Shown: positions 1-38,992 of the stretch, one piece after another
How positions within the stretch are numbered: the stretch's first letter is position 1
Layout of the letters: every line of letters begins with the position of its first letter
From: a virus
Strand: one strand, 5' to 3'
Virus record (IMG/VR): IMGVR_UViG_3300036760_000572
Location: 1-38,992 of that record
Length of the DNA stretch: 38,992 nucleotides
The notes under the pieces: model-generated
What the model was told of the DNA's origin: nothing
Seen by the model: only the letters and a program-made list of their open reading frames with translations
Database searches by the model: none
Translations under genes and position numbers: made by a program

Positions 1-86
1 GCGGCGATGAACGCGCCCATGAAGGCCAGCGCGATCACCGGCCGCGTCAGCGTCTTCACCACCTCCGTAAACGTCTCAGTCTTCAT
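1..86 (-). CDS. 5' fragment of holin-like/dockerin gene (duplicate of right end)
   Basis: This is the first 28 codons of the gene found complete at 38439-38951, duplicated by the terminal repeat. It starts with ATG at 86 and overlaps the TGA of the upstream gene (83-85) in an ATGA arrangement. It is not a separate gene. The fragment covers only the N-terminal cytoplasmic stretch and part of the first membrane segment. Confidence 0.9.
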   Translation of the reverse strand, partial: MKTETFTEVVKTLTRPVIALAFMGAFIA

Positions 87-127
87 CTTCTTCTTCGTCT
101 CCTCTCTCCATAGTTGGCGCCGGCGGC
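1..127. repeat. Direct terminal repeat, left copy
   Basis: Bases 1-127 are identical to 38866-38992. The simplest reading is an assembly overlap from a circular molecule (127 is a common largest k-mer), which gives a unit genome of 38,865 bp. Gene continuity supports closure: the gene running off the left edge is complete at the right edge. A true terminal redundancy cannot be excluded from sequence alone. Confidence 0.95.
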
Positions 128-553
128 GCTGGCGGCCGCCGCGAACGCCGCATCCTCGAGATGGTCGAGGCGGCCGCCCAGCTTTTCCCCCACCCGTTCC
201 ATCGTCCCGTCCAGCCTGAACAGCGTCAGTAGCGCGATGAGCAGGCCGACGACCTGCGCGATGAGCACCACATTCTGCCCGCGCTCGAGCGCGGCGTGGT
301 CGCCGTCGATCTTGCGGAATCGGCCGAGCCAGAACGACGTCGCCATGTCTCCGCTCTTGTCCTCCTCCGGGTCGATGCTGCCGTTCTTGGCGACGCCGGC
401 GCTGCCGTTCTTGCGCAGCTGCACGACGACGTAGGCGCCGGCCAGGATCATCAGCGCGACGACGCCGAGGCCGCTGATGTCGCTCAGCGCCTTCACCACG
501 TCGGTCGTGTTGACATCCAGCAGGAAGGTCGTCGCCGAGCGCGCCGGGTTCAT
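83..553 (-). CDS. Two-TM membrane protein of the lysis region
   Basis: This is a 156-aa protein of no recognised family. Two hydrophobic segments are visible, near residues 28-46 and 94-112, separated by a polar loop. The C-terminus is alanine-rich and then ends in a run of arginines. The start ATG shares one base with the TGA of the upstream gene, and the stop overlaps the ATG of the holin-like gene, so all three are probably translated as a coupled unit. Its position just before the holin-like and amidase genes suggests a role in lysis (holin, antiholin or membrane partner) or a late membrane function. That is inference from context, because the sequence carries no diagnostic motif. Confidence 0.75.
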   Translation of the reverse strand: MNPARSATTFLLDVNTTDVVKALSDISGLGVVALMILAGAYVVVQLRKNGSAGVAKNGSIDPEEDKSGDMATSFWLGRFRKIDGDHAALERGQNVVLIAQVVGLLIALLTLFRLDGTMERVGEKLGGRLDHLEDAAFAAAASAAGANYGERRRRRR

Positions 554-786
554 CAGCCTCCATACCTCACCTTCTCGTCAGCCGCGCGCGTCGACGTTCG
601 GATCAGCCGGATCGCGCCGCCAGCGCCGCCCGGCCGCAGCGGCAGCAGCGGGTCGTGCTCCGGGCGCCGCTCCACCGGCCGCGCAGTGAAGGAGCGCGCC
701 AGCGCGCCACCCGGGCGGTCGGTCGGGTTCGTGAAGGCGCCGAGCCCCAGCCAGAGCGTGTAGACGTCCCACGGCGACGTCAGCAT
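553..786 (-). CDS. Small hypothetical protein, end of tail-tip module
   Basis: This is a 77-aa protein of unknown function. It has no membrane segment or metal-binding motif; the N-terminal third is aromatic-rich and the rest is rich in Arg, Pro and Gly. The stop overlaps the ATG of the next gene (TGATG). It follows the probable tail-tip protein at 812-1345 after a gap of about 25 bp. An alternative frame (578-772) is open but consists of compositional Arg/Ala-rich sequence, so the frame with the coupled stop is preferred. Confidence 0.5.
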   Translation of the reverse strand: MLTSPWDVYTLWLGLGAFTNPTDRPGGALARSFTARPVERRPEHDPLLPLRPGGAGGAIRLIRTSTRAADEKVRYGG

Positions 787-811
787 GAGCGGCGGCGCGC
801 GCTGCGCTCCA

Positions 812-1345
812 TCACGCCGGGTCCAGGCTGCTGATCGGCTGCTGGGAGCCGTCCGTCGTCAGCGCGATCGTCTCGAGGATGGTGCTGTCGTTCGTTTTGT
901 AGACCGTGAGCGTCGCGCCAACGATGGCGCGCTTATTCACCAGGCACGCGATGGCGCCGGCGAGCGTGCGGAAGGCCGCGCTCCCCTCCACGTTCGAGAT
1001 CCCGCGCGACAGCAGGTCGTCAGCCAGCTGCACCCAGTCGCCCGCCTCGGCGGGATAGAGCTGGATCGACCGCGTCTTCGCGCCGGCCGTCGCCGTCTTC
1101 ACGATGACGCACACCGCGTTCGCGTTCATCTCCGTAGACGTCAGGTCGAGGTAGTACGTCCCACTGTTCGTCGCGATCTCCGTCGCTTCATTCGTGCAGT
1201 CGGCATATGTTCCAGCGTCCTTCGCGACCTCCGAGTCGAGCGACGCCGCGCCGGTCACTAAATCACCGTCCGCGTCGTAGATCTCGAAGTAGTGCCGGTA
1301 GGCGACTCCCTTCAGTGGGAACGGAGTCGCGTCGCCGCTAGCCAT
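812..1345 (-). CDS. Probable tail-tip or virion structural protein
   Basis: This 177-aa protein looks like a beta-rich virion protein of the sort often found at the end of tail modules in environmental siphoviruses. It begins with an ATG inside the 3' end of the upstream gene. The N-terminal half reads as alternating beta strands with repeated Asp-Ala-Asp-Gly and Ser/Thr-rich loops. A helix-forming segment and another strand-rich segment with a Val-Tyr-Lys-Thr-Asn-Asp stretch follow. Its place downstream of hub and receptor-region proteins suggests a tail fibre or adhesin accessory. No catalytic motif is evident. Confidence 0.75.
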   Translation of the reverse strand: MASGDATPFPLKGVAYRHYFEIYDADGDLVTGAASLDSEVAKDAGTYADCTNEATEIATNSGTYYLDLTSTEMNANAVCVIVKTATAGAKTRSIQLYPAEAGDWVQLADDLLSRGISNVEGSAAFRTLAGAIACLVNKRAIVGATLTVYKTNDSTILETIALTTDGSQQPISSLDPA

Positions 1346-1580
1346 CAGCGTTCACCTCCTGGATCGCATCGACCAGCGACGGCCGCACGAGTCGTTCGCC
1401 AACAACCGGGGCGCCGCCGGGCTTCGGCGATGGCAGCTCGAGGTCGAACAGCCAGAGCGCGGCGTCGGGGCCCTCCGCCTCGTCGCCTTCGTCCGCCGGC
1501 TGCTCCCCAAAGAATACGCCGCGAACGTCGCCCTTGCGCCGGTGATGCAGCACATATCGTTTGCCAACCTCTAGTGCCAT
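1338..1580 (-). CDS. Small acidic protein in tail-tip module
   Basis: An 80-aa protein starting at the ATG that overlaps the upstream TGA (GTGATGG context) and ending 8 nt inside the next gene. The N-terminus resembles a short SH3-like beta fold, with a Val-Gly-Lys-Arg-Tyr opening and alternating hydrophobic residues. An acidic central stretch (residues 30-40) and a Pro-rich C-terminus follow. Function is unknown; the coupled context suggests a small virion or assembly factor. Other open frames on the same strand are Arg/Ala-rich shadows. Confidence 0.65.
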   Translation of the reverse strand: MALEVGKRYVLHHRRKGDVRGVFFGEQPADEGDEAEGPDAALWLFDLELPSPKPGGAPVVGERLVRPSLVDAIQEVNADG

Positions 1581-2794
1581 CACGAACCCCTTCCAATCCG
1601 TCGAACGCCCGTCAGCTCACCCAGCCGCTGTCGCATCGGCTGACCCGTGGCTACTGCCTCTGCATCGCTCGACAGCGCTACCATCTCAAACGCGATGGTC
1701 GAGACGTTCAGCCCCGCGCCGTTCGTCGAGACCACGCGGCTGCCCATCTGGAGCTTCTTCGTCGAGCCCGAGCCGTTGAAGATGCTGGAGCCGTTGAAGT
1801 AGTCCGACCACGCCCCTGCGGGCGGTGTCGTCAAATGGACGTAGTACGTAAAGAAACTGTTGGAGGGGTTCGCGTGTTGAATCTCAGAGGCGTTCCCCGC
1901 ATCGTCCTTGAACCGCGCCCAATTGTCGGTCGTCTTCAGGACGACGTTGGCCCGCTGGCGGTAGATGGCGGCGCCGCCCAGCATCGTCCCTGAGAGGGCG
2001 AGTGCCCCGGCGGCCATGCCTGATACCTCTTTCCAATTCGAGTTGAAGCCGCAGTTAAAGTCCGTCGCGTCGTTCGTCGCAGCAGCGGGCCACTCATCCC
2101 ATTTCGTATAAGTCCCGTTCGCCGAATTGCTACAGTCGGCCTGATCGCCGTAGTCCGTCTCGGACGTGTTGGCGTTCGGGCTCGTAACATCCGTCCAAAG
2201 AACCGCCCCTGGCCGGTCGGCCCCATCGTCGGACTCGCTGATCGCCATGAGCTCCAGGTACATGTCCTGATTGGCGATCAGCGTCGTGTTTTCGCAGAGG
2301 ATCGTCGCGGCGAGCGCCGCGGCGGCAGTCCCGCTGATCTCCAGCACGCCGTTGATGTAGATGTTCACGGCGTTTGTCGCTGCTACTTTATCGACGCGGA
2401 TGGCAACCTCGGTGCTGGTGGAGTAAGCGGTCGCGCTGGTGCCGATGACGGAGAGGTCGTCAATCTTCACGACCTTGATGTTGAACGTCGTATTGCTCAC
2501 GCGCACCCACGAGAACTTGCAGCCGAGAGCGCGGATGAACGCCACGTCCTGGCCCGCCGAGAGGTTCACGCTGGAGTCGAGGCGGAAGCTGAAGGGGAAC
2601 CACTGCTTTGCCTTCGTAAACGTGTCGCCGGTGCTATTGCCCGTCGCCGCGGACGTGCCCGTCATCCTCAGCCGATAGGTGCTGTGGGTAGGCGTTGGAC
2701 TGGTGACGAGCGAGAAGCCGGTCACGGCTGCGCCGAAGTAAGCAATGATGTCGTTGATGTTGAGCGCGATCAGCTTCCGGAGCAGCGCGGCCAC
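1580..2794 (-). CDS. Virion protein with lectin-like beta-sandwich features (receptor-binding candidate)
   Basis: The protein is 404 aa if translation starts at GTG 2794, which shares one base with the TAG of the upstream gene. A longer reading frame to 3067 is open, but its extra N-terminus is an Arg/Cys-rich shadow of the neighbour. After a short hydrophobic N-terminus, the sequence is a long series of Ser/Thr/Asn-rich beta strands. This includes the pattern of a measured ligand-shell protein (phrases such as INGVLEISG and VRVDKVA) typical of concanavalin/LamG-like folds. Its location after the tail hub makes it a good candidate for receptor binding or the distal tail fibre. The domain identification is by eye. 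Confidence 0.8.
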   Translation of the reverse strand: MAALLRKLIALNINDIIAYFGAAVTGFSLVTSPTPTHSTYRLRMTGTSAATGNSTGDTFTKAKQWFPFSFRLDSSVNLSAGQDVAFIRALGCKFSWVRVSNTTFNIKVVKIDDLSVIGTSATAYSTSTEVAIRVDKVAATNAVNIYINGVLEISGTAAAALAATILCENTTLIANQDMYLELMAISESDDGADRPGAVLWTDVTSPNANTSETDYGDQADCSNSANGTYTKWDEWPAAATNDATDFNCGFNSNWKEVSGMAAGALALSGTMLGGAAIYRQRANVVLKTTDNWARFKDDAGNASEIQHANPSNSFFTYYVHLTTPPAGAWSDYFNGSSIFNGSGSTKKLQMGSRVVSTNGAGLNVSTIAFEMVALSSDAEAVATGQPMRQRLGELTGVRRIGRGS

Positions 2795-3342
2795 TACTTC
2801 GGCTCCGCGTCTGCAACGGGCTCGGCATCGACGGCAACAGCGACAGCCGCGCCCAGGAACGCATCCAGCTCGGCGTCGGTCTTCCCTACGCGGAAGAAGT
2901 CCGCCGCGTGTTCCATGACGCCGCGTATCTCCACCGCCGTCTTGTCGTAGGCGTTCAGCTTCTGCGCTTGCACGGACAGGTAGCGATGCGCGTCCTTCAC
3001 GTCGCCGGGCATCTGCGAGAAGTCGGGGTACCACGGCCAGCCCTCGACCTCGGGGTGGCGCTTGCACGTCTCGACGAAGCCACGGCCCGCGAAGTCCAGC
3101 ATGAAGTCGGGATTGAGCGTCGAGGGCAGGAGGTAGAGGAGGACGATCTGCTTTTGCTCGCGGTCGACGACATGGACGACCATCGCGGGCGCTTCCTTGT
3201 CGTCCACGATGAAGACCGTCCAGTCGGGGTTCTCGATGCAGAGGATAGTGAACGAGTCGCCAGGGTAGTAGGGCGGATGCGTGAGCGACGCCAGCAGCCC
3301 GAGACAGAGCGACTGGTCGACAGCGGTCGCCAGGCGGATCAC
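2794..3342 (-). CDS. GNAT-like protein in tail module
   Basis: This 182-aa protein starts at GTG 3342, overlapping the stop of the tiny upstream gene. The first 90 residues have the look of a GNAT acyltransferase fold: an MIRLA strand, a helix, then a run of hydrophobic strands around residues 40-75. A clear acetyl-CoA P-loop (Q/RxxGxG/A) is not seen, so it may be a GNAT-like fold without that activity. The C-terminal third is helical and Ala/Val-rich. Placement between receptor-region genes suggests modification or folding of tail-fibre proteins. This is inference with low certainty about the family. Confidence 0.7.
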   Translation of the reverse strand: MIRLATAVDQSLCLGLLASLTHPPYYPGDSFTILCIENPDWTVFIVDDKEAPAMVVHVVDREQKQIVLLYLLPSTLNPDFMLDFAGRGFVETCKRHPEVEGWPWYPDFSQMPGDVKDAHRYLSVQAQKLNAYDKTAVEIRGVMEHAADFFRVGKTDAELDAFLGAAVAVAVDAEPVADAEPK

Positions 3343-3464
3343 AACCGTTCCCCTTGCCGTCCCTTGCGCGCCAGCTCGAGCAGCGTCCGGATGAGGGCGC
3401 CGGCGGACGGCCTCAGCGTCAACAGTGGATCGCGGATGGGCGCCGCGCCATTCGTGGGGGCCAT
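3339..3464 (-). CDS. 41-aa coupled microprotein
   Basis: This short frame starts with ATG at 3464, two bases after the TAG of the hub gene (TAGGATG), and ends with a TGA overlapping the GTG start of the next gene. Exact fitting between both neighbours is the main evidence that it is translated. The peptide begins with a polar stretch, then a Leu/Ala-rich amphipathic helix of about 20 residues, and ends basic. It has no recognised family. Its role may be a small structural peptide, or simply to carry ribosomes between genes. Confidence 0.55.
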   Translation of the reverse strand: MAPTNGAAPIRDPLLTLRPSAGALIRTLLELARKGRQGERL

Positions 3465-3465
3465 C

Positions 3466-4668
3466 CTACCCATCCCTCCGCGCCCAGAAGCTGTCTTCGT
3501 CTATGACGTCGACGACGCATTCGATCACGCCGTCCTGCCCCAGCGAGAAGCCCTTCAGCCGCACCAGCCGTTCCAGCCCGCGCCCGAAGTTGAGCCGCTG
3601 CGACCGGTAGGTATAGACGCTGCCCAGCTCCAGCTTCTTCGCGTCAAACTCCGTCTCGGCCAGCGCCAGCTCGATCGTCTCGGCGACGTGCTCGTTCAGC
3701 TGGTGCTCGCGGCGCGCCGTCGCCGCCAGCGCGGCCGCGCCGGTGATCGAAGGCTCCACGACAACCCGCGTGCCAGTCAGCGCCGGTGAGCGCGGCTGTT
3801 GCCGGGGCCGCAGCGCCGGCGCATTACTGCCCGGGCTGCCCTGGCTGGCCTGCGCGGCGGCGATGTCGATCCGCGCGCGGTTGCGGAAGACGCCGGTCCC
3901 GCCGACGGCCGTGGCTGACCCGATGAACCCGCGCACGTCGCGTGTGCGCCGGGCCCGCACAAACCGTCCGGACTCCAGCACGATCGACGTGCGGTCCGCG
4001 CCCAACCGTTCCTCCCAGCGTAGGAAGGTCCGCGACGGCCCCAGCACGCTCGGCCCCTGTCCCGCGCCGGCGTTCCCCGTGCCGGCCGACGAACCGATGA
4101 ACTCCTGGCCCAGCGCCCACTCCCACCCGCCGCTGCCGCGCACCATCGCAGCCAGGAAGTCGAGCAGCGTCCCGCCCGTCGGTGTGTAGGGCACGGTCGG
4201 CCCGACCGACCGCGGCAGCTCGCACATCAGCGGGGGCGCCGCCCTCCCGTTCGCGTCCGCGAACACCCGCCGTATCCACTCGCCCGAAGAGAGCGCCAGC
4301 TCCGGCCAGTCCAGCGGCTCGGCCGCGATGCCGAAGAGCGCGCCGGCGTGGTCGTCGCACTCGATGGTGTTTGACGAGCCCTCCTCGTCTTCGATGATCC
4401 GCCGGATGAAGCCGACCCACGGATGCACGCGCGCGCTGCCGCCGCTGCCAACACCGGCGTCCGTCGCCGGGTCGCTGCGCAGGATGCGCACCATGGCGCC
4501 GAGGTCGAGGTAGTTCGCGTTCGCGTCGTTCACCGCCACCAGGAACGACGCGCTGTTCGGCCCGTTGATCGAGAAGCCGTAGCGGCATTCGCTAACCAGT
4601 AGCGTCGCCCACGGCGTGTGCGCGCCGTATGGGTCGCAGATCTCAACGGTGACGGTCGGGACGGCCAT
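3466..4668 (-). CDS. Tail hub protein, Gp37-like (siphovirus baseplate hub)
   Basis: A 400-aa protein resembling the siphovirus ReqiPepy6 Gp37-like/tail-endopeptidase hub family. The N-terminus carries beta strands typical of hub domain 1 (VTVEICDPYG...), then the FxVAVNDAN region and a GFIRRIIEDE strand pair. A central extended domain includes a Gly-rich insertion near residues 190-210, and the C-terminal region (about 290-400) contains LxRLVRLKGFSLGQDGVIECVV-type strands. These proteins close the distal tail tube under the distal tail ring and help attach tip proteins. It lies directly downstream of the distal tail gene with a 3-nt gap, as expected. Confidence 0.8.
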   Translation of the reverse strand: MAVPTVTVEICDPYGAHTPWATLLVSECRYGFSINGPNSASFLVAVNDANANYLDLGAMVRILRSDPATDAGVGSGGSARVHPWVGFIRRIIEDEEGSSNTIECDDHAGALFGIAAEPLDWPELALSSGEWIRRVFADANGRAAPPLMCELPRSVGPTVPYTPTGGTLLDFLAAMVRGSGGWEWALGQEFIGSSAGTGNAGAGQGPSVLGPSRTFLRWEERLGADRTSIVLESGRFVRARRTRDVRGFIGSATAVGGTGVFRNRARIDIAAAQASQGSPGSNAPALRPRQQPRSPALTGTRVVVEPSITGAAALAATARREHQLNEHVAETIELALAETEFDAKKLELGSVYTYRSQRLNFGRGLERLVRLKGFSLGQDGVIECVVDVIDEDSFWARRDG

Positions 4669-4671
4669 CGT

Positions 4672-7443
4672 TCACGCCGCCGCCTTCCCGCGATGCTCGA
4701 ATACGATGTCGGTGTTCGACATGTCGAACTCGTCGTACACGATGCTGTTGTTGCCCGGCGCGAGCCGGAAGAGGTCGGCGCGGTTCGAGAAGTTGACGAC
4801 GCCCGCCACTTCCATCGACCAGTTGCCGACGATCCAGCGCACCGTGCGCGCTTCGAAGTCGATCTCAAGTGATTGATTCGTCTCCAGCCAGCAGTCGATG
4901 TCGACGTAGTCCCCGGTCGTGCTGTTCGTCAGCCGCCCGTTGCAGTGGTAGACCGAGCCGTGCCCGATGCCCGTCCCGCCCTCGCGGTCGACATACGGCG
5001 TGTATGCCTCCGGTGAGTAGGTGCCCGTCCCGTCGTTCAGCTTCAGGATGATGTTCTTGAACAGGGCGTTCGACTGTGAGGCCAGCACATCGACCTCCGC
5101 CTGCACGGGCCCGCCATTCGCGTGCAGCACGCGGTACCACGGCAGGATGCCGTTGACGATGTAGCCACCGCCTGCGCCCGCCTGCTGGTATGCCATCTGC
5201 TGGCTGCCCGTCTTGGAGTTGCCGCCGGCCACTAGTAAATTCCCCGAGCCAAAGACGCTGATCCGGATGCAGAGCTGATAGACGCCGGCTTTGAGCTGCA
5301 TCCCATCGCCGGTATTCGCCGTCCACAGATAATTGACGAAACCGGTCGTGATGCCGCCGGCCGTCGTCGCTCCGCCCGTCGTAAAGAAGCCGAGAAGCGC
5401 CGCGTCAACGGGCCGGCTGCCGCCGATCGGGGTGTTGTCGCGGATCAGGCATTCGAACGTGAAGCTGTCTCCGCCGCCTGACTTCTTCAATTTCAACTCG
5501 ACCGCCTCGATGCGGCTGTCTTCCTTCAGCTCGAACGGGATGCAGAGCTCCTGCGCTGTGTTGTTCTGGCCGATTGAAGCGGCTGCCGCCGTCAGGTCGC
5601 CCGTAATGGGCGCGCGCACGCCGGAGAGCACGACCCGCTTCAGCATGTCCGGGATCGTCTTGTTCTGGCCCGTCACCAGCGCCTCGTTCACGTCCTGCAA
5701 ATCGATCGCATTCAGCTCGATGCCATCTTCCGTCTCGCCAACCGCGCGGAGGCGCACCGCGTCGCGCTTCTGCGCGTCGTAGGTCAGCACTGTGCTCGAG
5801 TGCGGATGCGAGCGCTGCGGGAGATTCATCACATAGCGCGGCACTTCAGGCTTACCGCCCAGCGGGACGTCGTCGGTCCAGCCGAACTCGACCGCGCTGT
5901 TCGTCTCGATGCGCATGCCGCGGCAGCGGTTTTGATCGTCCGGGCGGGGGAACGGTCCCGCCGGCACTTCGCTTGAGGGCAGCCACATCGCCGTGCGGTT
6001 CGGGTATGCCGGGTCATAGCTGCGCGACCAGACGTCGTCGGCCAGGTCGCCCCAGCGCCACTCTTTGTTCTTGCTCGTCTTCAGCTGGATCGCCGGCCGC
6101 CGCTCAAGTTGGCTCGGTGGCTGCTGGTCGGGGTTGAAGAAATAGCCGGCGGCATGCACGAACAGGATCGGGTTGAAGAACGCGGGCGCAGCCGCGGCGT
6201 GGTTCGCCACCGCAGTCCCCCACATGCCGCGCCGGATGCCCGTCACGCGGCCGAGCGCCAGGTCCCGGCCGGTATAGCCGATCAGCTCGCTCTCGATGGC
6301 GAAGATGCCGACGTCGGCGATCGCCCCCACCCCTTCGTAGAACTGCAGGTAGCTGTCGTTCGCAGGGTACGGCCCGCTCGTCAGCGTCACCGTCGGGATG
6401 AGCTTCACGCGCGCCGGCATCGACATGTTGCCCCATATGCGCGACGTGCCGTTCGGGACGGCGACCCAGGCGTCGCCCGACAGCCCGTTCTGATAGAGCC
6501 GGAAGTCGCTCGCGTTCCGCAGCATCCCGCTCATGTACATCACCGAGTTGTCCGGCCATGCGCGGGCGGTCGTGCCGCCAACGCCGCGCTGGACGTTGTT
6601 GATCACCGTGCCGCTCTTCACGCCGTAATAGCACTGTTCGACGTTCACACCATCGTCGAAGATGAAGAACCCGCCCGACGCTGGCAACCCCCCGCCGACC
6701 GCCGTGTCGATCGACCAGCTGCTATCGCCGCTCCCGATCCCACCGCCGAGATTGATCTGGTTGCTGATGCCGGCGACCTTCACGACGGACGCCAGGTCCC
6801 GGGTGCCGTCCGCGCCACCCTGGTCGCACACCTGCACCGGCAGGTTGGCCCACGCGTCCGGCGAGCGGTTCACGATGAAGCCGCGCAAGGTCGAGATGAA
6901 GTCGTAGGCCGGGTCGGGCCCCTTCACGGCGCGCGGCGTGATCGTCACCTTCGGCTTCGTCGTCTTGTTGCCGTTGTTCGTCATCGTGTGCGAGTCGCTG
7001 TCGCCGCTCTTCGCCAGCCGGCTCGTGGTGGTGGCGGTATTCTCTTCCCACAGCGCGGGCGCCGGCACGAACAGCTTCACCAGCACCTCGATCGCGTTCA
7101 GCCAGCTCACTGAGATCACTGCTGCCGCCATCCGCCAGCTCGTGCCTGCGCCGTCCGTCGCCCGCACGAACGCCAGCGCCTTGTCCGGGTCGAACGTCTT
7201 GATCACGGTGTCGCGGTCCGAGTCCTGGATCGCCGCCATGTGGAAGTGCAGCTCGAGCACCCGGCCCTGCGGCTGCGAGCGCACGTATTGCGCGCCGCGG
7301 CCGACGACGTCCGCCGCCACGACGCCGATGCCGCTCGCATCGTTCATCGTCCCGTTGGAGAACGTGAAGTGGGCGTTCTTGAACGTGCCGGACGTCAGCG
7401 CGACTCCGTCGAAGTGCGTCGGGGTGCGGGCGAAGGCGGCCAC
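4672..7443 (-). CDS. Large distal tail protein (Dit-like) with extended central region
   Basis: A 923-aa protein starting at GTG 7443. The N-terminal 120 residues and the last 80 residues have the strand pattern of a distal tail (Dit) protein, and the C-terminal phrase of an SLEIDFEARTV type followed by W..N.S is characteristic of that fold. The centre, about residues 150-830, is a long Gly/Asn/Ser-rich beta region and probably holds inserted carbohydrate-binding or spacer domains. It lies between tape measure and hub, the usual Dit position. Ordinary Dit proteins are about 250 residues, so this is an evolved long form that may take part in host binding. Confidence 0.8.
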   Translation of the reverse strand: MAAFARTPTHFDGVALTSGTFKNAHFTFSNGTMNDASGIGVVAADVVGRGAQYVRSQPQGRVLELHFHMAAIQDSDRDTVIKTFDPDKALAFVRATDGAGTSWRMAAAVISVSWLNAIEVLVKLFVPAPALWEENTATTTSRLAKSGDSDSHTMTNNGNKTTKPKVTITPRAVKGPDPAYDFISTLRGFIVNRSPDAWANLPVQVCDQGGADGTRDLASVVKVAGISNQINLGGGIGSGDSSWSIDTAVGGGLPASGGFFIFDDGVNVEQCYYGVKSGTVINNVQRGVGGTTARAWPDNSVMYMSGMLRNASDFRLYQNGLSGDAWVAVPNGTSRIWGNMSMPARVKLIPTVTLTSGPYPANDSYLQFYEGVGAIADVGIFAIESELIGYTGRDLALGRVTGIRRGMWGTAVANHAAAAPAFFNPILFVHAAGYFFNPDQQPPSQLERRPAIQLKTSKNKEWRWGDLADDVWSRSYDPAYPNRTAMWLPSSEVPAGPFPRPDDQNRCRGMRIETNSAVEFGWTDDVPLGGKPEVPRYVMNLPQRSHPHSSTVLTYDAQKRDAVRLRAVGETEDGIELNAIDLQDVNEALVTGQNKTIPDMLKRVVLSGVRAPITGDLTAAAASIGQNNTAQELCIPFELKEDSRIEAVELKLKKSGGGDSFTFECLIRDNTPIGGSRPVDAALLGFFTTGGATTAGGITTGFVNYLWTANTGDGMQLKAGVYQLCIRISVFGSGNLLVAGGNSKTGSQQMAYQQAGAGGGYIVNGILPWYRVLHANGGPVQAEVDVLASQSNALFKNIILKLNDGTGTYSPEAYTPYVDREGGTGIGHGSVYHCNGRLTNSTTGDYVDIDCWLETNQSLEIDFEARTVRWIVGNWSMEVAGVVNFSNRADLFRLAPGNNSIVYDEFDMSNTDIVFEHRGKAAA

Positions 7444-7461
7444 GTCAGCGTCGCGTTCTCA

Positions 7462-9468
7462 TCAGGGAAGGTGCGGCGCGAGCGATTCCAGCGCGGTGCG
7501 CCCGTCGCCCTGCAGCTGGATCGGCCCGTAGATGTTGTAGATGGGCTGACGCCAATCAGTCTTAGATGTTGCGACGGGAGCTCCAGATTGTCCCTCGAAG
7601 ACTTCCGGCGCGATACCGTAGAAGCCATGGCGCCTAGCCTCACCGTATGACACGCCGCCGCCCTCGAAGACTTCCGGCGCGATACCGTAGAAGCCGTTCC
7701 GCTTGGCTTCCTGATAGAGCGCGCTCCCGGTGGCGCCGTTCGCGGTCGCCGCCGCGATGGCTGGGCCAATTGTCCGAAGCCAGCCTTGGAGTCCGCCCCA
7801 ACTCGAACGCATCCCTTCGCCGAGCCCGTCCATGATGAGCTTGCCAGATTGCACGAGCAATTCTGCGTCCCGTTCGGCGGGGCCCTTCAGGCCCTTGATC
7901 CATCCGCCGACTTGGCCCAGCCAGCCAGAGACATCCTCCCAGCCTTTCTTTAGGCCATCGAGGAGACCTTTCATGATGTCCTTCCCGATGTCGAAGAGCA
8001 GGCTGCTTAGGTCACCGAGCGCAGCAAGGATCTGTGGCCCCAACGCGGCGAAGAGATCAGCCAGTATCTTCAGCCTGGCTTTCAGGTCGTCCTCGACCAT
8101 CTGGACGGCAGCGGCGACGATCGCCTTCACGTCGTCCCACAGCTTGCCCCAGTTGCCGTGGAAGAGATCGCTGAAGAACTGGAAGACTGCCATGATGAGC
8201 CGCAGGCGGTCCTCGATCGCGGTCTTGATAGCGTTGAATACGTCGATGATCAGCTTCTTCAGCGCGCCCAGGTGCTCGTCGATGAAGTCGTTGATCGCGG
8301 TCCACACCTCGACCGTTTTCGCCTTGATTTCGTCCCAATGCCGCGCGAGGAAACCGATCAAGGTGATCAGGCCGACGATGGCGACAATGGCGGCTGCGCC
8401 AGGGCCCAGCGCGACGAGGATGGCTACGCCGATCGCGGCGATCGCTGCGACTAGGATGGGCTTGTGGTTGACGATGAACTCGAATAGCGGTTGGATGGTG
8501 CGCAGCCCGAGCTTAAAGTTCTCCCAGACGGCGAGTAGGTGCGGCTTCAACTCATCGAACGCGTGGCGTAGATCGCTCGCAAACCGCTCGATCTTGCCGA
8601 ACACCCCTTCGCTCGTGATGTCCGGGTCCTGCAACGTCGTGAAGAAGTCAGCGATCGCGCGGCTCAAGTTCTCCGCTCCGCGGCTGATCGAGTCCATGTG
8701 TTTCGCGAGCTTCGTCGACAGGAACGTCGCGAACCGCGTCAGCACCGGCAGCAGCGCCATGCCGATGGCCTCTTTCACGTTCCCGATCTGAGTCTGCAGG
8801 ATCTTCATCTTGCCGGCGAAGGTTTGCCCGGCGGCGCGGGCGCTGTTGCCGAACTCCGTGTTGAGCTCCTGTAGGATCACTCTTTGCGCGCCGGCGACAT
8901 CACCCGCGTCCATCATCGCCTGGATCTGATCCTTCTGGGCATCCGTCAGCTGCACCCCGACGCGCCGCAGGGCCGTCACGCCGGCGATCGGGTCGTTGAG
9001 CGCCTTACCAAGCCGCATCGCCGAGCTGACCGAGTCCTCGCCGAGCGCCGTCGCCATATCGAGCGCTGCCTCCGTCGCCTGGGGGAACACCTTCTTGCCG
9101 ACGTTCGTGAACGTCAGCAGCATGTTCTCGGTCGCCTGGATCACCTCGTCGTCGATCGGGATTACGCTCGAGAGACTGTTGGCGAGACCCGACACCGCGG
9201 CGGCGGTGACGCCGGCGATGCCCTTCGTTGATGCGAGCACTGCGTTCGTCTGCGCCTGCACCTTCTGGGCCTCCGCCGCCTCCTGGACGAATCCTTTCAA
9301 CGCGACGACGGCGATGCCGATGCCGCCAGCGGCGGCGAGGCCTCCGACCTTCAGGGCGCCGCTGAGGGCGCCGCCCAGGCCTTTCACCTTGCCATGAATG
9401 CCGTCGAGGGTCTTACTCGCCTCGTCTCGGGCTTTGATTAGAATCGCCAGCTCCGCAGCTGTCGTCAT
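7462..9468 (-). CDS. Tail tape measure protein
   Basis: This 668-aa protein is encoded right after the tail assembly chaperone, the standard location. It shows a helical N-terminus with a Gly/Ala-rich hydrophobic segment near residues 30-65. The TMP pattern follows (ASTKGI..., LxxVIPIDDEVIQ, FGNSARAAGQTFAGKMKILQTQ). A strongly hydrophobic membrane-like stretch lies around 340-385, then long helices. The C-terminus carries a duplicated GFYGIAPEVFEG phrase. TMP length sets tail length; at about 0.15 nm per residue it suggests a tail near 100 nm. No peptidase domain is apparent. Confidence 0.92.
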   Translation of the reverse strand: MTTAAELAILIKARDEASKTLDGIHGKVKGLGGALSGALKVGGLAAAGGIGIAVVALKGFVQEAAEAQKVQAQTNAVLASTKGIAGVTAAAVSGLANSLSSVIPIDDEVIQATENMLLTFTNVGKKVFPQATEAALDMATALGEDSVSSAMRLGKALNDPIAGVTALRRVGVQLTDAQKDQIQAMMDAGDVAGAQRVILQELNTEFGNSARAAGQTFAGKMKILQTQIGNVKEAIGMALLPVLTRFATFLSTKLAKHMDSISRGAENLSRAIADFFTTLQDPDITSEGVFGKIERFASDLRHAFDELKPHLLAVWENFKLGLRTIQPLFEFIVNHKPILVAAIAAIGVAILVALGPGAAAIVAIVGLITLIGFLARHWDEIKAKTVEVWTAINDFIDEHLGALKKLIIDVFNAIKTAIEDRLRLIMAVFQFFSDLFHGNWGKLWDDVKAIVAAAVQMVEDDLKARLKILADLFAALGPQILAALGDLSSLLFDIGKDIMKGLLDGLKKGWEDVSGWLGQVGGWIKGLKGPAERDAELLVQSGKLIMDGLGEGMRSSWGGLQGWLRTIGPAIAAATANGATGSALYQEAKRNGFYGIAPEVFEGGGVSYGEARRHGFYGIAPEVFEGQSGAPVATSKTDWRQPIYNIYGPIQLQGDGRTALESLAPHLP
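7592..7695 (-). repeat. 35-bp perfect direct repeat in tape measure C-terminus
   Basis: Two identical 35-bp copies (7592-7626 and 7661-7695) start 69 bp apart, exactly 23 codons, so the reading frame is kept. Each encodes the residues GFYGIAPEVFEG. The identity at DNA level, including third positions, indicates a recent in-frame duplication or gene conversion. Confidence 0.9.
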
Positions 9469-9471
9469 GTG

Positions 9472-9741
9472 TTACCCTCGCGCTCCCGATGCGCCGAGGC
9501 CTTGCAGCTGGCGCTCGATCATGAGCTCCTGCTGCCAGTGGTTCACGAGCGCGAGCGCCTGCGTGCTGATGTGCGGCATCAACTTAAACTCCGTCACTGT
9601 CGGTCTCACCCCGGCGGCGAGCCATCGATGGGCATCGAGTATTGCTAGCCATTTCCGTCGGTGCCGCTCCGGGATGTCGGGGTGGTGCTTCGGAGCGAAG
9701 CTGACCGCCCTATACCATTCCCGGAGCTGGACGCTTCCCCC
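9472..9741 (-). CDS. -1 frameshift extension of the tail assembly chaperone (GT-type product)
   Basis: In the -1 frame relative to the gene at 9645-10229, an open frame without a suitable start continues to a TAA at 9472-9474, two codons before the tape measure ATG. It encodes convincing protein sequence (REWYRAVSFAPKHHPDIPERH and onward), unlike the basic low-complexity tail of the zero frame. A run of five G on the coding strand (9737-9741, read as GAG GGG GAA) is the likeliest slip site. The fused product would be 252 aa. Programmed -1 frameshifting in the gene just before the tape measure is the rule in lambda-like siphoviruses (gpG/gpGT). Confidence 0.8.
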   Translation of the reverse strand, partial: GGSVQLREWYRAVSFAPKHHPDIPERHRRKWLAILDAHRWLAAGVRPTVTEFKLMPHISTQALALVNHWQQELMIERQLQGLGASGARG

Positions 9742-10229
9742 TCTGTGATGACACTCATCGCAGCGATCTCGCGGGCGGCCCAGCGCAGCGTCCTCCGGTC
9801 CAGTTCCTTGCCGATGTCGTCTCGCATTTCGTTGGTCAGCGGGATCGCGTCATAGTCAGATCCGTCCCACGACACGAGTCCGAACTTCACCACTGTCGCC
9901 GGATCAAGACTTCCGAGTGGATCGATTGCCGGGCTGCGGCCATCACTTTCGCCGGCGCTCTCGGCGGCGGCCGCAGCTTTCGCCGCGCGCTCCTCCGCGA
10001 GGATCGTCCTCACTTCCTTCATCAGCTCAGACTCCTCGCCGTTGTTGCCGCCGCCTGCCAGCGACATCAGGGCGTCCATCGTCTCTTTGCTGTAGCGCGT
10101 TGAAAGCGCAGTCGCGTGCGCCGCCTCTGCATCATCGACCTCTGCATCGCCCAACGGGCGCAGCATGAAGTAGTTGCCGGCTTCGTGCGGGATTTCCATT
10201 CGTTGGGGCGTTTGGTGCTTGACCAGCAT
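9645..10229 (-). CDS. Tail assembly chaperone, short form (G-type)
   Basis: This 194-aa zero-frame product sits upstream of the tape measure. The N-terminus contains an EAGNYFMLRPL segment, then a helical, acidic central region (an SELMKEVRTILAEE helix) and an Ala-rich linker. A conserved-looking stretch around residues 105-160 ends RRTLRWAAREIAAM. After the G-run the zero frame gives only a Ser/Gly/Arg-rich tail before TAG. The start ATG overlaps the TGA of the preceding gene. Chaperones of this type coat the tape measure and recruit tail tube subunits. Confidence 0.82.
   Translation of the reverse strand: MLVKHQTPQRMEIPHEAGNYFMLRPLGDAEVDDAEAAHATALSTRYSKETMDALMSLAGGGNNGEESELMKEVRTILAEERAAKAAAAAESAGESDGRSPAIDPLGSLDPATVVKFGLVSWDGSDYDAIPLTNEMRDDIGKELDRRTLRWAAREIAAMSVITEGEASSSGNGIGRSASLRSTTPTSRSGTDGNG
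9737..9741 (-). promoter_or_regulatory. Candidate -1 frameshift slip site
   Basis: Five consecutive C on the plus strand read as GAG GGG GAA in the zero frame, so the P-site GGG can re-pair perfectly one base back. It is not a canonical XXXYYYZ heptamer, because the A-site codon would mismatch. Efficiency cannot be judged from sequence. Confidence 0.55.
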
Positions 10230-10666
10230 CAGCGGCCTACCTCCGCCGGCGTTCCCAGCGGCTCTCTCCCGATGGCGCCGCGGCCGGCCGCCGTCCCCTT
10301 CAGCACGTCCTCGAGCGCGCCCTTCGCGCGGTCCGTCGCGACGGCCAGCGCGTCCCGCTCTTCTTTACGCGCTACCTTCGCAGCATCGTCCGCGTCCGCC
10401 GGGAGCTCCGCCAGCTCGAGGTGCGTCGCCGTCTGCCGCAACATCCCGAGCGCGTCATGCACAACCGCGGGGTTGCCGACGATGGTCGTGAGCGCGCTCA
10501 TGCGCAGCTCCTGCTGCTCGGCGTCGAGCGTGTCGATCTCCGTCGCGGACCCTGCCCGCTCTTCGATCAGTGCGCCGGTCGCCGCGTCGTATAGCAGCGT
10601 CGACGCGGCGATCCTGATGCGGTGCTTCGTTGTGACCTGTGCCTCTGTTTCTGTGTCCGTAACCAT
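10229..10666 (-). CDS. Tail-region protein of unknown function
   Basis: A 145-aa protein between the tail tube/zinc-ribbon genes and the assembly chaperone, with its stop overlapping the chaperone ATG. Two parts are visible: an N-terminal strand-rich segment (residues 12-40) and a long charged helix (about 45-125) rich in Ala, Asp and Glu, followed by a Gly-rich tail. It may be a tail assembly partner by position. It is the first gene after the terminator at 10716-10776. Confidence 0.7.
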   Translation of the reverse strand: MVTDTETEAQVTTKHRIRIAASTLLYDAATGALIEERAGSATEIDTLDAEQQELRMSALTTIVGNPAVVHDALGMLRQTATHLELAELPADADDAAKVARKEERDALAVATDRAKGALEDVLKGTAAGRGAIGREPLGTPAEVGR

Positions 10667-10715
10667 GGCGTTTGGGCCGTTGGCGCTTGGCCGTTCCTCC
10701 GTCCTTTCTCGAGGT

Positions 10716-10776
10716 AAACAAAAAGCGTGCCGGACGTTGGGCCGCTGTTGCGGCTCCTTTCGTCCTCCGGCACGCT
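10716..10776 (-). terminator. Intrinsic terminator inside the tail operon
   Basis: On the minus strand an 11-bp perfect stem (AGCGTGCCGGA with TCCGGCACGCT; plus-strand arms 10724-10734 and 10766-10776) is followed by TTTTTGTTT. The loop contains a second small hairpin (GCCGC AACA GCGGC). It lies between the zinc-ribbon gene and the 145-aa gene, within the 200-bp non-coding gap 10667-10867. It would reduce tail-assembly expression relative to tail tube. Confidence 0.8.
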
Positions 10777-10867
10777 CAAGGCACGCTCTCTCGGGAGGCC
10801 TGCTGGTTTGCCCAGCTTATTCAGTTGTCGCGCAGCCCGCGCACGTCGTGCGGTCCTGCGTTCGCCG

Positions 10868-11167
10868 CTACCGTACCACCGTCGCCGGCGCTCTGTCAAA
10901 CAGCACGGCGCGCACGTGCGATTTGCCGGCGCGGTCGTCGCCGACGATCCAGCTGCGGCGGCCGCACGCGGCGTTCCGGCAACGGACCCGCAGCGCGCCT
11001 GTCATCTTCGCGGCCTCGCCCAGCACGGCATCGCAGCCGGGCGCAGGGCAGACCACCGCCTGCAGCACGTTCTCTCGAGCTGTGTTCTCCGCCTGTTGTA
11101 CGCGTTTCCGCCGCGCTGTTCGCCGCTGCGGCGGCATGATGCCGGTCTGACCGTTTATGCCGCTCAT
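10868..11167 (-). CDS. Small zinc-ribbon protein (Com-like)
   Basis: A 99-aa protein starting at ATG 11167 behind a strong ribosome site (AGGAGG, 4-6 nt upstream). A longer frame to 11437 is only the shadow of the tail tube gene. Residues 38-75 contain C-x4-C and C-x4-C pairs about 17 residues apart, consistent with a single zinc ribbon. The N-terminus is basic and likely binds nucleic acid. Com of phage Mu is a comparable small zinc-finger translational activator, but orthology is not shown. A late zinc-ribbon gene downstream of the tail tube could be a regulator or a tail component. Confidence 0.75.
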   Translation of the reverse strand: MSGINGQTGIMPPQRRTARRKRVQQAENTARENVLQAVVCPAPGCDAVLGEAAKMTGALRVRCRNAACGRRSWIVGDDRAGKSHVRAVLFDRAPATVVR

Positions 11168-11199
11168 CGCCCTCCTGCGGCCTCCGATATCGCTATCCG

Positions 11200-12204
11200 T
11201 TACAGCACGCCGGCCGTGTTGACGAGGACCGCCTGCGCGAAGTTCACGTCGTCGGTGCTCCCCTCGAGCTGCAGCGTGATGACCTGTTGGCCGTCCTGCT
11301 CGTCGCTCGGGAAGATGCTCGCTGGCGTGTGCTTCACCAGCGCCTGCAGCTTGAGCGTCGCGTTCGCGCTCACGACGTTGCGGATCTCGACCGCGCGCAA
11401 GGTCCCTGCCTCCGCCGCTGTCTTCTCCGTCGCCCACTGGCCGCCGGCGGTCGCCAGCATCACCAGCTCGATCATCACCTTCACCTCGTCAGGGTCGACG
11501 CCGTCGAGGTTGAAGTCGAGGTCGGAGCGCGCATCGTTCGTGTAGAGCGGCTTGGCGCCGCTGCTGAACGTATACTTCCAGCTCAGCAGCTGGCCGGCGA
11601 TGTTCGTGCCGCCGAGGCCTGCGAACGTCGTGTCGATGTAGAGCGTGGAGAGCGCGACGGGGCCCTGGACGATCGCCGGCACCGCCTGGCCGGCGGTGAG
11701 CGTCGCCGTCTGAATGCGCCGCCCGAACCCCTTGGCGCTGAACTTCACCTGCTCGCCAGAGCCGCCGGAGAATGCCAGCTCCTGCAGCATCCCATATCCG
11801 AACTTCCAGTCGGACGGCGTCGCCCCGTCCGTCATGCGGTATTCGAACGTCCGGCTGGCCAGCCCAGGGTTCGCCGTCGGCACGCGCGTCCAGGTTGACG
11901 TATAAGGCGGCCCGCCGCCGACCGCGCCGACCCCGTACGCCATCGCCAGTAAGTGCTGCAGCTGATCGTAGACAACCGGCGTCTCGGGGATCTCCCATTC
12001 GACGCCGCGCCTCACCACCACCTCGTTGCCGCGGTTCGCCAGCACGAGTCCTTTCGCGATCTTAGGCCGCGCATACTCGTCGATCGGCGTGATCTTCAGC
12101 TGCTCGACGGCGCACTTCGACGTCGCGGCGACGAGCGTCCCCTTCGTGCTCTCGAGCCCGCTCTGGATGAGCTGCAGGCCTCGGTTATAGACGGTGGTCG
12201 GCAT
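11200..12204 (-). CDS. Major tail tube protein
   Basis: A 334-aa protein with an N-terminal SGLESTKGT motif and alternating beta strands (a GVEWEIPETPVVYDQL region). The TFEYRMTDG, QVKFSAKGFGR and YTFSSGAKPLYT strands are typical of long siphovirus tail tube proteins. It follows the head-tail connector and terminator genes and precedes the tail assembly genes, which is the conserved place. Hexamers stack around the tape measure to form the tube. It should be among the most abundant virion proteins. Confidence 0.88.
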   Translation of the reverse strand: MPTTVYNRGLQLIQSGLESTKGTLVAATSKCAVEQLKITPIDEYARPKIAKGLVLANRGNEVVVRRGVEWEIPETPVVYDQLQHLLAMAYGVGAVGGGPPYTSTWTRVPTANPGLASRTFEYRMTDGATPSDWKFGYGMLQELAFSGGSGEQVKFSAKGFGRRIQTATLTAGQAVPAIVQGPVALSTLYIDTTFAGLGGTNIAGQLLSWKYTFSSGAKPLYTNDARSDLDFNLDGVDPDEVKVMIELVMLATAGGQWATEKTAAEAGTLRAVEIRNVVSANATLKLQALVKHTPASIFPSDEQDGQQVITLQLEGSTDDVNFAQAVLVNTAGVL

Positions 12205-12210
12205 GGCTCG

Positions 12211-12477
12211 CTATCCTTCCTTCCGCTCGCGGGCGTTCGCGGTGGCGCCGCGCTCCGCGCGCTCGGGGCGATCAGCCACGTGCTCGTACAGCACGCAGCT
12301 GTGGCCGGGCGCGCCACCGCGTTCCTCTTCTGGATGCTGGCACGTCGTCAGTGAACCGGCCGCGCCGCCGATCCGCTCTTCCAGCTCCGCCATCTCGGCG
12401 TCGCTGATCGTGATGTCGGGCCCAGCCGGCACGCCCGGGATGTTGGGTCCACTCTCGCCGCCGATGTACTTCCACAT
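12211..12477 (-). CDS. Small protein between tail terminator and tail tube
   Basis: An 88-aa protein beginning MWKYIGG, an opening seen in small siphovirus genes at this exact position. A short acidic helix (residues 25-38) is followed by a single C...H...C cluster (residues 46-62) and a very polar C-terminus rich in Arg and Glu. Function is not known. The open frame 12272-12475 on the same strand is a shadow. It ends 6 nt before the tail tube start. Confidence 0.7.
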   Translation of the reverse strand: MWKYIGGESGPNIPGVPAGPDITISDAEMAELEERIGGAAGSLTTCQHPEEERGGAPGHSCVLYEHVADRPERAERGATANARERKEG

Positions 12478-12494
12478 AGCTACAAGTTCCTTCC

Positions 12495-12983
12495 TTACGC
12501 CTGGTTCGCGACCCCGTGCGCGAAGTGGACGGTCAAGAGAAAGTCGATGCCCGTGTAGAACGTGCCGCCGTAGGTGAAGCCCGCCGCCTCCTCCGCGATC
12601 GGCCCTTCGATCGACTGACAGGTCTGGTTAAGGCTGCTCGCGTCCGACAGCTTGTTATGAAGGTCGAACGGCCCCGGCGTGCTCTCGTCCTCGCCCAGCA
12701 CGGCGCTCCGGAAGGCGTCGACCAGCTCCGCCGACTGCGCCAGGTCCGCGTCCTTCACCAGCAGCCGCATTCGCACCACGTATGTCTGCTTGCGCAGCTG
12801 GCCGCTCGGCCGCTCGTTCCGCGGGACGGCTGGCGGGTAGATGATGAAGCACGGCGTGTCCTGCACGGTGCCCGGTGGCGACGTGTACACCTTCTTGATC
12901 TGCATCGCCGACGGCGACGTGATCGCGACTGCCAACAGGTGCTCGGCAATCCGCGCGCGCGCGTCCGTCCACTTCTGTGCCAT
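12495..12983 (-). CDS. Tail terminator / tail completion protein
   Basis: A 162-aa protein whose pattern fits the lambda gpU/minor tail terminator fold. An N-terminal helix of the type WTDARARIAEHLLAV is followed by strands with a TPCFIIYPPAV phrase, a long helix (residues 78-95) and a C-terminal strand pair ending in FLLTVHFAHG. It is placed between the neck protein and the tail tube gene. The gene product would cap the tail tube and form the interface with the head connector. Confidence 0.78.
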   Translation of the reverse strand: MAQKWTDARARIAEHLLAVAITSPSAMQIKKVYTSPPGTVQDTPCFIIYPPAVPRNERPSGQLRKQTYVVRMRLLVKDADLAQSAELVDAFRSAVLGEDESTPGPFDLHNKLSDASSLNQTCQSIEGPIAEEAAGFTYGGTFYTGIDFLLTVHFAHGVANQA

Positions 12984-12998
12984 CGCGTTGCGCCCTTC

Positions 12999-13478
12999 CT
13001 ACCGTCCCCACCGCCGCCGGATCTCGAGCGCGATGTTGCGCATCGTGCGTTCGACCTCGCGCTCGCCCCATTCGGCAGCCCTCGACATGAAGAACACGCC
13101 CCGCGTGCCGCGTTGTCGGATGTCTTGCACGAGATGCCATGCCTTCGTCGACACGCCGTGCAGGACGGCCCAGCGCGCGATCGCCTTCACAGGCGGCGGT
13201 TTCCCTGGACGCCGGCCTTCCTCGACGGTCTGCGCGATACCACTGCGCGTGTATACCCGCGCCAGCTCGTACAGCGCGCGACCCTGTGGCGCGATCTCGG
13301 ACTTCACCGTGTAGCCGAGCGTGCCCTTGTCAACAGCGTGCGGCTTCGCGAATTCGCGCGCTTTCGCCTCTATGCCGCGCACCAATACAACTAACTCCGG
13401 CTGCAGTGGATCGAGCACATGCTCTAGCTTCCGTGTGAGCCGCTGGACGCCCTCAACTTCGACCGACATCTTCACCAT
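12999..13478 (-). CDS. HK97 gp10-like neck protein
   Basis: A 159-aa basic protein with the general form of HK97 gp10 family neck proteins. It has an N-terminal VEVEGVQRLTRKLE strand-helix, a central GTLGYTVKSE segment, an aromatic YELARVYTRSG region and a C-terminal amphipathic helix ending REVERTMRNIALEIRR. Such proteins join the portal-connector assembly to the tail terminator. The gene lies in the expected order: connector, neck, tail terminator, tail tube. Confidence 0.78.
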   Translation of the reverse strand: MVKMSVEVEGVQRLTRKLEHVLDPLQPELVVLVRGIEAKAREFAKPHAVDKGTLGYTVKSEIAPQGRALYELARVYTRSGIAQTVEEGRRPGKPPPVKAIARWAVLHGVSTKAWHLVQDIRQRGTRGVFFMSRAAEWGEREVERTMRNIALEIRRRWGR

Positions 13479-13497
13479 CGCGTTGCGCGTCCTCGCC

Positions 13498-14160
13498 TCA
13501 TCGGATCATCACCTGCCGGCCGTACTGCGCCTTGATCATCTGCACCAGGCTGAACGCGGTCCGCGACAGGTTGACCGCCTGGTCGATCTGCTCCAGCGCC
13601 AGCGTCATCCCCGATTCCTCCATGTCGCGCAGCTCGCGGGCGATCGCGATCGTCGCGTTCTTGATCGCGCTGGGCACGGCCGGCCAGCCGAAGATCGCCG
13701 TCACCTGCACCGAACGTTTCTGCCACGGCCAGATGCCCAGCACGGCGTTGTCCGGCCGGAGCTCGAGGAACGTCCAGGGCTCCGGCTCCGCCTGCTTGTC
13801 GACGTTTGCCGGGCCAGTCCAGAAGTGCGTGTCGATAGTCAGCGTCTCGTCTGAACCAGTGAACGCATAATCCCCGTCGAGGTCCACCTTCACGATCAGC
13901 CCGGTCAGCGTGGCGATGTCGTCGACGTGCAGCTTACAGCCGCCGGTCGCGTCGTATACCCGTGTCACCACCGACGCGTCCTTCGTGAAGTGGCGGGTAG
14001 CGAGCCCCGGCACGCCCGGCGAGCATTCGCGGTCGATCAGCCGGGAGATCGCGCCGAGCAGCGGCGTGATGACAGTGGCGTCATCCGCCGAGCTGCTCTT
14101 CGTCACGCCCGCGCGGTACTCCGCGGCGGTCGCGTATGCGTCTCCAATCGCGGCTGGCAT
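13498..14160 (-). CDS. Head-tail connector (gp6-like adaptor)
   Basis: A 220-aa protein with a helical N-terminal adaptor signature (YATAAEYRAG, then LLGAISRLIDREC around residues 33-48). A strand-rich insertion with a TLTIDTHFW motif follows, then the FGWPAVPSAIKNATIAIARELR helix typical of this family near residues 155-185, and a C-terminal helix. These adaptors bind under the portal after packaging. The stop at 13498 leaves a 19-nt gap to the neck protein. Confidence 0.85.
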   Translation of the reverse strand: MPAAIGDAYATAAEYRAGVTKSSSADDATVITPLLGAISRLIDRECSPGVPGLATRHFTKDASVVTRVYDATGGCKLHVDDIATLTGLIVKVDLDGDYAFTGSDETLTIDTHFWTGPANVDKQAEPEPWTFLELRPDNAVLGIWPWQKRSVQVTAIFGWPAVPSAIKNATIAIARELRDMEESGMTLALEQIDQAVNLSRTAFSLVQMIKAQYGRQVMIR

Positions 14161-14209
14161 GTGCGGTCCCGGTCCTCTCGGCTGCCCTCGCCTTCGCTAT
14201 TCGCCTTCG

Positions 14210-14581
14210 CTATTCGCCGGCGGCGGCGCTGGCGCTCGAACTGCCGGCAGAGGGTGCGGCACTAGGCGTCTTCCGCGCTGCAGTCTTGCGCGCCGGCCGG
14301 GCGCGGGCCGGTCGTGCCGGACGCGCTGCCCGCGTCGTCGCCTGCTCGTCGGCCGAGCCTGCGCTGGTGTTCTCGTCACCACTGGACGCGCGATCGCTGT
14401 CACCGCCCTCGCCGGCGGATGCGGCCGCGGACGCAGCGGGGTCCGGCTCGGCGGGCGCCGCTTCGGCATACCCCGCCTCGATCAGGCCGGCCGCCTCTTC
14501 GTCCTCGAGCTCGAGGATCCCGCCCTGGCGGGCTGTCCCGGCCGGGCCCGCATACGTCGTCTTCATCCGTACTTTCATCAT
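14210..14581 (-). CDS. Small capsid-region protein with Ala/Arg/Pro-rich tail
   Basis: A 123-aa protein with a folded N-terminus (MKVRMKTTYAGP..., residues 1-42, ending in LIEAGYAE), which is common among small genes next to capsid genes. The long low-complexity C-terminus carries acidic Ser-rich and then basic Ala/Arg/Pro/Lys stretches. AGGAG lies 9 nt before the start. The stop region is a tandem 13-bp duplication that repeats the TAG. The basic tail resembles histone-like disordered tails and could contact DNA inside the head, but this is inference. Confidence 0.65.
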   Translation of the reverse strand: MMKVRMKTTYAGPAGTARQGGILELEDEEAAGLIEAGYAEAAPAEPDPAASAAASAGEGGDSDRASSGDENTSAGSADEQATTRAARPARPARARPARKTAARKTPSAAPSAGSSSASAAAGE

Positions 14582-14603
14582 CCGTTTGGTCTCCTATCTA
14601 CCC

Positions 14604-14984
14604 TTACGCGACCACGACGATGAACCGTCCGAGCTTCACATTGCCACCCTGCGCGATCACGATCTTGATCCGCTCTGTTGCCGCGACGATGTGGTCCTCG
14701 ACGGAGTCGCCGGCGGCTGCGAACAGTGATGCGACGCCGGCGTTGTCATGTGTGGCCTGCCGGGGCGCAACCGTCTTCGACGCGTTCACGTTCAGCTCCG
14801 CCCACACGCCCTGGAGGCTGTCCTCCGTCGTGATCGTGAAGTCGACGCCGTTGTCGAACGGCGTCGTTCCATCCTTCACGTATGAGATGCTCTGGATCCG
14901 GCCCTTGACGACCGGCGTGTAGGCGGTGGCCGACCCATCTGCGGCCGTCGTGATGTCGACAATGTGCTTCTCTGCGTAGCTCAT
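14604..14984 (-). CDS. Small virion structural protein (capsid module)
   Basis: A 126-aa beta-rich protein with no charged tail, located among capsid genes. Its pattern (AEKHIVDITT at the N-terminus, GRIQSISYVKDG, FTITTED, a VNASKTVAPRQATHD region and a final KIVIAQGGN strand) recurs in many siphovirus genomes at this place. It may be a capsid decoration or stabilising protein. It has no enzymatic motif. The spacing on both sides is short, in keeping with the operon. Confidence 0.72.
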   Translation of the reverse strand: MSYAEKHIVDITTAADGSATAYTPVVKGRIQSISYVKDGTTPFDNGVDFTITTEDSLQGVWAELNVNASKTVAPRQATHDNAGVASLFAAAGDSVEDHIVAATERIKIVIAQGGNVKLGRFIVVVA

Positions 14985-15015
14985 GCGTTTGGCTCCAAGC
15001 CCCCGTCCTAGCGGC

Positions 15016-15699
15016 CTAGCTCTTCCGCTGGTAGGTCAGCCACGTCGCATACACGTACAGGATGTCCGTGCCGTGCGCGGCCGGCGTCAGCTCGATGCTT
15101 GCGCTATTCGGGTAAGCGCCGACGTCGACGGCGGCGATCGTCCGCGTGTACTCGGTGACGGTCACGCCCGTGACGGCTGCCGTGTTCCCGCCCGCGTTCG
15201 TGTCGCCCACGCCTTCGAAGAACGCGACGCCCATCACCGGGATGTCGGTGGCGCCGGCCATCGCGGCCAGCATGTGGAACACGATCGTCGCGGCGTCGTC
15301 CAGGTCTGCCGGATACGCGAAGTCCGCCGTGATCGGCACGACGCCGGCGGCCGCCCACGCGATCCGCAGTTTCTTGTCGGTGGCGCCGTTCACTCGCTTG
15401 AGGGACGGGGCGGTGTCCAGCGCGAGCTGGCCGCCATTGCCGCTCGCGACGGCGATCGCCGGGATGTCGCTCGAGGCGATCAGGCGCCAGCTGCCCAGGT
15501 TGAGCGGGATGTGGCCGATCTGTAGGTTGGCGCTCAGGTCGGCGACGCCGATCTCGCCCGGGGCGAGCGCCAGGCCGCCGGCGGCGGCGACGGCGACCAG
15601 GCCGCCGCTCTCAACGGTGACGATGCCACCGCTCGCGACAACCAGCTCGTCTCCGCCCTGCTTGCGATAGACCTTCGGTGCGTATGTTCCGTCCGGCAT
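15016..15699 (-). CDS. Virion structural protein, decoration or head-fibre candidate
   Basis: A 227-aa protein starting at ATG 15699; a further open stretch to 15771 is the translation of a hairpin and is rejected. AAGGAG lies 12-13 nt upstream. The N-terminal part has a run of short Gly/Val strands (VVASGGIVTVESGGLVAVA), a repeat-like beta pattern. A jelly-roll-like region follows with the ALGWAA/ITADFAYPADLDD segment and a C-terminal ILYVYATWL strand. The order suggests a head decoration or fibre protein. It sits downstream of a 13-bp perfect hairpin (15735-15771). Confidence 0.75.
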   Translation of the reverse strand: MPDGTYAPKVYRKQGGDELVVASGGIVTVESGGLVAVAAAGGLALAPGEIGVADLSANLQIGHIPLNLGSWRLIASSDIPAIAVASGNGGQLALDTAPSLKRVNGATDKKLRIAWAAAGVVPITADFAYPADLDDAATIVFHMLAAMAGATDIPVMGVAFFEGVGDTNAGGNTAAVTGVTVTEYTRTIAAVDVGAYPNSASIELTPAAHGTDILYVYATWLTYQRKS

Positions 15700-15734
15700 G
15701 ATGGTGTGGTGCTCCTTCCTTTCCGTTGGCTGCA

Positions 15735-15771
15735 GTGGGGGTCGGGCGTTCTTCCAGGGCCCGACCCCCAC
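15735..15771 (-). other. Strong hairpin between virion genes
   Basis: A perfect 13-bp inverted repeat (arms 15735-15747 and 15759-15771, GTGGGGGTCGGGC and its complement) with an 11-nt loop lies in the 134-bp gap between two virion genes. No T-run follows on the minus strand, so it is not a classical intrinsic terminator. It ends about 24 nt upstream of the ribosome site. It could stabilise or separate mRNA segments. Confidence 0.85.
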
Positions 15772-15834
15772 CTATCCCTGGTGGGAACGGAAACCTATTC
15801 GACGGCGGCGGCGGCGGTGGCGGCTGTTACGCCG

Positions 15835-16290
15835 TTACGCCGTCCCCTCCGCGGGGCTCGTGTGCTCCTCGTCGTGCGTCACCGTCGCGTCCTGCGTGAC
15901 GGGCAGCTTCCGCGCGCCGTAGAGCTCCGCGATCACCAGGTCGACCACCGCATTCTGCGTCGCGCGCAGGATGTGCACCTGCACGTAGCGCTTGCGCGGC
16001 CGCATGATGTCGCTGATCACGAGCGAGTTGTCGTCGGTGTCGAGGACTGTGATGCCGGAGCCCAGCAGGTCGGCGCCGGACGTCAGCGCCGTGGCGCTCG
16101 ACTTCGCGTCGGCCTCCTGCACCTTGACCGACGTCGCCGCGCCGTTCGTGATGGCGCCGAAGCCGACGATGAACCGCACGGCCTCGTAGTTCTGCATGTC
16201 GACGACGATCGAGTCCGTGACATCGGTCGCGCCGGCGGCGACAGGTGCGTGCGTCCGGAACGTCTTGATTTTCTTCGTGAGGTGCTGCAC
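15835..16290 (-). CDS. Small virion protein downstream of major capsid
   Basis: A 151-aa protein right after the major capsid gene, separated from it by a strong hairpin. The sequence reads as a beta sandwich: FRTHAPVAAGATDVTDSIVVDM, YEAVRFIVGFG, SVKVQEADA, SLVISDIMRP and RYVQVHILRAT strands. This pattern is typical of head decoration or capsid-stabilising proteins in environmental siphoviruses. The last 25 residues are acidic and probably disordered. No membrane or enzymatic features are present. Confidence 0.75.
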   Translation of the reverse strand: MQHLTKKIKTFRTHAPVAAGATDVTDSIVVDMQNYEAVRFIVGFGAITNGAATSVKVQEADAKSSATALTSGADLLGSGITVLDTDDNSLVISDIMRPRKRYVQVHILRATQNAVVDLVIAELYGARKLPVTQDATVTHDEEHTSPAEGTA

Positions 16291-16343
16291 AGTGTTTCTC
16301 CCTTCCTGTCAGCTCTTGTGCTTGTCGTTGGTTGGTTTGCTCA

Positions 16344-16383
16344 CCGCCGGGCGGCTCCACTAATGTCGGACGCCGCCCGGCGG
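16344..16383 (-). other. Strong hairpin downstream of major capsid gene
   Basis: A perfect 12-bp GC-rich inverted repeat (arms 16344-16355 and 16372-16383) with a 16-nt loop lies in the 118-bp gap between the capsid stop and the next gene. No U-tract follows on the transcript. Together with 15735-15771 it brackets the 151-aa gene. Likely roles are mRNA 3' protection or partial termination. Confidence 0.85.
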
Positions 16384-16408
16384 GAAAGCCCCGTTTTCGC
16401 GCTGAGCC

Positions 16409-17767
16409 TTACGCCAGCTTCACCCGCGTGAACGCCTCGGCCAGCACCGGCATGCCGTCCGTCTCCTTCCGGAGGATGAAGCCGACCTGGTTCGTCTCCG
16501 AGTACAGCTCCACGAGGCGCTCCAGCTCCATGGCCAGCGAGTCGGCGATCCAGTACCAGCTCCAGTCGGCCAGGATGCCGACGTACAGCCCGGTCGTGAA
16601 CGTGTTCGGGATGAACTCGCTCACGTCCATCGGGAACGACAGCAGGCGGTCCGGCTGGCCGTCGCGCACCGATGGCTGCCAGATGTACTGGCCGTCGCCG
16701 TCCTTCAGCTTACTGATCTGCTTGATCGCGTCGCGGTGGAAGCCCCACCGCAGCCGCGGCCAGTACTGCGCCTTGGTGAAGTACTTCGCCTCGATCAGCC
16801 CGTCGAAGGTGATCGAGGTCGTGGTGTTCCCCGTGCTGATGTCGCGGCTTGTCGGGACACCGTCCGGGCTCGCGGTGAAGGCGCCCAGCGGCTGGCCCGC
16901 GCCGGAGCCGGTGAGGAACGCCTTCTCCTCGGTGACCCCGAACTTGAAGGCGAGCCGCTGCTGCACGATCCCCTCGATCGGCAGGGCGGAGCGGCGCAGG
17001 AGCGTCTTCGACACCTTGATGCGCTTGGCCACCGGGTGCGGCCGCAGCTCGCGCTTGCCGAAGCGCATCGCGCTGTCTTCGTTGCCGGTCCCCAGCTCGA
17101 CGGTCCAGTCGCCGTCGTCCGGGTCCGCGTCCAGCGACGGCACGCCGAGCGAGTCGGCGTCGGTCACTGGGAAGACGGTGGCGTTGCGGCGGATGTACAC
17201 CGCGTCGTCGACCGCCTGGATCAGCCGCGCGATGAACTCCTCGGGCCGGACGGTGTAGCCGCCCAGCACGTCCGAGTCGCCCTGCAGCGCGCGCTGCTCG
17301 TCCTCCGACAGCGCGCTGATGTCGCGGTGCTCGAAGCGGTACCCGCCGTTTCTCGATTGGTCGCCGAGGAACGTCCGGAAGGCCGCGCCGCGCTCACTCT
17401 CCCAGGTGCGGATGGCGGCCAGCGCTTCGCTGGCGTTGGCGGGGGCGCCGCTGCCGCCGCCCGAGCCGCCGCCCTGCTCACGGATGCGCAGCGCGTCCTC
17501 GGCCGATCTCCGCTCGGCTTCGATCTGGCGCTCTTCGCGCTCGATGCGCTGCTCGAGCAGTCCCAGCTCGCCCTGGCGGGCCGTCCGCTGCTCAGCGGAG
17601 ATCCCGGTGGCGTTCGGGTCGCCCTCAACGCCGTAAATCCGCTGGAACTCTTGGTTCTCTTCCGCGTTCAGGTCGCGGTTCTCGGTCCCCGCGCGGTCCG
17701 TCAGCTCGCGCCCGCGGGTGACGAGCGTCATCCGCTGTTCGCGCAGCTCTCGAATGTTCGTTGGCAT
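16409..17767 (-). CDS. Major capsid protein, HK97 fold
   Basis: A 452-aa protein from ATG 17767, with GGAAGG about 9 nt upstream. Residues 1-100 form a charged coiled coil (delta/scaffold domain), followed by a Gly/Ser linker near 100-110. This is where the phage protease would be expected to cut. The rest matches the HK97 capsid fold. An N-arm with SDVLGGYTVRPEEF precedes the E-loop/spine region (RFGKRELRPHPVAKRIKVSKTLL), and the AFLTGSGAGQPLGAF motif lies at the start of the P domain. It has its own promoter (18005-18033). The usual partners, protease and portal, are just upstream. Confidence 0.95.
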   Translation of the reverse strand: MPTNIRELREQRMTLVTRGRELTDRAGTENRDLNAEENQEFQRIYGVEGDPNATGISAEQRTARQGELGLLEQRIEREERQIEAERRSAEDALRIREQGGGSGGGSGAPANASEALAAIRTWESERGAAFRTFLGDQSRNGGYRFEHRDISALSEDEQRALQGDSDVLGGYTVRPEEFIARLIQAVDDAVYIRRNATVFPVTDADSLGVPSLDADPDDGDWTVELGTGNEDSAMRFGKRELRPHPVAKRIKVSKTLLRRSALPIEGIVQQRLAFKFGVTEEKAFLTGSGAGQPLGAFTASPDGVPTSRDISTGNTTTSITFDGLIEAKYFTKAQYWPRLRWGFHRDAIKQISKLKDGDGQYIWQPSVRDGQPDRLLSFPMDVSEFIPNTFTTGLYVGILADWSWYWIADSLAMELERLVELYSETNQVGFILRKETDGMPVLAEAFTRVKLA

Positions 17768-17833
17768 GGTGGTTACCCCTTCCCTTGCTCGGTCTCGTCG
17801 GCGGTTGCCGATCAACGGGTGCCGGGGGCAACG

Positions 17834-17869
17834 AAAAAGCGCGTCGCTACCGGCACCGCGTGTCGCGCT
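17834..17869 (-). terminator. Terminator-like hairpin in the capsid leader
   Basis: On the minus strand AGCGCG pairs with CGCGCT (plus arms 17838-17843 and 17864-17869), with an inner CGC/GCG pair, followed by TTTTTCG. It lies downstream of the capsid promoter and upstream of the capsid start, so it could act as an attenuator or end a leader RNA of about 165 nt. The stem is modest. Confidence 0.45.
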
Positions 17870-18004
17870 GTTCGTCGTTCGCGACTACGGTTGCCGACAG
17901 CTTCGCGCCTCGCATCAGCGGGCGGGCTTGCTGTCTGCGCTCGTCAGGTTGCCGCGTCAGCGGCGTGCCGGCGTTCCGGCGCTGTGAGCGCGCCCGTTGT
18001 GGCC

Positions 18005-18033
18005 AGTATCGTCGCCCCGGCCGTTGTTGTCAA
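18005..18033 (-). promoter_or_regulatory. Sigma-70-type promoter for the major capsid gene
   Basis: TTGACA (18028-18033) and GATACT (18005-18010) are separated by exactly 17 bp on the minus strand. It lies in the 282-bp gap between protease and capsid genes. The predicted transcript starts near 17998, which leaves an unusually long leader of about 230 nt with three GC hairpins. Extra transcription of the capsid gene relative to portal and protease makes sense stoichiometrically. Confidence 0.7.
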
Positions 18034-18049
18034 GTCCTTCGTGCGGCGT

Positions 18050-18682
18050 TTACCGCGCGAGCTGCTGTTCGCGGCGAGCACGATCGAGCAGCGGCGTCGC
18101 CGAGCCGGCCGTGCGCTGCTGTTCGCGGTGCGCCTCGAGTGATCGCACCGCGACCGCCAGGTCCGTCTGCGGGTATGCCGGGAACGTCGCCGGCGAGACG
18201 TCGCGCAGCTGCGCCTTCCGCAGCCGCCGCAGCTCGCCGCCGTCTTCGTGCCGCTCCCACACGTCCTCGATCGTCCGGAAGCCGAACGACATCTGTGTCA
18301 CGTCGCCGCGCTTGATCGACTCCGCGATGTCGCGGCCGGCGTTGGTGTCCGGCAGCTCGCACTCCGTCGCCAGCCCGCGCGCGTCCTCGCGCAGGCGCAG
18401 CGTCCCCGCCTTGTTGCGGCCCAGCACGAGGCTCGAGTCGTGGTTGACGAGCGCGCGGATGTCGTCCACGCCCAGGCTCTCGGTGAAACAGCCCGGCTCC
18501 ACCAGCTCGCGGAAGCCGCCCAGGTCCTCCGACAGCACGTTGAACACCGCCGCGTAGCCCCGCATCGTGCCGGGCCCGGTGGCGCCGGAGCCGGCCGGCG
18601 GCGGGTCAACCCGCAGCTCCGTCACGGTGAACGCTCGCCGTTCCAGTTGGTCCATCGTCGGTGTCGGTGTCGCTGTCGTCAT
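18050..18682 (-). CDS. Prohead maturation protease (S78/U35 family)
   Basis: This 210-aa protein starts at ATG 18682 behind GGAGG. The frame extends further upstream to 18802, but that part is an Arg-rich shadow of the portal end. The family marks are visible. RGYAAVFN is near residue 40, and the catalytic His lies in the VNHDSSLVLGR motif near residue 77. The catalytic Ser lies in TQMSFGFR near residue 127, with LRDVSPATFPAYPQT following. It cleaves scaffold domains during capsid maturation. It lies between portal and major capsid, as in HK97. Confidence 0.93.
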   Translation of the reverse strand: MTTATPTPTMDQLERRAFTVTELRVDPPPAGSGATGPGTMRGYAAVFNVLSEDLGGFRELVEPGCFTESLGVDDIRALVNHDSSLVLGRNKAGTLRLREDARGLATECELPDTNAGRDIAESIKRGDVTQMSFGFRTIEDVWERHEDGGELRRLRKAQLRDVSPATFPAYPQTDLAVAVRSLEAHREQQRTAGSATPLLDRARREQQLAR

Positions 18683-18701
18683 GCCGTCTTCCTCCTCGAT
18701 C

Positions 18702-20897
18702 CTATGCCGGTCCGATCGTGCAGTCGCAGCCCTTGTGTAGCGGCGGGTGCAGCGTCTTGCTTGCGGTAAGCGGCGTCTGGCCGGTCGCGCCGGCGATCCC
18801 ATCGCCCGCGTTCGCGAACGTCTCTTCGATGCCGACGATCTGCCCGCTCAGGTTCTCGCACAGCGGGCATCCGCCGGCCGAGTTCCATACCAGCTTCGTC
18901 ACGCCCGATTGGCGCCATGATTCGCGCGAGAAGGCGCCGCCGGCCTGGATCGTCTCATGCGCGGCGACGCTGGCCGGCCGTTCGTCTCGCCAGTTCGCGA
19001 GCAGTGCGTCCATGCCGCTCATCAGCTCGTCCGGCTGATCGGCAGGTAGAGCGGCGGCGGCGGCCGCCAGCACTGCGGTCAGCTCTGATCGCGACTCCCC
19101 CGCGTGCCGCGCTCCATAGGCTCCGGCATACGCGGCAACGAACGCCGTTAGGTCGACCGCGTCCGGGTCGGCCCCGTCGACGAGATCGACGGCCGCGGAC
19201 CGTACAGCCTGCGCGTAGGACGTTGCCACGGGTGCGAGCCCGGCTGCGGCCGCGCCATCAAACGTCCGATAGAAGTCCTGCTGCCAGGTCTCGAAGTCGG
19301 CCAGCGATCGCGTTGATCGTGGCGCGGCCTGCTGCGCCATCTTCCGGAACTGGCGTTCCACCTGGTCGGCCTCGCGCCGCAGCACGCGCCGTGCGGCGTC
19401 TTCAAACAACGGCTGGAACGCGCCGCGTAACTGCACGAGGCGGTCCGCCGCGCGGCGCTCGCGTCCGAGGATCACGGTGCGACCCGCAGTGGCGCCGGCA
19501 CCGCCGCCGCTACCGCTGCCACCACCACCACCGCCAGCGGGGCCATCGGGCAGCTGGATCAGCGTCACGGGTGGCAACCCGAGGTGCCGCATCGCGGGCA
19601 ATCCGGCCGCCGCCGCCGCATCGATCGGGTCGTAGCCCGCGCGGACGAGCGCGCTCGCCATCTCCGCGCGCTGCGACGGCGACATACCATCCGCCGTCGC
19701 CGGCGTCATGTTCAGCGGGATGTAATGGACGTCGCCGCCTTCTATTGGCGGCTCGTTCTCTTCGTGCAGGATGTCGTTTTGCGACTTCGCCCCGATGCCG
19801 AACGCGGTGGCATGCGCCTTCCAGCGCGTCTCCGTATCGCCGCGCAGCAGAGCGTCGAGCAGGAACTCCGGGACGTATTGCCGGCGCTCAGCCGGCGTCA
19901 GTAGGTCTAGCGCCGCGCGTTGCTCGAAACGCACCGCCCACGGGCGGATGCAGTCGACCACTGCCTCGATCCCCTGGTGCTCGATGTTCGTGAACGTCGC
20001 GTCGTCCATGATGCCGACCTTGTGCGGCGGGACCTTGAAGATCCGGGCGACGTCTTTCGCGTTGAAGCCCATCGTGGCGATCCATTCGGCGTCGGCCGGG
20101 CTCAGCGTGATCGGCTCGTACTTCATCCCCTCCTGCAGGATCGCCGTCTTCCCCGCGTTCACAGCGCCGCCCTGGTTCGTCTGCCAGTCTTCGCGCAGGT
20201 TAGCCTTCGTCCCTGGGCTCAGCTTCGACGGGTGCGTCAGCACGCCGCCGGGGCGGCCGCCGTTCTTGAATGTCGCGCTGCCGTACTTCGACGCGGCCAG
20301 CGCACGCCCGATCGTCTCGCGCGAGTGCGTGATCACGGATACGCCGGTCAGCCCGTCGTTCGGCATGAACGGCAGGTGGAACATCTCGTTCTGCAGGATG
20401 ACGCGCGGCGGCAATGGCGGCGGCGGCGTGTACTTGTACGCGCGCTGCCCATCGGGCGCCCAGAACGGGCGCACGCGGTCCGGGTGCAGCGGCACGATCT
20501 CGAACGGCGGCAGGTCCGTGCTCGGCACCAGTTCGTTGTAGAAGTTGCCGCGCAGCAGGACGTGCTGCATCAGCATGTCGATCCATTCGAAGCTCGACTG
20601 GAATCGGTTCGGCTGTTCGTGCAGGCGGTGATAGAGCGGGCGGGCGGTCGCGCGCGCCTTCTTCCGCGGGTCCTGCTGGTCGAGCAGGTAGAGCAGGAGC
20701 GAGAGCGAAGCCATCGTCTCGCCGATGTACCGCACGCATGAAAGGACCGTCGCCTCGTGCATCGCCGTCGTCGGCGTCACGGTCTCGCCAGACGCGGTGT
20801 CCGACCCGCCGAACCACTCCGCGAGCACGGGGTCGCGCGGGTGAAGAGGGTTCACCACCAGCGCGCGGCGTTCGGCCATCCTCGAGATGATCGGCAT
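18702..20897 (-). CDS. Portal protein fused to MuF-like head morphogenesis domain
   Basis: A 731-aa protein. Residues 1-400 match HK97-family portals (HEATVLSCVRYIGETMASL, an LMQHVLLRGNFYNEL helix, a PHKVGIMDDATFTNIE region). A Gly/Ser-rich linker at about 453-468 leads to a C-terminal 260-residue domain. That domain ends with CPLC and HPPLHKGCDC, the Cys/His motif found at the end of Mu gpF-like minor head proteins. In most phages these are two genes. The fusion would place about twelve MuF-like domains at the portal vertex. Typical HK97 portals are about 400-430 residues. Confidence 0.92.
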   Translation of the reverse strand: MPIISRMAERRALVVNPLHPRDPVLAEWFGGSDTASGETVTPTTAMHEATVLSCVRYIGETMASLSLLLYLLDQQDPRKKARATARPLYHRLHEQPNRFQSSFEWIDMLMQHVLLRGNFYNELVPSTDLPPFEIVPLHPDRVRPFWAPDGQRAYKYTPPPPLPPRVILQNEMFHLPFMPNDGLTGVSVITHSRETIGRALAASKYGSATFKNGGRPGGVLTHPSKLSPGTKANLREDWQTNQGGAVNAGKTAILQEGMKYEPITLSPADAEWIATMGFNAKDVARIFKVPPHKVGIMDDATFTNIEHQGIEAVVDCIRPWAVRFEQRAALDLLTPAERRQYVPEFLLDALLRGDTETRWKAHATAFGIGAKSQNDILHEENEPPIEGGDVHYIPLNMTPATADGMSPSQRAEMASALVRAGYDPIDAAAAAGLPAMRHLGLPPVTLIQLPDGPAGGGGGGSGSGGGAGATAGRTVILGRERRAADRLVQLRGAFQPLFEDAARRVLRREADQVERQFRKMAQQAAPRSTRSLADFETWQQDFYRTFDGAAAAGLAPVATSYAQAVRSAAVDLVDGADPDAVDLTAFVAAYAGAYGARHAGESRSELTAVLAAAAAALPADQPDELMSGMDALLANWRDERPASVAAHETIQAGGAFSRESWRQSGVTKLVWNSAGGCPLCENLSGQIVGIEETFANAGDGIAGATGQTPLTASKTLHPPLHKGCDCTIGPA

Positions 20898-20900
20898 GCG

Positions 20901-21191
20901 CTACCGCTCCTTCTCGCTGTCAGCACCGCCGGCCGCGCCCGGAGAGCCCGGTGATGTCAGCCAGACGCCGAGCCCGAACAGCCCGACGCCGGCAACGATG
21001 ATGCCCGCGGGCAGGTAGATCAGCGCGACGCCGGCGGCGGCGAGCGCCAGCCCGCCGAAGACGTAGGTGTCGGTGTCGCTGGCGATCGCGACGATCGCGG
21101 CGGCGAATGCGCGGAGCCCTGCCTTGGCTGTGGTGTGGATCCGCTTCCATCGCGGCAGCCGGCGCAGCAGCCAGGGGGGTCGCATCGTCAT
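20901..21191 (-). CDS. Small two-TM membrane protein between terminase and portal
   Basis: A 96-aa protein whose ATG overlaps the TAA of the large terminase (TAATG). A basic amphipathic N-terminus (residues 5-28) precedes two hydrophobic segments at about residues 44-62 and 64-80. The tail is polar. Function is not recognised. Small membrane proteins at this position occur in several siphoviruses; involvement in superinfection exclusion or assembly is speculative. Confidence 0.75.
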   Translation of the reverse strand: MTMRPPWLLRRLPRWKRIHTTAKAGLRAFAAAIVAIASDTDTYVFGGLALAAAGVALIYLPAGIIVAGVGLFGLGVWLTSPGSPGAAGGADSEKER

Positions 21192-23047
21192 TACACGAAC
21201 TCCAATCGCTCGTCTTCATATATGCTCCGGCCGGCGGCCGCGTCATCGACATTCGCCCTGGCCATCGCGTTAAGCAGCGCGGACGCCCCGTCGATCCGTT
21301 CCGTGCTCTTTTCCTTATCGGGGCGCATTAGCCCGCGCGGACCATGCAGGATCGCCACGTTCGAGATATTCCAGTCGAGCACCGGGTGGCCGCCGTGTTC
21401 CAGTCCGCCCGCCTTCACCATGCGCTCGACTTCCGCGACGGGCGCCGTAAGGTTCGCCATCGTCTGGCGCAGCTCGACCATGAGGAGCCCGGCGTCTTGC
21501 AGGTGCAGTGTCAGCTGGCCGGCGAACGTCGGGTCATACGGGACCTCGACGATCTCGTAGTCGCTGGCCGCCTGCAGCAGCGCTTCTTCGATGAAGTCAT
21601 AGTCCGTCGTATTGCCGGGCGTCGTCTCGATCGCGCCCGCGCTCACCCATTCGTCATATGGCACGCTGTCGCGGCGGCTGCGGGTCAGGATGTCGTCGGC
21701 CGGGCACCAGAAGCGCATGATCAGCTTCCACTTCTCGCCGTCCTCGACAGGCGGAAACAAGAGCGCGAAGGCGCTCAGGTCGGAGACTCGCGCGAGGTCG
21801 AGCCCGCCGAAGCAACGCCGGCCGAGCAACTCGGCGGGCAGGTCCTGCCACGAGACAGGTCCGGCGCAGCGGTGCCAGCGGTCCATCGACAGCCACTTCG
21901 TCACCTGCTGCGTCCAGATGCAGAAGTTCAGCCGCAGCACTTCGTTCAGCTGCGCAGGCATGCCGAGCGCCTCGCGCACCAGCTCGCGCAGGTACTTCAG
22001 CTTGATCGAGATGCCCAGGTTGGGGTTCGGTTTCAGCCACGTCTTTTCGTCCTGCCAGTCGTCGCAGCGATCGCAGTCCGGGTCCGCCATCATGCGGCCG
22101 CTGTTGGCGCACTTCCTGCAGGCGTCGAGGTGGGCGATGTACCCGAACCACGAGTCGTCGCGCAGGGTCCCCGTCAGCACCTTCTCGCTGTACTCATGGT
22201 GGCGCCAGCAGACCGTCTCACGCCCGACGCCGCTGTTCGTGATCTCGATGAACAACGGGTTCCGCCGCCCCTTCGTCTGCTTCCGCAGCTTGACGACGAC
22301 CTGGTCATTGGGATGCTCGTGCAGCTCATCGATCAGGCCGATATGTAGCCGCAATCCTTCGAGGCTCTTGGCTTCTGAGGAAACCGGGCGGAAGAAGCTG
22401 CTTGTATCCAGGACGGCCAGGTTCCCGACGCGTCGCTCGACGTGCGCCGAGAGATAGGGCGATCCCTCCACCATCCGCCATGCGTCACGGAAGACGATCT
22501 TGGCCTGGTCTTTCCCGGTCGCGGCCGAGTAGATCTCGGCGGCAGGCTCGCCGTCGGCGACGAGCCCGTACAACCCGATGCCAGCCGCCATCGGAGACTT
22601 GCCGTTGCCCTTCGCCACCTCGATGTACGCGGTGCGGAAGCGGCGGGAGCCGTCGCGCGTGTACCAGCCGAACAGGTTGCCGACAATGAAGCACTGCCAT
22701 GGCTCGAGGTTGAACGGCTTGCCGGCGTGCTCCCCCTCGGCCAGGACCAGGACGTTTCGGAAAAAGCGGATCGCGCGCTCGCCCGCCTCCGGCTTCCAGA
22801 TCAGCCCGCGCTTCACGCCGCTCTTGAGGTCCTGGAGATGTCGTTTGCAGGCGAGACGCACCAGCTTGCCGGCGAGGATCTTGCCGTTCGTGACGGCGAG
22901 CGCATACGCCGTGGCCGAGTCCGGCGGGCCGGGACGCCGGGCGCGCTCGCCCGCGCCGTTGCTGGTGGCCGTCCGTCGGGGCGTCGCCGGTGGCGCGTTC
23001 GCCTTCAGCGCGTTCGGCCTAGCTCTTGGAGGCGCTGCTGTTACCAC
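21191..23047 (-). CDS. terL: Terminase large subunit (HK97-like packaging ATPase/nuclease)
   Basis: This 618-aa protein starts at GTG 23047 inside the small terminase gene. Walker A is EVAKGNGKS (residues 143-151) and Walker B is HIGLIDE (about 235-241), followed by an ELHEH segment. The C-terminal nuclease shows the GLDLARVSDLSAF strand with its metal-binding Asp and the VPYDPTFAG motif. An inserted Cys cluster (C310, C313, C325, C328) lies between the ATPase and nuclease domains. The product cuts and packages concatemeric DNA. Its neighbours (HNH nuclease, P27-type small terminase, portal) argue for cos-type packaging. Confidence 0.96.
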   Translation of the reverse strand: MVTAAPPRARPNALKANAPPATPRRTATSNGAGERARRPGPPDSATAYALAVTNGKILAGKLVRLACKRHLQDLKSGVKRGLIWKPEAGERAIRFFRNVLVLAEGEHAGKPFNLEPWQCFIVGNLFGWYTRDGSRRFRTAYIEVAKGNGKSPMAAGIGLYGLVADGEPAAEIYSAATGKDQAKIVFRDAWRMVEGSPYLSAHVERRVGNLAVLDTSSFFRPVSSEAKSLEGLRLHIGLIDELHEHPNDQVVVKLRKQTKGRRNPLFIEITNSGVGRETVCWRHHEYSEKVLTGTLRDDSWFGYIAHLDACRKCANSGRMMADPDCDRCDDWQDEKTWLKPNPNLGISIKLKYLRELVREALGMPAQLNEVLRLNFCIWTQQVTKWLSMDRWHRCAGPVSWQDLPAELLGRRCFGGLDLARVSDLSAFALLFPPVEDGEKWKLIMRFWCPADDILTRSRRDSVPYDEWVSAGAIETTPGNTTDYDFIEEALLQAASDYEIVEVPYDPTFAGQLTLHLQDAGLLMVELRQTMANLTAPVAEVERMVKAGGLEHGGHPVLDWNISNVAILHGPRGLMRPDKEKSTERIDGASALLNAMARANVDDAAAGRSIYEDERLEFV

Positions 23048-23501
23048 CCAGGAATTCTCCTAGCGGGTTCGATGTGTCCTTCGGCTTCGAGCTCTTCACG
23101 CGCGTCCGCGAGCTCGGCGACAACCCGAACTCGACCGCCGCGCGGAGCATCTGTTTCTTGGCCTTGTCGGCCAGCTCAATGAAGGGGTTGAACATGGGGA
23201 TGCCGTCCTTCCACAGGACGATGCCTGTATCAAGGACCTGCCGTTCCGCCTCCGCCCAGCGCGCATAATCGACGCAGTAGGCGGCGAGCGCCGCGCGGTC
23301 GAGCTGTGTCACCAAGCCCTGGTCGAGCAGCTGCCGCCCGATCCGCTCCCACTCGGCCAGCGCGATCTCGTTCAGGTGGTCAGGCGGTTCTGGTAGATCG
23401 GGTTCTGGCTCAGGCTCGTCTTCAGGCAGCGGCCGGTGGCCGGCGTTCCCTCCGACGAGTCTGAGTTTCGTAGGCTTTGGTTTTCTTCCGCGTGGTGGCA
23501 T
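23019..23501 (-). CDS. terS: Terminase small subunit, P27 family
   Basis: This 160-aa protein has the P27-type layout. A basic Lys/Arg/Pro N-terminus (GRKPKPTKLRLVGGN) and an acidic Pro-rich linker are followed by the helical core. The core has LAEWERIGRQLLDQGLV, LAAYCVDYARWAEAE and a C-terminal segment ending in FGLSPSSRTRVK. It binds the packaging site and delivers DNA to the large subunit. It overlaps the large subunit start by 29 nt. The 240-bp region upstream carries two hairpins and is the natural place for the packaging site. Confidence 0.92.
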   Translation of the reverse strand: MPPRGRKPKPTKLRLVGGNAGHRPLPEDEPEPEPDLPEPPDHLNEIALAEWERIGRQLLDQGLVTQLDRAALAAYCVDYARWAEAERQVLDTGIVLWKDGIPMFNPFIELADKAKKQMLRAAVEFGLSPSSRTRVKSSKPKDTSNPLGEFLGGNSSASKS

Positions 23502-23742
23502 TTTCTATTTTGCGGACCGCTAATTTCAATTTCGCGAGCGCACGCGTTTCACTGCGCCGGTCTAGCTCTAAAAATTGTTTAGAGATTTGCGTGGCCCTCC
23601 CCATTGGAGGGCCACGCCTGACTGCCCCTGGCGGTGCCTGTGGGGTTGCACGAAAAGGATAGCTTTTCGCCCAGTGGTCGTTCGACTCCCGCGCCGTGAG
23701 CGGCACGAGGCGAGGCTGAAGCTGCGAGGTGTTGATCAACAT
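23422..23742 (-). CDS. Doubtful ORF spanning the putative packaging site
   Basis: A 106-aa open frame whose ATG overlaps the HNH stop (TAATG) and whose 3' end overlaps the small terminase start by 80 nt. The predicted protein is basic and Arg/Lys-rich toward the C-terminus, with no recognisable domain. The DNA it covers includes two hairpins and an A/T-rich stretch. The start coupling favours translation; the long overlap and composition argue against a conserved gene. I consider it more likely non-coding control or cos DNA. Confidence 0.3.
   Translation of the reverse strand: MLINTSQLQPRLVPLTARESNDHWAKSYPFRATPQAPPGAVRRGPPMGRATQISKQFLELDRRSETRALAKLKLAVRKIENATTRKKTKAYETQTRRRERRPPAAA
23566..23617. 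other. Paired inverted repeats upstream of terminase (candidate cos/pac region)
   Basis: Two adjacent perfect hairpins are present. CTCTAAA/TTTAGAG spans 23566-23584, and a 12-bp GC-rich stem has arms 23589-23600 and 23606-23617 with a 5-nt loop. A/T-rich DNA unusual for this genome lies just to the left (23500-23580). The region sits between the HNH nuclease and small terminase genes, where HK97-like phages keep their cos site. Neither hairpin has a following T-run on either strand. Confidence 0.6.
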
Positions 23743-24110
23743 TAGCGTTTAGGCCTCGAACCCGTAAACCGGCCATCCTCGCGCGCCGTCTTCGACGAGT
23801 GGTGCGGATGACACAGCGACTGCAGGTTGCCGTGGGCATCGCTCCCGCCGGCGCTACGCGCGACGATGTGGTCGACATCGGTGGCGACGGTGCATGTCCC
23901 CTCCGCCGCGCATTGTCTACACCGCGGTTCGATCGACAGATGCGCTGCGCGGATCGCCTGCCACAGCGCGCCATACCCGCGTTGCGCCGAGCGGCCGCGC
24001 TGGCGCTCGTACGACCGCTGGCGCTTCGCAGCGCAAGTCGGGCAGCGCGTTGACTTCGTCAGGCGCGAACACGTTGATTCCGCGCAAGGTGAGAGTGGCT
24101 TGGTGGGCAT
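23742..24110 (-). CDS. HNH endonuclease (HK97 gp74-like, packaging-associated)
   Basis: A 122-aa protein with an N-terminal zinc pair (CPTC near residues 23-26) and CRQC further along. The HNH core is DHIVARSAGGSDAHGNLQSL followed by CHPHH, in which the metal-binding and catalytic His/Asn residues are all present. HNH proteins encoded beside the terminase genes assist the terminase in cutting DNA in HK97-like phages. The stop overlaps a downstream ATG. The start is ATG 24110. Confidence 0.92.
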   Translation of the reverse strand: MPTKPLSPCAESTCSRLTKSTRCPTCAAKRQRSYERQRGRSAQRGYGALWQAIRAAHLSIEPRCRQCAAEGTCTVATDVDHIVARSAGGSDAHGNLQSLCHPHHSSKTAREDGRFTGSRPKR

Positions 24111-24122
24111 TGGTGCGCCGAT

Positions 24123-24296
24123 CTACTTGCTGCCGGCGCGGGCGGATGTCTTCTTCTTCGTTCGGCGTTCTGCGATGGTCGCGGTGCGCCCGTTGTGAGA
24201 GACGCTGATCTTACTGATCCCGCTACCGTCCTGATCGACGATTCGCTGCATGTTCTTCTTGAAGCCTGCCACGGCTTCGGACGCTGCGGGCGGCAT
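24123..24296 (-). CDS. 57-aa small basic protein
   Basis: A short protein starting at ATG 24296. It has a helix (EAVAGFKKNMQRIVDQ) followed by a beta-hairpin (GISKISVSHNGRTATIAER) and a Lys-rich end. The frame is open upstream to 24491, but that upstream part is a shadow of the preceding gene, so the internal ATG is preferred. No family is recognised. It could be a small DNA-binding protein in front of the packaging genes. Confidence 0.6.
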   Translation of the reverse strand: MPPAASEAVAGFKKNMQRIVDQDGSGISKISVSHNGRTATIAERRTKKKTSARAGSK

Positions 24297-24316
24297 AGTT
24301 GAGCGCGCGAAGGTGG

Positions 24317-24491
24317 TCAGCCGCGAGCCAGATGACGAATGTCGCACTCGGCGAAGTGGCGCGCGAGGCCGGACGTCTTGATGCACTTGCCCAGCGTGGC
24401 CGCTCCGCGGTCCGTGCCGCCTTCGCGCTTCCAGAGGAACGTCAAGGTGTGCCAATTTTGGCGTCGGCTTGTGACCGTTCTTGGCGCTCAT
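24317..24491 (-). pseudogene. Small gene with apparent +1 frame break at an A-run
   Basis: Translation should start at ATG 24491, which has AGGAG 5-6 nt upstream. After about 12 codons the protein-like signal moves to the +1 frame: WHTLTFLWKREGG, then GAATLGKCIKTSGLARHF, ending at TGA 24317-24319. The junction is at an AAAA run (CCAAAATTGG). Removing one A would give a single reading frame of about 58 codons. It may be a sequencing or assembly indel, a true mutation, or recoding. Without the shift, only a TTG at 24445 could start the second part (42 aa). Confidence 0.55.
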
Positions 24492-24514
24492 TAGGGCTCC
24501 TGTTCAAGGGGTAC

Positions 24515-24533
24515 AAAAAACCGCCGGTGGCGG
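24515..24533 (-). terminator. Intrinsic terminator at the head of the late operon
   Basis: On the minus strand CCGCC ACC GGCGG is followed by TTTTTTG. It lies about 40-50 nt after the predicted start of the 24578-24606 promoter and just before the first late gene. A terminator between promoter and first gene implies conditional read-through. Confidence 0.75.
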
Positions 24534-24577
24534 CGCTTTGCCCGCTCGGCGGCTCCATTCGAAATTACTTCAGTTTG

Positions 24578-24606
24578 ACTCTAGCAGGGGGTTGACATGG
24601 TGTCAA
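24578..24606 (-). promoter_or_regulatory. Late promoter candidate
   Basis: TTGACA (24601-24606) and TAGAGT (24578-24583) are 17 bp apart on the minus strand. The -35 box is half of a short palindrome, TTGACA CCA TGTCAA. It is in the only gap between the ArpU/RinA-like regulator gene and the packaging/structural operon, and no other good promoter is seen there. Confidence 0.7.
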
Positions 24607-24640
24607 GTGGCAACGCAGATTCGCAATTAGCTCGGCGGAT

Positions 24641-25099
24641 TCACCATTCGCCCAGCTCTTCCGCGAGCGCGGTCACCACCGCCCGACGCCAGTCGCGCGT
24701 CGTGCGATCCGCAGCGGCCAGTTCGGCCTCGATTCTATCATGCGGCCAGCGCTCGAAGTAGTACACCTCGACGAGACGACGCCAGCGCTCAGGCAGTCGC
24801 TCGAGCACCGCCTCGATGCCGTTCACGACGGCGCGCAGGCGCAGCAGGTGCGGGTTTGCGGCGAGCGCGCCGGCGCGCTTCGGCGTCGGGTCGCTCCACT
24901 CCGATGATGCGGCCTGATCAGCGCGCTGCGCGTCGTATGCGATGCCCATTCCGCGCTCGGTGATCTCCCGCGTCAGATCGACGAGCCGCGCCTTCGTCGT
25001 GTTGTAGTCGCGCAGTTCCGCTTCGAGGTAACGGAACGTCTCGCCGCGGAGGGCGCCGCGAGGGCGCAGGGGGCGCCGAACGGCGGGCGGTGCATTCAT
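24641..25099 (-). CDS. ArpU/RinA-like late transcription regulator
   Basis: This 152-aa protein starts at ATG 25099, overlapping the TGA that closes the methyltransferase remnant; the open frame upstream of that start belongs to the remnant. The first half is helical with an FRYLEAELRDYNTTKARL segment. The C-terminal part (about residues 88-150: LERLPERWRRLVEVYYFERW, then a second helix pair with TTRDWRRAV) resembles sigma region 4-like helix-turn-helix domains of ArpU/RinA phage regulators. Such proteins activate late genes in Gram-positive phages. It sits immediately upstream of the late promoter. Confidence 0.82.
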   Translation of the reverse strand: MNAPPAVRRPLRPRGALRGETFRYLEAELRDYNTTKARLVDLTREITERGMGIAYDAQRADQAASSEWSDPTPKRAGALAANPHLLRLRAVVNGIEAVLERLPERWRRLVEVYYFERWPHDRIEAELAAADRTTRDWRRAVVTALAEELGEW

Positions 25100-25404
25100 A
25101 GCGCCATCACCGTCTGTTCCATGCGTTTTGCCGCGATCATGGCTGACGGAGCCGGGCCCAGGTCCTTCGCCGCGCGCAGCGTCGTCCCGCTGCCCATGAA
25201 GGGATCCAGGCACCGTCTCGGGCCCGAGAAGGCTCAGCGCCCCCGTGAAGAGCCCCAATGGGTCGGCGGACCCGGCGAACTCAAGCATTGCGTTGGGCCA
25301 GACGGGATCAGTTATCACCGAGCTGCCCCCCCCAAGTCGGGCAGCAGGTCCCGGCAATCGCCATGGTAGATCGTCACCGCATCATCCTCGTAATACGGCT
25401 TCAT
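25096..25404 (-). pseudogene. Decayed DNA methyltransferase (N4/N6 family) with a G8 tract
   Basis: The N-terminus MKPYYEDDAVTIYHGDCRDLLP is a typical beta-class methyltransferase opening and ends at TGA 25315-25317. Just before this stop a run of eight G occurs. In the -1 frame after it the sequence continues with the catalytic-type motif VITDPVWPNAM. Back in the original frame, LDPFMGSGTTLRAAKDLG (the SAM-binding motif) runs to TGA 25096-25098. The protein would need two frame changes, and the region between the two motifs is far shorter than in intact enzymes. This is best read as a remnant with a frameshift and an internal deletion. Confidence 0.75.
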
Positions 25405-25883
25405 CGCAAAGCCCCGCGCGGTGCGGGCCGCAGCGGCGGGTACAGCTGCGGCCGGGCGGAGAACCCGAGCGGCGGCCGCAGCTCCTGCATCGTGTAGGCG
25501 CCGCCGAACCAGCAGTAGATGGCGGCTGCGACGAGCCGCGGGTTGAACGCGCGGCATGAGAACACATCGATCAGCAGGCGGCGGCCGCGGCCGTGGATGC
25601 TGATATGGGACTCCGCGATCAGCTGGTACGCCCACCACTCGTTCGGGTTGGCGCGCTCGTCGACGACGACCGTGGGCGCCGCGATCGCCTTCATGTCGAT
25701 GACGCGCACGATGTCGTCCAGGAACTTGCGCAGCTGCCGTTCGGTCGGGATCTGGCGGTGAGGCTCGGCGGGCCCGAGCTGAACGCCGCCGGGGCGCTCG
25801 CCCAGATCTACCACCCCATCCCACGCCCAATGATGCTTCTGCAACTCGGGCAGCTGGCGCGTTGCGCCGTTCGTCATCGTCAT
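25401..25883 (-). CDS. S-adenosylmethionine decarboxylase family protein (SpeD-like, pyruvoyl enzyme)
   Basis: A 160-aa protein from ATG 25883 (ATGA overlap with the upstream methyltransferase stop). Residues 88-112 contain the SpeD signature LIAESHISIH then DVFSC. The self-cleavage site is Glu91-Ser92, with the processing His97 and catalytic Cys110 all present. After cleavage Ser92 would become the pyruvoyl group. An N-terminal HHWAWDGVVDL strand precedes. The family decarboxylates SAM for spermidine synthesis, and several bacterial and phage homologues have changed substrate to ornithine or arginine. No partner aminopropyltransferase is seen. The C-terminal 25 residues are Pro/Arg-rich. Confidence 0.88.
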   Translation of the reverse strand: MTMTNGATRQLPELQKHHWAWDGVVDLGERPGGVQLGPAEPHRQIPTERQLRKFLDDIVRVIDMKAIAAPTVVVDERANPNEWWAYQLIAESHISIHGRGRRLLIDVFSCRAFNPRLVAAAIYCWFGGAYTMQELRPPLGFSARPQLYPPLRPAPRGALR

Positions 25884-26596
25884 GGTCGGGCTCGGCCGGC
25901 CTTGGCCGGCGCGGCCTGCCACACCACGACCGCGCTCGGGAACGGCGCGCCGGTCGGTACGTAGCGATCGCAGCCGCAGCCGGCGCACACCCCGCCGACG
26001 TGCTCGGTCGCGCAGCTCGGGCGGCCGCCGGGGCAGCGCGCGCATGGGGCGCCGACGAACTTCACGCGATGATCGAGGAATTGACACATCGTCAGAAGCC
26101 GATGAGAGCTATCGACTTCATCAGCGTTGACGTTCACGTCCCAGCGGCGCAAGACATACTGCTGCCACCACTTGGTGTCCGGCCGCACAGGTAGCAGCGC
26201 GAGGGCGTGGCGGCGGACGTGGCCCGCAGCGACCTCACCGACGATGCGCGCCACCCACACCTTCAGCTCGTCGCCGTATGGCGGGTTGACGTATGCGGCG
26301 TCGCAGTCCCACGGCTGGATTAGGCCGTCGAGGGCGTCCGTGCTGCCGTCGAAGAAGCGGCCGCCGGCGCGGTGGATCCGGAACGCGCTGTAGTGGTGCT
26401 CGCGCTGGCCGCATGGGTCGAGGTCGAATGGGCCGTATTTCGCCCACAGCTCGTCGAACAGCGCGGCCGGCGTCTCCCAATCGGCGCGCTGAGCCCGGCG
26501 CATGTAGGCACCGCCGGATCCGGTGGGTGCCGCCGTGGCCATGGCGCCGCCCTCACTAGCAGAGGTGGCGTTGGTAGGCGCGCGCTTCCTAGGCAA
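25880..26596 (-). CDS. Phage DNA N6-adenine methyltransferase (Dam-like) with Cys insert
   Basis: A 238-aa protein. TTG 26596 has AGGAG 8 nt upstream; ATG 26542 is an alternative. Motifs are DWETPAALFDELWAKYGPFDLDPC (phage Dam family opening) and AAYVNPPYGDELKVW (catalytic NPPY). Further on, ALALLPVRPDTKWW is followed by a Cys-rich stretch near residues 186-212 (C..C, C, C..C.C) that looks like an inserted zinc-binding loop. The C-terminus ends with a PSAVVVWQ strand. Such enzymes methylate adenine in viral DNA, giving protection from restriction or marking it for regulation. It overlaps both neighbours. Confidence 0.9.
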   Translation of the reverse strand: MPRKRAPTNATSASEGGAMATAAPTGSGGAYMRRAQRADWETPAALFDELWAKYGPFDLDPCGQREHHYSAFRIHRAGGRFFDGSTDALDGLIQPWDCDAAYVNPPYGDELKVWVARIVGEVAAGHVRRHALALLPVRPDTKWWQQYVLRRWDVNVNADEVDSSHRLLTMCQFLDHRVKFVGAPCARCPGGRPSCATEHVGGVCAGCGCDRYVPTGAPFPSAVVVWQAAPAKAGRARP

Positions 26597-27416
26597 CCTT
26601 CGTGCTCCTGGCGGCCACAGCGCGCGGTGCTGTTAGCCGCTCATAACGCCCGGCGCAGGAGCCGAACGGGCGGCCGAGCGCGCGGCCGATCTCATGCCAG
26701 CTCGCCCCGGTCGACCGCAGCGCCAGCAGCCGCGCATCCTCGAGCGGCGTGAAGCGCCGCGCCGCGATCCCGACGCGCGAGCGCTGGCACGGCGGGATGA
26801 AGCGGTAGCCGTCGGCGGGGCGCGCCAGGTCCGACTCAGGAATCCACCAGTTGCCCCACCGGCGAGCGTTCGGGAAGAGCCCGCGCTGAATCCAATCGTG
26901 AACCGATGCGCGGCCGACAAAGTAGCGCGCGGCGACCTGGCCCGGCGTGAGGTAGATGCCCTCGGGAACGTCGCCGCGCACGCGCTGCGCGAACTCCCGC
27001 AGCCGCCGCTCCGTGATCCGCTCGACGCGCCAGACGTGCCAGTAGTGCGGGTCCTCGAGGAACGCCAGTATATCGCCATATAGCACCGACGTGCGGCGGC
27101 CGCGGCCAGCGCTGAGCTGGCCACGCGCCGAGGCATGTAGCCAACCAAGCGCCACCCACTTCGCGACGGTCTTCGAGCAGCCGATGCCGAGCGCGGTGGC
27201 GAGCCGCCGCGCGCTATACGGGCGCAGCGCCCGCCGCCGGTGGTGCCGCTTCATGTACACGTCGATGGCGGTGACGGTCCGGCTGCCGCCCATCCGCAGC
27301 GCGATCGTAGCGCTGGACAGTCCGGCCTCGATGCCTGTGAGGAGCTGCAGCCGCTCGCGCTCCGACCAATATTTCGGATGGCAGTACATCGGCGCACGGC
27401 CGTCTCGGCGTCTCAT
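26589..27416 (-). CDS. Regulator with four DNA-binding modules (SANT-HTH-HTH-SANT layout)
   Basis: A 275-aa basic protein. Residues 10-50 (YWSERERLQLLTGIEAG then SATIALRMGGSRT) and 228-265 (RFTPLEDARLLALRSTGASWHEIGRALGR) both look like Myb/SANT-type helices. Residues 66-95 (YSARRLATALGIGCSKTVAKWVALGWL) and 150-195 (YLTPGQVAARYFVGRASVHDWIQRG with WWIPESDLAR) look like excisionase/MerR-type winged HTH segments. The symmetric order suggests one chain reading a long or bipartite site. No enzyme motif is seen. It could regulate early genes or modulate recombination. The gene overlaps its neighbours by 4 and 8 nt. Confidence 0.8.
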   Translation of the reverse strand: MRRRDGRAPMYCHPKYWSERERLQLLTGIEAGLSSATIALRMGGSRTVTAIDVYMKRHHRRRALRPYSARRLATALGIGCSKTVAKWVALGWLHASARGQLSAGRGRRTSVLYGDILAFLEDPHYWHVWRVERITERRLREFAQRVRGDVPEGIYLTPGQVAARYFVGRASVHDWIQRGLFPNARRWGNWWIPESDLARPADGYRFIPPCQRSRVGIAARRFTPLEDARLLALRSTGASWHEIGRALGRPFGSCAGRYERLTAPRAVAARSTKVA

Positions 27417-27847
27417 GGCGTGCAGGCCGCTCCCGCTGCCACTGCGCAGCGACTACACAGGTCGACAGCCGGGTCGGTGTGCGTCCAGCTGCAGCCGCCC
27501 TCACACGCGCGGTCATCGGTGCAGCCGCAGCTCTGACACGTTCGTGTTGGCGCAGCGGCCGGTGGCTGAAACGCCATCGGATGGCCATCGCCCGGCCCTC
27601 CGTACAGGTCCGGGTTGAGCAGTGAGAGCGCGCGATAGACCGCGCAGGTCGTCAAGTGGCGGATCGTCAGCGCCGCTGGGTCCTGTGACACGGAGGGCGC
27701 CGAAGCGGCGCAATAGTTGCAGACGCGGCGGCCGGAAGGTTCGTGCAGCACGGGCCGATCGCCCTTGACGAGGTCGGCGAGCAGCTGGCGCGAGATCCAC
27801 AGCTGGTCGGGATGGCGCTGCTGGCGTTGGGGAGACTGATCAGCCAT
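27413..27847 (-). CDS. Zinc-binding protein with two Cys clusters
   Basis: A 144-aa protein from ATG 27847 (a longer frame to 27934 is Arg-rich shadow). An N-terminal helix-rich part contains a C-x2-C pair (CNYC) near residue 43. The C-terminus has a dense Cys motif of the form CQSCGCTDDRACEGGCSW followed by CSRC, a pattern that recurs in small phage proteins near DUF/regulator genes. Likely a zinc-binding nucleic-acid or protein adaptor; no enzymatic function is visible. It overlaps the upstream gene by 8 nt. Confidence 0.72.
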   Translation of the reverse strand: MADQSPQRQQRHPDQLWISRQLLADLVKGDRPVLHEPSGRRVCNYCAASAPSVSQDPAALTIRHLTTCAVYRALSLLNPDLYGGPGDGHPMAFQPPAAAPTRTCQSCGCTDDRACEGGCSWTHTDPAVDLCSRCAVAAGAACTP

Positions 27848-28364
27848 GTAGTGCTTCCCGTTCGGCGTGCAATTCCCCCGTCGTCGGTGGCAGGGTGAGG
27901 CCCAGCTGCGGGCCCGCGGGCGGCGGCGTTCCATCGAGCTCCGCGAGCTGCTTGGCCAGCGCGGTGATACCGGCCGGCGTCAGCTCGAGCAGTTCGAAGC
28001 GCACGACGAACAACTCTTCGCCGCCGGCGCGCCAATCATTCCAGAACTGGCTGGGCAGCGAGCCGTCGGGGCCGCTGCCGACCAGCGCGCCGATCTCCTC
28101 GAGGTAGGCCAGCCCCTCCGCTTCGTAGTCGGAGTCGGGGGCGATCGCGACGCTCTGCAGGTAGGGGGCGGAGCGCAACTTGATGTTCGCGATATGGATG
28201 CCGTGCAGGCGCGGCGAGCGGTCGTAGGCCTGGCAGACCTCGCCGGCGCGGAACGAGCGGGCCCACTTCGGCACCCACTCGCGCCGCGTCACGCTCTTCC
28301 GTCCGGCCAACAGCGCCGGCGTCGTCCAGGCGAACGAGATGATGCGGCCGGTGGCGCTGGCCAA
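27840..28364 (-). CDS. ASCH-domain protein
   Basis: A 174-aa protein starting at TTG 28364, which follows the TAG of the preceding gene by 3 nt. Residues 5-90 fit the ASCH/PUA-like fold. They include ISFAWTTPALLAGRKSVTRREW at the start, RAGEVCQAYDRSPR, IANIKL and the DSDYEAEGLAYLEE segment. ASCH domains are proposed to bind RNA or modified nucleic acid bases and are common in phages. The C-terminal third is helical and Pro-rich. It lies beside DNA modification genes, which suggests a link to nucleic acid modification, but this is inference. Confidence 0.85.
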   Translation of the reverse strand: MASATGRIISFAWTTPALLAGRKSVTRREWVPKWARSFRAGEVCQAYDRSPRLHGIHIANIKLRSAPYLQSVAIAPDSDYEAEGLAYLEEIGALVGSGPDGSLPSQFWNDWRAGGEELFVVRFELLELTPAGITALAKQLAELDGTPPPAGPQLGLTLPPTTGELHAEREALHG

Positions 28365-28367
28365 TAG

Positions 28368-28613
28368 CTACGCCTCCGATGTTGGCGTCGTCGCTGCCGC
28401 CGGCGTCGATGTCACTGGCTGCACCAGCCGATGGCCCGCGCGCAGGCAGTTGCGACAGCCGACGCCCTTCCACGACCGCTTCGCGTTCGCCTCCGGCACC
28501 GTCAGGCCGCAGCGTGTGTGCTGGCGCGGGTTCTTCTTGCCGATGACTCCGAGCCCATAGTGCATCGCGGTTGGCCGGCGCGGCTTTCGTTTCGGTCCGA
28601 TCTTCCGTCCCAT
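28368..28613 (-). CDS. Small basic Cys-pair protein
   Basis: An 81-aa protein from ATG 28613, with GGAAGGAAGG 9 nt upstream. The open frame reaches 29300, but only through the shadow of the repeat gene. It starts with a Lys/Arg/Pro-rich stretch, then a GLTVPEANAKRSW segment and a C-x2-C pair (CRNC), with another Cys near residue 35 that could complete a metal site. The tail is Thr/Ala/Pro-rich. Likely a small nucleic-acid binding protein; no family is recognised. Confidence 0.65.
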   Translation of the reverse strand: MGRKIGPKRKPRRPTAMHYGLGVIGKKNPRQHTRCGLTVPEANAKRSWKGVGCRNCLRAGHRLVQPVTSTPAAATTPTSEA

Positions 28614-28648
28614 CGCGTGTTTGCCTTCCTTCCGAGCGCGTTTGCGCT

Positions 28649-30046
28649 CTATGACTCTCTCACCATCACGAACGGGCCGCTGTTCCCGTCCCTCGCGGCG
28701 TCCGCGGCGACGTCGACGCCGAAGGTCCAGGCGACGGCCTGCTGGCAGGTCTGCATCGCCGGTGGCACGCCCAGCACGTACTGGTGGCCGGTGGAGGGGC
28801 AGTCTACGACGACGACGCGCGCTTCGCGGTCCGGCATGTTGGGCATGGGGATGGCGAGTAGGCGCCGTGTGTTGCCCTGGCCATCGACGTCGCGGTGGAT
28901 GATCTTCGCTTCGCTCTCGGCCGCGAAGCGCTCGATGCCGACGCGCTCGAGCATGACGCGCGCGACCTCGGCGTTCGCTTCCTCGATGATCTCCATATGG
29001 GTGATCGACTGCGGCTGCTCGATCACGCGCGGCGGGACGCGGACGCCATGCCAGACGTGCAGCGACCAGCCGTCCGGGTACTGCAACGCGGGGCCGTCTT
29101 CGCGGTGCAGGCGGTTCGCGAACTCGCCTCGATCCGGCAGCGGTTCCAGCGCGAGCGTGCTGGGTCGCTCCGACACCCAACAGATCTTCTCGTGCGGGAA
29201 CGCCCAGCCGGCAGACCGTCCGAGCTCCCAAAGGCCAGCGAGCTTCTCCGTCTGGTGTTTCAGCCCGATGCGAGCGAAGAAGTCGTAGAAGCTGAGCCAT
29301 TCAGCGTCGTGTTGGCCATACACGCTGGCCCGGACGCTGTCCCGGACGCTGGCCCAGACGCTGTCCCGGACGCTGTCCCAGACGCTGTCCCGGACGCTGG
29401 CCCCGACGCTGTCCCGGACGCTGTCCCAAACGCTGTCCCGGACGCTGGCCCCGACGCTGTCCCGGACGCTGGCCCCGACGCTGTCCCAGACGTTGGCCCC
29501 GACGCTGTCCCGGACGCTGTCCCCGACGTTGGCCCGGACGCTGGCCCAGACGTTGGCCCCGACGTTGGCCCAGACGCTGTCCCGGACGCTGGCCCAGACG
29601 CTGTCCCAGACGCTGTCCCAGACGTTGGCCCCGACGCTGTCCCGGACGCTGTCCCGGACGCTGTCCCAGACGTTGGCCCCGACGCCGTTCCAAACGCTGT
29701 CCCGGACGCTGGCCTTCTTCGTGATCAGATCTAGGACGATCGAGCGCGTCAGCGCGAGGCTCATCGGCGAGCCACACCAAACGATCCGCTCGGGCGCCTT
29801 CTTCCCGCCGCATTCGTACATCAGGCGGATCGCCCGCTCGGCGGCGACGCGGTCGGCGGGGCGCGTGTCGAGGCCGGCGGCGATCCACTCATCGCGCACG
29901 ATGGGGATCAGCGCCTGCTGTTTCGCCGTCAGCCGTTGGATCTTGTGCGCGGCCGCGGCGAGTTCGCCGGTGGAGAGCACGCGACCGTCCGGCCCGACCT
30001 GGCCCTGGCCCTGGCTGTAGCCCTTCGCCTTCTTGTTAGTCGGCAA
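28649..30046 (-). CDS. DUF6745-like protein with long tetrapeptide-repeat array
   Basis: A 465-aa protein starting at TTG 30046 inside the preceding gene. Residues 1-110 are helical (EWIAAGLDTRPADRVAAERAI, then IVWCGSPMSLAL). Residues 112-242 are 32 tandem tetrapeptides of form [WRG]-[DA]-[SN]-V plus a partial unit, with one divergent WNGV copy. Residues 243-465 contain WLSFYDFFARIG and LHREDGPALQYPDGW followed by HGVRVPPRVIE, and a helix with EEANAEVARVMLERVG. This tail is the pattern I associate with the DUF6745 family. Function is unknown. The array may form a helical or solenoid spacer, and its length may vary between related phages. Confidence 0.82.
   Translation of the reverse strand: MPTNKKAKGYSQGQGQVGPDGRVLSTGELAAAAHKIQRLTAKQQALIPIVRDEWIAAGLDTRPADRVAAERAIRLMYECGGKKAPERIVWCGSPMSLALTRSIVLDLITKKASVRDSVWNGVGANVWDSVRDSVRDSVGANVWDSVWDSVWASVRDSVWANVGANVWASVRANVGDSVRDSVGANVWDSVGASVRDSVGASVRDSVWDSVRDSVGASVRDSVWDSVRDSVWASVRDSVRASVYGQHDAEWLSFYDFFARIGLKHQTEKLAGLWELGRSAGWAFPHEKICWVSERPSTLALEPLPDRGEFANRLHREDGPALQYPDGWSLHVWHGVRVPPRVIEQPQSITHMEIIEEANAEVARVMLERVGIERFAAESEAKIIHRDVDGQGNTRRLLAIPMPNMPDREARVVVVDCPSTGHQYVLGVPPAMQTCQQAVAWTFGVDVAADAARDGNSGPFVMVRES
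29321..29713 (-). repeat. 12-bp tandem repeat array (32 units)
   Basis: The array is 393 bp: 32 twelve-base units plus nine bases. On the coding strand each unit is NGG GMC ARC GTC, and variation is almost limited to one base in each of the first three codons: T, C or G; A or C; G or A. Units are in frame, so gain or loss of copies would keep the protein readable. All frames on both strands are open here, so other ORFs are artefacts. Confidence 0.95.
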
Positions 30047-30380
30047 CGTTCCGGATCTCCCCGCCGAGCGTATACTCGCGCTGAATCTTCACCTGGTACA
30101 CGCCGGGCTCGAGCACTTGCGGTCCGTGTTCCTCGTGCGTCAGGGTCGCGCCCTTGCCGGCCGCGTCGCCCTCGACCACGATGTAGCGCTGCTCGCCGGC
30201 GTGCCACATCGAGACCTTGTGCGGAGCGAGGATGCGGTGCGCGTGGCCGGTGACTTCGCCGTAGGCGAGAACGAGATCGGGCCGCGGCAGGTCCTGCCGC
30301 TTGGCGTTCATCGGCAACGTCGCGATCGGGAAGATCCCGACGTCGCCCTGGCGGATCATTTTGATTGGCTGCGGCTTCAT
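30036..30380 (-). CDS. Small conserved phage protein next to DUF6745-like gene
   Basis: A 114-aa protein starting at ATG 30380. The first part is IKMIRQGDVGIFPIATLP and the middle contains LAYGEVTGHAHRI. A RYIVVEG strand follows, and then HEEHGPQVLEPGVYQVKIQ with REYTLGGEIRNVAD at the end. The beta-rich arrangement with conserved His residues (GHAH, HEEH) is reminiscent of a small cupin-like fold. Such genes occur beside DUF6745-type genes in other genomes, to my knowledge. The stop lies 11 nt inside the next gene, indicating coupled translation. Confidence 0.78.
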   Translation of the reverse strand: MKPQPIKMIRQGDVGIFPIATLPMNAKRQDLPRPDLVLAYGEVTGHAHRILAPHKVSMWHAGEQRYIVVEGDAAGKGATLTHEEHGPQVLEPGVYQVKIQREYTLGGEIRNVAD

Positions 30381-31426
30381 CGTGTTGCTCCTGCTCCTTC
30401 CAAACTGCGTGAACTCCTAACCGGCATCTCGTCGTGCAAGCGGCCGTCGAGCCATCGCCCGCCACTCTTCGGTGTAGGCCCGCCCCATTGCTTGAAAAAG
30501 AAGGGCACGTCGGCGGCGGTGCATTGATCACGGAGTGAGCGAACCCACTCGTGCGGCATCGGCCGGAAGCCGTTGCCCGATTCACCGCCGACGATCACCC
30601 AATCGAGGAACGGCCCGCCGAGCTTGCGCGCGGCGGCCGCGACCTGAGCGAGAGCGCGCAGCTTTATAGGGTCGATGGTGCCGCAGACCGTGACATTCGC
30701 CGTCAACCACGCCCCGAGATCCACCGGCCCCAGTAGGGGCTCCGCGCTGATGAACCGCACGGCCGCCGGCGTCGCCAGCAGCAGCGGGATCCTCTCATCG
30801 GCGAAGTGCTGATTCTCGACCGACACGCCGAGCCAGACATTGGGCAGCGGCCAATGGGGCAGAAAGGTCTCTTCCTGAATGCCGTGCGACTCATGCCAAG
30901 CGGAGGCTCGATTCAGCGCCGTGGGCGACACCTTACCGAACAAGCTCGTGACCGCGCCGAGCATCCGCCATTGAACGTCCGTTCCTGGCTTCCAGCCCGT
31001 GCCGTCATTGTCAACGTGATAGTTGTTGCCTGGCTTCGGTCGCGTCATATAGGATCGCATTCGCTCCGGGCGCTTTGTCAGCACTTGAAACGTGTGCATC
31101 GGCGCGAGCGCCATCACCGCGAAGACGCGATCGATCAACTCGTCAGGCACGTCGTCGTGGAAGAGATCGCTCAGGCTGTTGACGAAGATGCGGCGGGGCC
31201 GCCTCCACCGCAGCGGTAGATCGAGGCGGTCCAGGTGCAGCTGCAGGCCGCCGCGCGTCGTCGACGCGTTGCCGACGCGAACAAACGGGCGCGGCTGGCC
31301 GGCCGCGCCGCGGAACGGCGGCGTCCTTTCGATGTAACAGTGGGCGCAGCCCGGCGAGACGCGCGTGCAGCCAGTGAGGACGTTCCACGTCGCATCCGTC
31401 CAGCCGATCTCGCTTTTGTCGCTCAT
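30377..31426 (-). CDS. Phage Gp37/Gp68-like protein (DUF5131), radical-SAM-like
   Basis: A 349-aa protein with the family opening IGWTDATWNVLTGCTRVSPG and cysteines C20, C27 and C30 (C-x6-C-x2-C). These sit at the N-terminal end of a likely TIM-barrel, as in radical SAM-like proteins. Further blocks are FVNSLSDLFHDDVPDELI, FQVLTKRPERM, NVWLGVSVENQ, RFISAEPLLG and DWVIVGGESG. The C-terminal block is PFFFKQWGG. Chemistry is not established for the family. The gene overlaps the upstream end of the 114-aa gene by 4 nt. A nucleic acid modification role would suit its neighbourhood. Confidence 0.9.
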   Translation of the reverse strand: MSDKSEIGWTDATWNVLTGCTRVSPGCAHCYIERTPPFRGAAGQPRPFVRVGNASTTRGGLQLHLDRLDLPLRWRRPRRIFVNSLSDLFHDDVPDELIDRVFAVMALAPMHTFQVLTKRPERMRSYMTRPKPGNNYHVDNDGTGWKPGTDVQWRMLGAVTSLFGKVSPTALNRASAWHESHGIQEETFLPHWPLPNVWLGVSVENQHFADERIPLLLATPAAVRFISAEPLLGPVDLGAWLTANVTVCGTIDPIKLRALAQVAAAARKLGGPFLDWVIVGGESGNGFRPMPHEWVRSLRDQCTAADVPFFFKQWGGPTPKSGGRWLDGRLHDEMPVRSSRSLEGAGATR

Positions 31427-31443
31427 CGATTTGGCGCGCTCCC

Positions 31444-31755
31444 TTATTCGCTCGGCGGTGAACTGGGCGGCGGCCGCAGCGGCGCGGGTTGGCGTTCTCG
31501 GCCTTCACGGACGCCAGGCTCCGCCGGCCGGCGGGTCGTCTGCATTTCGCTCGGCGCTTTGGCGACGGGTGCTGGCCTCTCCGGCCTGTCCGGCCAGCAC
31601 GGCGCTGTCAGGTGTGGCGCAGCGACGAAGACGCGAACGCCCGCGAGGCGATAGCTTAGGGCAATGCACAGCGCGATCCCCGCCAGCACGCCGAGTGCGA
31701 TGAGGCCGACGCCCCACAGCGGTAGGAACCAATTCGGCACGACGTAGTCGAGCAT
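31444..31755 (-). CDS. Small single-TM protein
   Basis: A 103-aa protein with an N-terminal membrane segment (residues 10-36, LPLWGVGLIALGVLAGIALCIALSY in pieces) and a Pro/Arg-rich, probably disordered cytoplasmic or exported tail. No cleavage site or lipobox is evident. Function is unknown. It starts 4 nt after the stop of the upstream 64-aa gene and ends 18 nt before the DUF5131 start. Confidence 0.7.
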   Translation of the reverse strand: MLDYVVPNWFLPLWGVGLIALGVLAGIALCIALSYRLAGVRVFVAAPHLTAPCWPDRPERPAPVAKAPSEMQTTRRPAEPGVREGRERQPAPLRPPPSSPPSE

Positions 31756-31759
31756 CGCG

Positions 31760-31954
31760 CTACTCCTTCGCTTTTCGTTCCATCGGCTCGATGTAGCAGC
31801 GCGGGGTGCCGCAGATCGACGTGATGGCGAGCACGAGCCGCCAGCTCTTCATGTTGCCGCTCATGCCCTGGTGGAAGTGCTGGCCATGGCGCGCGAAGAA
31901 GGCCTTCAGCTGAGCCGCCGTCTCCGGCATGACGCTGCTGGTATGCGCGGCCAT
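31760..31954 (-). CDS. 64-aa small protein
   Basis: A short protein starting at ATG 31954 that overlaps the TGA of the HNH gene (TGATGG). It begins with a polar stretch, then a helix (ETAAQLKAFFARHGQHF), a Gly-rich turn and a hydrophobic strand (RLVLAITSICG) with two Cys, and ends basic. The longer open frame in the same phase is Arg-rich shadow. No family is recognised; coupling with the neighbours supports translation. Confidence 0.6.
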   Translation of the reverse strand: MAAHTSSVMPETAAQLKAFFARHGQHFHQGMSGNMKSWRLVLAITSICGTPRCYIEPMERKAKE

Positions 31955-32616
31955 CAGGCGGGCACCTCCGCTTCGCGCTGCGCGGCGGCCGCCGCTCGCG
32001 CGGTCTTCCGGCGTTCCTCCGCCTGGCGATTCGTCTCGGCGGTATGGCACTTCCGGCACAGCGTCTCGAGGTGTTCCTGGTGGTTGTGGCAGCCGCTTGC
32101 ATAGCCGCCGCCGGCGCGGGGCGTACGGTGGTTCACCTCGAGGCCAGCGCGTTGATACTGCGCGTATTTCGATCGGCCCAGCCGGCGGCCACGGCGGCGC
32201 AGGCGCGGGTCGTCGTCGGTAGCCGGTCGGAGTTGCGCCTTCTCTCTCGGTTCGCCGTCGCCGCCGCAGCGGACGCAGCGGCGGTCGCGCCGGATGGCGA
32301 AGGCACGCGCCGTGTTCCAGTCGTGGTTGACACGCCACCAGTGGGTGCACGCGGCGCTGCAGAACCACTTCACTCCGCGAGCGACCTGGTCGTCCGTCAG
32401 CTGCCCGCCGCAGGTCGCGCAACTGCCGCAGCCCGGCTTCCAGAGCCAGCCTTCGCCGCCGTCTTCGTAATCGTCGCAGTAGGTCGGGTAGGGCATGGCG
32501 GGGATATCCGCGCCGGCGCGCTGGCCGGCAACGGTCACGCGCGGCTGCGGCCGTTCGAGCGATGGAGCTAGCAGCTCAGCCTTCGTTTGCGCGCCGCGGC
32601 GCTCAGGCTCGCTCAT
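31954..32616 (-). CDS. HNH nuclease with additional zinc-ribbon segments
   Basis: A 220-aa protein with three parts. The N-terminal region (residues 45-95) is Cys-rich (CGSCATCGG, then FCSAAC). A middle C-x2-C pair (CVRC) is followed by a charged Arg-rich linker. The C-terminal HNH core reads GLEVNHRTPRAGGGYASGC, HNHQEHLETLCRKCH, with the zinc Cys pair and the His residues in place. It is a separate gene from the packaging HNH at 23742-24110. It may be a homing-type or recombination nuclease in the early region. Confidence 0.85.
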   Translation of the reverse strand: MSEPERRGAQTKAELLAPSLERPQPRVTVAGQRAGADIPAMPYPTYCDDYEDGGEGWLWKPGCGSCATCGGQLTDDQVARGVKWFCSAACTHWWRVNHDWNTARAFAIRRDRRCVRCGGDGEPREKAQLRPATDDDPRLRRRGRRLGRSKYAQYQRAGLEVNHRTPRAGGGYASGCHNHQEHLETLCRKCHTAETNRQAEERRKTARAAAAAQREAEVPA

Positions 32617-33185
32617 TGCGGTTGGTCGTCCTCGTCGGCCGGGCGGGTCAGTTGCCGGCAGTACCAGTTCAGGTATTGCGCCGGCGAGACGATGTTGTCG
32701 CGCCAGTGGAGCGTGAGCCCGTCGCCGAAGTCGAACTCATCGACCTCGGAGCGGTCCAGATGGGTCGTCATGTCGCGCAGCGCTTCGATCACAAGCCGAG
32801 CGCCATATTTTGCCAATAGGGCCCGGCCGCCGACGAACTTCGGCAGCCCAGCTAGCGTGCCGCGACGGCTGGATTCCTTCGGTGGGTGAACCTCGAACGG
32901 CCTCATCCGGCGAGGGATCTCGGCGGGGCAATATTTCTCGAGCCACGCCACCACCCGGCGGTCCATCTTCGCCAGCGGCCGCGCGCGTCGCGGTGCTCCG
33001 CGCGCCTTGACGGACGGTTTTGACGGACTGACTGATAGACGGACGTCCGTCTGTCTGTCCATCTGTCCGTCAAAAGATCGACCGTCAAGATCTTCCCGGC
33101 TGGGCGCGCGCACGCCAGGCTCCTCCGCGGGGGGCGGCACGAGGCGAGGCCACATCTGCCGGGCAGCCGCGTCTTGGCCCACCAT
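32613..33185 (-). CDS. Candidate replication protein containing the iteron cluster
   Basis: A 190-aa protein with no clear family match. The N-terminal third is polar and of low complexity (residues 30-60, rich in Asp, Gln, Arg and Ser) and is encoded by the repeat-rich DNA at 33007-33088. From residue 70 on it is a folded helical domain: MDRRVVAWLEKYCPAEIP, GGRALLAKYGARLVIEAL, and a final segment with DNIVSPAQYLNWYCRQL. Its place beside a recombination nuclease and regulator, and the iterons within it, recall lambda O. That function is inference. The start at 33185 overlaps the preceding stop. Confidence 0.72.
   Translation of the reverse strand: MVGQDAAARQMWPRLVPPPAEEPGVRAPSREDLDGRSFDGQMDRQTDVRLSVSPSKPSVKARGAPRRARPLAKMDRRVVAWLEKYCPAEIPRRMRPFEVHPPKESSRRGTLAGLPKFVGGRALLAKYGARLVIEALRDMTTHLDRSEVDEFDFGDGLTLHWRDNIVSPAQYLNWYCRQLTRPADEDDQPQ
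33007..33088. other. Symmetric iteron cluster, candidate replication origin
   Basis: Four exact copies of TTGACGG occur. Two are on the plus strand (33007-33013, 33020-33026) and two are on the minus strand (33067-33073, 33082-33088). They flank a perfect 14-bp palindrome, GACGGACGTCCGTC, at 33038-33051. Partial copies of GTCTGTC and GTCCATC type fill the right half. Such density within 82 bp is not explained by coding needs and fits a binding site for an initiator or regulator. Confidence 0.7.
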
Positions 33186-33541
33186 CAGACAGCCTCTTGT
33201 GGTAGGAAATTTTCGCGGGGGACGTTGACAGCTTCGGCCGTGGCGAGGTCCATCTTGTCGATCGCGCGATCGTAGTGATTGTGGCAGGCCGTCTGTGAGA
33301 TGCCGCCCAGGTGGATCGCGATCTCACCCCACGACCAATGGCGGACTTCGCGCAGCACAACGACGGTCGCCTGACGCTCCGTCAGCGCGGGCCATCGTCC
33401 GATCGCCGCCGCGACGTCGCGGCCCAGCTGCTCTCGAAACCGCCGGTGAAGCGCATCGGGGTGATGGTGCGACAGGCGGTTCCGCAGGTAGAGGACGCCG
33501 GGGAGCCGTGCGAGACGCGTTCCAGATCGCGCAGCCTTCAT
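33185..33541 (-). CDS. Sigma region 4-like HTH protein
   Basis: A 118-aa protein with a basic N-terminus and a helical core. Residues 48-95 (ALTERQATVVVLREVRHWSW then GEIAIHLGGISQTACHNHYDRAIDKM) match a sigma-70 region 4-type helix-turn-helix, with an expected recognition helix around the SQTACHNH stretch. It is overlapped on both sides by neighbours (4 nt and 1 nt). It could be a transcription regulator of early or middle genes, or a partner of host RNA polymerase. No core-binding region 2 is present, so it is not a complete sigma factor. Confidence 0.8.
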   Translation of the reverse strand: MKAARSGTRLARLPGVLYLRNRLSHHHPDALHRRFREQLGRDVAAAIGRWPALTERQATVVVLREVRHWSWGEIAIHLGGISQTACHNHYDRAIDKMDLATAEAVNVPRENFLPQEAV

Positions 33542-34203
33542 CGTAAACGCACCTCAACGTGCTGTTCGCGGCCGTCCATCGCCTCAGCGATGTCGACTGC
33601 GGCGAAAGCGACGAGATCGTTTTCGAGCACGCCGGCATCGACAAGCCCGGCTAGGCCGTGACGCAGCATCGCGAGCAGGTTCGTTTTGTCGCGCCGCCGA
33701 CGTTCGCGTGTGAAGAAAATGACGTCGGCCTCGACGGGGCTGGTGAGTGGCAGCCGGAATGCGCCGGAGCGACGCTCGTTCATCGTCTGCGCGCGTGCCT
33801 TGTCGTGGCACTCCTGACGATAGCTGGCGGTTGCGGCATCGCGGTCAGCGCCGGACACCCGGGTGTTCACGCTGAGCGCGGCGGGCGGGTAGGGGAGGAC
33901 AAGCCGCAGCCGGCTCTTCGCGTTGGTGCGGCTGCCAAGTTCGAGCTGCGCCGACTCGCCGTCGGGGATGAGGTGCGCGCTGATCGGACGGCCGCGCTGT
34001 TCCATCTTCGCGACGGCGGGCAGGATCCGCAGCGTGTTGCGGTCGAGCGGGACGCGCACGACCAGGTCGATGTAGCCCAGGCGGTCGCCGTCTCGCGCCC
34101 TCGTGTTGTGATAGCGGAGTGTCGCGAACGGGAAATGTGCGCCGGCGGGCCCGCCGTGGGCGGCCCGGCCTTCGTTCGATCGTGCGCTGTCCTTGCGCCT
34201 CAC
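33538..34203 (-). CDS. RusA-like Holliday junction resolvase
   Basis: A 221-aa protein. The RusA-like part occupies residues 100-221: LRLVLPYPPAALSVNTR, an ADVIFFTRERRRRDKTNLLAMLRHGLAGLVDAGVLEND-type block, and the last strand QHVEVRL. The R-R-D-x-x-N-L segment and the acidic residue of ENDLV are the usual metal-binding positions. RusA enzymes are about 120 residues; the N-terminal 100 residues here are extra, with beta strands of the kind IDLVVRVPL and no known domain. It likely resolves branched DNA before packaging. Confidence 0.8.
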   Translation of the reverse strand: MRRKDSARSNEGRAAHGGPAGAHFPFATLRYHNTRARDGDRLGYIDLVVRVPLDRNTLRILPAVAKMEQRGRPISAHLIPDGESAQLELGSRTNAKSRLRLVLPYPPAALSVNTRVSGADRDAATASYRQECHDKARAQTMNERRSGAFRLPLTSPVEADVIFFTRERRRRDKTNLLAMLRHGLAGLVDAGVLENDLVAFAAVDIAEAMDGREQHVEVRLR

Positions 34204-34205
34204 CG

Positions 34206-34406
34206 CTATTGCCTCCCTGCTTTAAGTTGTTTGCCTAGCTGCGCGCCGGGCGTTCGGTGCATTCGCGCGCGGCAACGCGGCTTGTCGTACCGCTGCCACG
34301 GTCGCGCCGGCCAGAACTTAGTGCCGCAAGTTGGGCACGTATAGCGGCGACGGAACCGACCGTCAGGGCCTTTTGTACGCGTTTCGGGGCGCTTAGCACC
34401 GGCCAC
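34206..34406 (-). CDS. Small zinc-ribbon protein
   Basis: A 66-aa protein from GTG 34406, which follows the TAG of the upstream frame. A basic N-terminus is followed by YTCPTCGTKFWPARPWQRYD and a further Cys in KPRCRARMH, so a three-Cys/one-His zinc site is plausible. The tail is Lys/Arg-rich. It likely binds nucleic acid. It is the first clear gene of the leftward early block after the 0.7-kb gap. Confidence 0.7.
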   Translation of the reverse strand: MAGAKRPETRTKGPDGRFRRRYTCPTCGTKFWPARPWQRYDKPRCRARMHRTPGAQLGKQLKAGRQ

Positions 34407-34407
34407 A

Positions 34408-34536
34408 CTACTCCGGGTACCGTTCGTCGAAAATGTCGCGCCAGGCGGGCCACGTCGCCCACGCGAACGCAGCGATGAAGAGCAGCGCGGCGACTAGGCC
34501 GCTGAGTGCGGCATGGTGAGACAGCAGCGGCGACAG
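34408..34536 (-). CDS. Small TM protein frame without a canonical start
   Basis: The final 42 codons before TAG 34408-34410 encode a clear membrane helix (SGLVAALLFIAAFAWATW) and an acidic tail, and the stop is joined to the next start (TAGTGTG). In this frame no ATG, GTG or TTG occurs close by. The first usable near-start would be CTG 34536. The frame is open further up to 35655 but with shadow-like sequence. It may be a 5'-truncated gene or one with an unusual start. Confidence 0.4.
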   Translation of the reverse strand: MSPLLSHHAALSGLVAALLFIAAFAWATWPAWRDIFDERYPE

Positions 34537-35109
34537 CCCGTTGCCCGCAAGAGCGCAACTTCCCGGAAGCGAACTCGCGGACGCGGAGCCGCCGCCGCTG
34601 AGGCGGGGCGATGGGAACGGCGTTTGGTGCGCGGCCCGGAGTCGAACCCGATCCCCAGGCTTATGAGGGCGGGCAGCGCGATTTAGCCGCTTGTCCTCCG
34701 CGCGGCGTGTTGGCTGGCGCTGGCTGTCCGGCACCGGGATGACCCGAGCTACTGCGCCGTTCGTGTTCGCTGGCGGGCAGTGGCGGCTACACGCCTGCGT
34801 CGAGCGGGCAACGGCAGCTCCGGCCATCGCGGGGCCGGACGACCGGAACCGTACGGCCAGCCCTCTGACTTGCGCCGTTACCGCCGAGGGCGCCGCAGCT
34901 GGGGAGTAGCTGGCGGCGCGATCGCCGTCGCCGTCTTCCGGAACGCCACCGCGTTCGTTGAGTTGCTGGTGGCTATCGGGAGCGGTAGGCGGGGCGATCC
35001 GTGCCGGGGTGGTGGACGCTGCGTTGGAAGCTAGGTCAGGGGTGGCTGGCCGGTTTGGCCGTGAAAGGGGCGCTTTCCCTGCCAATTCATCGCCAGGAGG
35101 GCGATTCCT
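34537..35109. other. Gene-poor control region
   Basis: This 573-bp stretch has no convincing gene. It contains the tRNA-like element (34625-34703) and, at the right end, the ribosome site for the 98-aa plus-strand gene. Short plus-strand frames (34691-34909, 34780-35034) are compositional. No consensus promoter was found. It separates the early leftward block from the switch region and may hold the attachment site. Confidence 0.5.
34625..34703 (-). tRNA. Degenerate tRNA-like element with CAT anticodon and encoded CCA
   Basis: A 79-nt minus-strand element has a 6-bp acceptor stem (GCGCGG/CCGCGC), a D-arm-like AAGCGG segment, an anticodon loop CTCATAA (CAT), a T-arm-like GGGTTCGACTCC and a 3' CCA. 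However, only three of five anticodon-stem pairs form, the T-stem is mispaired, and there are extra bases before the anticodon arm. It is probably a decayed tRNA, or the 3' part of a tRNA kept as an attachment site. It is not safely a working tRNA. Confidence 0.45.
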
Positions 35110-35406
35110 ATGCAGATGATGGACTACGCCGTTTTCTATCACCCGTCCAAGATGGACATAGCCCGTTGGAATGAGGAGGGGGATTCGCCCCGACGTCACC
35201 TCAAGGAGCTGTTGGCTAAGTCCGATGGCGGCGAATGGGAGCCGATCTCCCACAGTCTGGCCGTCGTCAACGGCGACGCGCTCACCACATTGCTGGCGAG
35301 GCGGCTCAGGGACGCGGATGAGCCGGCCGCTGATTTCGTGATCGCGAGTCTGCCGGTCTCGGACGCAGGGGTCGTCCTCGCGATGAAGGGAGGCGCTAGT
35401 GCGTAG
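35110..35406 (+). CDS. 98-aa plus-strand protein, unknown
   Basis: An ATG at 35110 is preceded by AGGAGGG at about 8 nt. The protein has an aromatic N-terminus (MDYAVFYHPSKMDIARW), a helix around 28-38 and strand/helix alternation in the C-terminal half, without Cys clusters or membrane segments. No family is recognised. It runs opposite to the early leftward genes and overlaps the 3' end of the 61-aa gene by 11 nt. Placement in the switch region suggests expression from the prophage or a role near the switch. Confidence 0.65.
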   Translation: MQMMDYAVFYHPSKMDIARWNEEGDSPRRHLKELLAKSDGGEWEPISHSLAVVNGDALTTLLARRLRDADEPAADFVIASLPVSDAGVVLAMKGGASA

Positions 35407-35581
35407 GAATGATGATCTCGCGGACCTCCCGAACGATCGACCTGACGCCGCAATGCCGGCATCCTTCGTCAAGCCCTGTCGCGGCGGTCCCTTGCGCCCC
35501 GCCGCGATTCCAGCAGTGGCCGATCGTTCGCTCGCACTCTTCGGGCGTGAGTCTGTACTTCCGCGGTTCGTCGTCGGGCAT
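35396..35581 (-). CDS. 61-aa Cys/His protein, first early leftward gene
   Basis: An ATG at 35581 has GGGAG 5-6 nt upstream. The peptide contains YRLTPEECERTIGHCW and GCRHCGVRSIV, giving two Cys/His pairs suitable for one zinc ion. It is the first gene after the leftward promoter (predicted start about 35647, leader about 66 nt). By position it is an early regulator or antirepressor candidate, similar in place to cro, though without an obvious HTH. Confidence 0.65.
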   Translation of the reverse strand: MPDDEPRKYRLTPEECERTIGHCWNRGGAQGTAATGLDEGCRHCGVRSIVREVREIIIPTH

Positions 35582-35653
35582 AGGACTCCCTTCGGGGTAG
35601 ACCGCTCAAAGGAGTGAGCGCCTGTGTCGTTCGTGCATCCCTGCATGGAAGCC

Positions 35654-35682
35654 ATTATCAGGCATCACCTGATAACTGTCAA
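35654..35682 (-). promoter_or_regulatory. Leftward early promoter
   Basis: A perfect -35 TTGACA (35677-35682) and a -10 GATAAT (35654-35659) are 17 bp apart on the minus strand. The operator palindrome occupies the whole spacer and most of the -10. This is the strongest promoter match in the window and drives the early genes. Confidence 0.85.
35655..35675. promoter_or_regulatory. Operator for the Cro/CI-like regulator
   Basis: Two perfect 8-bp inverted arms, TTATCAGG and CCTGATAA, are separated by CATCA. The site overlaps the leftward promoter between its -35 and -10 boxes, so a bound dimer would block it. The regulator gene starts 85 bp to the right. A second full copy of the palindrome is not visible nearby. 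Confidence 0.8.
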
Positions 35683-35723
35683 GGGGTTTTGAGGACGTTT
35701 TGGGCACGAATTTCAGATCGGAC

Positions 35724-35752
35724 TTGACGACTCGGCGCGGTCGTCCTAGAAT
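35724..35752 (+). promoter_or_regulatory. Rightward promoter of the regulator gene (leaderless transcript)
   Basis: TTGACG (35724-35729) and TAGAAT (35747-35752) have a 17-bp spacer on the plus strand. The expected transcription start falls at 35759-35760, the A of the regulator ATG. No Shine-Dalgarno sequence precedes that ATG, which supports a leaderless message, as for lambda cI from its maintenance promoter. Confidence 0.75.
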
Positions 35753-35759
35753 TAGGCAG

Positions 35760-36011
35760 ATGTCCGGAACACCTATCGGCAATCTCGTCGGCAAGGAGCG
35801 AAAGCGCCTCGGCTGGACGCTGCAGTCTCTGGCGGATGAATGCGCTAGGAGTGGTTGGCCCGTGACACCTCAGGCGCTGAACGACATTGAGATGGGCAGG
35901 ACGCGTGTGCCTCGCGGCGGTCTTCTCCGGGTGCTGGCCGCCCTCTTCGGTAAAGACTTCGACGAGCTCGTTCGAGCCGTTTATTCCACCCCGCAAGGAG
36001 TCGCGAGCTAG
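35760..36011 (+). CDS. Cro/CI-like HTH regulator (lysogeny repressor candidate)
   Basis: An 83-aa protein from ATG 35760 (the frame can be read from TTG 35700, but the promoter and operator layout exclude that). The XRE-type helix-turn-helix covers residues 6-62: LVGKERKRLGWTLQSLADEC then PVTPQALNDIEMGRTRVPRGGLLRVLAALF. It lacks a C-terminal peptidase or dimerisation domain, so induction would not go through RecA-stimulated self-cleavage. It ends with TAG; the integrase frame follows at once in the same phase. The 3' end contains AAGGAG, a possible ribosome site for the integrase. Confidence 0.88.
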   Translation: MSGTPIGNLVGKERKRLGWTLQSLADECARSGWPVTPQALNDIEMGRTRVPRGGLLRVLAALFGKDFDELVRAVYSTPQGVAS

Positions 36012-36947
36012 ATAGAAACACCGGCGGGCGAGCCGTGGCGGGACAGCTTCCGGCTCTACCTCTTACGCCAGGGACTGGCACAATCCACAGCCCGGGGCTA
36101 CGTCCTCGACGCCCTCTATCTGCGACGTTGGCTGGCCGCCCGGCCGGACGCGCCGAACGCGCCGGACGCGCCGCCGATCGACATCGACGCCGCCACGCGG
36201 GACGACATTGTCCAGTTCATCGACTGGTATCGCAGCCGCTACTCGCAATCGGCCACTGTCCGCCGCGTCGCCGCCCTCCGCCACTACTTCCGCTGGCTGA
36301 TCGAGCAAGGGCGCCGATCTCCGGATGACGACCCCACCGCCGGCATCCGGTTGAAGCACCCGCCGCCGGTCGCGAAAAAACCATTCGCCGACGACCAGCT
36401 ACAACGACTGTACGCCGCCTGCAAGCCGAACCGGCCGCACGAACGGGCCGCCGTGCTGCTGCTCATCGATACCGGGCTGCGCCTCTCCGAGATCGCGGGG
36501 CTGCGGCGCAAGAACGTCGACGAAGAGCAGGGCGTCATTCGCGTGACGGGCAAGGGGTCGAAGGAACGGCTTCTAGCGCCGACGCCGCGATCGCTGGCCG
36601 CGCTGCTTGCCACTATGGTCGACGCCGGGCCGGACGGTGCGCTGCGGCCGCGCGACTATCCCTGGTACAGTCAGCGCCTGCACGGCCCGATGACGAAGGA
36701 CGGCTTCTATGACATGATCCACCGGCTCGGCCGCCGCGCCGGCGTCGATGTCGCGCATATCCGCCGGTTCCGCACGACGTTCGCCTGCAACATCATCGAG
36801 GCAACGGATGGCGATGTCGGCTCAGCGCAGGTCCTGATGGGGCACTCGAAGATCGAGACGACGCTGCAGTACGCGAGCTGGACACGCGTCAACCGCGCCC
36901 TGAAACAGCAGCGCCGCGTCGGGCTGGCGGACCGTCTCGTGGGGTAG
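36012..36947 (+). CDS. int: Tyrosine recombinase (integrase), no canonical start codon
   Basis: The frame from 36012 to TAG 36945-36947 gives a full-size 311-aa enzyme. A SAM-like core-binding domain (SFRLYLLRQGLAQSTARGY, then a FIDWYRSRYS block) is followed by the catalytic domain. The latter has TGLRLSEIAGLR (Arg I), GKGSKERLL (Lys), RRFRTTFAC (Arg II, box II) and MGHSKIETTLQYAS (His, Tyr). The usual first His of HxxR is Arg here. No ATG, GTG or TTG occurs before TTG 36351, which would remove the core-binding domain. ATA 36012 follows directly after the repressor stop, with AAGGAG 11 nt upstream. Confidence 0.88.
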   Translation: METPAGEPWRDSFRLYLLRQGLAQSTARGYVLDALYLRRWLAARPDAPNAPDAPPIDIDAATRDDIVQFIDWYRSRYSQSATVRRVAALRHYFRWLIEQGRRSPDDDPTAGIRLKHPPPVAKKPFADDQLQRLYAACKPNRPHERAAVLLLIDTGLRLSEIAGLRRKNVDEEQGVIRVTGKGSKERLLAPTPRSLAALLATMVDAGPDGALRPRDYPWYSQRLHGPMTKDGFYDMIHRLGRRAGVDVAHIRRFRTTFACNIIEATDGDVGSAQVLMGHSKIETTLQYASWTRVNRALKQQRRVGLADRLVG

Positions 36948-36981
36948 TAGACTGGCGGCTGCAAGAAAGGCGGTGCTCGAA

Positions 36982-37332
36982 ATGCGCGACTCTCGCGATG
37001 ACAAGCAGCACTACGAATACTTTGTGCACTCGAAGTGGGTCGGCTGGTGGGGCGGGTTCGGAAGCGAGAATGACATCGCCGACATTCTCGACACCGGGAA
37101 CGCGAACGGCTGGCGTTTGATCAGGACAGACGTCGCGACCTTCATGTGGTTCTTCATTCTGCCCCGCCGCAAGCTCCTGCTGATCTTCGAGCGGCCGGCG
37201 GTCGTTGCTCCCGCCGCTCCAGCACCACCGCTAGCCACACGGGCGACGGCGGCACCTGCAGAAGCACCTCCGGCCAGCGCGCCGCGCATCGACGCGCCGA
37301 AGCGCGCCGGCGACGGGCCGTTCGCGCGCTAG
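36982..37332 (+). CDS. DUF4177-like small protein
   Basis: This 116-aa protein starts at ATG 36982 (GTG 36973 is an alternative; AAAGG is upstream). Residues 8-62 contain EYFVHSKWVGWW, IADILDTGNANGWRLIRT and a hydrophobic strand before an LLIFERP end, which is the DUF4177 pattern. The second half is a long Ala/Pro-rich tail. It follows the integrase by 34 nt and is probably co-transcribed. Its stop shares the tetranucleotide CTAG with the stop of the convergent amidase gene. Function is unknown. Confidence 0.72.
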   Translation: MRDSRDDKQHYEYFVHSKWVGWWGGFGSENDIADILDTGNANGWRLIRTDVATFMWFFILPRRKLLLIFERPAVVAPAAPAPPLATRATAAPAEAPPASAPRIDAPKRAGDGPFAR

Positions 37333-38132
37333 CCGGCGTCCGGCTCCGGCGTGCCGGGCGCCGAAGGAATCGCCTTCAACGTCGCCAGGTCCTTCTCCTG
37401 CAGATGCTGGCCGACGGCCGTCATCGCATTGAAGTGCGCGGCGTCGGCGTCGTGCACCTTATACGGCCCGTCCGGGCCGATGAGGATGCGATAGGACCGG
37501 AACGGCTTGCGCGCCTGCTCACGCGGCGTCTTCGCCCAGCAGAACCATCCGATGAAGTCAGCCATGTCTTCCTCCTTCGCCGCGCCAACGCCGAGGCGCC
37601 GCGCGATCTCGTCCCATGGGATGCGGTTGTCGGGGCAGCTCGTCGAGCCGCCGCCCCACACCTCCACGCACTCGTGATGCTCCCAGGCGGTGCGGACGTC
37701 CGGCGCGCCGCGGTTGAACGTCCAGCCCTTGAGCGCGGACAGCTCTCGGATGATCCGCAGGTCCGTCGCGATCTGCGCTTCGCGCAGCGGCTCGCTTTCG
37801 TTGGGGTACCCGCCGTCGTGCTCGAACGCGTTGAACGCGATGTTCGCGTGGCCGTTGCCGCTCGCCCAGCAGGAGACGTCGATCGGGTAGTGCTGGATCA
37901 GGGCGCCGCCATATGCGACCCAGCCGGTGACGCTGGCCGCCGCGTACGCGCTATAGCGGCTCGGGTCGTTCGGGTCGCGTTCCTTGCTGTCGAGCCGCGA
38001 CCGCCAGCCAGGATAGAACCCGACCGCGCTGTGCAGGACGACGCCGCTCGAGAGGCACGGCGCGCTATAGCGCTTGTCGGCGGGGCCGGGATCGCGCTCC
38101 GCCCAATCGAACCAACCGTCAGCGCTAATCAT
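37329..38132 (-). CDS. Endolysin, N-acetylmuramoyl-L-alanine amidase (PGRP/amidase_2 type)
   Basis: This 267-aa protein starts at ATG 38132, overlapping the preceding TGA (ATGA). The amidase core has the first zinc His in VVLHSAVGF (residue 34), the VSCWASGNGHANIAFNAFEH segment and the second zinc region AWEHHECVEVW followed by CPDNRIPWDEI. The C-terminal 90 residues hold an FIGWFCWAKTP stretch that may be a small cell-wall binding domain. No signal peptide is present, so it should need the holin. It cuts the amide bond between MurNAc and L-Ala. Confidence 0.9.
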   Translation of the reverse strand: MISADGWFDWAERDPGPADKRYSAPCLSSGVVLHSAVGFYPGWRSRLDSKERDPNDPSRYSAYAAASVTGWVAYGGALIQHYPIDVSCWASGNGHANIAFNAFEHDGGYPNESEPLREAQIATDLRIIRELSALKGWTFNRGAPDVRTAWEHHECVEVWGGGSTSCPDNRIPWDEIARRLGVGAAKEEDMADFIGWFCWAKTPREQARKPFRSYRILIGPDGPYKVHDADAAHFNAMTAVGQHLQEKDLATLKAIPSAPGTPEPDAG

Positions 38133-38368
38133 TCTGTCCACTCTCCCGCCTTTAGGTAGCCGTGATATTGTGTGTCGCCCTGAGTCATCAGGATCGACGG
38201 CTCGACCGTGATCGTTCCGTCGTCGTGCTCCTCGATGTTGTGCGCCGAGAGGTTGCCGATGAAGCCGCTGTTTGGAGCGTGCGCCCACCAGACGCCTTCG
38301 TTGTCTTTCATGTAGGCACCCCGCGTCGCCGTTAGATCGCCCCAGGTGTGAACTCGCGTCCCCTTCAC
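38129..38368 (-). CDS. 79-aa protein of the lysis cassette
   Basis: It starts at GTG 38368, with GGAGG 5 nt upstream and a GTGA overlap with the preceding micropeptide stop. The sequence is beta-rich: VHTWGDLTATRG at the N-terminus, then WWAHAPNSGFIGNL, EHDDGTITVEPSI and an HGYLKAGEW end. The last block recurs in phage proteins of unknown function. Its stop overlaps the amidase start. It may be an amidase partner or an unrelated late protein carried in the same unit. Confidence 0.72.
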   Translation of the reverse strand: MKGTRVHTWGDLTATRGAYMKDNEGVWWAHAPNSGFIGNLSAHNIEEHDDGTITVEPSILMTQGDTQYHGYLKAGEWTE

Positions 38369-38442
38369 AGCGCCTCCACCTCCGCTACGAACGCGCACAG
38401 CCACGCGCAAAACGCTGCGAGGAGCCAGAGCGCGCAGATCAT
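38365..38442 (-). CDS. 25-aa membrane micropeptide in lysis cassette
   Basis: This short frame reads M-I-C-A-L-W-L-L then A-A-F-C-A-W-L-C-A-F-V and an acidic end. The ATG overlaps the stop of the holin-like gene (ATGA), and the TGA overlaps the GTG of the next gene. The hydrophobic run of about 18 residues can span a membrane. Exact coupling on both sides is the main argument that it is a gene. Role unknown; pinholin-like or regulatory functions are possible. Confidence 0.6.
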   Translation of the reverse strand: MICALWLLAAFCAWLCAFVAEVEAL

Positions 38443-38951
38443 GGCAGCACCCCGATCAGCCCAGCGTCGAGCTGTAAGATGAGCAGCGCGTCTATCGGGT
38501 TGACCCGCCCGTCGCCACTAGCGTCCGCGTTGCCGATGCAGCTCGGCATCGAGAGCCCCGCGCTGTACTGGATGACAGCGAGCGCGTCCAGCGCGTCGAC
38601 CGTCCCCGTACAGTCCGCGTCGCCGCGTAAGCCGGCAGCGTTGGCGCGGCCCGCCGGCATGAGCGCGCCGGCGGCTGCGAGCGTGAGCGCCAGGCCCAAG
38701 AGCACGATGGCGCCGACGATGGGCGCCGCCGGCGCGAGCGGCGCGAGCGACGGCAGCGACGGCTGGCCCACGATCTTCTGCACCGTCCGCTCGACGAAGT
38801 ACCAGCCGATCGCCGCGACGCCGAGGTTGCGGAACCAATCAGGCACGTCGCGCCCGGTGAAGATAGCGGCGATGAACGCGCCCATGAAGGCCAGCGCGAT
38901 CACCGGCCGCGTCAGCGTCTTCACCACCTCCGTAAACGTCTCAGTCTTCAT
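38439..38951 (-). CDS. Holin-like membrane protein with C-terminal dockerin repeats
   Basis: A 170-aa protein. TM1 is near residues 16-32, a second hydrophobic stretch near 41-53 ends in WYFVERTVQK (holin-like), and a Pro/Ala linker and TM3 (76-97) follow. The C-terminal 63 residues carry two dockerin-type calcium loops, D111-D122 (DADCTGTVDALD) and D143-D154 (DASGDGRVNPID), each followed by the helix pattern ALxxxQ...AGL. Cys114 and Cys138 could pair. With two inner TMs the dockerin part would lie on one side of the membrane only, probably outside. It is the candidate holin, but the dockerin tail is unusual for phages. Confidence 0.78.
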   Translation of the reverse strand: MKTETFTEVVKTLTRPVIALAFMGAFIAAIFTGRDVPDWFRNLGVAAIGWYFVERTVQKIVGQPSLPSLAPLAPAAPIVGAIVLLGLALTLAAAGALMPAGRANAAGLRGDADCTGTVDALDALAVIQYSAGLSMPSCIGNADASGDGRVNPIDALLILQLDAGLIGVLP

Positions 38952-38992
38952 CTTCTTCTTCGTCTCCTCTCTCCATAGTTGGCGCCGGCGGC
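38866..38992. repeat. Direct terminal repeat, right copy
   Basis: This is identical to bases 1-127. It includes the 5' 86 bp of the holin-like gene and the end of the gene before it. On the circular map these bases should be counted once. Confidence 0.95.

Follow-up and report, generated by a model that had tools for sequence, protein, structure and literature searches.

A gene on the minus strand of a tailed phage, here called P0001, encodes a SpeD-like protein with a shortened and altered substrate loop. Judging from its family, tree position and residue losses, we give an even chance to the reading that P0001 is a pyruvoyl-dependent ornithine or arginine decarboxylase that tops up host polyamines. 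Phage SpeD homologues with a switched substrate were already published in 2023, and the short-loop kind of P0001 adds a variant. If active, P0001 would be a minimal form of the SpeD family without the usual substrate loop, in a family whose substrate switches were only recently found. It would also be a natural test of whether Glu62 (Thermotoga numbering) suffices for pyruvoyl formation in a protein without Ser55. An inactive P0001 would count as a phage pseudoenzyme.

Identification of a SpeD-like gene in a phage record

The window analyzed was the whole IMG/VR virus record IMGVR_UViG_3300036760_000572 (38,992 bases). Its first and last 127 bases (1-127 and 38866-38992) are identical and form an exact direct terminal repeat, so that the record is probably a complete circular contig; it was classed among records without end repeats, despite this 127-bp repeat. 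The record codes for a tailed phage and has genes for terminase, portal, protease, capsid and tape measure; most of its genes are on the minus strand. The genes relevant to this analysis are as follows:

24641-25357, minus: RinA-type late regulator ORF (TIGR01636, 4.8e-14, over the cut-off)
25096-25404, minus: decayed N4/N6 methyltransferase, seen in a three-frame translation as fragments in two frames (MKPYYEDDAVTIYHGDCRDLLPDL; TDPVW; LDPFMGSGTTLRAAKDLG..QTVMAL), with the family read from motifs, not from a database match
25401-25883, minus: P0001, SpeD-like (AdoMet_dc fold) short-loop pyruvoyl decarboxylase gene, 160 aa, predicted from PF02675, phrog_3125 and an AlphaFold/Foldseek match
25880-26596, minus: Dam-like N6-adenine methyltransferase (PF05869, 40.9 bits; phrog_111)
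30377-31426, minus: DUF5131 gene, upstream (PF07505, 297 bits; counterpart in phage L180 by tblastn, E 7e-61)

The ORF at 25401-25883, whose strand was absent from the preliminary description, is a real gene. Its GC content by codon position (0.70/0.49/0.89) resembles that of adjacent genes. The protein matched PF02675 with 30.3 bits (5.7e-7; curated cut-off 25), which assigns it to the AdoMet_dc fold family, and phrog_3125 (S-adenosylmethionine decarboxylase) with 33.2 bits (8.9e-8). The score against TIGR03330, the strict AdoMetDC equivalog, was 19.5 bits versus a cut-off of 75.65 bits, below the threshold for a bona fide AdoMetDC.

An AlphaFold model of P0001, based on an alignment that included 58 phage relatives, reached a mean pLDDT of 73.7, with most core blocks >85. 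The best structural match of the model was Thermotoga AdoMetDC (Z 11.9, rmsd 2.4, 110 residues aligned), with Z of 11.8-11.9 against 1vr7, 1tlu and 1tmi, and Foldseek gave an E of 3.4e-4 for the match to Thermotoga AdoMetDC. In this model, P0001 has the SpeD fold that characterizes the AdoMet_dc family. The preliminary description had proposed a SpeD-type pyruvoyl enzyme in a phage without a polyamine pathway or spermidine synthase, and the analysis agreed: no match to PF01564 (spermidine synthase) or PF00491 (agmatinase/arginase) was found in the window, a record that is probably complete. Published phage SpeD genes mostly occur without such partners (PMC9992855), so that a phage lacking its own spermidine synthase is no anomaly.

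Glu91, Ser92, His97 and Cys110 are kept, whereas the Ser55 equivalent and the substrate loop are lost

Alignment with Thermotoga AdoMetDC gave the following assignments:

25632-25634, minus: Trp84, at the position of Thermotoga Ser55 and human Ser229
25608-25613, minus: Glu91-Ser92, predicted self-cleavage site, aligned with Thermotoga E62-S63; Ser92 would turn into the pyruvoyl group
25593-25595, minus: His97, predicted processing residue, aligned with Thermotoga His68
25581-25592, minus: Gly98-Arg101 (GRGR) instead of the substrate loop TWPE, two residues shorter
25554-25556, minus: Cys110, predicted catalytic residue, aligned with Thermotoga Cys83

The pyruvoyl Ser, the His and the Cys that are expected of the AdoMet_dc family are all retained in P0001, and the motif ESH is present as in AdoMetDCs. 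The alignment thus supports the earlier claim that Glu91-Ser92, His97 and Cys110 are kept. The wider claim that all self-cleavage and catalytic residues are kept was too strong, because Trp84 takes the place of Ser55, a position occupied by Ser or Thr in 185 of the 199 aligned homologues. In the loop, Gly100 and Arg101 stand where Thermotoga has Pro71 and Glu72, and the spacing from His to Cys is 13 versus 15 in Thermotoga. P0001 therefore lacks two features of bona fide AdoMetDCs, the second processing residue Ser55 and the Pro of the TWPE loop; the preliminary description had missed the loss of both the loop and the Ser55 equivalent.

In the human enzyme, activation depends on Ser229, which corresponds to Ser55, and the S229A protein cannot be activated, whereas Thermotoga S55A activates nonetheless, possibly with Glu62 as the base (PMC3975893). 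The loss of Ser55 therefore need not stop processing. As for the loop, the ribose hydroxyls of AdoMet are contacted by a glutamate at a strand end (PMC1282579), which in our own reading is Glu72 in Thermotoga, and the loop Pro is reported to be invariant among bona fide AdoMetDCs (PMC10407285). However, the SpeD of phage phiN3 restores spermidine in E. coli and is a working AdoMetDC (PMC9992855), and the equivalents of Pro71 and Glu72 are both absent from it, so that a characterized AdoMetDC breaks the loop-Pro rule and loop loss does not exclude AdoMet as a substrate. The loop change in P0001 is suggestive of a substrate other than AdoMet, not decisive.

Compared with class 1b AdoMetDC/SpeD (Thermotoga maritima TM0655, PDB 1tlu/1vr7; Bacillus subtilis SpeD), P0001 shares the fold, the Glu-Ser cleavage site and the order of His and Cys, but it is only ~20% identical, has lost the Ser55, Pro71 and Glu72 equivalents together with two residues of spacing, and carries an N-terminal insertion of ~15 aa.

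Short-loop homologues and tree position

P0001 as a single query recovered no relative in the phage collection or genome contigs and no new viral-contig locus, and alignments were therefore needed to find its relatives. The search baits were SpeD from B. subtilis and from two phage types. Profile searches yielded 80 phage loci, 80 genome loci and 80 phage loci from a further search, with partial overlap. The alignment held 199 homologues; the alignments included a B. subtilis row and a Thermotoga row, the core of which, without its C-terminal tail, was taken from a PDB alignment.

The short loop, with a His..Cys spacing of 13 residues, was present in 10 of the 199 homologues: eight from phages (P0001, L180, L025, L017, L186, L194, L197 and L227) and two from Bacilli MAGs (L105 and L119). 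This kind of SpeD appears to be undescribed in the open-access literature. In all 10, Ser/Thr is missing at the Ser55 position and Glu directly precedes the pyruvoyl Ser. The processing His is replaced by Ala in two (L197:5881-6165 and L227:5878-6258), so that some members of this set may lack activity; on these residues the L197 and L227 proteins are possible pseudoenzymes. The Bacilli proteins (L105:5614-6342 and L119:5533-6204) are two-domain SpeD fusions, in which the N-terminal domain lacks the cleavage Ser and the C-terminal domain is of the short-loop kind and carries ESHISIH.

Of the 14 homologues with a residue other than Ser/Thr in place of Ser55, 13 kept Glu62; the Fisher P of 0.004 is unreliable, as the association is partly built in by search patterns, several of which contained ESH, and by the relatedness of the sequences. 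Ser, His and Cys likewise owe their conservation among the homologues in part to search patterns and kinship. The association of the short loop with the loss of Ser55 was not built into the search patterns, though these sequences share ancestry.

The closest relative of P0001 is the SpeD-like protein of phage L180 (IMGVR_UViG_3300031965_001337), with 44% identity over 123 aa (E 2e-24). The two proteins have an HGxGR loop and the 13-residue spacing in common, and Ser, Glu, His and Cys are retained in L180 too, whereas the residue in place of Ser55, Trp in P0001, is Arg in L180.

In the tree, P0001 was placed within a 48-row branch (support 99/92) with pelagiphage ADC-like, phage ODC-like and phiN3 proteins, and the Thermotoga, Bacillus and S-PM2 AdoMetDCs fell outside this branch. 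Such a position is that expected of SpeDC/SpeDA, yet the same branch includes phiN3, a working AdoMetDC. The alignment is short with few columns, and branches are long (1.77 for P0001), so that the finer position of P0001 is unsure; a clade of P0001, L025, L105 and L119 was compatible with the data but not established (AU p 0.67).

With SpeDC/SpeDA, including phage ODC and ADC (PMC9992855, PMC10407285), P0001 shares the tree branch, the lone phage gene and the lost AdoMet-loop Pro, and Gln87, five residues before the pyruvoyl Ser, is at the position of a Gln in ODC-like phage proteins. However, P0001 has a shorter loop and apparently lacks most published ODC signature residues. Its Glu, Gly and Leu occupy the positions of Thr, Phe and Tyr in phage ODC-like proteins; of the published SpeDC signature (Gln, Thr, Phe, Tyr), with positions judged via the phage ODC-like proteins, seemingly at most the Gln is present.

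Genomic context of the SpeD-like gene

The start of P0001 overlaps the stop of the Dam-like methyltransferase gene by 4 nt (ATGA), as had been described, and its stop overlaps the following ATG by 4 nt. These overlaps at both ends suggest that P0001 is translationally coupled to the flanking genes. Downstream on the coding strand are the decayed methyltransferase, the RinA-type regulator, whose 5' part overlaps that remnant, HNH and terminase genes; ASCH-like and DUF5131 genes are upstream. The preliminary description had placed P0001 before both a methyltransferase remnant and an ASCH/DUF5131 region, which is right for the remnant and wrong for the ASCH/DUF5131 region. At 28649-30046, the window also encodes a DUF6745 protein whose middle part is a long run of short repeated units (RDSVWDSV, GANVWDSV and similar).

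The gene order DUF5131 - SpeD - HNH - small terminase - large terminase - portal is common to the window and the L180 phage. In the 41.9-kb record of L180, no match to PF05869 (Dam), PF01555 (N6/N4-methyltransferase) or PF01564 (SpeE) was found; the SpeD-like gene is thus kept where no Dam or N6/N4 methyltransferase was detected. The Dam methyltransferase as a query found no relatives. Among 88 neighbours of other phage SpeD genes, no DNA methyltransferase was present in the 25 of 62 neighbour families listed, although one matching a single neighbour could be hidden; in the same listed families, two of the neighbour proteins had small-molecule-type methyltransferase domains. A conserved methyltransferase-SpeD module was considered as a candidate and dropped on account of L180 and of these neighbour families.

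Proposed function of P0001

The preliminary description offered three options: SAM depletion to weaken host restriction, a substrate change to ornithine or arginine, and a supply of polyamines for DNA packaging. The substrate change is now the best supported, as the AdoMet-binding loop is gone and P0001 lies outside the Thermotoga/Bacillus AdoMetDCs, and SAM depletion is weakened by L180 and the neighbour families. We infer that the P0001 proenzyme would cut itself between Glu91 and Ser92. Glu91 would act as the base and His97 in the second step, and the cut would yield a beta chain and an alpha chain that begins with a pyruvoyl group. After decarboxylation of the substrate, Cys110 would protonate the adduct. 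With a short GRGR turn in place of the loop that grips AdoMet, L-ornithine or L-arginine, both small basic amino acids, would be a likelier substrate than AdoMet. The product would then be putrescine or agmatine, which host enzymes would convert to polyamines for phage replication, translation or packaging. This explanation is preferred because of the AdoMetDC fold, the retention of Ser, Glu, His and Cys also in L180, the tree branch, the loss of Pro71 and Glu72, the TIGR03330 score far under the cut-off, and Gln87. In experiments, related phage proteins were inactive as AdoMetDCs and acted as ornithine or arginine decarboxylases (PMC9992855). Counting against the explanation are the published ODC signature, of which P0001 seems to have one residue at most, the AdoMetDC function of phiN3 on the same branch despite its lost Pro71/Glu72, the long branch and unsure place of P0001, and the His loss in two short-loop relatives.

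That P0001 is instead a true AdoMet decarboxylase, with the phage supplying decarboxylated AdoMet from which the host spermidine synthase would make more spermidine, appears quite unlikely. AdoMetDC is the commonest polyamine gene in phages, mostly without SpeE (PMC9992855), and both the retained ESH and the phiN3 enzyme, likewise without Pro71/Glu72, agree with such a function, but the lost and shortened loop, the low TIGR03330 score and the tree position argue against it. A catalytically altered or inactive protein, without normal processing and with a binding or regulatory role or an unknown amino acid substrate, is a somewhat unlikely alternative. The loss of the Ser55 equivalent throughout the short-loop proteins and of His in two, the inability of human S229A to be activated and the lack of a pathway partner in the phage would fit it. 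On the other side, Thermotoga S55A still activates, and the four residues are intact in both P0001 and L180 at a mere 44% identity.

We consider it very improbable that P0001 is a SAM-depleting counter-restriction enzyme working with the adjacent methyltransferase gene. The 4-nt overlap with the Dam-like gene would suit this role, and phage SAM-degrading anti-restriction enzymes exist, but they are SAM lyases, not SpeD (PMC7877911). Depletion would also starve the phage's own methyltransferase of SAM, the AdoMet-binding loop is lost, and neither the syntenic L180 record nor the families listed for genes next to other phage SpeDs provided a matching DNA methyltransferase. A broader proposal, somewhat unlikely in our estimate, is that the short-loop homologues (P0001, L180, L186, L025, L017, L194 and the Bacilli fusions) form a distinct class of pyruvoyl enzyme. 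Their processing would proceed free of Ser55/Ser229 via the Glu before the pyruvoyl Ser, and the substrate would be other than AdoMet, ornithine or arginine, or would be one of the last two in a new pocket.

Other phage SpeD loci

Two further gene arrangements were observed among the phage loci. A DUF3326 (PF11805) gene directly follows a phage SpeD-like gene of the TSN..HTLD type in seven of nine such loci (L004, L005, L006, L007, L008, L009 and L045), and in most of these the DUF3326 start meets or overlaps the SpeD stop. The TSN..HTLD-type SpeD and DUF3326 may be an undescribed two-gene enzyme pair. Microcystis phage MaAM05 (L178, MW495066.1) has a gene cluster with two SpeD genes, SpeE and agmatinase, in which speH_1 may be an arginine decarboxylase.

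Follow-up and report, generated by a model that had tools for sequence, protein, structure and literature searches.

The nearest described phenomenon to the one reported here is found in Borgs, mobile elements whose proteins carry fast-evolving, in-frame amino-acid tandem repeats that formed independently in each genome (PMC9879509). Borg repeats are mostly perfect copies, fall into many unit types, and are almost devoid of tryptophan (PMC9879509). Further points of comparison are coding minisatellites and variable-number tandem-repeat (VNTR) proteins that evolve in concert, pentapeptide-repeat proteins, in which units of the form A(D/N)LXX build a quadrilateral beta-helix, and diversity-generating retroelements, which make protein segments variable by adenine mutagenesis.

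We describe here a phage gene in which an array of tetrapeptides is joined to a DUF6745 domain (PF20530). The Pfam model for this family describes the domain only, and the tetrapeptide array lies outside it. In the library of papers searched, none mentioned DUF6745, and a text search of it for six array motifs found them in no paper. We place the array among coding minisatellites that evolve in concert, within which its two-site alphabet is unusual.

The array gene and its phage

The window, by which we mean the whole stretch of DNA that was analysed (38,992 nucleotides), is IMG/VR virus record IMGVR_UViG_3300036760_000572. Genes for terminase subunits, a portal, a major head protein and a tape measure were found, as well as an integrase, a repressor-like gene and a RusA-like resolvase, and this gene content indicates a temperate siphophage. 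The array gene (28649-30046, minus strand) shares its strand with the structural genes and is placed between the RusA-like gene and the terminase, upstream of the terminase genes, a gene order from which we infer that it lies in the early or accessory part of the genome.

The array gene is an open frame with a TTG start, encoding 465 amino acids in three parts, all on the minus strand. The N-terminal domain (residues ~26-110; 29717-29971) is common to viral DUF6745 proteins with or without arrays. It is followed by a seed-like, half-matching unit, KASV (29705-29716), at the upstream edge of the array, and then by the array itself, 32 units of 12 bp (29321-29704; residues 115-242). The C-terminal ~205 residues, which start YGQHDAEWLSFYDFF (28706-29320), are a clear member of DUF6745: PF20530 matched the protein at 144.5 bits against a cut-off of 27 (E 3.4e-42; residues 235-447, profile positions 2-198 of 206), in agreement with the original prediction of a DUF6745-like protein. 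That prediction had also described 32 consecutive [WRG][DA][SN]V units spanning 29321-29713. The number of units and the start of the span hold, but only 31 units follow the pattern strictly, unit 2 being WNGV, and the span was a few bases too long.

At the DNA level the unit in the window array is NGG GMC ARC GTC, with three variable bases: base 1 is C in 13 units, T in 11 and G in 8; base 5 is A in 19 and C in 13; and base 8 is G in 26 and A in 6. The remaining bases are fixed, except in the WNGV unit (bases 4 and 7) and in three units at base 12. TRF scored the array at 486 (period 12) and 555 (period 24), compared with 65 or less for all other arrays in the window, which places the pattern well above chance. 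The units thus have the features of a coding minisatellite, being arranged head to tail in 32 in-frame copies of 12 bp, a multiple of three. The three variable residues had been thought to permute freely, and this proved incorrect, as D is never followed by N (residue 2-3 pairs DS 18, DN 0, AS 7, AN 6; Fisher p = 0.002). On the coding strand of the window array, and of most of its relatives, GGG recurs every 12 bases, and G-quadruplex formation or replication stalling could drive instability, although GGG cannot be essential, since arrays of the xSSL type lack it.

Overlapping the array gene by 11 bp is a companion gene of 114 amino acids (phrog_27831; 30036-30380, minus strand) with the motif GEVTGHAH...HEEH...QREY, and a DUF5131 (phage Gp37/Gp68-like) gene (30377-31426, minus strand) lies upstream of the array gene in one gene run. 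The DUF5131 gene matched the PADLOC candidate defence-associated models PDC-M41B and PDC-M30B. Companion homologues, which at many loci are upstream of the DUF6745 gene, were found no more than 4 kb away at 35 of 61 DUF6745-array loci, compared with none of the 17 loci of a second array family described below (counts that took in loci with enough upstream sequence and include some duplicate records), and it seems probable that the companion and the DUF6745 protein form a functional unit. Conserved histidines in the TGHAH and HEEH motifs of the companion suggest, as a guess, that it may bind metal. A defence or counter-defence role of the array gene is possible; in PADLOC-DB, neither this gene nor the companion matched any anti-phage defence model.

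Spread of the arrays and their alphabet

Searches for homologues of the DUF6745 part returned about 50 contigs from viruses and seven from bacteria or archaea, and in most of them a like array stands between N-terminal and DUF6745 domains of these same kinds. Of 46 genomes from the phylum of one host, only 1, the query genome itself, had DUF6745. Homologues without an array are present in phages (L006/L039, L051, L062, L064 and Microcystis phage LMM01) and on actinobacterial plasmids or megaplasmids (L198 and L199; Streptomyces, Nonomuraea), indicating that the array is dispensable for the DUF6745 domain. The array-free gene on Streptomyces fungicidicus plasmid p1 (L199) has an STM4015-family gene in its neighbourhood, which may hint at what the domain does in cells.

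Alternative unit types that retain W/R/G (xxQV, xxQL and xSSL) were found in the same slot. Among these were 46 units of [WRG][GD]QL in the Mycobacterium abscessus prophage prophiGD102-1, WAQV and GDQV units on a Nocardia farcinica plasmid, and units of [WGRE]SSL in Siphoviridae cta39025. A search of named phages for relatives of the prophage gene returned mostly matches to its downstream neighbours and no isolate-level pair of arrays. Matches to Halobaculum and Kineococcus plasmids were rejected as unrelated repeat sequences. Complete single-run arrays range from 7 to 60 units, and the array of L027 has ~150 or more. A wider alphabet is used in the low-GC arrays L027, L031 and L066; L027 (GC 0.37), the largest, admits E, V, A, M and K at position 1 and K, E and N at position 2, and has many block duplications.

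A scan for the array DNA pattern gave at least 120 stretches, among them a second array family (e.g. L144, L128, L148, L090 and L146) in which the N-terminal domain is of one of two kinds (MCxxFS.. or MKxYKLAxPDGWDFYTG..) and the C-terminal part spans ~65 residues (...LW..GLVPSFDG..WRLHSG). Proteins of this family had no Pfam match, and a search against named phages gave no match. The C-terminal part was rejected as a DUF6745 homologue: an hhalign probability of 67% was discarded because array residues remained in the alignments, and after trimming of these remnants the probability was 0.4%. As the two C-terminal parts are not detectably related, the array is carried by no fewer than two unrelated families of proteins. 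In all, 135 distinct arrays were collected from DUF6745 proteins and this one unrelated family.

Within each array 10 of the 12 bases are essentially fixed, including silent sites, and base 1 (W/R/G) and base 5 (D/A) are polymorphic. The fair test of the alphabet is a set of 45 arrays of at least 8 units that were found through their flanks or whole-protein similarity, blind to the unit pattern; silent variation is absent from 32 of these arrays, while W, R and G are all present at position 1 in 41, and D and A are both present at position 2 in 41. In the larger set of 135 arrays (2,573 units), which was obtained partly with a W/R/G-type DNA pattern, minor silent codons account for 81 of 10,292, and the letters are present at W:R:G 760:876:788 and D:A 1273:1187, with occasional E, V, M and S in some arrays. 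The frequencies of the letters differ among the 135 arrays beyond multinomial expectation, so that composition is not tightly fixed. An apparent association within units of R with D and of G with A (pooled z about 4) was gone when arrays were considered individually (48 v 50) and was not retained.

Near-equal letter frequencies, random order and the confinement of variation to two sites would also be produced by targeted mutagenesis, in which a diversity-generating retroelement or similar mutator writes random letters at bases 1 and 5. The arginine codons speak against it. AGG alone is used in 90 arrays, CGG alone in 31, and both together in only 2 of the 135, indicating that the letters are clonal: units receive them by copying rather than making them anew, and any mutator that randomises bases is thereby disfavoured. 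Base 1 thus has three letters per array and not four: T and G are accompanied by A or C, almost never by both, a pattern that is not the adenine substitution of a retroelement target. Moreover, the variation is not adenine-specific, and the closest pair of arrays, described below, is separated by unit-sized indels, not substitutions. None of the selected window ORFs that were scanned matched a reverse transcriptase. We consider targeted mutagenesis highly improbable.

The silent code of the whole array switches together between homologues, for example between GAC AGC GTC and GAT TCC GTG or GAC TCG GTT. Among homologue pairs with less than 70% protein identity, the unit DNA code is common to only ~4-13%. 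Serine codons are of the AGY type in the arrays of some phages and of the TCN type in others, and because single silent steps in every unit could not lead from one to the other, arrays were apparently re-founded. The simplest reading of these sequences is that each array started anew from a single unit and later recovered W/R/G and D/A. Silent third positions also track phage GC content (Spearman 0.49). In our view the recurrence of the same alphabet under changed silent codes is the strongest sign that selection acts on the protein. Both homogenisation of the unit at conserved silent positions and selection on the unit had been predicted from the window array, and both are supported by the relatives.

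These data also bear on whether the arrays might be near-neutral, a GGG-rich 12-mer expanding by itself in tolerant linkers, with W/R/G and D/A as harmless one-step neighbours. W, R and G at NGG, and D and A at GMC, do differ by single bases, the occasional E, V, M and S in some arrays are consistent with tolerance, and one copy (L052) has frame-breaking indels. Near-neutrality is harder to reconcile with bases 2 and 3 and the silent sites being almost invariant while bases 1 and 5 are polymorphic in 41 of 45 arrays, as neutral turnover would have lost the variation at bases 1 and 5 just as silent variation was lost, or with an alphabet that recurs under different codes and in unrelated proteins. 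We regard this explanation as quite unlikely.

Turnover and shuffling of units

Comparison of arrays with their flanks showed that, in relatives, unit number and order turn over more rapidly than the surrounding sequence. Two contigs from different metagenomes (L126 and L133) match at every base over 3,623 bp of flank, yet one array has 25 units and the other 24, the two being separated by one deletion of 2 units and one insertion of 1 unit. Similarly, L068 and L052/L087 are 100% identical over 2,851 bp of flank, with 7 units in the former and a run several times longer in the latter. This longer array (L052/L087; 3300048503_000030) has several frame-breaking indels, which are either a real frameshift or an assembly error. 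Two contigs with flanks 98.8% identical (L079 and L114) have no more unit order in common than shuffled arrays, and the order in a pair of 94.7% identity (L020 and L021) was also no better than shuffled (p 0.05-0.5). The nearest relative of the window phage (L002, 65% amino acid identity) breaks off inside the array, and the variation is seen in relatives only. Among these relatives the original prediction of variability was supported by homologue searches and comparison of unit order: unit number and order differ between close relatives, and copy number changes in frame between contigs with identical flanks.

We also considered whether metagenome assemblers could themselves have made the number and order of units. 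About 20 of 51 viral contigs (~40%) terminate in the array, several of them at both ends, and one array has frameshifts, as an artefact would predict; contig ends in the array are also expected if it is repetitive or polymorphic in the population. Contigs with both ends in or at the array (L061/L066, L043/L075, L022/L084, L054/L086, L095/L138 and L137/L171) are probably circular maps, nearly complete, whose opening point fell at the array. Against an artefact, contigs from different samples agree in unit order where they should. In a control pair from two samples (L120 and L152) 21 units are in identical order, indicating that assemblies do not invent order, and 23 shared units are in order in L126 and L133. 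Arrays are also present in isolate genomes (prophage prophiGD102-1 and the Nocardia farcinica plasmid), and frame and silent code are intact throughout nearly all arrays. An assembly origin of the pattern therefore has very little probability.

Within arrays the order of units is near random: neighbours are identical (lag-1) 0.95 times as often as in shuffled arrays, and 4-unit blocks recur at 2.7 times the expected rate, bearing in mind that long duplicated blocks are under-represented in assembled contigs, which leaves single-unit neighbours unaffected. In a simple simulation that compares order statistics only, tandem duplication and deletion mostly gave ratios of 1.2-2.5 for neighbour identity, a value that depends on block size (0.99 with a mean of 6 and few steps), and 3-14 for 4-unit blocks. 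For unequal exchange between different arrays the corresponding ranges were 0.75-0.95 and 1.2-2.4. As the observed lag-1 value lies below that of most duplication and deletion runs, exchange between arrays or non-local conversion is also needed, and the statistics are fitted best by exchange between the genomes of related phages, or else by non-local conversion over short tracts, with units now and then gained or lost. Slippage had been proposed as the source of copy-number change; units are indeed gained and lost in frame, but slippage alone predicts identical neighbours, which near-random order does not show. A conserved 2-unit period is not claimed, as the excess at lag 2 is weak (ratio 1.10) and absent in the second array family.

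It is conceivable that the arrays form a diversification system driven by recombination, such that near-random, exchangeable "words" of a six-unit alphabet (W/R/G x D/A), rebuilt time and again from phage to phage and present in unrelated proteins, would provide every phage population with many versions of a single protein surface, with no reverse transcriptase or mutator. We think this possible but unlikely.

Predicted structure and relation to known systems

With the family alignment, AlphaFold2 predicted the N-terminal and DUF6745 domains confidently (pLDDT mostly >90, in the N-terminal domain for residues ~41-100). The array of the DUF6745 protein was predicted to be helical at low confidence, with pLDDT of 43-58 in mid-array and 69-74 near the DUF6745 end. 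In the unrelated protein of the second family the array was likewise a low-confidence helix; taking the two predicted arrays together, pLDDT was mostly 43-60, and in both families the predicted helix continues from the helix that precedes it. Searches of PDB by fold and by sequence gave no match at E<=0.001. A solenoid, as in the original prediction, is possible but has no support in these models, and a helical rod seems the better guess. In a viral model library the best match was LMM01 gp174 (E 3e-19), and the significant matches consisted only of this protein and other uncultured-phage proteins, two of the four being annotated as DUF6745.

The main rival to the reading we favour is a helical spacer or rod of variable length that only sets distance or solubility between the flanking domains, with a composition selected to mix bulky, charged and small residues, order irrelevant, and shuffling a by-product of repetitive DNA. 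Random unit order, the broad range of lengths (7-60 units, ~150 in L027), the existence of homologues without an array, and a predicted helix that runs on from the preceding one in both families are all in keeping with a spacer, and an order without detectable information is as compatible with a spacer as with a variable surface. There is no obvious need in a spacer for one-third tryptophan, nor for the same three letters at position 1 in independently founded arrays, and on balance we find this explanation doubtful, if worth serious consideration.

The reading we favour, tentatively and with slightly less than even confidence, is that of a hypervariable coding minisatellite, homogenised by recombination, in which selection acts on the W/R/G x D/A alphabet and the array provides a phage protein of the early or accessory kind with a changeable surface. 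The minisatellite would join the N-terminal domain to the DUF6745 domain, these two being the constant parts, and its units would be shuffled mainly through unequal recombination or short-tract conversion among arrays, both between related phages and within one genome. Selection on the protein would keep every letter of the alphabet in play. The array may then be a helical rod and, more speculatively, its W/R/G x D/A pattern a changeable interaction surface for partners from the host or from rival phages. Such a phage-host or phage-phage interaction surface would explain both the kept alphabet and the fast turnover. Counting against this reading are the homologues that do without an array, the low confidence of the predicted array structure, the loosely fixed letter composition and the wider alphabet of low-GC arrays.

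If this favoured reading is true, the arrays are a simple means by which phages keep a protein hypervariable, one that is hidden by standard assembly, and they offer a first handle on DUF6745. They would also be a tractable case in which concerted evolution runs counter to balancing or diversifying selection: within one 12-base unit, silent sites are homogenised and two coding sites remain polymorphic.

The arrays resemble coding minisatellites and VNTR proteins evolving in concert in having an in-frame unit, copy-number change between near-identical genomes, and homogenised silent sites. They differ from them in that two sites per unit are polymorphic, in the 3x2 alphabet that is fixed across phages, and in a unit order that is near random rather than blocky. 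With pentapeptide-repeat proteins they share a short unit with one conserved aliphatic residue, but the period is four residues, not five, and the prediction is a low-confidence helix instead of a beta-solenoid; a Pfam search of the array protein gave no match to pentapeptide-repeat families. Diversity-generating retroelements would likewise give a phage a hypervariable protein segment, whereas the arrays vary by gain, loss and reshuffling of units with clonal codons and not by adenine mutagenesis. Compared with the repeats of Borgs, which come closest, the arrays are distinguished by one recurring unit type, by mixed rather than perfect units, and by tryptophan, which makes up ~30% of position 1.

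Follow-up and report, generated by a model that had tools for sequence, protein, structure and literature searches.

The window, by which we mean the whole 38,992-nt stretch of viral DNA analysed here, begins and ends with the same 127 bases (1-127 = 38866-38992). This exact terminal overlap makes a complete circular genome of ~38,865 bp very likely, and the record, circular or terminally redundant, is probably complete. Portal, capsid, terminase and tail genes lie on the minus strand together with the early genes, while the integrase is encoded on the plus strand (Table 1). The presence of a tyrosine integrase indicates that the phage is probably temperate. Within the early operon, to which the genes of the RusA-like resolvase, the 118-aa protein and the HNH protein also belong, lies the gene of a 190-aa protein, here called P0001, whose start codon overlaps the stop codon of the upstream gene (TGATG). 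The product of this upstream gene, with its helix-turn-helix (HTH), is a possible DNA-binding partner. The initial annotation had remarked that no other replication gene is recognisable, and this holds for the early genes scanned, among which we recognised no helicase, primase, polymerase or known initiator, and no ParA/ParB-like gene.

Table 1. Coordinates of the features of the window that are referred to in the text, together with other genes noted along the genome.
Feature	Positions	Strand	Remarks
S-adenosylmethionine decarboxylase-like ORF	25401-26087		
Dam-type methyltransferase	25880-26596		
465-aa repeat protein	28649-30046	-	phrog_31813
12-nt tandem repeat	29322-29714		~32 copies; encodes WDSVRDSV-type repeats in the 465-aa protein
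DUF5131 protein	30377-31426	-	E 1e-88
HNH endonuclease-like protein	31954-32616	-	directly downstream of P0001
P0001, 190 aa, no known family	32613-33185	-	codons ~33-60 form the array; residues ~75-181 conserved in the L010 homologue
84-bp imperfect palindrome (the array), GACN/NGTC units at 4-nt spacing	33006-33089	.	centre 33046/33047 in GACGGACGTCCGTC
118-aa protein, sigma-70 region-4-like helix-turn-helix	33185-33541	-	directly upstream of P0001
RusA-like Holliday-junction resolvase	33538-34203	-	early operon; phrog_34, 1.7e-13
Sigma-70-like promoter candidate	35654-35682	-	leftward early operon; 11/12 consensus bases
Second sigma-70-like promoter candidate	35724-35752	+	
Tyrosine integrase	36351-36947	+	
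Phage protein, membrane-like N-terminus	38439-38951	-	C-terminal dockerin type I domain

Two genes elsewhere in the genome deserve mention in their own right. A homologue of the 465-aa repeat protein in another contig (L049, 629-2086) has a repeat of another kind, DARDALAAL, in the corresponding position, as though the tract in this protein family turned over as DNA. Dockerins such as the one near the end of the window recall Chloroflexota, which we take to be a possible hint at the host.

According to the initial annotation, four exact TTGACGG copies were arranged head-to-head around GACGGACGTCCGTC within 82 bp, inside a coding gene. Both points were confirmed: the copies lie at 33007 and 33020 on the plus strand and at 33067 and 33082 on the minus strand, GACGGACGTCCGTC is found between the pairs at 33038-33051, and the cluster is contained in the 190-aa ORF, encoding DGRSFDGQMDRQTDVRLSVSPSKPSV. 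With a fifth, isolated copy at 30700 the number of TTGACGG words in the whole window is at chance level (4.84 expected), so that the clustering, and not the total, is the signal. Four non-overlapping copies of any other 7-mer within 82 bp occur only at 29.3-29.7 kb, in a tandem repeat that is itself coding. The unit that is actually repeated is GACN in one arm and NGTC in the opposite arm, spaced at 4 nt (15 GAC/GTC words within the 84 bp), and TTGACGG is the junction of the GACN run with its T-rich flanks.

The arms of the inverted repeat (33018-33045 and 33048-33075) are 82% complementary, and the resulting palindrome score of 14 is the best in the window, the next, unrelated palindrome scoring 9. 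In 60 Markov simulations of the whole window the mean score was 10.2, and one of the 60 reached at least 14. A survey of TerL-related phage loci totalling 852 kb gave only two palindromes as strong as the array, and neither was in an evident gene. As single-stranded DNA the array is predicted to fold at -29.1 kcal/mol (z = -6.3 relative to shuffled sequence). Its AT content is 46%, as against a window average of 33%; there is no AT-rich tract beside it, and the AT-richest 100-bp windows all lie elsewhere. A literature search by the letters of the motif returned no relevant paper.

Two lines of evidence support that the array is likely constrained at the DNA level. First, the palindrome was rarely recovered by synonymous recoding: when codons were resampled with the P0001 protein held fixed, one as good was obtained in 4 of 3000 trials, and permutation of P0001's own synonymous codons gave an equally good one in 2 of 3000. 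Both tests take as given a protein sequence that is unusual in its own right, so that they would underestimate the effect if it is the DNA that dictates the protein. Secondly, the codons of the array are unusual, insofar as its 28 codons belong to the lowest 1.4% of 28-codon windows for codon fit and have a GC3 of 0.54, compared with 0.80 in the remainder of the P0001 gene. The earlier impression that the protein sequence here looks as if it followed the need of the DNA is thus supported as regards the constraint on the DNA.

P0001 itself had no match in Pfam, PHROG, NCBIfam or PDB and contains no recognisable DNA-binding domain, and a fold search with structure models of low confidence gave no fold match. 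Among 2.9 million viral contigs, TTGACGGACNGACNGACNGAC matches five, and one of these, IMGVR_UViG_3300022665_000989 (hereafter L010), which was retrieved through the motif itself, encodes a P0001 homologue of 137 aa (tblastn E 6e-18 over residues 75-181; 44% identity in the alignment). The detection of this homologue by tblastn is independent of the motif, and it is the only relative found. The L010 contig is 12,534 nt long, and its ends overlap by 144 nt. Its circular genome of 12.4 kb, unusually small for a temperate tailed phage, contains genes for portal, capsid, terminase, endolysin and integrase, and has a head module unlike that of the window phage. The integrase is the only other clear protein common to the two phages; the further protein matches, which scored low and were obtained without low-complexity filtering, are not considered reliable, and no homologue of the 118-aa HTH protein was found in L010.

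The part of P0001 encoded by the array is a linker that is missing from the L010 homologue, and the arrays of L010, at 5126-5149 and 8651-8696, both lie outside the homologous gene. The first is situated in a small Zn-ribbon ORF downstream of the integrase, and the second upstream of the endolysin gene at the head of the structural genes, in an AT-rich gap. Each of them is unidirectional and not palindromic, and the T-tract ends TTTGACGGAC are common to the arrays of both phages. Three ATCGTCTACAC-like copies, which may represent another binding cluster, are present in L010 at 8319-8390. Given that L010 possesses both a P0001 homologue and the motif outside the gene, gene family and motif appear to move as a pair, with the motif changing its place, and the motif does not appear to be tied to the reading frame. 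A search for the motif in relatives, suggested earlier as a check, has accordingly given a divided answer: motif and P0001 homologue recur together in L010, but not with the motif inside the gene. This association rests on one homologue.

Searches for further relatives were negative within the collections covered. No close relatives of P0001, RusA or the HTH protein were found in IMG/VR; P0001 and its L010 homologue had no relative among the named phages of INPHARED, and against plasmids they gave just one match at E=4 and no credible relative. A profile search of 1,532 bacterial genomes from five phyla, limited in its sensitivity, revealed no credible P0001 relative, its marginal N-terminal matches (E 5e-4 to 1e-3) being taken as noise. 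Among TerL relatives, neither tblastn against the 80 loci nor a profile search of 26 full records detected P0001.

Similar arrays were encountered in other settings. The full palindrome, used as a DNA pattern, had a single, unrelated match (L004), and the head-to-head GACN pattern gave three weak cases in viral contigs. A protein of one contig, L013, has a replication-type look by eye and no match in Pfam or NCBIfam; at 1-160 of the same contig a palindromic ATTGGCTCAGCCTGAGCCA repeat is present in four copies, in frame in coding sequence, and adjoins a GACGGAC...GTCCGTC pair. In bacterial genomes, head-to-head GACN arrays fall mostly between genes and show no evident connection with replication or with a function, and GACN/GTCN arrays also occur in the leader of a TROVE-like gene (L007) and in a low-complexity tail protein (L009). 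Two motif matches, L008 and L011, contain TTGACGGAC arrays in frame within DUF6017-type genes, an assignment that was confirmed by Pfam in L008 and is based on resemblance by eye and alignment only in L011. A 175-aa ORF of L011 (9178-9702) contains two copies of the peptide GVPRNERSEFWGFQV, one on either side of its GACN array, an arrangement reminiscent of an inserted repeat element. The DUF6017 domain (PF19481) was not found in the window genome, in a search in which the control genomes likewise gave no match. Comparison of P0001 with DUF6017 sequences by hhalign gave a probability of 0.1 and no similarity, and GACN arrays were absent from four plasmid-borne DUF6017 genes examined.

We propose that the locus holds an iteron-type, cis-acting protein-binding array which is kept at the DNA level and which, together with the P0001 family, makes up a module of two parts. 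The role that we consider most probable is that of a replication origin, with P0001 as the initiator or as a factor recruiting helicase or primase, and we put the probability of this reading at roughly 0.45. Since a distinct phage, L010, carries a P0001 relative as well as the same repeats, the repeats are probably a docking site for P0001, most likely where copying of the phage DNA starts. According to this proposal P0001, alone or with a partner, would bind the phased GACN units of the two arms in head-to-head orientation, and the complex or the hairpin would open locally. The host replisome would then be recruited, because replicative enzymes are not seen in the phage itself. As the array lies in the part of the gene that codes for a dispensable linker, the protein sequence there would follow the DNA.

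The idea of an origin with its initiator, put forward by the initial annotation, is thus upheld in part. It is favored by the DNA-level constraint, by the position in the linker and by the co-occurrence of motif and gene in L010, whereas the lack of a DNA-binding domain or fold in P0001 and the location of the motif outside the gene in L010 speak against it. The proposed check on GC skew also went against an origin at the array: the skew of the window, which is confounded by gene class, turns at ~20 kb and ~36 kb and not at 33 kb, and no skew switch coincides with the array in the window or in the L010 genome.

The main rival sees an operator or regulatory site in the array and has P0001 or another phage regulator bind GACN arrays for transcription control (e.g. 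a late or early switch) and not for replication. In L010 the arrays are found at more than one place, one of them upstream of the endolysin gene heading the structural genes and the other downstream of the integrase, as might be expected of such sites, and both phages are of temperate type, with integrases. However, the array of the window sits within a gene in the middle of the operon, well away from the structural genes as well as from the divergent promoter candidates (35654-35752), and forms a single cluster, unlike dispersed operators. We regard control of transcription as unlikely. Dispersed operators of the stoperator type were considered separately and rejected, there being one cluster in the window and two array sites in L010 and not many intergenic copies.

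It is distinctly unlikely that the array is a recently expanded tetranucleotide repeat or a functionless chance hairpin, with a coincidental match in L010. The occurrence of GACN/GTCN arrays in the unrelated places described above (bacterial intergenic regions, the TROVE-like leader, the tail protein) speaks for this reading, but coincidence is made unlikely by the synonymous-codon tests, the head-to-head symmetry, the T-tract ends shared with L010 and the rarity of both the P0001 gene and the motif. An improbable explanation, in our view, is that some other factor (the 118-aa HTH protein, a host initiator or a partition protein) binds the array and that P0001 is a bystander. The HTH encoded immediately upstream is consistent with this, as is the overlap of its gene with the P0001 start, which suggests translational coupling; yet L010 has the motif and a P0001 relative without a detectable HTH homologue, and the early genes scanned offered no candidate for partition. 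That the array acts as an RNA or hairpin element (transcription terminator, attenuator or single-strand priming site) is very improbable in spite of the strong predicted hairpin, since on either strand the T-tracts come before the stem, on its 5' side, and an intrinsic terminator has the reverse order. Such a terminator was rejected on these grounds and by a terminator scan that did not list the array. In addition, there is no Rfam family match, the array lies mid-gene and the L010 arrays are unidirectional and non-palindromic.

Returning to the origin reading, it may be extended, with the odds against it, to the proposal that P0001 is the first member of a new family of phage replication initiators which lack a recognisable helix-turn-helix and whose portable GACN-phased array can reside inside the gene or elsewhere, similar arrays having arisen separately inside unrelated initiator genes of the DUF6017 type. 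If the origin reading as such is right, an initiator family and its recognition site would be named for phages otherwise devoid of visible replication genes, and a further independent case would be added in which the linker-coding part of an initiator gene conceals the origin. The existence of a relative, L010, with the DNA element outside the gene would moreover make the question of whether the protein follows the DNA testable, and the pair of motif and gene could be searched for in metagenomes.

L010 is the nearest system available for comparison: it resembles the window phage in its P0001 homologue, its TTTGACGGAC(NGAC)n arrays, its circular genome and its integrase, and differs in its size of 12.4 kb, its unrelated structural genes and its non-palindromic arrays outside the gene. 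Among well-studied systems, the lambda origin sits in the middle of gene O, where repeat number can vary and the protein varies with it (PMC7466680). The iterons are repeated, each being an imperfect 19-bp inverted repeat, and adjoin an AT-rich tract. The layout suggested by the initial annotation resembles this insofar as a repeat cluster occupies the middle of an early phage gene, in its linker-coding part. The likeness goes no further: the window has one head-to-head tetranucleotide array in place of repeated iterons, and has no AT tract beside it. Lambda O has an N-terminal DNA-binding domain; P0001, with only ~35 residues before the array-coding stretch, has none that we could find and shows no homology to O. 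Membership of P0001 in an O-like or replisome-organiser family was rejected on the absence of database matches noted above. In pSK41 and pT181 the origin is likewise inside the rep gene, and the protein stretch encoded there is dispensable (PMC5703833). The Rep boxes of pSK41, a RepA_N system, resemble our array in being repeats inside the linker-coding part of a gene. P0001 differs in having no RepA_N domain (PF06970) and no Pfam match at all, and the ~35 residues leave no room for an N-terminal DNA-binding domain like that of pSK41 Rep. In conclusion, membership in either group is not supported, and it is by analogy that P0001 and its array may work like the lambda O or the RepA_N systems.
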